This document shows, one piece after another, positions 1 to 64,000 of a stretch of 64,000 nucleotides of DNA (its first letter is position 1; each line of letters starts with the position of its first letter). The notes below the pieces were generated by a model that saw only the letters and a program-made list of their open reading frames with translations, did no database searches and was not told the DNA's origin. Position numbers and translations under genes: made by a program. Origin of the DNA: Styela clava. Its lineage: Eukaryota; Chordata; Ascidiacea; Stolidobranchia; Styelidae. Location of the stretch: assembly GCF_964204865.1 (NCBI RefSeq), contig NC_135258.1, positions 21,107,083-21,171,082 of the forward strand, given 5' to 3'.

Positions 1-1777
1 AAAATATTAAAAAAAGACAGTACAAAGTATTCATTTTCTCATCACGATGATTTACTCTCTAACAAAGTATAATTATAGAGTTGCTACGATGACGACAACG
101 TTTGCGAACGGTATTTTCAACACTAAGGAGAAATGTTTTGCTTGCGATGAAAGAAAATATCACACAGGCATATTTGCTTTAATCAACGGTGGGACGTGGC
201 ACAGATTTTAAGATGAAACTACCCGGAGCGAATAATACTACAATTACTCAGGTTTAGTAATGTTATTTCCAACATTCCATTCATCATTCAATTTCTTGCA
301 GATATTTGTTATACATTTCTAAGAACCAAAAGTAGATAGCTATTTAATGCGATAGTTTATCAATCGCTAATGATCGATTAACTGAATGACACACACGTTT
401 CCACTGGAAATATCAAAACTGAAACTTGTTTTAGTTTTACTTTCTACTGGGCATTTCCAGACGATAACTTGTGGCGTAATATGACGCAAGGCGCGATAGT
501 AACACATTACGCGTTTCTTCGCTTTGTCCGTGTTATTTTTACACTGATCACAGACTTTATGAGTTCATTCATTTAAAATTTGTCGCATGCTGGCGGTAAA
601 ACAAATAACATGATTAAATCATCTGTTTTCTACAGCATCCTAGGCAAATTAGCCATAATATGCTTTACTATAAGTATAACCAAATCAGGCAAGCTTACTG
701 ATTGCTTGTAGACGATCGGTCTCTCAAAATTCAATTCTATGCTAATCTTTGATACAGACTAGTAAAGTATAATTCCGTGAAAAAAGAAATTTTCTATTTC
801 CATAATTTTCAAAATTAAGTGCGAACAATTGGGTGGTTAATCCCCAGGAATGCGCGCAAATACTAGGATTTCACTAAATTGCCCTACTAACCATAGGATT
901 GTTTCGGAACTTGAGCAAACCATTGATCACAGATTCAAGCACATTAGAGAAACCTATCAGACGCTGTAATTCGTATCGCTAACCATGTGCATCAGGAAAG
1001 TAGTATATCGTCATTTTGAGCCGTAACGTTGCAGTTCCGATAATATCGACATGAATTAAGAATTCGTTAAGTTTCTTATTTAAGTTTTTCGATTGAAAAT
1101 CGGCGTAATGTACTTTTTGCCTCAACGATTATCGATATCACAGGGCTGTCATATCGAAACAACGCAGAAAACAACAAATTTTCATTTACAACATTTTTTC
1201 GAAAATATTGGCAAGCAAATAAACAAAGTGTCAGCCGTTATTTTGAAAATAATTACTATTGATTACGCGGAAGTACTCAAAACTAGGTGATCTGGAAGTA
1301 CTTGAAACCGACTGGGCTATTGACTACTCTAATCCAATTGATCCGCGAAGCGAATGACACTCGAGTTCAACGAATTCAAACTCATTTCGACGAATTCTTA
1401 ATATGCACACACGTTCTCGGCTATGACTGCTGCAGAATTCTCATTTATTGAGAACGCGAAATATTGAAAGCAACTTCCGGATGTACAGTAACATATTCAA
1501 CCTAGAAGAATTTGAAATTCCATTGGTCTCTTTAGGAAATATTGGTACAGTTAGTAATCCTGATGTGTTTTAAACTGAAAACATTGTGATATATAAAAAA
1601 AAATGCAAATAAACGTTAACTTGATTACAAAGCTGAAGATGGAAATACTTAAGCAGGTGCCAAACCACATCGCTTTTTAGTATCGAAAACCAAAATACCA
1701 GAAATTCCCGTTGCCAGGAAAAAAGCTTGGTTGGTCGCGCATGGTCGTCACAATCTGTTACATTAGTAATGTAGGAA
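1..1777. other. Intergenic, no gene recognised
   Basis: AT-rich sequence with only short open frames that lack splice context or recognisable motifs on either strand. Nothing can be assigned here. Confidence 0.5.
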
Positions 1778-1785
1778 TATTCAAG

Positions 1786-1898
1786 GCTGCTCCCGAAGTA
1801 TTCGTACCAAGATGGCGCACAACCTGAACATAGTATGTGTACCAGGTTGGGGTTGTTCAGGTTGTGCATCATCTTGGTACGAATACTTCCGGAGCGCC
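1786..1898. mobile_element. Palindromic MITE, hAT-type, copy 1
   Basis: A 113-bp near-palindrome. The left arm runs from gctcccgaagtattcgtacc and the right arm is its approximate reverse complement, ending in cttccggagcgcc. It is flanked by a perfect 8-bp direct repeat, tattcaag, at 1778-1785 and 1899-1906. An 8-bp target duplication is typical of hAT elements. Sister copies lie at 8734-8843 and 11607-11715. Confidence 0.8.
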
Positions 1899-1906
1899 TA
1901 TTCAAG

Positions 1907-3324
1907 TGCATCTATTTCTATGTGGTGTAGCTAGCGTTTAGACAGTCTCTGAACTCATTGATGGGTGCTCCACACATTTGCTCAAAACAGGGCTCCGGAA
2001 TTTATTGATGGAAGTTCTTATTAAAGGTGTTATTATTCAGCTTTTTGAAATATCCACCAACAAAAGCTAGAATAATCAATACATATATATGCCTAATTGC
2101 AGCTATTGTAGGCTTCAAGAAATATTATACATTCACTAAATAGATAGAAAACTAGATAGAAGATAGAATATTGGCATGAATGGAGAATTTTTAGTATTTT
2201 ATGCATATTGTGACGTATTTTACATATTGCTGGAATCGAACATTTGATGAATTACCAATTTGTTGATTAGTCCCGATAAAAATGAAGATGAACTTAGATG
2301 AAAAAATAAGTCTCGATGGCGAATGTGATGGACTGCGAGACGATCGAGTTGTAGTAAATGTAGGAAAAGTAGTAATTTGGAACAAAATCATCAGTCTGAC
2401 TTCCAGCCAGGCCTCCTACAGGTAAGCTCCGCCAATAAGAGTGATGGGAATAAATCGCCCATTGTGGCAATTATGGAAAGATGAGAAAACCTTGTGCATC
2501 AATCTCCGTTGCCAATATGGACATGTAAATGACCTTCGTTCTAGAAAAGCATGAACAAGCGTCAAGCAAGGATTATGCATCACCATTCCATAACCTCTAC
2601 TCAAGGTTAACGCATGATATTAACTATTCTGTGCTATTATTAGGACCTCATTCTTGGTCTTTCTCAAACATTCGCGACTTCTCTCAATTATTGCCAATTG
2701 CCGCCGGCCAATCTCAATAGAGGCGATGTAAACAAACAATCGGGCCTGAAATTTTATACCAGCATGTTTTCTTCTGCCCGCCTTTGTCTCAGAAGACACG
2801 GGTATGCTCAGTGTAGGATTTGTGAGTTGTGGGATCGTGCAGCAATCTCTGTTGTCATATTGAGTCCAAACCGAATTAGTTCATGAGATGCGTGAAAACT
2901 ATTCTATGAGACATTGAATGCCCACCTCTGTGAGGAAATGACTCACGTATTACACACTGGTATAGATACTTCCTCACCCTAGCAATATGGCCTGGCTCGC
3001 CATATCAGTTTTTCAGAATGATCTTTTACAAATTTGAAATGATTTTGTAAGTAGAACAAATGAAGCGGGGTTAGTGAAAATTTTGCGAAAAGCTTGTGGA
3101 TTTCCAAGTTTTACATTGGTTTATGCTCCCTCGATGTCGTGGTCGCTATCGAGATCTGACTCTGTCGTGGTTGCTCGCACAATTAAACTCAAATTACTTT
3201 GAAGAGTATTGTTCAGTCTCCACGAAAATGTCAGATTTGAACTTTTTTCAATTATAAAACTACTGAATCAAAAACGGCCGAATTCGGTTGCTAATTGAGA
3301 AAGATTGTTAATGTACGGTAATCA
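1907..3324. other. Intergenic, no gene recognised
   Basis: AT-rich sequence. Short open frames near 2190-2890 occur on both strands but show no family motif and no convincing splice sites. Confidence 0.4.
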
Positions 3325-3415
3325 TGGTTACCGAATTTTTCGGACCATAAGGCGCACTTTGAACCTTTTTTCATCAAAAATCGACCGTGAGCCCTATAAG
3401 CGGTGGTGCACCTAG
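3325..3415. mobile_element. Fragment of a terminal-repeat element
   Basis: The stretch gttaccgaatttttcggacc followed by ataaggcgcac resembles the terminus of DNA-transposon-derived repeats found in many animals. The opposite end was not located, so this is only a fragment by appearance. Confidence 0.3.
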
Positions 3416-3839
3416 GTGCTTTATTGCTTATACGTTGGCTTCCTCATAGCTGGGTCATTTGCCTTCAAATTTCAATCGCGAGTTACATTAGTTACCAAAA
3501 GATTCGTTTATGCGAACGCTGGGCATTATATCAGAAAATCTGTCACCAAGGTGGCTGTACCTGTCGACGATAAACAAATGTCACCTCATTGCACATGTAC
3601 AGTTCCTTGAAATTGACCGTGGATATTTAATTAAAGCAAGTTACAGGATGTATTCTGACATAAAAACACATCCAAACAGCTCACATGGATTTCATGCAGA
3701 TGGAAGGTTTACGCATTACGCATATCAGCGATGCATTTTTCTCGCTACATAATTAAGTCGAACAATCTCAGATATTGTCAATTGTCGGATATATTAAATA
3801 AACGCAAATAGTCATACCTGAACGAATATTCAGTGTATC

Positions 3840-4085
3840 GGATAGAAATGGTGAGGCTCAATCAATTGTCCTGGCCTAGACATTTCAAGAGCTTTGGAGT
3901 TTGGCACGCCGGACTTCTGTACAAAATTCGATCCTGTGGTATATCTGGTTTAGATGACCGACGTTCTTGGACTTACCCTATATTTTCTGGAGACCTCAAG
4001 GCTCAATCCTTGGTCCTACATTGTTTCTAATATTTATCAATGAAGTTCCAGATAATCTCATCTGCAATTCACTCATTTGAGCTTT
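3840..4085 (+). pseudogene. Degenerate non-LTR reverse transcriptase fragment
   Basis: Translation of the plus strand shows, in shifting frames, pieces of the reverse-transcriptase core of LINE elements. One is a segment reading VWHAGLLYKIRSCGISG near 3895-3950, which corresponds to the conserved region before the catalytic YADD. Another is SILGPTLFLIFINEVPDNL-like sequence near 4000-4055, which corresponds to the block normally beginning GVPQGS. Stops and frameshifts separate the pieces, so it is dead. No tail or target duplication was found. The clade (I, jockey or CR1-like) cannot be decided by eye. Confidence 0.6.
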
Positions 4086-6619
4086 GTTAAAGGGATACGT
4101 TCCCCCACTACAGCCAATTTGACAATTAACAGGAAACGTCTCTGCAAGATGTTTTCATAATTTTGTTTATTGAACCTATACCGATGAACGGTCGGCGTGC
4201 AATAACTCGTGATTCGTGCCCAAGTAGATTTGTCCATTGTCGTAAAATTTACACATTTGTGAACGAGGTTTATTCGCTTAAAACCTTAAAGAAAAGTGAT
4301 GCCAACGAAATCAGTTTACTTTGTGAAAACCGTGTATTTCTTACAGTAAACGAATTGATGGACAAAACGCTTCTCGACTGCCAAATCAGGAATATAACGG
4401 AGGAGCCAAATATCCTGGACTTGCGATGCTTTTGTTAGTCGGCGATTGGGTGGCTATGTAGCCTACTCTGATTGCAACAAAACCTCTTCTACGAAATTGA
4501 TACATATTGGTTGTTAGCGAGAATCATAACGTGTTTCTAATTTGATGACGTTTTACGTTGTTACGCAGACGTTGCAAACGTATCGACGCAGCATTATTGC
4601 GACAGAGTCCTGTTTCTCGATTAACCCCGGGAATTCTAAATTAACGCCACGCTGCTTCAATGAGTTGGCACCGTCTGTCCTTATATACAGTGTAATCTAT
4701 TGCGCTAGGAGTTGTTTATCGTGTTTAATATTGGGTTTACTATTTGCGGATAGGATAAACGATTCGGGTTGAAATTATTAATTGGGTTTAAAATCAAGGG
4801 TTCATACTGGAGTTGTAATATAATGTAGGGATACAGGTTAGGGTTGTATTATAGTCCAAATAGAATGATAACTGTTGTTTTTTTATATTTAGTCACATAA
4901 GTTAAGTTGTATTTACTCTGGATTATAATTTGTTGAATTGAGTTGCCTGGAGATCCTAAACATTCGGTATGTAAATATTGTTTTATCTTGTATGATTCAT
5001 TCTGTAATTTAGTATTGTGAATACTATTTTATCCCATGTGATTTAATCTGTACATAATGGTGACATATGGTTATCTGCTAATTAATGTGAATTGTTATTG
5101 CTTGTAAAAATGGTAATACTGTTATATTCGATTAATTGTGCCATATAAGCTATTTAGTTTTATCTATTGTTTTGGCAGAAAACCGTTCCATTAACAACGT
5201 TCCTTTACGTTCCTCATACCCGGTATAAAGATTTACGTTACGTTCCATTAACAACGTTCCGTTTCCGGTACCCGGCAAGTTCTATTTTCCTGATTCATGT
5301 TCGAGATTTGATTTGAAGTGTCTGTTGATTGTTATTAAAGATATTCACCGATTTCAAGTTGAATTATATTGGGGCAGCACTTGAAAGGCACAGAAGAATC
5401 TGGCGGCACTTTTAACCGCTGTTTACAGACTTTAATTGCTTGAAAGCACGGACCAGTTGTAACAATTAACCGATATAGGTTTGGGGTCAGGACTGGGGTA
5501 TCGGGACGCGTTTTTGAAGTCTCCAATCTCTTAATGTGCGTGAGAAGTAACCAGGCTACATAGAATCGAGCGCAACATTAAAGTCAGTAGAATATGAACA
5601 ATGAATCAATCTCGCGATGTAAAAACTAGCAACTGTCACAAACTTGGTGATAAGACCACTTATCGAAACATGGAACAAACCCCTTGTCAATATTGACGTG
5701 GACGACAACAATGTGCATGATGCACCCCAATTGTCTACTCTACTGGGACATAAGCGAACATAATGCCCTAAAATTATTGTGGCGAATTTGATACTATCTA
5801 TATTTTTAAGATTTATGGCCCTAACCAATTACATTAAGTATACTTTAGAATTGAAGTCTTGAATTTTTAAAAGTCAACCATGCTGAAATCGACCGCTAAT
5901 TAGTATGGCCCGTTGATGACGTAGTAGAGGCATTTATAGCGTTTCGTGTTCCCATTTTGAATGGTATGCTAGTTCCACTGAGCGTTGTATTCGGCATTCG
6001 GCTGCTACAGTAAATTTAAATAGTACCATATCTTTGAATAATACCATTACATTATTAGAAATGACATCAAACTTGGCAAACCCGAAGTAAAAATATACTC
6101 GATCTCCGTGCTGACCTATTGCCGTAACATATTTTCAAGTGAAATAACGCATATACATACTATAGGCTATTTATATTTTTGCTTTTGTGATTCTGTTATC
6201 AGTCTTTTTGTTACTTTGTTAGTATATAGATTATAGACTATATTTAAATCAGCATATATATTTGCTGTGGTTATCATACTCCAATGCCTATTCGATAGTT
6301 GATGGTTACTGCAGAATTCACATTGGTGATATGTCTTTATATGTAATACCGTGAAACACGAAAAAAATATTATGAAACAAATTGTTCCAACTAGTCCGTT
6401 CTAATTTCCCCATGGAACTAACAAAAGTTGTCAAATTTGAAGCAACCATTTCAGTCAGAAAAGTTTTGTTAAAGTACATGCAAACTCCTCCTCCACAGCC
6501 CAAAACAACGACACTACACGCAGTTTCTCAAATCAAGTTTTCACATTTTTTATCATTTTCAATGACATTCGACCATGTGATTAGAAGTTTTCTATCATAT
6601 GTAATTCATTCATGTCACT
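4086..6619. other. Intergenic, minor repeats only
   Basis: No gene recognised. A short direct duplication around gttccattaacaacgttcc occurs at about 5187 and 5239. Open frames at 4163-4438, 4542-4772 and 5556-5828 show no family motif. Confidence 0.4.
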
Positions 6620-7030
6620 GAATGCTCGTTCCACAGTTGTATCACACTTGCCCTCTTTGCCCTGCGTGTTTCAAACTAGTCCCGCTTGTCTCACACTTGA
6701 CCTGCGTGTCCCAAACTCGTCAGATTGAATCAAACTTATCTTACTTGTCTCACACTAGCTCTGCTTTTCCCACATTTTGTTTTTACCACACTTGTATTTC
6801 TTGTCTCACACTTTACCGTCCTGCTCCTTTCCAATCTGCCCTGCTTGTAGACTTCTATCACATTTGTTGTGCTTGTCTGGCAATTGACCTGCTTTTCTCA
6901 CAATTATAATGATTGAATCAAACTTACCCATTTTTGACCTTGCTTTTATCGATTTGGTAAAGCTCGTCCTACACTACTGTTTGTTCCACAGGTCCTAGTT
7001 GTTTCAAACTTAACCTGGTCATATACTTGT
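6620..7030. repeat. Degenerate short-period tandem repeat
   Basis: A pyrimidine-rich stretch in which variants of cttgtctcacacttgacctg recur about every 20-25 bases, with much divergence. It probably reflects an old minisatellite. The open frame across it is a by-product of the repeat. Confidence 0.55.
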
Positions 7031-7154
7031 CATGTACGCTATTATGCTATATAAAGCTGGTGGACACCGGTGAATTTTAACTTATGCAGGCTACTCAAAA
7101 GAATAAGGTGGAGATTTCCACATTAATTACATGTTTTTCTTTTTCCTGGAATCA

Positions 7155-7215
7155 CTTTGATCATATGATTAAGCCGCCTTATCGACCTTCTCCCTCCGGG
7201 GATCAATATGGAACT
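7155..7215 (+). mobile_element. 3' end fragment of the dispersed SINE
   Basis: The sequence catatgattaagccgcctta then ctccctccggggatcaatatg matches the 3' body of the SINE copies at 31094, 35030, 45476 and 59866, which read ccatatggttaagatgtctt and end in taaatatgtaaatcc. Only this end is present. Confidence 0.5.
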
Positions 7216-8187
7216 CCCACCATAATATTTCCTTTGCATTCAACTATGGCAACGAGGCTTAAAAAATCATGACAAAAATGTGAACATTTTTTGGGTGATT
7301 GTTTGCCGCAGAAAAGTTGAAAGTAAATTGTTATTATTTCTATTGGGTTTTCCTCGATTTTAATGTTACAATGAATAAAAAAAATAATAGTAGCGTAGTT
7401 CAGTTTTAATCCTATATATATACCTTAGATATATATGCCTGCTGGAACACTTTCAAATGCCACAACCTGGCACGAAAATTGTTGGGAACACGTGATTTCC
7501 ACACCAATCCTATAGCAAAGCAATCGTTTTTGTCTGCTTGAGCAATCAAATTAAAGAATAAAGGTCAAGAGTTGAAGAAACATATGAGGACAGACTAACA
7601 ACGTTAACGGACGATGTGAATTGTCAGAATTTGACGTAACACTGTCTTCTTCGAGAGAGGTTAGAACCGTTAGACAATGTGCAATTTATCTTGTCGTTAT
7701 CGTTTTGTAACTGGCATAAGTTTATACCATCATTCTTTCAATGGCTGGGCAGTGTTTATACGTGAATCTATCGCATAGTAAGGTGGGAAACAAATATTTC
7801 CTATATCTGTACACAACTATTTTGGGTTGTTTTCTTAATACCTTTTATATATATTTTCTTTTTTTTACCTCAACTCATGTTGATACTCGTAAGTTAACAC
7901 AATATGGGATTATTTATGACGAGTACATGGTATTTATTTATCTCAAGAAACTATAGATGATCACGTAAAAGAAAATCATCATAACTGAGTGGTTTAGCTA
8001 TAAAAATGCATTATTGAAATGCCTGTCACAGTAAATGCCACAGTTTTGATAATCTATTCTGCTCGTGTTTCAGAAAAATATTTTCATCAATGGGATTACA
8101 TCGCTCAGTAAAATCAGTTGAGGTTTTTATGGTGCGTATAATGTTTGGAAAATATATTTAGCATGTTATGAAATATATTATATTTTG
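7216..8187. other. Intergenic, 3' flank of the ShKT gene
   Basis: AT-rich with no gene recognised. A 71-codon open frame at 7741-7956 on the plus strand is hydrophobic low-complexity sequence with no support. Confidence 0.4.
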
Positions 8188-9983
8188 TTAAATAAAGTAA
8201 ACTAAAATTGCGGGTATTATAAATAGTCCTGACAATGCAACCCTCTTATGAGGTTGGAACATAATAGAAATTGTTCTCGGCCTTGACATGGGTAGAATGT
8301 TTAAAATCCATGCGTAATATAGTAACAGTGCAATGGTCTTTGCTCCGATTTTCAAAAAGTTAGTTTTCGGTTCTTTTTCGCAGTAGCCACAGCTGACCAT
8401 GCAGTTCTTTTTCATCCATTCTGGATAACTTTTTCCCATAGTTGTGTCATGGCAAAAACCACGTTGGGCCCAAATTGAGCAGTCTTCTGCGAATCCAGGG
8501 TTGTCTTCACAATCGCCGACTTCAGCTGAAATTATGAAACAATTCAGCATGTTGATAATGTAGGAACAAGAGGACCCCAGGTATGATTGAAAGTTGATAC
8601 TAAAATTATTTTAGAATAGTCCGCATAGTTTACGCTTCTTCCAGAATTTTTTGGTTTGTTTATAAGTTTGTCCGACTTTAGAATGTACTTAGTTGAGCGC
8701 ATCAAAACCATGAAAGATTTTATTCGAATTTATGGCGCTCCCGAAGTATGTGCACCAAGATGGCGCACAACCTGAACCCTAACCGGGTACACATACTATG
8801 TTCAGGTTGTGCGCCATCTTAGTGCACATACTTCTGGAGGTCCGAATTTATTTATCGAACGCTGTTAACAACAAAGACGGAGAATTTTGAATGAGTCGAA
8901 TTCAAAGCGTCCAAATCATGCAAAATATCGCGAAATGGCTATACGGCATCAATCTCTAGAAGGGGACAAGTTAAAATAAAGTCAAACTCATTGACGACGC
9001 ACCTGACCAATATCTTGGTGGTACAGGAGGTGCTCTAGCTCCGGCTAATCTAGGAGATACTGAGCTTTTCACTTTTGCTTCATCTCGCAATACCTGAAAA
9101 AATTTGTACGAATACAGTATATGCAAATCCACAAACATAACAGTCGAGAGTAGTCGAACGTAATGAAGATTCGGAGCACAATTATCACATCAGTTTATTT
9201 TATCTAAAATACAGGCACTTTTATCTAAATTCCACCAATAAAGAAAATGCAACCTATTTCTTCTACATATGTTTTCAAATCGGTAGTGATATTTCTTGAT
9301 GGTATATCCTCTTCAAATTCTACAAGGTGATATACTTTTGGAAGCATCTATATTTTGGTTGAATGAATGGGCAATTTTCAGCAGAAAGGGACCTATAGGA
9401 GTACCTATATAACCAATGTATTTTCTTGAAAATTCCTCAATTCCCGCCTTTTAACTTGTAAGATGTACCATGAATAATGTTTTTAGATTATAAAAATTGC
9501 AATTGACTGGAAACCACCACTATATTTCTTTACAGGTTTTGTAGTAATTTGATTTTTATCGAATTCCAGTATTTTCAATCGTTCACTTAAGGCGTTTGCG
9601 ACCTAACAAAAATCCGTCACGGGCCACTATTTTCCCACCTGGTTTAATCACATTCGGATTATTTGATTCACAAAAATGCAAATAGTAATAACGTGAAAAG
9701 TGAATTTATGCAGCATTCAGCAGTTCTTTTAGTAGTTGATTTTCAGCAGAAAGCGAAAATTTGAAATGTCGTCGATATTACACCATGGAAATCTATGCAT
9801 TAGATCAGTAATAAATTTAAGTATTTATCTTTTAACAAATTTTTAATAATTTTCCTTACAAAATTGTTTCCTATTTCATTCAAATATTTTGAGTAATTTA
9901 CGTGGACTCACTTCTTCCAAGTCCTCAGCTCTTGTGAAAGCAGTTACAATGAATATGACAAGTAATCTTCTAGAAACCGCCAT
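8188..9983 (-). CDS. Secreted ShKT-domain protein, 3 exons, 166 aa
   Basis: Exons on the minus strand are 9983-9912, 9093-9003 and 8525-8188. All introns are GT-AG and the phases match (72, 91 and 338 nt, 167 codons with stop). Exon 1 starts with a signal peptide (MAVSRRLLVIFIVTAFTRA) whose likely cleavage precedes EDLEE. Residues about 28-54 are a basic, Pro-rich linker. A six-cysteine ShKT domain follows, with Cys at 60, 70, 79, 96, 100 and 103, the WA motif and the SCGYC ending typical of the family. ShKT domains occur in cnidarian channel blockers and as accessory modules of metazoan proteases and secreted proteins, so the domain alone does not fix a function. The C-terminal 60 residues are unusual: two hydrophobic stretches, the last at the very end, which could be a GPI-anchor signal or membrane segment. 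An 8-bp-flanked MITE sits in intron 2. Confidence 0.8.
8734..8843. mobile_element. Palindromic MITE, hAT-type, copy 2
   Basis: A 110-bp palindrome (ggcgctcccgaagtatgtgc to cttctggaggtcc) with a perfect 8-bp target duplication, gaatttat, at 8726-8733 and 8844-8851. It lies in intron 2 of the ShKT gene and has no room for coding sequence. Confidence 0.85.
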
Positions 9984-11059
9984 TTCAGAATTTTCGCCCC
10001 AAAACGTTGAATGTCCGCGGTTATCCAACACAACCGTACAACGTTTGGTTGAACTTCTGATATATCTAATGAATTTTATAAAATCGCTGTATCTATGCTG
10101 AGCAAAGATAAAACTTTTGACTACAGTTGAAGCATTTCCAGACTAATTCTGATTCTTTTCAAGGTATATATAAGGACCTTTATACTACAGTCCTTATTCT
10201 AAATTGCGGTCTTTTCAACCTAATTCAGACACAAGATACGCGATTTTATCGACTCCTTGTTTTATATCCGCTTTTGTATTAAACCTCATACGTATCTGCT
10301 CAGTCCACCTGATTATCACTCACGTGTACCTTCTCGTTTATGTCTGCGCATTTAGCCGGAGGCTATGACGTAGCATGGCCTTCACGTAATTAAACCTTTA
10401 TGAAGCGCATAATTTTCTTAAATCACATAATTAACCGGAGTTGATATGAAATTGTAATGTGAACATAAATATTAATTGTCATAAACATACCGCCGTGGTA
10501 AAATGCATTATTTTACCCCATGTACAGTAATGTTTCTTTCAGTCTGCCTCAATAGTCAGATGGGTGGTCATTGATGTGAATTATAAGGTATTGTATGAAG
10601 TAAAATAAGATTAGAGTTTGTGAGACTTTTGAAATTTTTTTTTTTTTCAAATTCGTACTGCCCGTTTGGAACAAAAAAAAATAGACTGAAAAAAATATAT
10701 CTGTGGACCGCCGTGGACGGAAAAGGAAGCTAAAACTAAGTAGTATGGGTATCTAATCTGTCACAGGAGACAAAATCGCACAAAAAAAAATCCCTCAGAA
10801 CCCAAAGGGATTCTAGAAATAAATAAACGTAAAAACCTTCTAGCGAAATATATATATATATAGTGAAGTTTGCGGCGTCGTAGCAACTCAACATAGCAGT
10901 AAAGCAGTTTTTACATATATGTGTGAAGGAATTGCCACAAAACGGTACACATTGTTAGCAATCCAAGTTTTAACCTCGAGAATCGATTGCAATCCAGCAG
11001 AATCGATTCCGCGAAGAATCGATTCTGTATTCGAATCCAGACTCGATTCCGCCATCCCT
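9984..11059. other. Intergenic, 5' flank of the ShKT gene
   Basis: A TATA-like run (tatatataagg on the plus strand, about 10165-10175) lies about 180 bases upstream of the ShKT start codon and could serve its promoter, but no other core element is clear. The rest is AT-rich with homopolymer runs near 10626-10680. No gene is seen. Confidence 0.35.
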
Positions 11060-11104
11060 ACCCACCAGTGGGTCGCGACCCATAGTTTGGGAACCGCTGG
11101 CTGA
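11060..11104. mobile_element. hAT terminus fragment
   Basis: The stretch gggtcgcgacccatagtttg followed by ggaaccgctgg is the outward end of the hAT family whose full ends read cagtggttcccaac. The matching other end was not found. Confidence 0.4.
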
Positions 11105-11371
11105 GAATGTTGAGGTTTTCGACTTTGCTTTACCGTCGGTAGATGTCCATTTTAGGTTCATTGATTAGTAAACTTCTTATTTACTTGGTTTAATGTTAAT
11201 CAAGCAAGTTTGTCCTACAGATGTAGACTTGTACATCCGTTGGATCATCTGAACTGGATTGATCATTTTTTGGGGGGGGGGGGGGCTTGATGGTGGAGAA
11301 AGCCGCAACTGAAATATGCATAACGTTTTATAGGGATGGTCATATTAATCAAGAAAAGCACACGTGCCGTT

Positions 11372-11566
11372 TTTAGGTTTCTGAATCTTGCGAGATTTGA
11401 TGGAGCGCATTCGCGATGAATCGGAGCCAAAAAAGCGAAAAGTGTACTCGGCGCCAAGATTTCGCGAAATATGACGGTGGAAGAGAAATAGCGTAATAAA
11501 CCAACGCAACCGCGTAAAAAACAACGAAATATTTTGCGGACCGACGGTTGGAAACCACTGATATAG
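11372..11566 (-). mobile_element. hAT fragment related to the 14399 element, inverted
   Basis: The reverse complement of this stretch matches the first 200 bases of the elements at 14399 and 43337, including caatcg-rich segments and the gcgaaatcttggcgcc-like block. It ends at ggttggaaaccactg. It is truncated at its inner side. Confidence 0.6.
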
Positions 11567-11606
11567 TTTACAATGAATTTTGGCTGCGATATAGCTAACA
11601 ATTTTT

Positions 11607-11715
11607 GACCTCCTGAAATATGCGCACCAAGATGTCGCATAACTTGAACCCTAACCTGGTACATAACCTGAGTTCAGGTTGTGCGCCATCTTGGTGCGCA
11701 TACTTCAAGAGGTCC
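11607..11715. mobile_element. Palindromic MITE, hAT-type, copy 3
   Basis: A 109-bp palindrome with arms gacctcctgaaatatgcgca and tgcgcatacttcaagaggtc. It is flanked by a perfect 8-bp duplication, caattttt, at 11599-11606 and 11716-11723. It lies in the intergenic space between the ShKT gene and TDO2. Confidence 0.85.
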
Positions 11716-11723
11716 CAATTTTT

Positions 11724-13179
11724 TATATTGTATTTGATCCGTTTAAATTCGTTGATATTTTGATACAAAAATATATGAAATCTCAAGCGCAGGTAGATTT
11801 GATTTTCATTCATGCCATTCCCCGTTAAGGAAGCAAGAACTTCGTTACACATCATCGACGTTCCAAGAGCACGTGATCAACGAAACAAGAAGAAAAGTGC
11901 CAGCATAAAAGCGACTTTTCAGGTTTTCCACTAGGTGTTCAAAAAAAAGTGGAACGATCCATAGGTCTACTCCGTGTACAATAATAAAAAATAAAAGTAA
12001 TAGCCTCCTGGCAAAAAAATTAATCTTTAACCACTGAAAATTTCAAAGCAATTGGTCCAGTAATCAAAGAGAAAGGCGACTTTTTCATAACGTGTCAAAG
12101 AACAAAAACAACAACATAATATTGAAACGATCCATAGGTCCACTAACGTGCCCAACCCGATTCTAATCGGTGCCATAACAGATGTATATGACCTAAAGTT
12201 AATGTAATCGATACAAAAAGTCTCTCATAAATCCAATGTTTTCACTTTATTTGAAAATCACCACATTGATATCTTTACAAAATGAAATACAATGATTGTA
12301 GATTTAGGAAGAAGTTGAGTGTATTATTGCATATGTACAAAATAATTATTATAATGAAAATAACAATTTTACTCGTAAATTGGGAAATACCAAACAAAAT
12401 TAGACACCTCCTCCATAATACCAAAAACATAAAATGGCTGAACACACACATAAAAATACAAACATGCCAGCATATTGGCATATATATGAATAAGAATTTT
12501 TATATTCGGTTTGTAACTCCTTTTTATCATCAATCAACGAATAATTTGTAGCTGAGAAAAGATCTTTAAAATCTGGGACTTTTATTGTGATATCGTAGAT
12601 ATGTATACGGCGTATCCTCAACTGTACAAAGCACTGACAACTTCAAATGTACGACCATGCACCCACCAAACAACTATGTACATTGGCACTTATATGATAG
12701 GTTCCCATATTAGCTTGCGCCATAGTGGGGTTTTCACTTAATCTACCGGCTCACACCTGTTCGCTCGATAAAAGATTTATTTCGCTCGTCAGCTATATAT
12801 TTAATTTTTGGAATATTTTGAGCTTTTGAATTTTTTTAGGTACAATTAAATTTTTAACATATTTCTTTTACGTATTTCATATCCCACGTTCACAGAATTT
12901 CACTTACGTATCCGTCGCAATAACATTTATTGATATAACTCTCAATGTGCCCCTGATCGCATGTAGTTCTTACAATCTTATGGCCGATGACTTCTTGTGC
13001 TAAGCAGGATTACACATTTAATCAATATTTTAATCTTTGGAGTTATACCAGTATACTTTTTTTGTAATAATTTTTTACAGTGTAAAGTGTAAACTATTTC
13101 GAACTTGATGAAGTCAAATTGAGCATACCTTATTGAGATAAACATAATCATAATTAAAAGGGGCAGGCAACAGTTTCTG
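11724..13179. other. Intergenic, 3' flank of TDO2
   Basis: AT-rich with no gene recognised. A motif acgatccataggtc(t/c)act occurs near 11954 and 12128, and a similar cataggtccactacgtg occurs near 45710 beside a SINE, so part of this is dispersed repeat. Confidence 0.4.
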
Positions 13180-24190
<11,011 letters not shown>

Positions 24191-26227
24191 CTTGATCTAA
24201 TTCTGTTTATCGCGATGTATAAAATCGTTTCCGGAACTTTTAGACGTACAACTAGCCTACTCTGTGGGTTACAAAAAATTACGTATGATTTGCATGATGA
24301 TGAAACAAACTTAATTCGATAAATGACTAAATACTGATGAAGGATTGATTGAACATGCGTGCACATATGACAAACCGTGTGCGGACCACTGCTAGAATGC
24401 ATTTATCCATTGTCCTAAACTATCAAATGTACCTAATCAATCTCTGATGCACAAGTGACGCACTGCAACAGTATGACTAACACAACGGCGTCATATGACG
24501 CTTTATAACAACGCTGTTGAAAGACATTGTCACTAAAACAACAATTACATATACATACCCTACTGTCTACTTTGCTAAATGAGGAATCACAGGAAATGTG
24601 GCAAGTTTGTTCATTCATCCTATGTATGAGAACCTTCAGACTCGTTCTAATAATTGTTTTGTTTTCGAAAACGTACGAGCATTTATGGTTTCCGGAAGAT
24701 ATTTTCCAAATTTCACACCACCATTGCTTCGACAACAAAGAATCGCTTTTTTGATATTTTTAAAATTTATAAGATATTCGTGTACATTTAAAATAACAGA
24801 ATGCGTGAAATGATGTCACCAACTTTTGCCTCGATGTCAAGTACAGATTTAGACGAATATCGAATATTTCTTATTGTATATCTTTTGTGGTTACATATGG
24901 TTCTATTTTGATAAATATTTGCGCCCTATAATTACAGGTATTGCAACAAAATATGTAATATAATATGTAAGGTAATTTACACTTGTAGACCTTTAGTGTT
25001 GTTAACAATGACATGCTCTGGTAGAAAAATACTTTAAAGGTTTATCGGTGACCAGATGGAATCGGCGGGTAGTTAATGTACAATAGATTTGAATGAAAAA
25101 CAGGGTGCATGGGTATAAGTAAAATCCAATGCGTTAATTCAAAAACATCGATACAAGTTTCCAGTAAAGCAGTAACATTATTCACAGCTCAACGACATCA
25201 TATATCCTCAGAATTTCCATCTACTCAGATCCAAAGCTAAATTCTTGTGTTTTGTAGTATGCTGTTTTCCGCATGGCCTCTAGGTTGATATCGCCGCCAC
25301 AATTGCAGCAATGAGCATAGCTCTTACTCTTTCAACTTTGTTTGACATTAGCAAATTCCTTTTCATATTCGAAACGGAACCCGTGCTTACGCTTACTCAA
25401 TGTCTAAATTATGGTTTGTCCTTGAAAACAGTACGGATCAATCAATTGAATCAAAATAAAAACTAGCAGCAACTTTTCTGAGTCTGAGACATGAAGCCAC
25501 GGCATAGTTCAATTATGGTCACGGTGGAACGGGGATAGGTCACAATAATAACTCAGCAAAGCGCAAATACAAGTTGCTCATAATGATAAACATCGTCCTT
25601 TGTTTCCATGGAAGATTTGTACGCAAAACACAAACGAGCCATCCATGTTTCTAAGAGAAAATAAGCACGTAACTCAAAAATGAGCACCTTTCTTAGAAAT
25701 AAGCACATCGTTACTTTATAAAACGCAAGCTAGAAAATAAGCACAAATCTTGGAAATGAGCATGATATGATAACCTTGTATATACCACAGACTGAAGTAT
25801 TTAAAAGATATTGGGGTGACATTTTCAAGTGTCAGAATGTTGTACTGCTATATTTTTGATATCATAGGTGTTAAACGCGGTTTTATTTAAATTTCTGCAA
25901 AGCGAAGTAGATCGTTGACTTCCACGCGATTTCATTGTTTGGTCCTGATGAGAGATAACGATGAAAAGCTAACGTAAGCGAGTTGTTTAAAAAATCATCT
26001 GTAACTTAATGACTTTGTCACTGAGGTCACGATATCCAAAACCGTGTCTTTATGCTTAGACATCAACGTGGTAGGCCCATATTGACGGAGAAGGTCGATC
26101 AACGATTAAAATTTAACAAGGCAAGTAATAGTGCCCTCGAACTCCTCCATTCTGATGTTCGCCGTTATGACGTCATAGACTCGACAAAACCCACCGCCAT
26201 TCAAGGCTCAAAATGGTCGGTATGGTT
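24191..26227. other. Intergenic, 5' flank of TDO2
   Basis: No gene recognised. Open frames on both strands at 24433-24754 overlap each other and lack family motifs. At 25660-25760 the motif aaataagcac or aatgagcac recurs several times as a small imperfect repeat. No clear TDO2 core promoter element was identified. Confidence 0.4.
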
Positions 26228-26235
26228 TACTGAAT

Positions 26236-27173
26236 CAGGGTTGCCATATTGGCTTTTTTAACGCCAAATTTGCCATTTTTGGCTTTTTCCAAACGCGTTT
26301 GGCGTCAGAATTTCCGTTTGGCTTTTTGGCGTTTTTTTGGCTTTTTTCAAGTCTATTCTAGTGCCTATTATTAGAATCATATGAAATAAAATATTTAGTG
26401 TGTAACAACTGAACAATAGTCTATTACCTGTACTTAGCTACTTAACATTAGGATTTCCTGGAGCATCGATTCCCTTGTTTGTTACATTGACTCTTAACCA
26501 TACCCAATAAGAAATAATTGCAGTTTCTGCAGCTGCTCAAACAGATGTTCAAGCAAGGTTGTAAACATTGCCTCGTTTTTACAGTTTTGCGTGTTATTTG
26601 TCAGTTTTACGTTCTGTTTCCAAAAAATAGTTGTATAACTTAATTTTCATTATGCCTGATATGGTTTATGTGAGCTTCAGTTTAATTCTGCAATTGCAGT
26701 AACGATGTGATTAACTACGCTAAAATTACTGAATAAGATATCAGTGAGCGGCAGGGGGTTAGATATTTTTTTAATAAAATTGATGGTTTATAACTTTTGA
26801 AAGTGAAAAAATTTTCAATAGTAGAGTACGATATAGGGAGAATTTTTCAAGGTTTAACAAGTTTAAGTAGAAACATGTAGGTATATTACATACTGACAGA
26901 CTGGAGCGGCACTCTGTATTGTATATATTGAATGGTAAAATAGTGCTGTTCGCTTGATATTTATTTTACTTTCTACAGTTGTATAGGAACTTTACTTTCC
27001 ATTCGTGTGCCTCACTGAATGAACTAATGGCTCTATATCATCATCAGTACATTGCCAAGGGCTTAAAATCTGACAAATCATGGGGCTTTTGTACTTAGTA
27101 AAATTGTTGGCTTTTTCTGGCTTTTTTATGTCTTGATTTGGCTTTTTTTGATCGTTGGGGTCTGGCAACCCTG
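26236..27173. mobile_element. hAT-type element with perfect 8-bp duplication
   Basis: A 938-bp unit with ends cagggttgccatattggctt and gggtctggcaaccctg, flanked by tactgaat at 26228-26235 and 27174-27181. The interior is AT-rich and contains no recognisable transposase, so it is a non-autonomous or eroded copy. Runs of ttggctttttt occur at both ends. Confidence 0.85.
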
Positions 27174-27181
27174 TACTGAAT

Positions 27182-28811
27182 ATTATATTCAGGTGACTAT
27201 GGTCCTAGGACCTCTGACCAAGTTTAGTATACGCATCAAACTTACAAAATAAATGGGCAGGAAATCAATGCATTGCATTGTGCAATTGAGATATAAGATT
27301 GGAATATATTTCGCGGACCGGCAGGAAGGTTGACGCGGACCATCAATTCATTTTCGTCATGTTATTCTTGTATAAATCACACCTATGTCTTATTTGGGAA
27401 CTGGGAAAAACACTATGTTAATTATTATGATAACGATCACCCTAACTTTTATTTGATCCCAGTAATGTGACGGGTTATTAAAACCAATTATGGTTTAATT
27501 ATACCAACTCTCCCAATTATGATATCACACAGATGTCACCTTCCACGAACCCGCGTTTTTTTGTGTCTGTTGATTTGTGGAGAAGCAATGCCAATAATAA
27601 TACAATTATTGATTTCAAAGAAAAATGGCAGAAAAACAAAAAAAAACTATCATTTTCACGATGAATGGGAGGTGGATTTCCTTTTACCACCGTGAAATCA
27701 GCTCGCGTATGTCTCATTTGCGGGGCGATTATAGCGACGACAAAGCGAAGAGACATTTCACATCTTGTCACTAATACTATCCATTGGTCAGCGCCGTACG
27801 GGAAGAAAAAGCTTGCCTTTCAAATCAAACAGCAATCCTAAGTTACGAGATTAGTGTTGGGTTCAACTCAAGCCATCTTTGTGAATCAACTTTTTTTGAC
27901 ATGAACTTCACAATGAACTAAGCACGGAATACGCCTTACTAATGAAAATCTGCAAGACCCGCTCAGAGTTACAGTCTTAAGTTACACGCCGGAGTACAAC
28001 ACACTGAAGGAGAGCATTAGACCAGATTTGTTCGATTTTGGTTTTCTCCCTGTTGAAACAAGATGTTCATAATTAGTTAAATGTGTTTGTAAATGTAACA
28101 TTCGGCAATACAACTGTTAAGTTCATTTCATCTTAGGGTTATGCAGGGTGTTTGTAAAAAAGTAGGTAAATTGTGGACCTGTCATTTCCGAGGATAATAT
28201 TGTAGTGCTCACTTTAAAATCAATTTGAATAACAGTCAGTTTGAAAATGGAAGTGTCATTGCTAGTAATTTATTGGCTACGTTGTGATAATCGTTTGATT
28301 TCCCAAAGAATCCTAAAGTATATCAGTGTTTTTACTTGACTAAATACAAGTAATTATCAATAATTGAAGATTAATCGAGCAAATAGATATTTTTAAAAGT
28401 GCGCATTGAACTGGTAGCCCTCGGCTCAATCGGTACCTAGAAAGTAGCCCTCGGCTTCGGATATGTGGAAACAATGGGTGTTTCCCCGATTATCAACGTC
28501 CTTGCTTAGCTAATCAGCAAGATGCAAAAATCGACGTAACAATGGAAATTTATGCACCCACTCAGACACTTTGTAACTCGGATCGATTTTCAGACATGGT
28601 TATAAACATTTTCTCGTTTTCATAGCTTTGCATCCTATTTGTCATTTTTGGTTATGTTTCCGAAACCGCTCTTAAAAACGGTGATGTAAAGGTAGAATTT
28701 TTCTGGGGTCAAATGTCGGGGAAACGCTGCAAGGGACTTTTTCATCTGAATTCTAGTTGCAGAGCTTTCAGACAGACTTTATATTACTGCTATAGTGTAT
28801 CGGTGATATTC
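27182..28811. other. Intergenic, dispersed repeat pieces
   Basis: No gene recognised. The segment near 28590-28665 resembles 26555-26635 inside the preceding hAT-type element (ataaacattttctcgtttt versus gtaaacattgcctcgttttt), so it carries a second eroded fragment. A small duplication, agccctcggct, lies at 28416 and 28446. Confidence 0.4.
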
Positions 28812-28828
28812 AAGAGTTTTTGAGGTGA

Positions 28829-30272
28829 GGAGTAGTGTTTTCAAACTCTGATACAAGCAATAACAACTGGGAAGACTGTATGGATAATGTAAGGACTGTA
28901 ATAAGTGAACTGAAGGACATTCCTTTATCACTCGATGGAAAATGTCTATTGATCAAACTTAAAATTTTACCTGTTTTCTTATACTGTGCAAGAATATTCC
29001 CTATCCCGTTGTATATAGGAAAACAAATTAATGATATTATTGAAAAGTTTGTATTTAATGGTAGAAATACCTTAAGAATTGATACACTATGTGAAAACGA
29101 AAAATTAGGAGGATATGATATAATTAATATTCCTCTTTTTACAATGTGCATTTATGTCATGATTTCTTATGAATATTACTGTGATAGAATTAATGCTAAT
29201 ATTGAACACAGTAGACAATCCGTATATAATTTCATTGAATATAACATAGGGCAACAACTGCGTGTTATTTTTAAAATACCTGTAAATAATAGTGTATCAC
29301 ATACGGTACCTTTTTCCCCAATAGATATTATGGAGGAGCCATTATTACTTTCCTTCGGCAATATAACATTGCTGGAACTGATTTAGAACAAGGGAAACAT
29401 CGAATAATTTATAATAAAATAGTTGATAATTTGAAGAGGGGTGACAGAATAGTGTTTCTTAGAGATGGTAGTTTGGAAGGAGCTTGTTCAAACATACATT
29501 GTAAAATATTGGCTAATAATATGAAAACTTTAAATTATAAACTTATGTGGGACATTCTTTCACTAAAAGTTAAACCAAGGATTAGACATATTACTGGAAA
29601 TGATTTATGTGTACTTTCAGACTTTGTTCTCAAGAACCAGAATTTATATCTCATTTATTTTGGAACTGTGCATTTACACAAATTGTATATGATTATGTTT
29701 TTTCAGTTGTATTAAAAATAAACAATTGCGAGTTGAAAAATATTTATAAAACATGTATTTTACTAGAACTAAATAATCAGTGTTTTTCACATTTATCATT
29801 AGTTGAACGTAATGCAGTCATACTTCTTCTGTGTACTGCAAGATATAAAATATGGTTAGAACGTAATGCAGTTATTTTTGAAAATGTTAATCCAAGTGTA
29901 AATAGTGTCATAACAAGAATTAGAAAATCCCTTTTAGCAAGGAGAAATATAGAACAACTTAGACATAATCCTAGTTTTATAAAAGAACTAGACATAATTT
30001 GTAAGAATCTATGACTAATTGTATAAATTTTTATTTTTCTGCTATAAATTAAAAACATATAAATTAATGTATATTTACTGATAAACATGGGAAACTTTAT
30101 CTGGAATCAACAATGGAATAATACGAATTGCTGGATAATACTGAATGATGTTTACGAATATATTTGTTTATTAGATGTAACTATGTTCTATGATTATTAT
30201 TTTTTCATCATTTATTTATTTTTACAAAACTGTTATGAATCCACAACGTGGACCTTTAAAAAAAAAAAAAAA
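28829..30272 (+). mobile_element. 5'-truncated LINE with poly(A) tail
   Basis: A 1.44-kb retrotransposon fragment. The target duplication aagagtttttgaggtga occurs at 28812-28828 and again at 30273-30289, right after a run of A's (about 30258-30274). The coding strand is plus, in three successive frames (28835-29386, 29431-29715, 29607-30014), so at least two frameshifts have occurred. The protein pieces match the C-terminal region of reverse transcriptases of the L1/Tx1 type: FVFNGRNTLRIDTLCENEKL, a GGYDIINI block, then an RLCSQEPEFISHLFWNC zinc-knuckle. The catalytic domain and endonuclease were lost by 5' truncation. Confidence 0.88.
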
Positions 30273-30372
30273 AAGAGTTTTTGAGGTGATTCATTTTGGG
30301 AATTAAAGCAATCAAATGCATACAAAAGTAGTGAACGATTTCTGCTAACTTATTTCTGTACCTGAACTTTAG

Positions 30373-31046
30373 GGGTCTAGTATAGTTTAGGGGTCTGGTA
30401 TAGTTTAGTACCGTACCACATGTACTTCTAGTTGACCTGGCTCAACAATTTTTTCATATGTCAATCCTAACCACCACCTGACTACGTCACCGAAAAATTA
30501 CGTCATTTCGACGTCACAGTGGCGTAATAAGGCCCATGGAAGTATGCGGATGGTCGTCCAAAACGATCACCCGAAATCGAGCAAGCAATTTCTCTCGTTT
30601 TTTCGTCACAACGATCACGATAGGAGGGTCTCATGTACTTTCGTACCTAACATACTTCTGGTGGGCGTAGAATAACAATATTTGCATGTGTCAATCCTAA
30701 CCCCCACCTGACTACGCCATCCACAAATTATGTCTCTACGACGTCACAGTGACGTAATAGAGCCCCTTAATCTATACGAACTGTCATCCTAGACGCGCTC
30801 ATCTGCGCACCCGAAATCGAACGACTATCTCTCTCGTTTTTTCGTCGCGACGATCCAATATGAGAGAGATCGCTGACGTTAGTAAGTTCTTTATCGTCGG
30901 CGCCGATGCCATTTCGGGTGATCGTACGTATATTTGGCAAGCTCTATGACGTGATTGTGATGTCGTAGTGACGTAATTTTTGTTATGCAAAATTCGTTAT
31001 GCTACGCCCACCGGAAGTACATGTGGTACTAAACTATACTAGACCC
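30373..31046. mobile_element. MITE with terminal inverted repeats
   Basis: The left end has ggggtctggtatagtttagt then accacatgtactt (with the first 19 bases duplicated in tandem). The right end, aagtacatgtggtactaaac tatactagaccc, is its inverse. The interior contains two diverged copies of a block with tgtcaatcctaacc and cacctgactacg. No coding capacity was seen. An eroded relative occurs at 50113-50370. Confidence 0.75.
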
Positions 31047-31093
31047 GATAGATGTGCATCAATAGATCAGTACAGTAAAAAGAATTTTTAATG

Positions 31094-31398
31094 TTTATTT
31101 GGCAGATTTTGCATGGGTTCGCAGGTTCGAATCCCATGCGGGGATGGTTATGTGCGAGAGGATTACTGGACTCCTCAACGCTGTAGGGTGGTTCATGTAA
31201 CTGCTGGTCGATTACGGCTTCTTTCACTACTGCACTATCAAGTCCATGCTTCCAAAAGAAACAAATACTGGTAACTAATCCCATACCTTACATGGAATGG
31301 TAACTGGACGAGAGGCCGTGGTTCGCCATATGGTTAAGATGTCTTATCGGCCTTCCTCTCCCCGTATAAATATGTAAATCCTTTTCTATTTACATACT
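31094..31398 (+). mobile_element. tRNA-derived SINE, 5'-truncated
   Basis: It has a B-box-like ggttcgaatcccatgcgggg, a middle block ggttatgtgcgagaggatta and a 3' end ccatatggttaagatgtctt ... tatgtaaatcc. The A-box head present at 35030 is missing. It ends about 35 bases before the splice acceptor that precedes INTS8. Confidence 0.75.
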
Positions 31399-31422
31399 GA
31401 TTCTGATTGTAATTTTTTTTTC

Positions 31423-31433
31423 TATTTTTGCAG
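31423..31433 (+). promoter_or_regulatory. 3' splice acceptor before INTS8 start
   Basis: The polypyrimidine run tttttttctatttttgcag ends at 31433, 27 bases before the INTS8 ATG at 31461. The coding sequence itself has no intron. The site therefore serves either a 5'-UTR intron or spliced-leader trans-splicing, which is common in tunicates. Which of the two cannot be told from the sequence. Confidence 0.6.
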
Positions 31434-31460
31434 GCATAAAACAGTTATTTTGAATTGAAA

Positions 31461-34460
31461 ATGAATGATCTGGCTTTTCCCAATGCACCTGCAACGGATA
31501 CAGTAGTTTGGTATGAATTTCTACTTGATGATGACAAATTGAAAATACATTTGGATTCTACAGATCCTGATCCAAGTGGTACAGAACTGATTAAAAAGTT
31601 TTTCGAACAAGCGAACAAACCAATTAATGACCAGGGCAAAATTTTAGCACCACCAGAGAACCAAAGAAATTTATCATTAAAATGTTTGGCTTTGCAAACT
31701 GCTGCACTTTTACATTGGGATCTCAATCTATTTGAAAAAGAATTGCCAATGTCAAGTCGACATCAATTGTTGAGGGAGTTGCTGGCGTTTTGTAATGCTA
31801 GCTCTTTTCCATCACACACAGTTGATATCAAAAACCAAATCATAACAATGCACGATCATACTATAATGGCAATCGTATTGTATTGTAGATGGGCAGCCAG
31901 GACTGTGGTCAAATCTGCATTTCCAATGAAGCCTGGGGGTCGAATTACTCCCACTGCTCCTACACCAGGGTTTTATCAGCCAAATGCACAACAAAGATAT
32001 GAGGAACTCAAATCACAAATCGTTTCTATCGTCAAAGATCAATGTTTTGATATTGTTCAAACTTTAGAGTCATTTTTACAGCAAGTTAAAAGACCAGTGT
32101 ATGTCCCTGATTTTGATGTTATAAAAAACAAGCAGCTATGTTCAACTGAAGAAACCACAGGCTGGCTGATATCACTAGAAGAATTACATGCACAAGTTTG
32201 CTATGACTTGGGCTGTTTGCATTTTATGCATGGTTTCTATGACAAAGCTTATGAAATGTTCGGCCACGTTAAAGAATGGTTGAAGTGTTTTACAGATACT
32301 TCAACTGGATATTGTGACGTTAATAACGATACATTGAAGGGTTATTTGATTGCATGTGCTTCTCTTAATCCGGACCAAGAAGTGGTAAAAAGTGTGAGCA
32401 ATGATACTATTTATCATAAAGTATTAAAGTGTCTGGAGAATATAACAAGCTCTGATATACGTGAGCTCGGTACATTGTTAATGGACGACATCAAACTCAA
32501 TGAACTTTCGATGTCTTTCCGTGACCAAATTGAGCAAGATATTTTATATGAAAATCAGCAATCTACAAATCTTGACTTATATTTTGATGTAATTTGGTCA
32601 AACGCACTGTGTAGAACAGTAAGAGGATATCCACAGCCAAGTTGCTTATGGACGTATGAACTGAATGTTGCTCAACTGCAAAAAATATTAGGATTTGTCC
32701 AAGAATGTTATAGTTGTTTGTCACGGAAGGGAAGAAAAAAATTGGGAGGATTTTTATACTCTCTTCACAACAATCTTTTTAAAGAACCCTTAAGACATCA
32801 TCTACTGCAATGTGAAGTTACACGACTTTGTCTTTCTCCCAAGGACTTGCATGATATGGAGCAGCGCGAAACTAGTCGTGACAATGTTGTGGTGCAAGAT
32901 TCTCCGACCAGCCCGGACAGTGCTTCATCAGGACCAGTTGTTGCAATAGAACTTGAATGCCAGTTGATCACCTGTTTCGAACCGGATGTACTGAAACAAA
33001 CATTGACTAAGCTCCATAAAATATCTCCCGAAAGCCAGCACTGGAGGATATGTGACAAGTGGAATATAACGCAAGATTATGAGTCTGTATTGAAGGGAAT
33101 CAGTGTTACAATCAGCCGGGATTTGATGTACATTTTGTTAGCAAAAGTGAATCAATGTTTGGCTGATTCTGATCAGTATCAGACAGCAAAGCATATACTG
33201 AATTACATTCGAGATCATGGAAAAAGCCTTTCTTTTAAGTTGCACAAGATATCTGCTAATGAACTTCTGCGAATAGAGTTACTTGAATTAATTAATGACC
33301 CCAGTTTGAAGTTTTCGAGTGAATCTGAATGTCATGAGCTACGGGAACAATTATCTGATGTTATAAAGAGAGCTATTCAACATCTCTCAAGCAGAACTTC
33401 AGATGTCGTTCCTTCGCCGCCGGAACTCGCAGATTTGAGTATAGCCCTTCTTTTGAACTTAGAGGGGGCAAGTTTTTTTGATTCGTTTGCAAGTCAGTCT
33501 GATGGACAAGTGCGATTTGCTAAAGTTCTATCCAAGGTACACGCCAAGATTTCGTCGTCTTCTCCACCTCACCAAGAAGCAAAACGATCAGCCAGTGATC
33601 TCTGGACCATTTTTACAGCAATTTTTGCTGCAACAACCCACCATCAAAGACGAAGCCAGGATAATTCAATCACAATTGCTAAAGCGAATGATGTGCCAAC
33701 AGGACTCATGTCTCGCCCAGCATTATTGGTAATGTTGAAGAAACTTAAGAATCCAAGGTTACTGCGAATCATCCTTTCTCTTCTAATTCGTCTTCACAGC
33801 ATCTGTCAAGAAGATATTCTGATAGATATCAAAGTTCCTTTGTTAGATTTATGGCCATCTTCATCATCTGGAATTCAGCATACAATCAGTGCCGCGTGTG
33901 TGGTAAATGCTGTCCGAGAAGTGCTTGCACACTGCCTTAAAATTCAGCCCCATTATCCTCTTTGGTTACATACCCAAGCTGATGTGGATTTTGCTTATTG
34001 CAATTATCCTGCTGCATTTAGGAATTATTTGAAATTGATCGCTGTTCAGTCAAATTTTTTCAACAGAGACTTGTTAAATTCAGGCATATTAGATAGTCAG
34101 ATGGTGCGAAGAATGGTCAAATGTTGTCTACAAATGAGGTGCAATACACAGGCTGCAGTTCTTTGTCAAATGATCAAAGAAGTCGATTACTCCACTGCAT
34201 TCAAAGCTTTACAAGAAAGTCGAGAGCGCTCAGATGCTATGGAGGTCCATTATCGAGAGCATTTTTGGGATGTAGAATTGCTAGAGTACGCTACATGTAT
34301 GCATCGAGATTCTGTGGAAGTTGCTAAAAAGGAATCGGCAACGCGAGCTCTAGCAAATCCTGATTTAAATGTTTGCAACACACCAAAAGTTTTGAAAGAA
34401 GCGCAGTCATTTAAAAGCAGACGTTTTTTCAGATCGCTAGCCAGACAGTTTCTGGTTTAA
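31461..34460 (+). CDS. INTS8: Integrator complex subunit 8, intronless, 999 aa
   Basis: INTS8 is a helical-repeat scaffold subunit of the nuclear Integrator complex, which processes snRNA ends and terminates paused RNA polymerase II. In known complexes it links the phosphatase module (PP2A) to the core. The protein aligns along its whole length with animal INTS8 (human about 995 residues). N-terminal WYEFLLDDDKLKIHL is followed by PENQRNLSLKCLALQTAALL, then central CQVCYDLG-like and DLMYILLAKVNQCL, then a C-terminal IDYKTAF-type region reading EVDYSTAFKALQESRERSDA and a basic end. The ATG at 31461 is chosen because an in-frame stop lies at 31449-31451 and the conserved N terminus begins there. 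There is no intron in 3 kb, whereas the vertebrate gene has many. The frame is undamaged, and no poly(A) tail or target duplication was seen, so an expressed gene is more likely than a processed copy. AATAAA lies at 34489-34494. Confidence 0.95.
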   Translation: MNDLAFPNAPATDTVVWYEFLLDDDKLKIHLDSTDPDPSGTELIKKFFEQANKPINDQGKILAPPENQRNLSLKCLALQTAALLHWDLNLFEKELPMSSRHQLLRELLAFCNASSFPSHTVDIKNQIITMHDHTIMAIVLYCRWAARTVVKSAFPMKPGGRITPTAPTPGFYQPNAQQRYEELKSQIVSIVKDQCFDIVQTLESFLQQVKRPVYVPDFDVIKNKQLCSTEETTGWLISLEELHAQVCYDLGCLHFMHGFYDKAYEMFGHVKEWLKCFTDTSTGYCDVNNDTLKGYLIACASLNPDQEVVKSVSNDTIYHKVLKCLENITSSDIRELGTLLMDDIKLNELSMSFRDQIEQDILYENQQSTNLDLYFDVIWSNALCRTVRGYPQPSCLWTYELNVAQLQKILGFVQECYSCLSRKGRKKLGGFLYSLHNNLFKEPLRHHLLQCEVTRLCLSPKDLHDMEQRETSRDNVVVQDSPTSPDSASSGPVVAIELECQLITCFEPDVLKQTLTKLHKISPESQHWRICDKWNITQDYESVLKGISVTISRDLMYILLAKVNQCLADSDQYQTAKHILNYIRDHGKSLSFKLHKISANELLRIELLELINDPSLKFSSESECHELREQLSDVIKRAIQHLSSRTSDVVPSPPELADLSIALLLNLEGASFFDSFASQSDGQVRFAKVLSKVHAKISSSSPPHQEAKRSASDLWTIFTAIFAATTHHQRRSQDNSITIAKANDVPTGLMSRPALLVMLKKLKNPRLLRIILSLLIRLHSICQEDILIDIKVPLLDLWPSSSSGIQHTISAACVVNAVREVLAHCLKIQPHYPLWLHTQADVDFAYCNYPAAFRNYLKLIAVQSNFFNRDLLNSGILDSQMVRRMVKCCLQMRCNTQAAVLCQMIKEVDYSTAFKALQESRERSDAMEVHYREHFWDVELLEYATCMHRDSVEVAKKESATRALANPDLNVCNTPKVLKEAQSFKSRRFFRSLARQFLV

Positions 34461-34800
34461 ATCCTATCTGAGCGACAATTGCCATACTAATAAATAACTC
34501 ACTTTGCAACATTCAAGTCAAATTTTAGCTTTTTGGGGGTGTTTGAGGAAGAATTTTATTTTTTTTGTGTAATTGAAGGCTAAATATGGTTCATGTGAAT
34601 AGAAATGTGGCAGTGTGTGGGCTTATCATCTTACTGACATGCAATTTCATCTACAAGTTTCAAATGTCGGCGACGTTTCATCTTGGGCCGAAATTCCGAG
34701 TTCCCAACATTCATTACTTGTTTATTTTTCCGCTTTACTGGCAATCAAACCGAACAACCGTTATCCGATAAACGAATTAAGTATGCAATTGTGCAGCAGT

Positions 34801-34872
34801 GATCAAAAAGCACTTGTTGGTGATTTTGATCAAAAAGCACTTGTTGGTGATTTTGATCAAAAAGCACTTGTC
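34801..34872 (+). repeat. 27-bp tandem repeat, 2.7 copies
   Basis: The unit gatcaaaaagcacttgttgg tgatttt is repeated almost exactly, with the third copy ending after cacttg. It lies 340 bases past the INTS8 stop. The open frames across it have no other support. Confidence 0.85.
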
Positions 34873-35029
34873 GACACGGCACTCTTATGTTGTGGATTTT
34901 CGGCGCTCCCCTTCAGCAGTTTTAAATGGCGCGGTTTGGAATAGGCCACGTGAGGCAGATCAATCAATCATTTATTCGTCGTCACAAATGCACAAAAAAA
35001 TTGGCACAGGAAATAAATATAATAATATG

Positions 35030-35352
35030 GCGCGGCGGTGTGGCTCAACGGGCTAAGCGTTAGGAATACGCTCGCCACCGCACCTCTAATGACTCTGCGT
35101 GGGTTCGAATCCCATGCAGGGATGGTTATGTGCGAGAGGATTGCTGGCCTCCGCGCCGTCGTTGGGTGGTTCACGTAACCGCTGGCCGGTTACGTCTTCC
35201 TCCACCACCAAGTCCATGCTTCCGAAAACAAACAATATAACTCATCCCATACCCGACTTGGAATGGTAACTGGACGAGAGGGTGTCGTTCGCCATATGGA
35301 TACGCCGTCTTATCGGCTTTCTTCCCCCCGGGATAAATATGTAAATCCTAAT
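35030..35352 (+). mobile_element. tRNA-derived SINE, near full length
   Basis: The head contains an A box (tggctcaacggg) and a B box (ggttcgaatcc) at tRNA-like spacing in a sequence that otherwise does not fold as a tRNA. A body follows with ggttatgtgcgagaggattg, a segment ggttacgtcttcctccacca, and the 3' end taaatatgtaaatcc. This is the most complete head among the copies in the window. Confidence 0.85.
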
Positions 35353-36017
35353 AATGATAGTTGTGCGACAGGAGTCGCGACGGACCTTCTTAGGTCTTCA
35401 AGCAGCGACACCTAAAGCGCTGTTACTGGTTCAATGTAAAAAATAATTACATTTGCTACAAACATTGACTATGCAATAGTCGTTATGGTGGATATATTTT
35501 AAATTATTGAAAAAATTCGCAGCAAACGCAACTTTACTAAAATCATATAATAAAAGAAGAAAAACAACTCAAGTATAAATTTATGAAAAAGACATACTTG
35601 GATAAATGTATATAAGTTACATGGAAGACAAACGACTAGCGAGGGGATAATGATTACAACAAAGACAATTTGGATAAATTGTAAGTGTTTAAGTAGAAGT
35701 TAATAAGCTTTATGAAAAAAACTTGCAACAAAACTCACTATTTTGAGAATCTTAAAACGTGTATACGTTATATATATATATATACAATGCGCTCCACAGT
35801 AGGTTGGCATAAAATTTATAAAAGGATGGTAGGCATATGCTTGCACAATAAGTTGACATATACGAATTTGGGCATATTACAAATTTTCTGCATCTGTAAC
35901 ATAAAATCACTTTGGGCCATTAGATTCTGCATTGTAGACTAACTTGTTGTATATTTTAGATTCGTATTATTAAATATGAAATGAATTCATTGCTTTACTT
36001 TTGAATTAGCCCTAATT
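35353..36017. other. Intergenic, microsatellite and repeat edge
   Basis: No gene. A short (ta)n tract lies at about 35769-35784. From about 35960 the sequence belongs to the dispersed repeat described at 35960-36990. Confidence 0.4.
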
Positions 36018-36990
36018 CGGTACTCCTCTAGTATGTGTGCCAGGTTGGGGTCAGGCCATAATTTTATTCCGATTTTTCTTATTTTAATTCTATTACGAGT
36101 TCGGGGACTGTTTGTGTTGGCCAAGTGAATATACCCCCCGCCCATAAACTTCCGTCCCTTCACACAACTTGATGTAAAAAGGCGAACAAAATTAGTTACC
36201 TCAATACTGGTACACGTAATTCTGGAGCGCCCCTAATTTCAATCAATTGAATTAGTTCTGAAACTTTCATTCTCGACGATGACAGTTCCTTGACGAAATG
36301 GCCATAAACATCAATTGCGGAGTTTGAGTGCTGTTAAAAAAAAACTATGGCGTATTTTTTTCAATCATTAAACTGTTCACTGCGTCCACTAAAACAAAAT
36401 CAACATTTATATATTAACAAGTCAAATTCATAATTCCAGTCAAAGACAAATTATTTACTTTTTCAAATCTGAATCTGAAAAATATTTTCGAATTTAGAAT
36501 ATATTTCATATTTGGCCACGGGCCAAAAGATACCCTAATATTTCACAAGACATACCGGTTCTCTAGATTTTTGGGCACTTTATGGATCAAACACTGTTGA
36601 ATTTTGCCCAGTGGAGCATGTCCCACTGAACCCTCTGTTCATTGTTCCCCATGGGAAACAAATATTTTCAGACTTTCTCACGTCAAGATTGGGAAGGCAC
36701 ATCCACTCGCCAATGTTATGAATATTTAACAGTGGACAATGGCTAAAAAATATCAGACGGTGGTTTGTCATGATGGAAAGGCTAAACCAGGAAAAAGGAA
36801 AACTGAAATGTTGAAATTTTAGTTTTAAATCCCCAAAACCAAATTCATCGCACCGTTGTCTGTTTGCGGGGATGTTGTAACTCACCTAAGAGCGGATTCG
36901 AATCGCAGACCTGATTTCGGATATAGTTTGAGTGTGAGAGCTGATTATTCACTGTGCCCCATGTCCCACCTTCCCCTACAATCTACATAA
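35960..36990 (-). repeat. Dispersed repeat, copy A (interrupted by a MITE)
   Basis: The reverse complement matches 46880-47665 in order: a cccatgtcccacc or gggacatggggt block, the segment with cagtgggacatgctccactg, a cagcactcaaaa block, a ctgtcatcgtcgagaatg block, and a closing gaaattag...caaaagtaaa block. Its class is unknown and no transposase was seen. Copy A carries a MITE at 36018-36230. Confidence 0.7.
36018..36230. mobile_element. Longer hAT-type MITE, copy 1
   Basis: A 213-bp element with ends cggtactcctctagtatgtg and acgtaattctggagcgc and a perfect 8-bp duplication, ccctaatt, at 36010-36017 and 36231-36238. It contains a central segment shared in inverse orientation with 62654-62857 (such as acttgatgtaaaaaggcgaa). 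Its termini resemble those of the short palindromic MITEs. Confidence 0.8.
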
Positions 36991-37086
36991 TTGAATGGTA
37001 AAGCACCCAAAGCTAAAAACGCACAAACCAAGATTCTGTGATACGATACTTTATTCAGAGAACAAGAAACACTGGCAATCTACTTG

Positions 37087-37518
37087 CAGGGGTGTGCAAC
37101 CTTTTTTACAAAAGAGCCAGATACAAGTATCCGGGTGCGGCCGCTGACCGCACTTTTATTTAAGATAGCGTTTCTAGTAGTTGCAGGTGAATTAAAACGC
37201 ATAAATTTCCGAAAAAAACTGCTATTCAAATTTATTGTCACGCCGACTTTAAACGAATTCAGTGATAAACACGTTTTTATAACATCGTGTATTTTACAAC
37301 AGGATTTGCTAGCTAGTTTTGTTAATATATATGACAGTGGCACTCATGTAATGCTTTGCGACGCAAAAGGATTGGAATTGCTCGCACGTACCAGATTAAC
37401 TAAACTAAAAACTTGTTTTGCGAGCACACCATTCAAAAATGGCATTTCTCCGCGGGTCGCACAATTTTTCCTTGTGGGCCGACTTTGGCACGCGGGCCGT
37501 AGTTTGCACACCCCTTGT
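37087..37518. mobile_element. hAT-type fragment
   Basis: The ends caggggtgtgcaacctttt and gtagtttgcacacccct are inverted, and the interior has gggcc and ggcacgcggg motifs like the element at 55322. The flanking 8 bases do not match, so the duplication has decayed. The 156-codon open frame across it (37084-37554) is not a host gene. Confidence 0.6.
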
Positions 37519-37928
37519 TTAAAGAATGAAACAATGAATAAAGAAATATCTTAGCATGACATTTGATCTATGCCAGCAGAAACAAATTCAGCGTATCTTT
37601 GATTTTGATGCCTTCATCTGGTCTATTATTATTAGGCATAAGCTACTTGAGTTTTTGTGAGAATTTTTTATTTTACAATCATCAAGAATCTAAAGTTTAG
37701 CTAGAGGGTGTTATGAAAAATTAGTTGGGAAATACTCTTCATGTGTAGCAGAGATATATTCCCGATGAAATCTATAAATATTTAAGTTTGCAACATGCAA
37801 AGATGAGTGAATGATTAGTTATACAGAGGGAAATCAATGTCTCAAGGCGGTGTTATGACATATTATTTGAGAAGTATGAGATAATTATTCTTTTCAATTG
37901 TAGAAGATAAATATGCAATATATATTTT

Positions 37929-40900
37929 TTAGCAATCAATTACATCAAAACGAATATACATTCCGTTATAGAAGGCCATGGGATAAATTCGAACAAATCT
38001 TGTCAGAACGGGTTTCGGAAATCTGTTGACAACTTTCGTGCTTCGATCTGAGTTGCCATAGAATACCTTAAAAAGAAAAAAATACGTGTACATGAGCATT
38101 AGCATATAATGACCATGGAGTGCCTTTATTTTATCCCAATCAGATATCAAATATACCGTAAAATATGGAAAATATCTGAATGAAATATTGACGTTTCACC
38201 TAGCAATTAAAATTTTTGCGGCTGTCCAGACGCTTTTACCACTCAAGAAAGGATTTCAAGCCCAGTTGTTAAAAAAATACGTTTTGTGTTCGTGGTTTGC
38301 AAGTTATTTGTCAACTTTTATTTCTATTATGACATTTCCGACACGAACTTATATCTGGAATATCTTGGGTATTGATGCTTTTCAAATGACAGGTAGTTGA
38401 ATAATTTGAAACAAAATAACGTCTAAGAACATGTAGGCCAATCTGCGTGATCTCACGAAAGCAATCGTAAATCACTGACTAGACTGGAGCAACACTCAAA
38501 TATATTGACGCTAAGGTCTGGCGAATACCGGTCATTGCGACTCATACGGTAGGCGGTTGAGCACTGAGTTCTCAAAATCTAAACCCAGGACAGCTGTGAC
38601 GTACGCTATCACGCTTAAACGAATATACTTGAATGTTCACATGAATTAAAATAGAACAGAGAAAATTTTGGTGAATTGTCGAATACCATTGAACCCGGAT
38701 GGAGTTTAAATTATTTGGAATCGATTGGTCAATTAATTTTAAAGGAAATCGATAGACCAATGCATGGTATGAATGTTTCCCTGACGGAAAAGTCTTCCAA
38801 TACCTTACCATTGCAAAATTTTTGGTGCGTTTTTAAAAAGTGATTTCACGAGTTGGCGTCTATAAACATGGGATATATGTTTCAAACCAACATTTTGATT
38901 TAAAAAATTTAGCAACCTGTTATTTAAAATTTCCAGTAGAAAAGTTTAGCCCAGTCTTTCACAGCTATTTCTAGATTAATTTTTGATTACTGCACTTAAA
39001 CTAAAACTCCTAAGGAGACAAAATGATCATTTCGTTATTTGATCCATACCCGAATTTCCGGAACAGATCTAAAAATTGAAAAATAGCATGCGAAAACTAC
39101 GTGTAAAGTTTACAATCATGCCTGAAAATATGTCTAAGTGACAAAAGTTTCCGAGCGAATGCTAAAATGTATGTCGTTTAGTCGTTCGATCACATTCTGT
39201 ATCTTGCTAATTAACCAATACTACGGAAGTAAACAGGGAAGCCATTGCTCGGGGAAACAATCATTGGACAGTGAAAGAAGTAGTGACAGACCAACTGTGA
39301 CGCGAGCTAATCCACAGAGTATATTCGACGTGTTGACGCTGCGTGTTGCTTGTTTCTAATCGCTAAAAATCGTCAGTAGCCTATTTTTATGGCAGCAAAT
39401 AACAAAAAAACTGAAAAAGATAACTTGGTGTATCAATAATCTACCATTTCGCTCCCGTCACTCTTTTTGACATCAGTGAAGTTGAAACCATTCTGGCTAT
39501 GCTCAACCTGGAACTGTTTCGTCCAATATTCACTGTTATATCTTCCTTGTGTTACGACACCGGTAACTGGTCGAATTTTACCAAGGTCTGTCATTATCCA
39601 TTCGTGACCTGGATTGTCTGAAATATGTGTGCCAAAAGATCAATTTCATCAGAGCTGGAGAGTTTGTTTTCATCAAAAAATATGACCACAATCAATTGGG
39701 GAACAATAGGTGTTACATATAGATTCAGTGTGTAACGACGACAGTAACACAAATAAATGTTGGTCTTTATACCACGTTGAAAAATATGGCTTGTACACCG
39801 GGAACATGTTTTATCTACGTTTTAAAGCAATGTTGCTATCTACAAGTACGTGCAACAAAGGATTACTTACTTGCACTTGGATACCATCCGTGAGATGGAT
39901 AATCTAACCTGCTGTACGTTTTTTGATCAGGGTTTGAAGAGACTGTAATAGAACTATCAGGTATAGTTGAGGCTTTCATTCCAAGTAGGCAAAACGTTTC
40001 TAGAGTAAGAGTAATAAAAATATTGCAGAATTATTACGAGATGATACATGAATAAAAGAAGGCGCCAAAAGTTTCTGTTTGAATCATTCAAAAATTAATA
40101 TAGCGAGGTTAGAATTTCTACAATCGTGCTAAACCGACATAGTCTCACTAGTAAGAGAATATCCTATTTAAAGCGGACTTCGACTCGAAGAATACCTAAT
40201 CAAACTATGCTAAATGCAGAGATATGTTTTATTCGTCAAACTTTGTACGCGGCACTGTCCAATGGTAATAAAAATCGTTTCACCACTTTAAAGGTTTATA
40301 TGCATATACACAGCATTCTTAATCTAAACTCTAGACTAGAGCAGTGTTTCCCAAACTTTTCGGGCCGCGGACCCCTGCTTGTGGATATTATTTTTTACGG
40401 ACCCGGCAACGATTATATATAGGTTTACATATATTTTGACGAAATAAAACTCAAGAACGTCGAAATTAATATATATATACTAACGTTGAATATTGGTAGG
40501 CTAACGGCATTTCGATGATATTATGATCGATTTGCGCTCCGATATGTGTACTGTCGTAAGTAATTGAACATTTAGAACTAAATTAATTGTGTATACTTGG
40601 ATAGTCTCACACGATTACCTGCACTGGGTTTCACGCCTCTTTCTTTCAGCAACGGGGCACTGATGACTAAGATCTGTTATTACCGACGGTGTAGCTCTGT
40701 GAAGTGACGGGGGTCACCTCAGACGATGGGAGCATCATCGTCTACATCAGCGTTTCCCAAACTTTTTCGGCCACGGAACACTTACACTTTTGATCTCGCC
40801 TCGCGGAACACCAAAAAATGAAACAATAAATTGATAGAGAAAACCGGTGTAATGTAGCGGTTCCAACGGAGTTGCTGAATGCGCCGCGAAAACTTACAGA

Positions 40901-43244
40901 ATTGTGTTAAACATACCTAAAATACGATTGAATATTTTACATATTGCATTTATTATACCTGTTTTATTGTTTCTTAGTTTAATTAAATGCTGTGTATATG
41001 AATCAATTAATTCATTTTACCATTCTATGGCGTTTATTTTCTATTACGTAATGTTTGCCTCTAATGTTACGTCTAATGGAAATAAAAGTACTTTCCGCAA
41101 TTTCGCGAGCTCCAGACCTGCCGTTTATTTATTTTTTGAATAGAGTTTACCAAAAATGATTAATTTTTTCAGCATTTTAAAGTAAAACCAGGCAGAAATG
41201 GAGGAAGAACAGTTGACCTTTTGCCGTCATTCTTTAAACCTACTTGATTGCCTATGGAAAAATCAAAAACATTTGATAATGAACAGTCAACAATCTAGGC
41301 CGACGATTAACGAAAATGCCACTACTTCGCCCTAGTTAGTCCGTATTAGTATTTGTCTACAGTTAGTCCACTTTAGGCCGACGATGACGCGATATAGAAC
41401 GGTCAGTTGGGCGACAACTTCACGATTCTTAGATCGTCATGGGCCTCATGACGACCATTTTAGACGTATTTAAGATTCCTTTTCCACTGAACACTTCGAA
41501 GACGCTCGCGGAACACAGTTTGAGAAACGCTGGTCTACATTAACAACAACTTTTCTCACTCCCATTGTAACAATTACCATAAACGATTGCGTTAACTTAC
41601 GATTTTATCTCGTTTATGAATGACTAAGTAACAGTGGATATACGTTAAATGTTTATATTTCAGACTCTCAATATCGCTGCGGACCCCTGTGTGGTCGTCA
41701 CGGACCCTAGTTTGGCAAACCCTGCTCTAGAGCAGCAAAACGTGAGTGATAATTACCTGGAGATGTTTTTCTGATCCGTTGAACTTTTTCTAAAAATGAT
41801 TGAGGTGACGTAAGAGAACGAATAGAGACGGACAGTTTTTACATGTCATCATTATTTTATCGTAATTGTACAAATTACTTGTAACAAAGACATTGTCTTC
41901 ACCCTATCTTATTTAGATGATGAATTGTTTTTTATGTAACACTATATGAAATCATACAATACATCTATTTAATTCCCCCCCCCCCCTTTAAGTACGACAT
42001 TTCGAGGCATTTCAGTAAATTTTCTAGATATCGCAGACGTGGATAAGAAAATCCTATATATATTTATATATCTTATCTATTGCTTGTAATGGAATGTACA
42101 GACACACTTTATTTTATGGCGTTTTGCAGGTTTGGCTATATGGAATGTGTGTGATACACTATTATAGTGTTTTCACCTTTCAAATCTTTGTTTTCTTCCT
42201 GCAATATTATTACTTCTTCCGGGATACAATCGCAAACACCGGGTAAACCAGGGGGACCTTGTGGGCCACTTGATCCAGGAGGGCCACGCTTTCCTGGTCT
42301 ATACGGGCCAACGTTGTCAATTTCACTCATTTCGTCTAAAAGGATATATATACAATAAATATATACCAGTAGTCTCAACATTTCATTAAGTCATGGAATC
42401 AGTGAATCGACTGGAGTCACACAAGACTTGAATTGACTCGAATCAGCTAAATGAAATGACTCGTGTCCAACCAACCGTCAGTGACCGTCACTCGTGACTC
42501 GACTTGACTCCTGACTGGGGGTTTAGCGATTTCCATCAAATATTCACTAATCCATGAAAACTTGAGTTCAATAATAAAAATTTTGCCGATCTCGTGAAAA
42601 TGACTTATATTTATTGCATTCATTTTTATCTATGACTGTAACGACTGTTTCACAAATTGAATTGTTTCAACTATATTGGATTGTTTGAAATACTTTGTTG
42701 GCCGGAAGTATTTGCATAAACCTCTAAAAGCTACCACTTTTGCCGGTATAAAACGTAAGTTTTGTTATGAAAGTGCTACATCTGAAACTTCTATTTCTTG
42801 AACTTTGACTCGCGTTTGATTTGATCTATGACTTCTTTTCAAAGTATTGAAGATAAATAATTTGTTTCGTTTGTTTATACTTGACAATAGTATACAGCAG
42901 AAAACAGCGTAACTGCTGGTATCAATCCATAGCTTGGACACGGCGAAGAAATATTTCAGTAGTGTTAATATGCGACACTAGACAAGTGGGACATACAGTG
43001 GACTGTTGCGGCAAATCTCCCCAGTGCGTATATAACACTTGTTAGGTAAATGTAATAGCTTACCGGGCAAACGTTCCAGAATATTTGTTGTATTTTGTTC
43101 ACTTTGACTTACGTCTTCAGCTCCTGTTAATCGCTTCATTGCCCACGACATGCACCTTGCTTCGGCGTCTGCATTAAGCATCGAACTCTGGGCTTCGTTA
43201 AATGAGTTGACCACAACAATTAAAAAGAAGCTTATCTTATACAT
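37929..43244 (-). CDS. Secreted collagen-discoidin (F5/8C) protein, 5 exons
   Basis: Minus-strand exons are 43244-43064, 42335-42177, 39999-39871, 39617-39445 and 38066-37929, all GT-AG and in phase (780 nt, 259 aa). Residues 1-19 (MYKISFFLIVVVNSFNEAQ) are a signal peptide. Residues 20-60 contain a Cys (ARCMSWAMKRL) that could oligomerise. Residues about 70-94 hold seven Gly-X-Y triplets (RGPPGSSGPQGPPGLPG), then CDC and a short helical, acidic neck. Residues 117-259 are one F5/8 type C domain: CLLGMKASTIPDSSITVSS, a GWYP block, HEWIMTDLGKIRPVTGVVTQ, FVRIYPMAFYNGMYIRF and the closing Cys259, which pairs with Cys117 in this family. The layout (collagen stalk, neck, binding head) parallels collectins and ficolins with a discoidin head. 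Such heads bind glycans or lipids, so a lectin or immune role is inference. No named orthologue is claimed. Confidence 0.88.
40342..41724. mobile_element. hAT element in intron 2, outer copy
   Basis: The ends cagtgtttcccaaacttttc and cctagtttggcaaaccctg are inverted repeats. The flanks gactagag and ctctagag match at 6 of 8 positions. The element is interrupted by a second one at 40748-41532. It lies in the large intron of the collagen-discoidin gene. Confidence 0.75.
40748..41532. mobile_element. hAT element nested in another hAT
   Basis: A 785-bp unit with ends cagcgtttcccaaacttttt and acagtttgagaaacgctg, flanked by a perfect 8-bp duplication, gtctacat, at 40740-40747 and 41533-41540. It has no intact coding sequence. 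It inserted after the surrounding element. Confidence 0.88.
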
Positions 43245-43336
43245 TTTATAAGTATCTATAATATATATATCAGTTGAATAAATATAAAATTTATCAGATC
43301 AAAGTATAAACCTAACACAGTTTCCCGCATATAGTC

Positions 43337-44250
43337 CAATGGTATACCGGTGCCGGTCCGCGAAGACTTTGTACCGGTCCGCTATAAATTTCGTTGTTTT
43401 GTTTTTTTTCTGCTGTCTCAATCGCTTCACCGAAACCGAAAAGACGAAGTTGCATTGGTTTATTAAGCAATTTCTATTCCGCCGTCATATTGCTGTTTGA
43501 TAAGTACGGTAATCTCCCGGCGACGTCTTGGCGCCGAGTAATCACACTTTTCGCTTATTCGGTTCCGATTCCTGGCGAAAACGCTCCGTCGAATCTCGCA
43601 AGATTCAGAAGCTTAAAAGTCGGCACGCGCATTTTCCCTGTTCTGTATGGTTTTTCTGCTTAATATGACTATCCAAATAAAACATTTTATAAATATTTCT
43701 TTAAACCAGGAAATAGTTAAGAACGGAATATTATTCCAAGGCTTCGCTCTGACATCCATTAAGATATGACTTGTTTTCACCCCGCAGGTGGTCACGAGGC
43801 GCGCAAAATAAGCATGGGACGCGGAGATCTTTTCCATGTGATGCACAGCAAAGTTGTGAACTTGTGAGCCTGGTGCCAAGTTACCGACGAATTTGTCATT
43901 GTCATGTAAATTCATTAATTCATTTTGTTTAAGTCCCACTCATTTTTAATTTTTGTCGGCACATTATTTGATAGTTTTCCCTCGTGTGAAATGTTTTTAA
44001 GTGTGCCTTTTTTTTTTATCTAGAATCATAGTGAGTGCCCGACATTGCATCATATTACACAAATATAATATATTTGGGTAATATGATGCAATGTCATTGT
44101 AATGTAAATTCATTTTGTTTGAGGCGTCGACCAACTGCATTTATTTACGCAAATATTTTATGTCCCACTCATTTCAATTTTTGCCGGTTCGCGCGTACAT
44201 TTTATTTAATTTTATCGCTCCGTCAGGGTAGAAAGGTTTGGGAACCACTG
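43337..44250 (+). mobile_element. hAT element upstream of the collagen-discoidin gene
   Basis: Similar in order and sequence to the element at 14399-15419 (ggtccgcgaag start, ttggtttatt block, ctcatttt end), closing with ggtttgggaaccactg. The flanks atatagtc and ctataggc match at 6 of 8 positions. It starts only 93 bases before the ATG of the gene at 43244, so it borders or forms part of that promoter. Confidence 0.75.
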
Positions 44251-45475
44251 CTATAGGCAACAAATGGAGGTAAACATGTTACAAAATCAAAGACTGAACA
44301 AATGAGGCCTGTGCTGATGAATTCTGATACTAATTCTGTCACCTCAACTAGACTCTTTTCTAGTTTTTGTTTTTGATAAAATAGTTGTGCTTTTCATAAG
44401 GATATGTTTAATCTACGTAAAATTACTATACCGTATATGAATATGAGCTTTCACATATTATGGGTTAAATAAAATTGAATTTATTTTCTATTGGATATGT
44501 AAAAACACTACGCTTCAAAAACAGGAAACACTTCAAATTTGCAAATGCAAAAGTTTCCGAGTTGTTTTGGAAAATTGCTTCGAATTGAAATATATGAATG
44601 TTTTCAAAATACAAAAAGGCCAAGTTCAAAAATTACCACGAAACATGAATTGAATGATGAAGGTATCGATTCCACGAGTAGGCTATATATCAACGACGTG
44701 TATTATATAATTTGAAAGCAATGGAAAGTTTGCATAAATCATTGCTGACGAACAAATGTTTTGAATTTTTGCTGTAAATATGAGAAAATGTAAAATATAC
44801 GGTTTCATAATTGTTTAAAAATAGATTAACGGCTTTACTTTTGAGCATTGAAGTTGCATTTGAATTCTTTGTATATAAAGCTTTGTGGCCTAATTTAAAA
44901 ACAACATGAAAAATGTCAAAATCACTAATAAATACTCAACATATTATGCATCTCAACACAGAGCGAGTGAAATTGTATACGTCTATCGAACGAATTCGCA
45001 ACATGTTTCGAATTTGCCGTATAGCGACTGCAATACGTTATTAAAGTTGACGGCCACCCAAGCTTAAACATTGAATACCTCAAGTTACATTAGACCAAAT
45101 TAGTTAACACAATGCTGAATTTTGCTAATGGGAACAAAATGCTTATGTAGCTCATTGAATGAAATCACATAATCAGCACGATTAAACGGCTTACCATACA
45201 TCCCTATTAAGTCGGTATAGTCCCAATTTTGACGAGGTGAGGTGACAAAATAGTTTTTATTTTCAATCTAAGCAGATCATGTATCACTGATTTTGTCACT
45301 CACTTCAAAGTGAAAGAGAATTTTTTAATACGTCAATTTGACATATACGTTACGTTACTATTTTTTAAATGCCCGAAAGCAAGTTCTCGTTTTCTAATGA
45401 GTTACTGGAATATTACTGAGCCTCGGAATCGAACCAAGGCTTGTCCAATTTCCCGGTTTTTGTTTCATATATATG
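44251..45475. other. Intergenic, nothing recognised
   Basis: AT-rich sequence without supported open frames, repeats with boundaries, or RNA gene signals. Confidence 0.45.
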
Positions 45476-45856
45476 ACTCGGCGGTGTCGTGCTAATCGTT
45501 GGGAATACGCTCGCCACTGCATCTCTGATTACCCTGCGTGTGTTCGCAGGTTCGAATCTCATGCGGGGATGGTTATGAGCGAGAGGATTGCTGGACTTCT
45601 CGCCGCCGTAGGGTGGTTCACGTAACTGCTGGTCGGTTACGGCTTCCTCCACCATTAAGTCCATGCTTCCGAAAACAAACGATAACAACAACAAAAATAC
45701 CAAAACGAGCCATAGGTCCACTACGTGTCCAATAACTGGCTGACGAATCCCATACCCGACCTGGACTGGTAACCGGACGAGAGGCCCTGGTTTGCCATAT
45801 ATTTAAGCTGTCTTCTCCCCTTAGATAAATATGTAAATCCTATCCTATCCTATGGT
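45476..45856 (+). mobile_element. tRNA-derived SINE with (atcct)n tail
   Basis: The head tcggcggtgtcgtgctaatc retains only a damaged A box. The B box ggttcgaatctcatgcgggg, the body ggttatgagcgagaggattg and the 3' end taaatatgtaaatcctatcc follow, with a short atcct-repeated tail. Confidence 0.8.
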
Positions 45857-46451
45857 AAATCTAATTATATATACATAAATTTATGAACTTATCATTATAT
45901 ATTTTGATCTCCGTATTGCGATTTCGACATATAGCTGTTGACGACGAACCATTTAACATATGAACCGTGAACATATCTCAAGTACACGGAACTTCTCGAA
46001 TTCAGAAAGCTGCGATCTACAGCTAGTATTTCCAGCAGTTATACAGTCAAGTTTATTTTTTTTTTTATCCGGTGAAAAATGACATACAAGTTGAGAAAAT
46101 AAATAAACTTAAACACACATTTTTACTGGGGAAAGAAAGCCGCGGGGAACAAAAACTAGGTATCGAGAACCGAGGTTCAATACCCAATTAAATTGGTTAG
46201 GCCGGAAATTAAGTTTTTAGAACACTGTAATCATTAGTGGGCATGGCTTTGGCAGCAAAAGCATTCACTACTAGACGCAGAGGTTATATGAGACGAACAT
46301 AAATGTTACATGGCAACATTGTTATGAATTATTTCTGATCGAACCCACCAGATAACTTGTGGCGATTCCCTGATTGGCCAGGCAAACAAAGCGTAGAAAT
46401 GCTGTAAATTGATGGAAATAGCCCAGTTGTATGCGAAAGTTATTATCTCAC

Positions 46452-46658
46452 TCCAAGAGCAGTGTGATAATTTGTAATCGCAGCGATAGCAGTGGTAGCA
46501 TAACAAAGCTGATCTCTTATTCGATGCTGTTTTGCCTGGTCTAAGAATTGTGTTAACGTCCGAATTTGTAATATCGGACTCCGACCACCCATAACACGTG
46601 GTAAAGAAAATGTATCTCTTACTGGAGGTCGACTACTTTCCAATTGTGTCTGATTTTT
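46452..46658 (-). CDS. Candidate isolated coding exon, unrecognised
   Basis: A 207-nt block (69 codons, phase 0 at both ends) is preceded by an AG acceptor (aaatagcag) and followed by a GTGAG donor on the minus strand. It reads RDTFSLPRVMGGRSPILQIR and RIRDQLCYATTAIAAITNYH, with balanced composition unlike the surrounding noise. No partner exon, start or family was identified. It could be a transposon relic or a true exon of an unseen gene. Confidence 0.28.
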
Positions 46659-46879
46659 CTGCTATTTGAAGTATGGAGTTTCTGTTTTTAAGAAATAACC
46701 AACCGGAATCTTGGGTCTTCTGATCTAACAACCACAGTAGCAGAAACTCATGTGTGACAATGGCGAGCACGCCAGGATTTCGGCACAAAACTGTGACAGA
46801 CGTCATCAAACTGTGTGGCGGTACCGCAATCGCATTTCAGCGATATGGAGCCAAACTAACGTACTGTGAAAAATTTGAT

Positions 46880-47665
46880 ACTATTGTAGGGGAAGCTGGG
46901 ACATGGGGTAAAGTAAACAATCAGCTCTTACACTCATACTATATGCGGAATCAGGCGGTTCGATGTTTGAATCCACCCTTCTGCTCGACGTGAGACGGTC
47001 TGAAAATATTTTTTACCATGGGGAAAATTGAACCGGGTTTCAGTGGGACATGCTCCACTGGGTATAATTTGACAGTGTTTGATCCACTAAGTACTTAGAG
47101 TCCTATAGACGTTTTTTTGTGTAATATTAAAGTATCTTTTGGCCTATGGCCCAATATGGAATATATTCTAAATTTCAAAAATATTTTTCAGAGTGATTCA
47201 GATTCGAGAAAGTAAAATTTTTGTCTTTGATCTGAATTAGAAATTATACTTCTCAATATATAATTGTTGGTTTTGTTTTATTGGAGGCAGCGAACAATTA
47301 AGTGATTGAAAGAATCACGCCATCGTTATTTGTTCTTTTTGAACAGCACTCAAAACTCGTATTTGATGTATTTGGCCTTTTTAACAAAAACTGTCATTGT
47401 CGAGAATGGAAATATTCAACATGTACATCCGTCTTCAATTAATGTAACTGTTTTAAAACTTTTTCATTGATCGTTTTCATTGTCTTGTTGGTCGCAGTTG
47501 CCCCATGTCTTAGCAGAGTCATTGTTGGCCCACAGAGTCGTAGTGGCCCCCATATCTTAGCAGAACCATAGAGTATGTTATGAAGTTCAGAACTCATTTC
47601 AATTGGTTGAAATTAGGCATAATTCAAAAGTAAAACAATGAATTTATTTCATATTTAATAATACC
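46880..47665 (+). repeat. Dispersed repeat, copy B
   Basis: Inverted relative of 35960-36990, with the same block order. Unlike copy A it contains about 155 extra bases at about 47412-47580, which are the 3' end of the repeat-protein gene. The sequence ttcaacatgtacatc occurs at about 47414 and 47677, on either side of that region. Confidence 0.68.
47464..47575 (-). pseudogene. Degenerate 3' end of the repeat-protein gene
   Basis: The last unit reads DSAKTWGNCDQQDNENDQ-stop, identical to the end of the intact gene at 48755 except for a Tyr-to-Cys change. The stop is at 47466-47464. Upstream units (towards 47575) are frameshifted and mutated. The 3' flank (about 47430-47463) also resembles 48722-48754. 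No start or signal exon belongs to it. Confidence 0.85.
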
Positions 47666-48754
47666 AGTCTGAATGTTCAACATGTACATCTACAATGCAG
47701 AATTTTCCGATACGAATCTCCCCAAAGTGGTTTTATGTTGTGAATGCAGAAAACTTTTTTAATGAGTGTTTTGAAAAAAGATCTGAAAAACTTTGAACAT
47801 TGATTCAAAATATATACTGTATATTAAATTTCCAAATTCGAAGTCCCACAGTTCTTTAGATGATGATGATGATTCTTTGCTTGTTTTTAATGCATACTTC
47901 GATTAATTTAACAGACTGCCCCATTGTGCCCCAGGGTGTGTCATAATGTGTCCCACAGGTGGGGTGCAATAGAACATTGGACGAACGTTTTTCAAGCCCT
48001 CAACTACAGTTACCCCTCTATTCATTAGTCCCACGATGTTGCTAATTCTTTAGTGGACCAATTATCAGAGCATATTCTTTTGCGACAGTCTTGAATCATA
48101 CATTTTGTCGAAATGTATAAACATTCACTATGATGCTTTTTGGTAAATAACTAAATTTCTATATCTGATCTTCTATTAAGAACCTCTGCGTTGTGAAATT
48201 CCCTCTACCTTTATGGAGTTTTCATTACAATATAGATTTGGTGTTTTAATTCCGGCTTCAACTGACCTGATCTAAATGCCGCATGGGAGGATGTCAGCGA
48301 AAACAACCTTTGAACCTACTCGAAATCCGGCTTATACAAGAAAAATCGAATCCGACAGTAGATTAAAGCAATCCGGCTACAACTTCAGCTGTCATTTTTG
48401 GGATAACAACACTTTTACTCTAACAATGCGTTGAATGCCGGTTTCGACATAATGAATGATACTAGGTGGGTAGATTTATATCAGTGGGTAGTGACAGGAT
48501 CAGAATATAGTTGACTGCTTCAAGCTATGCCCTTTTCCCTATTAAAAACCGAATCGTCAAAGCCTCTTGATAAAACGTGTTTGTGCCAAATTTCCCAAAA
48601 CATCACTCCAAACATAATAAACATACAAATGTTGAATGCAATGTAGTATTATATTCTGAGTAATAAGGCTAGCCTTTAATCTATGAAGAAAAGAAATATG
48701 TATGTTTTGCCGGTTCCGTTCGTCTTCAAGTAACGTAGCTGTTTAATTTAATTT
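47666..48754. other. 3' flank of the repeat-protein gene
   Basis: AT-rich. No further gene or bounded repeat recognised. Confidence 0.4.
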
Positions 48755-51069
48755 TCACTGATCGTTTTCATTGTCTTGTTGGTCGTAGTTGCCCCAAGTC
48801 TTAGCAGAATCATAGTTGCCCCATTTCTTAGCAGAGTCATAGTTGCCCCATTTCTTGGCCGAGTCATAGTTGTCTTGTTGGTCGTAGTTGCCCCATGTCT
48901 TAGCAGAGTCATAGTTGCCCCATGTCTTAGCAGAGTCATAGTTGTCTTGTTCGTCGTAGTTGCCCCATTTCTTAGCAGAGTCATAGTTGTCTTGTTGGTC
49001 GTAGTTGCCCCATGTCTTAGCAGAGTCATAGTTGTCTTGTTGGTCGTAGTTGCCCCATTTCTTAGCAGAATCATAGTTGCCCCATTTCTTAGCAGAGTCA
49101 TAGTTGTCTTGTTCGTCGTAGTTGCCCCATTTCTTAGCAGAGTCATAGTTGTCTTGTTGGTCGTAGTTGCCCCATTTCTTAGCAGAATCATGGTTGTCTT
49201 GTTGGTCGTAGTTGCCCCATGTCTTAGCAGAATCATGGTTGTCTTTTTGGTCGTAGTTTCCCCATGTCTTAGCAGAGTCATAGTTGTCTTGTTGGTCGTA
49301 GTTGCCCCACGTCTTAGCAGAATCATGGTTGTCTTTTTGGTCGTAGTTGCCCCATGTCTTAGCAGAGTCATGGTTGTCTTGTTGGTCGTAGTTGCCCCAT
49401 GTCTTAGCAGAATCATGATTATCTTGTTGGTCGTAGTTGCCCCATGTCTTAGCAGGATCATGGTTGTCTTTTTGGTCGTAGTTGCCCCATGTCTTAGCAG
49501 AGTCATGGTTGTCTTGTTGGTCGTAGTTGCCCCATGTCTTAGCAGAGTCATGGTTGTCTTGTTGGTCATATTTGCCCCATGTCTTAGCAGAGTCATGGTT
49601 GTCTTGTTGGTCGTAGTTGCCCCATGTCTTAGCAGAGTCATGGTTGTCTTGTTGGTCGTAGTTGCCCCATGTCTTAGCAGAGTCATGGTTGTCTTGTTGG
49701 TCGTAGTTGCCCCATGTCTTAGCAGAGTCATGGTTGTCTTGTTGGTCGTATTTGCCCCATGTCTTAGCAGAGTCATGGTTGTCTTGTTGGTCGTAGTTGC
49801 CCCATGTCTTAGCAGAGTCATGGTTGTCTTGTTGGTCGTATTTGCCCCATGTCTTAGCAGAGTCATGGTTGTCTTGTTGGTCGTACTTGCCCCATGTCTT
49901 AGCAGAGTCATAGTTGCCCCATTTCTTAGCAGAGTCGTCCGCTTTTCCTAGTATAAATGGAGGTAACTCAGAAAATTGATTCCGTGCTAATGTAAACAAT
50001 TGTACCGACAAAAAAGCAATTACATGAGCAAAAGCCGTAAAAAAAAATTTACGCTTAATTTCCCCAAAATCACACCTGAACGAAGATGGAACTATGAAAT
50101 AGCTACCATTACGGAGTCTAGTGTAGTTTGATACCACAAGTACTTCGAGTGAGCTTAAAAAAACAAATTTTGCATTTTCAATTTCTGACCTTCACCTGAC
50201 TTCACATCCAAACATTGCGTCACTGCGACGACACAATCACGTAATACAGCTTACCACAATATAGCGACGATCTCCCGTATAAGTGTCTGCGACAATGATA
50301 ACAAACTCACCAAATCCAGCCATCTCCCATGTTTTAACGTGATTGTGATATCGAAATGATGTCATTTTGGATGGCGTGGTTGGGGGGGGGGGGGGGGCAG
50401 TAATACCAGATCAATAGTCTCAAACCGACGTTTGAAATATATCTATCTGCAGACTCATAAAGAGAAGAAATAAATTTAAATGAGTTATATTTAGAATATA
50501 ATTTGCAACTTACTTTCCTCCAGGGATTTTGCACTAAAAAAAGATAATTTTTGACATTAAGAAAATTACTAATAGATATATTTGTAAATACTACATAAAA
50601 TTTTTATGTGATTTAAAATTGCTTCGTGTACATTGAATAATCAAACTAAACGAAACTTTGTTTTGAGTTTTTGAACCAGTCGGAAAGTACTTATGAGCAA
50701 TTTTTTGTCATTGTCCGTGGAGGCGCCGTGTCTAATTTTGGCGTGGGATCAATGGAACATGTATAAACAAATGTTTTCACATTTAGTGATTATTTGCGTT
50801 CGAGAATTGAGCTAAGTCGACTGTCATAAAAAATACATATTGTTATGAGTGTTTAGGTTCAGGCATTGAATTGTGAGGTGCAATGTTCTTGTGCGGGAGT
50901 TGGTTAATTGGAATGATTACCTCGTCATGCGAATGTATTTACTTGACAATTTTTTTCAACAGTTGATATGAAGGGAAAGTAAGTAAAAGCAGCTTGACAA
51001 ATAATTGTTAGTTGTAACTTACTTGATGCCAAGTCCCAGCACGAGAAGAATCAAAATTGTTGTTTTCAT
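48755..51069 (-). CDS. Secreted tandem-repeat protein, 3 exons, 419 aa
   Basis: Minus-strand exons are 51069-51023 (47 nt), 50533-50514 (a 20-nt microexon) and 49947-48755 (1193 nt). All have GT donors and AG acceptors and join in phase to exactly 1260 nt. Exon 1 plus the microexon give a signal peptide (MKTTILILLVLGLGINA) followed by KSLEERKAD. The remainder, residues 27-419, is 28 repeats: 22 regular units of 15 residues (DSAKTWGNYDQQDNH or variants), five short 9-residue units (DSAKKWGNY type) and a last unit ending DQQDNENDQ. Variable positions are T/K, N/K, Q/E, Q/K and H/Y. DxAK, WG and YD are nearly invariant. Units are hydrophilic, net acidic, with one Trp and at least one Tyr each and no Cys. 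There are no regular KR sites, so a multi-peptide hormone precursor is unlikely. A structural, adhesive or extracellular coat role is possible, but no family is recognised. N-terminal units tend to end in H and C-terminal ones in Y. Confidence 0.85.
48758..49947 (-). repeat. 45-bp minisatellite encoding the 28 repeats
   Basis: The DNA repeats with a 45-bp period, plus 27-bp short units, all multiples of three. Because the unit lacks stops in several frames, long shadow frames exist on both strands (such as 48776-49951 on the plus strand). The substitution pattern groups neighbouring units, as expected for local duplication and conversion. Confidence 0.9.
50113..50398. mobile_element. Eroded MITE fragment and poly-G tract in intron 2
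   Basis: The stretch ctagtgtagtttgataccac aagtactt with cacctgacttcac and cgtcactgcgacg resembles the MITE at 30373-31046. A run of 16 G's follows at about 50382-50397. Both sit in the intron before the repeat-coding exon. Confidence 0.5.
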
Positions 51070-51132
51070 CTTTCCTGTTGTTTGCCTCAGTTTGAGTCGA
51101 CGAAACTGTGATTTACAGTGAGAAATGACGGC

Positions 51133-51140
51133 TTTTTATA
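51133..51140 (-). promoter_or_regulatory. TATA box of the repeat-protein gene
   Basis: The minus strand reads GTATAAAAAGC, with the TATA 64 bases upstream of the ATG. An initiator-like tcacagtttcg lies about 30 bases downstream. The same TATA and spacing are kept in the duplicated copy at 53101-53108, which supports it as the true core promoter. Confidence 0.75.
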
Positions 51141-51698
51141 CACTTCTACATCCGATATTTTTAAAAAAAGTTAACAATAGTCTTCCCCGTGGCGACACAC
51201 AAAAAATAATACTGCATTGAATCCCGCGGAAATGGCCTATTCAAATTCTGATAATCGATTCCAATAAAATTGATGATAATGACATCCACATATAGAAATT
51301 TTCAGTTCGTGATGTGAAAGAATGCTTGGGAATGAATATAGATATATGATACAGTGCTTTGACTATCGATTTATTCGAATTTGATATCATTAAACTTCCA
51401 TACGTTATTAAAATTTCCTGAAATATATATTGGAAAATTGATTTGATATCCGCTAGTCGATTATTTTTTGGTGGAAGTTGGAAGTTCGTGAAATGTATTT
51501 GGTGAATTCAATACACGGATGTTTTTTTCATCACTTTCATAACAGACATTATGGGTCATATTGGAGGATGTGGGATATCTAAATGAGGTCTTTTATACAA
51601 TGCAATTTTGGAGGATATACAATCACAATTTGTCCCACCGTTTGAACAAGCGACGCGATCACTTCCCCTAATTATCAGCCAATCACATGGATTTATAT

Positions 51699-52553
51699 CA
51701 GGGTTCGACAAGCTGCGGCCCGCGAACAAATTTTTTGTGGCCCTCGAACGACTTTTAATTCATAAATCAAAAATTGATTCTAAATGTATTGTATCCACAT
51801 GGATTTATTTGGTAACAAGTTCCGCTTGTTTTATAGCAAGCACTGTCAGTTGCATGTCGTTTACTTGATGAACGCCCCATCGTTGGTTGTAATTATAAGT
51901 AAAGTTTATTTTGATTTTTAAAATTTGAAAATGTATGGGAAACGGAGAAAAGTTTGCGACGAGGGCCGAACATTCCAAAGTGGAAAGGAAAAATATTTTT
52001 CTTTCTCGCGCATTTCAAAACCAGTTTACTTGATATGCTTGGTCAGCATCGCAGTTATTAAGGTGTTTAATGTTAAACGTGTCATTGCAAAAACGAAATT
52101 CGCCCCGAGACCGCGGGCTGCGCCACTGCTTATCTGTGTGACAGTGTAAAACTTGAAATGTGCATGTTCGAAAGCACATATTGTCGTGAGCAGCTCTATC
52201 TAATTCTATAAGTATTACACTAAGATTAAATTTCGTACCCGCTTGTCAGATCATCAATTGAACGACGTACTGCGGCCAACGAAGGTGCCGCTTTGGCCAG
52301 GACACAGAAACAACATCATTCTTCCCACTGTTAATAAGTAAATAAAAACATGTATTGTTTGATAAAATATATAAAAAAAGGCAACAAACACGCATAATTG
52401 TGGCAGCCTATTAACAAAGCAATAGAATGTGCGAGTGCGCCATAATTTGAAGTTAAATTTGGCTATGGTTTACAGGCGGAAATTAATGCTTCCCGCACGC
52501 TACCGGAAAAGTGGATATTTGGCCTGCAGGTACGTAGAGTTTGCCGACCATTG
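51699..52553. mobile_element. hAT element upstream of the repeat-protein gene
   Basis: An 855-bp unit with ends cagggttcgacaagctgcgg and gagtttgccgaccattg. The flanks atttatat and gtttatat match at 7 of 8 positions (51691-51698 and 52554-52561). No transposase is recognised inside, and the open frames across it are not genes. Confidence 0.8.
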
Positions 52554-52835
52554 GTTTATATGATCACGTGATATAAGTTTTTGAAAAATTTGCTATATGG
52601 ATATATATACAAGATATATGAACAGTTGGTTTGATAGCTGCGCAAGATAATGTCAATTATGTTGAAATCTAGTTCTTTTGATGTTATCAAATATGTCCCG
52701 CCTGATTGAAAATTGGGATTTTTTTGTATCAAGATAGTTGACAACTGTTTTAAAAGATAAGTACGGTAATATAAAATGGCATACTTAAAAATGTCGTCTG
52801 TTAGCGGACAATACTTTTAGTGCAAATATCGTTTG

Positions 52836-53640
52836 ATAATTGAGCAAATTCGACTGTCATAGAAAATATATTGTTATGAATCTTTAGATTTAAGCATTAA
52901 ATTGTGAAGTACAATGTTCTTGTTCTTTACTTCACTATATATTAACGGCAAGTAAAAGCAGCTTGACAACTATTTGTAAGTTGTAACTTACTTGATGCCA
53001 AGTCCCAGCATGAGAAGAATCAAATTGTTGTTTTCATCTTTCCTGTTGTTTGTCTCAGTTTGATTCGACGAAACTGTGATTTACAGTGAGAAATGACGGC
53101 TTTTTATACACTTCTACACCTGATATTTTGGAAAAAGTGAACAATAGTCTTTCTCGTGGCGACACATAAAAAATAATACTGCATTGAATTCCATGGAAAT
53201 GGCCTAATCAAATCCTGATAATCGATGTCAATTAAACTGATGATAATGACATCCACATATAGAAATTTTTAATCCGTGATATGAAAGCAACTTTGGCTAT
53301 GAATCTAAACTATAGTTCTATTCGAATTTGATATCATTAAACTCCCATACGCTATTGAAATATCCTGAAATATTTATTGCAAAATTGAATTAATTTCCGA
53401 TAGTCGAATATTTTTTGGTGGAAGTTGGAAGTTCGTGAACGGTATTTGGTAAATTCAATTCAAGGATATTCTATTCAATATCTCTATAACAGATATTTTG
53501 GGCCATATTGGCGGATGTAGGAGATCCAAATGAGGTATTTGAGTTTAGTTGTGACTCGTACGAGACACCGTTTGAACAAGCGACGCGATCGCTTCCTAAT
53601 TATCAGCCAATCACATGGGTCTATACCAGACATGAACAAA
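52836..53640 (-). pseudogene. Broken duplicate of the repeat-protein promoter and exon 1
   Basis: This stretch matches 50795-51698 over its length, including the 3' edge of exon 1, the TATA region and several hundred upstream bases. The exon-1 copy is 53037-52992. It has 46 nt rather than 47 because one T of a four-T run is gone, so the frame shifts to a stop at codon 5. Start codon, splice donor and TATA (53101-53108) are otherwise kept. No microexon or repeat exon follows it before 51699. Confidence 0.85.
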
Positions 53641-55313
53641 GCCAAATCCGGCCCGCTACGTACTTCAATCTGGCCCGTCCGATGCTGACACAACCAAACT
53701 GAAACCAAATTTTGATGTTTTAGGTAAAAATAGCTCAAGGAATTTGTTGAGATTGCGGTTATACCTACCGCCTAATTCATTAATAATCATTATAAATTGT
53801 CAAACAACTATCAATGGGGCGCTTTTTCAGACTTTGCCATGGGCGCCATTTTAAGTAGATACGCTAATGGCTGTTTCATTGCATTACTTCCACGTTTTGA
53901 ATGGTGTAGTATGGGTACCAAGGGGCAACTGCTTACTAATAGTAAGTTACTACTGTATTATGGCTGTATAGACAGACTTACCATATTTCTGAAGCAAAAA
54001 ACCGGGACGGTGCGGATTGGACAAGCCAACCTTGGTTCGATTCCAGGGGCTTAGTTATAGTTTGAACGTTTTCCTGGGTAAAATGAGCTGTAAATCTCAT
54101 TACAACATTCTCTATTGGTCTCGTTTGCTTCAAATAATGGAAATCGTTAAACTCATTATAAAACTCGCACTTTGTTTCCGCCATTTTGATGATACAACGA
54201 CAGTACAGTTGGGTGTTTTATAAACGCATGGTTCATACTTCATATCACAACTATGATATAACAATTTTCTCTCTATCTGATTCTGAACTAGTTAGTGAAG
54301 TGAGACGCAAATCAGTGGTAAATCGGCTGCCTCCGTTAAAAAGATTTTTTTTTGTAATAGTATCAAATAGAAAAATTATTTATGACTGTCATACTGCAAA
54401 ACCGGGACATTTAGGTCCGTCGCCGGGACGGCGGAAAAACATGCCAAAACCGGTACTCTCCCGGCGAATGCCCTACTATTTCAAATTCCAAGCGAGTGAA
54501 GAATCACATTGTAGGAAAGTATAAATTAGATACTGAAGTTTGGGCAGTCATATAACATTTATGATTTGAGAATATTTATTTTTCGCTGTTAAGATAATAC
54601 ATAGATACTCGGAAAGGTGTTTTGAAGAGAATTCAACACTTATGACTAAAAATTAGGATAGGATTTACGGTACATATTTATCACGGGGGAAAGAAAAGAC
54701 GACAGCACTGTTGCGTTGTAAACGTACGTTTGTCGTATATTTTGCCACTGTATGCAGTGCATCGTGCTCTGCCTTGCACCCAATCATTGTAGACCCATTA
54801 TTACCCTTTGTTTGTAGCGTAAATTAGTATTATTATCTATTGTCTGGTTTAGCGTTTTCCTTTCGGTCATTTGCATCACGTATTCGTCGTGTAAAGAGTC
54901 GCAGATATTTGTCTGTATTGTGGACTGTTTATTTATCTGTTATATATTTTAATTGTATTAGCCTCCCGGATCGGAAAACGTTTGGTGAGAAATTTGCCTT
55001 TTGTTGTTGTTATATGCTTTGACTTATGTTAATCAATTTTGTTTTATTTATTTAAGAAAACCGCTGTTCTTTGTTTGCCAAGTATATAAAGAAGTGATTT
55101 ATGCAGGTGTCTTGTTTGTGGACAAAGGGGCTGAGAGTGGCGCGTTCGATACGTTTTCATTGTGTCTCGTCGATATAGATTCCGGGCTATCAAAAAGACG
55201 TGACAAGCACGGCTCAATCATATGGCGAACCACGACCTCTCGTTTAGCTATTGGTTCATGCATGGTATGAGAATAGTTAGCCACTTATTTGTTTCGAATG
55301 CATGTACTTGATA
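53641..55313. other. Intergenic, transposon debris
   Basis: Contains an eroded hAT-like piece at about 53629-53745 (cggcccgc ... ctggcccg), which shares sequence with 17085. Two accgggac-rich stretches near 53998 and 54400 look like ends of one element. An inverted SINE 3' end lies at about 54651-54700 (aggatttacggtacatattt then atcacgggggaaag). No host gene recognised. Confidence 0.4.
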
Positions 55314-55321
55314 GTATAGGA

Positions 55322-56218
55322 CAGGGGTGGGCAACCCCTGGCACGCGTGCCGAACTTGGCACGCGAGTCTATTTATTCGGCACGCGAGCGAGTCCTCGGA
55401 AAACGAGATTCTTCTTCAGATAAAAATTTCAAGAATTATCTGATGAAACTAGGTGTTCGTTTATTCGTTATCGTTTAACAATCCGTTATTTATTTAAAAT
55501 TTAAATTCTTTTGTTTTTTCATGACATATGGCCACATAGAAATATATTATGACGTCACAAATGAGTGAGCTCTCGAGAAGAGAGCAGCATTCATTTGGCT
55601 ACATTCTTACATAATATAGTTCGTCTGTGCCACCCTTTTTCTTCATTTCTGCTTGATTTATGAAGTTGTAAAACTCATGTTGGTTAGAGTTACTTGATTA
55701 CTTACGGTTATCAAATAATTTTAAAAGAGATTATGACAGGAAATACAGAGAGAAAGAAGGGCAGAAAATGAACTATTGCGTGATTGGAATGCCATTCCCG
55801 AAAATTTTCCTGAACTGAATTAATCTCCATGTTTTCATCTGCATATGCTTGTGAATCTCTGATCTCAGATATGAACTTTATTTAATCTTGTAATGAGAGT
55901 AGTCTGAAAGATGAAACCAGTAGTTCGTTTATTTCTTTGAAAGTTACAGAATATAAACCCAATGTAAATCTATCAGCGGTAATGCAGCTGCAGACGCCTC
56001 ACTAATATAGAATAAGAAGAGGAATCCAATTTATTTGTCGGACTGATATTTTCCCGATTAATGAATCTGTTTGCACATGTTTAAAAGATTTATTATTGTG
56101 TATCTTTGCTTTGAAAGTAGCAAAGAATTGTTTTTAATTTTGGTCGGCACGCGGGAGAATTTTGTCATTAAATTTATCCGATTTTGGCACACGAGCCGAA
56201 AAAGGTTGCCCACCCCTG
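55322..56218 (+). mobile_element. hAT element with transposase C-terminal relic
   Basis: An 897-bp unit with ends caggggtgggcaacccctgg and ggttgcccacccctg and a perfect 8-bp duplication, gtatagga, at 55314-55321 and 56219-56226. Near 55830-56008 the plus strand still spells most of a hAT dimerisation domain: AYACESLISDMNFI, then LKVTEYKPNVNLSAVMQLQ, interrupted by stops. The element is an internally deleted, dead copy. Confidence 0.9.
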
Positions 56219-56291
56219 GTATAGGAAGACATAACCGACCGGTGGCCAACCCTATGGTGGCGAGGGGTCCAGCAATCACATCACACATAAC

Positions 56292-56912
56292 TAGGGTTAC
56301 CATATTTTTTGGACTTCAAAGCGGGACGCCTACAAAGACACGACCTCTTAGCTGTTATTCTGTAACTTTACAGTTTCCGATTTTAATACATAGGCCTACA
56401 TTTAGATCATCCCGGCTGTCTTCATTGGCCATATTGTCATCGAGAATTCATGCGCATATTCTCTGTATAAATATCGGATTCAGTTCGAAAAATAGAAAGG
56501 AACAGACGCTAACGATACAAATGATTCGAATTTAGATTTTCTATGTACAGCAAAAGGAATAAAGCATAATGAAATAGTCTGCCGTTTTCAAGCATTGGGA
56601 ATTTACTTATTCGGTAAGTATGCTTTTCTGTAGATAACACTTTCTCAAAAAGACGTTGCTCAAGGTTATATTCACGTGAACGTTCGAACAGGACCAATTG
56701 GAATTGATTTTACATGTGATACGTTCGCTAACAATGTTAAACAAACAAAATAACGCATGCACCTTCAGTAAGTAGACTAGCGTTGCGCTACACGGCAACA
56801 ACAGTAACGAGAACATGTTCGTGTATTATGCGGGATGGCAGAACGCAAAAGCGGTACTTTTGGTTGACTTGTCGGGACTGTCCCGCCTAAAGCGGGACGT
56901 ATGGTAAGCCTA
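56292..56912. mobile_element. Inverted-terminal element, hAT-like
   Basis: The ends tagggttaccatattttttg and gacgtatggtaagccta are inverted, with subterminal gcgggac motifs at both sides. The flanks cacataac and cacatgac match at 7 of 8 positions. No coding relic recognised. Confidence 0.68.
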
Positions 56913-56924
56913 CACATGACTATT

Positions 56925-57003
56925 CCCAGCGGGATTCGAAATCAAATGTGCGTTGACGAGCGTATTCCTTACGCTGAGCAATATACGCCACACCGTCGAG
57001 CCT
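56925..57003 (-). mobile_element. SINE head fragment, inverted
   Basis: The minus strand reads ggctcgacggtgtggcgtat, then gcgtaaggaatacgctcgtc and gatttcgaatcccgctggga. These correspond to the tRNA-like 5' part of the SINE at 35030. The rest of the element is absent. Confidence 0.6.
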
Positions 57004-57543
57004 GAGATCCGAATTGTATGATTTGAAAAACGATGAAACATTTACTCAGAGTACAATTATATAATCAAATGAAATGGAAAATACAAATTTTTGTAGCTAT
57101 TTTATGAGGAATGCGCACAAAGAGCCGAGCTTATTGGCCGTGGTGGAATTTTTTGTATGCGCGTGTGCAGTCGTCTGCATATTCAGTACTCATTCGTTTT
57201 GGGGTATGACCTTATTACCGATCAGCCGATCGCGGTCTAAATCAGGTTCATAGTACATCACATGGATTTCTTGTATGTTTTATAAATCTTCACTGATCAA
57301 ACATTAAATAGAAGTTTCAAACATCACATGGAATAGCTATATATATGTAGCATATTTGAAGCAGAAATGTGCAATTTCTTACACAATGTCAGCTTTCAAC
57401 AGATATGACAATTACACCATTGCACATTGCCTATATTGTCTTCTATTTTTGTCATCAAAATAGCATTTCATAACCTGTAGGCAATGGATGATATAAGCAT
57501 ATAAATATGAGAGATTGGGCAATAGTTCACAAAACAATTAGGA
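57004..57543. other. 3' flank of PIK3C3
   Basis: AT-rich, no gene recognised. No clear AATAAA was found within the first 60 bases after the PIK3C3 stop, so its poly(A) signal is not assigned. Confidence 0.4.
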
Positions 57544-63843
<6,300 letters not shown>

Positions 63844-64000
63844 CTAAAATACCAACAAAATAACAATGTATAACCTGAAATAACAATGTATGTAATCATC
63901 TCAAAAAATCATTTAAAAAATAAAAGCTGAATGAAATTAGTGATGATAAATACATTAGTCACATTCTTGATAAAAAAAAATTTTAAGTAAAATTACACTT
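63844..64000. other. PIK3C3 intron running off the window
   Basis: A sequence upstream of the 63843 acceptor (tattttag) with no exon recognised up to the end. The next upstream exon should lie to the right of 64000. Confidence 0.6.

Follow-up and report, generated by a model that had tools for sequence, protein, structure and literature searches.

What kind of protein, if any, is encoded by a long, in-phase array of short aromatic repeats in the ascidian Styela clava? The array lies in a window of 64,000 nucleotides (the whole stretch of DNA analyzed: contig NC_135258.1 of assembly GCF_964204865.1, forward-strand positions 21,107,083 to 21,171,082; positions below are counted from its first nucleotide). 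A preliminary description of this window had proposed three exons, including a 20-nt microexon, that join in phase into a signal peptide followed by 28 repeat units belonging to no known family. The exon structure is confirmed by the window DNA. On the minus strand, the three exons join into 1260 nt encoding 419 amino acids and a stop, and the two introns, of 489 and 566 nt, both start with GT and end with AG. The features of the gene are the following.

51133 to 51140, minus strand: TATA box TATAAAAA, beginning at 51140, 71 nt upstream of the ATG; also present in a decayed upstream copy
51023 to 51069, minus strand: exon 1, 47 nt; signal peptide MKTTILILLVLGLGI and two bases of an Asn codon; within the Clavanin match
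50514 to 50533, minus strand: microexon, 20 nt; Asn completed, AKSLEE, Arg begun; within the Clavanin match
48755 to 49947, minus strand: exon 3, 1193 nt; Arg completed, KAD, 28 repeat units, stop
48680 to 48754, minus strand: first part of the 3′ UTR; one ATTAAA signal at 48752 and another at 48680

The open frame itself is weak evidence for a gene, because two further frames through the array are likewise open over 399 codons each. Stronger support for a coding gene comes from the leader, which matches a protein family, as detailed below. A non-coding satellite, which the preliminary description had named among the outcomes that would refute it, is rejected on the strength of this match and of the in-phase joining of all three parts (leader, microexon, and array). 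Translation of each alternative reading (microexon skipped, intron 1 retained, or intron 2 retained) runs into a stop ahead of the repeats. The gene is most probably real.

The protein consists of MKTTILILLVLGLGINAKSLEERKAD, a leader of 26 residues, and then 28 units of the DSAK-x-WG-x-Y type. Twenty-two units are 15 residues long, with the consensus DSAKTWGNYDQQDNH (Y is the last residue in 7 of these 22); five are 9 residues long and read DSAKKWGNY or DSAKTWGNY; the last has 18 residues. Ala-3, Lys-4, Trp-6, Gly-7, and Tyr-9 are identical in all 28, in agreement with the one Trp and near-invariant Tyr per unit described earlier. The protein is also acidic and Cys-free, as had been noted: from residue 20 onward its calculated pI is 4.5, and these 400 residues include 81 acidic ones, 63 aromatic ones, and 45 that are Lys or Arg; Cys is absent throughout.

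Two pieces of the array, scanned against Pfam, matched no family above its cut-off, and array patterns found no match in viral contigs. A 68-residue shortened version gave four weak matches among PDB sequences, the best of which (E 0.011) aligns the leader with a protein containing an ankyrin domain; they are taken as chance. AlphaFold prediction of exon 3 alone, from a single sequence, was of low confidence; the best model (mean pLDDT 49.6, pTM 0.37) has short strands that keep step with the 15-residue unit, and the other four have mean pLDDT of 29–33. Two leader pieces and two repeat-unit pieces were absent from the mainly openly accessible literature searched. Among the titles retrieved from it on clavanin and Styela clava, mainly antimicrobial peptide (AMP) reviews and peptide studies, none concerned such a gene.

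The leader is a different matter. Residues 1–26 match the Pfam family Clavanin (PF05452) over profile positions 1–26 of 80, with an E value of 1.9e-11 and 44.4 bits, twice the curated cut-off of 21 bits. A shortened protein with few units gives the same family over residues 1–27 (E 5.8e-11). The earlier statement that no known family is involved holds for the two scanned pieces of the array and fails for the leader. The match covers both exon junctions. Removal of the microexon residues leaves the exon 1 part joined to the array with 22 bits, barely over the cut-off. PF05452 is matched neither by the microexon segment when exon 1 is left off nor by any of three scrambled leaders of the same composition. 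Since the full match needs both exons joined in phase, the first junction is independently supported, and the second agrees, as the last matching residues come from exon 3. Low-score clavanin matches have been reported in a snail venom study, as have two peptides whose N-terminal domain is clavanin-like (PMC11359391), and the leader part of this profile can weakly match signal peptides of unrelated animals. The family claim made here rests on the full 44 bits and not on the 22 that remain without the microexon. The comparison strongly suggests that the leader belongs to the clavanin precursor family and comprises its signal peptide and first pro-residues, and it supports secretion of the protein. 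Scanned at once, all 419 residues matched no Pfam family; the repeat composition probably trips the bias filter of the search. Where a repeat array dominates a protein, even a clear link to a family can escape a profile scan of the full length.

Does the rest of a clavanin follow? The published layout of the clavanin precursor has 80 residues, of which 19 are signal, 10 pro, 24 mature, and 27 posterior (PMC8719109), and clavanin A has five Phe among its 23 residues; by our reading, the 24 mature residues include an extra Gly. The amphipathic core of 23 residues, rich in Phe and His and with Gly after it, is absent from the S. clava protein described here. The match stops at profile position 27, before the start of the mature peptide, there is no Phe in the whole protein, and neither of two array pieces matches PF05452. 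When the window was searched by tblastn with clavanins A and D as queries, nothing convincing came up (best E 0.16). From its sequence, the gene is most probably a known clavanin leader that carries a repeat array as its cargo in place of an antimicrobial peptide.

Whether the array descends from another part of the precursor was examined with a sequence taken as the 27-residue posterior peptide of clavanin. Pfam recognizes this peptide at profile positions 54–80 (E 1.5e-15), and it is acidic, its 6 D and 1 E outnumbering its 2 K and 2 H. It has DQQDN and K-x-x-G-x-Y in common with the repeat units. Its local alignment to three tandem units scores 45, a value also attained in 125 of 5000 shuffles of the units and in 104 of 5000 shuffles of the peptide; the shuffles that reach the observed score number 337 of 5000 against the whole array and 286 of 5000 against the C-terminal 36 residues. 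A profile made from 19 windows of the units, of which 9 are distinct, gives the peptide 0.5 bits, and 276 of 2000 shuffles do as well or better (1878 of 2001 sequences scored). Descent of the repeat from the acidic tail of clavanin is hinted at by the tandem-unit alignment and not by the profile, and may serve as a lead rather than a result. The pro-segments of clavanin are said to "contain cations" (PMC8719109), a wording that we judge an error because this posterior peptide is acidic.

The precursor from which the clavanin leader comes is itself cut (layout in PMC8719109), which raises the idea of a polyprotein cleaved into many short active peptides, with KK or single Lys as conceivable cleavage sites; Lys-4 is present in all 28 units and KK in 8. 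We regard this as improbable. Contrary to the preliminary description, dibasic pairs do exist, namely eight KK, which all fall within DSAKKWG units, and a single RK, located in the leader, but KK is missing from 20 of the 28 units, and dibasic sites therefore do not separate all units. Gly is never seen before a basic pair (WGK occurs in 4 units). Moreover, the 15-residue units have a calculated charge of about −2 each, unlike cationic AMPs, and DSAKKWGNY has one of +0.9.

The surroundings of the gene bear on its history. Three stretches repeat parts of it.

52950 to 53540, minus strand: decayed 5′ copy; upstream region, TATA box, exon 1, and start of intron 1, 84–95% alike to 50981–51593
52813 to 52923, minus strand: further copied piece of intron 1, 82% alike
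47430 to 47570, minus strand: decayed 3′ copy; final repeat units, stop codon, and beginning of the 3′ UTR

In the 5′ copy, identity is 95% across the core promoter and exon 1, and exon 1 is frameshifted. In the 3′ copy, 47430–47532 is 85% alike to 48721–48823, and degenerate units continue to 47570. The two decayed partial copies that flank the gene indicate that the locus was duplicated and then partly lost. The gene could be a functionless duplicate of a clavanin-type gene, now drifting, with an array grown by replication slippage. These adjoining copies would fit such a history, and so would the codon changes between units. There, pN/pS is 0.23 in the true frame, the lowest of six (two frames have no synonymous types at all), but 2510 of 20,000 permutations that keep the base changes reach the observed 6 synonymous of 13 types. 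Purifying selection between units is unsupported by this control, and we do not claim it. Against drift, 419 codons remain open, the splice sites, TATA box, and leader are intact, and five residues are kept in place in every unit, a constancy that recent amplification could also explain. On balance, a functionless duplicate seems hardly likely.

Further features of the window were noted. Part of intron 2 (about 50116–50390) and 30398–31044 have stretches 71–84% alike in both orientations, probably a dispersed repeat. On the plus strand, the open frame at 31443–34460 (1005 residues) matches Integrator subunit 8 (TPR_INTS8, E 8.4e-115); just past it, a perfect 27-nt tandem repeat at 34800–34871, of 2.7 copies, reads DQKALVGDF in an open frame and could be a coding expansion. 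A 46-nt tandem repeat of about 4.5 copies occupies 20887–21096. On the minus strand lie an open frame with a ShK-like domain (8188–8610, E 7.3e-05) and a fragment of a phosphoinositide 3-kinase accessory domain (63457–63843, PI3Ka, E 1.1e-07).

What might such a protein do? For its expression and role, we infer the following and give it a probability of about 0.4: as a relative of the clavanin genes, the gene may encode a polyanionic array that binds and packs cationic AMPs in hemocyte granules and then scaffolds them outside the cell. The protein would be made in clavanin-producing cells (hemocytes, morula cells), and its leader would route it to clavanin granules, where the two would be stored and from which they would be released together. 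Within the granules, the array would bind cationic, His-rich AMPs, keeping them quiet and concentrated; after degranulation, it would retain them in extracellular nets or tunic. A common leader implies at most common secretion routing, not common function.

Several observations are consistent with this proposal. From residue 20 onward, the protein has a calculated charge of about −36 at pH 7.4 and still about −22 at pH 5.5. Clavanins are described as products of S. clava morula cells (PMC5465252). Anionic pro-segments are described as neutralizing AMP charge, the centrocins and strongylocins of sea urchins being examples (PMC10608444). In Botryllus, an epitope of an AMP propeptide beyond the mature peptide is reported in morula-cell granules and in extracellular, bacteria-trapping nets (PMC9966394). 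Clavanins A and D are also reported to be strongly present in the endostyle of S. clava (PMC9953650), and hemocyte expression is for this reason not to be assumed. The slightly cationic DSAKKWGNY units speak against a granule polyanion, as does the absence of a purifying-selection signal in the codon changes between units.

A close rival is a phenolic cross-linking protein, in which array Tyr (and Trp, Lys) would be hydroxylated or brominated, oxidized by phenoloxidase, and hardened into tunic, clot, or capsule. The 63 aromatic residues would suit such chemistry, and S. clava styelins are described as bearing DOPA, 6-bromotryptophan, dihydroxylysine, and dihydroxyarginine (PMC10608444). Phenoloxidase-containing granulocytes have also been reported to feed tunic cross-linking. 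However, modification of Tyr or Trp is not readable from DNA, and YY never occurs in the array, which therefore cannot yield the adjacent DOPA/TOPA seen in all nine tunichromes tabulated in PMC3039461 (Table 1). We consider cross-linking possible, if somewhat unlikely, and a matrix role stays among the live explanations. A broader form of the granule proposal draws on both ideas. The clavanin leader may be a delivery cassette whose cargo can be exchanged, and the array an unrecognized polyanionic phenolic scaffold of ascidian morula-cell granules, one that packs cationic AMPs and later makes up the matrix in extracellular nets or in wound tunic. This broader form we hold to be unlikely.

Clavanins figure as antimicrobial peptides in the literature searched, where clavanins proper are described from S. 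clava. A relative that shares their leader and carries other cargo would show that the leader and exon module travel independently of the antimicrobial core. The array would in addition be a concrete candidate for what retains AMPs in ascidian granules, nets, or tunic.

It is useful to set this gene beside known systems. Its closest counterparts are the clavanins and clavaspirin of S. clava (PF05452), with which it shares the signal peptide and first pro-residues (profile 1–27). In place of their Phe/His-rich 23-residue core it has the 28-unit array, and its length is 419 residues, compared with the 80 given for the clavanin precursor (PMC8719109). The styelins of S. clava and botryllin of Botryllus schlosseri are likewise ascidian and are described as secreted hemocyte products, and the pro-segment of botryllin beyond the mature peptide is reported in granules and nets (PMC9966394). 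Their cargo is a cationic AMP, and their descriptions in these sources mention no repeat array, a distinction drawn from description rather than sequence. Aromatic residues are a main feature here, as they are of ferreascidin and the tunichromes, Dopa/topa products of ascidian blood cells (PMC3039461). Tunichromes have adjacent DOPA/TOPA, whereas the array has no YY and does not look like a tunichrome precursor. Exchangeable cargo behind a constant leader has a parallel outside the ascidians. Precursors of the preprodermaseptin type in frogs combine one conserved leader with exchangeable cargo; the animals are unrelated, and the likeness to the present gene is an analogy only. The clavanin precursor itself is listed in a review table as similar to the prepropeptides of several amphibian AMPs (PMC10608444).
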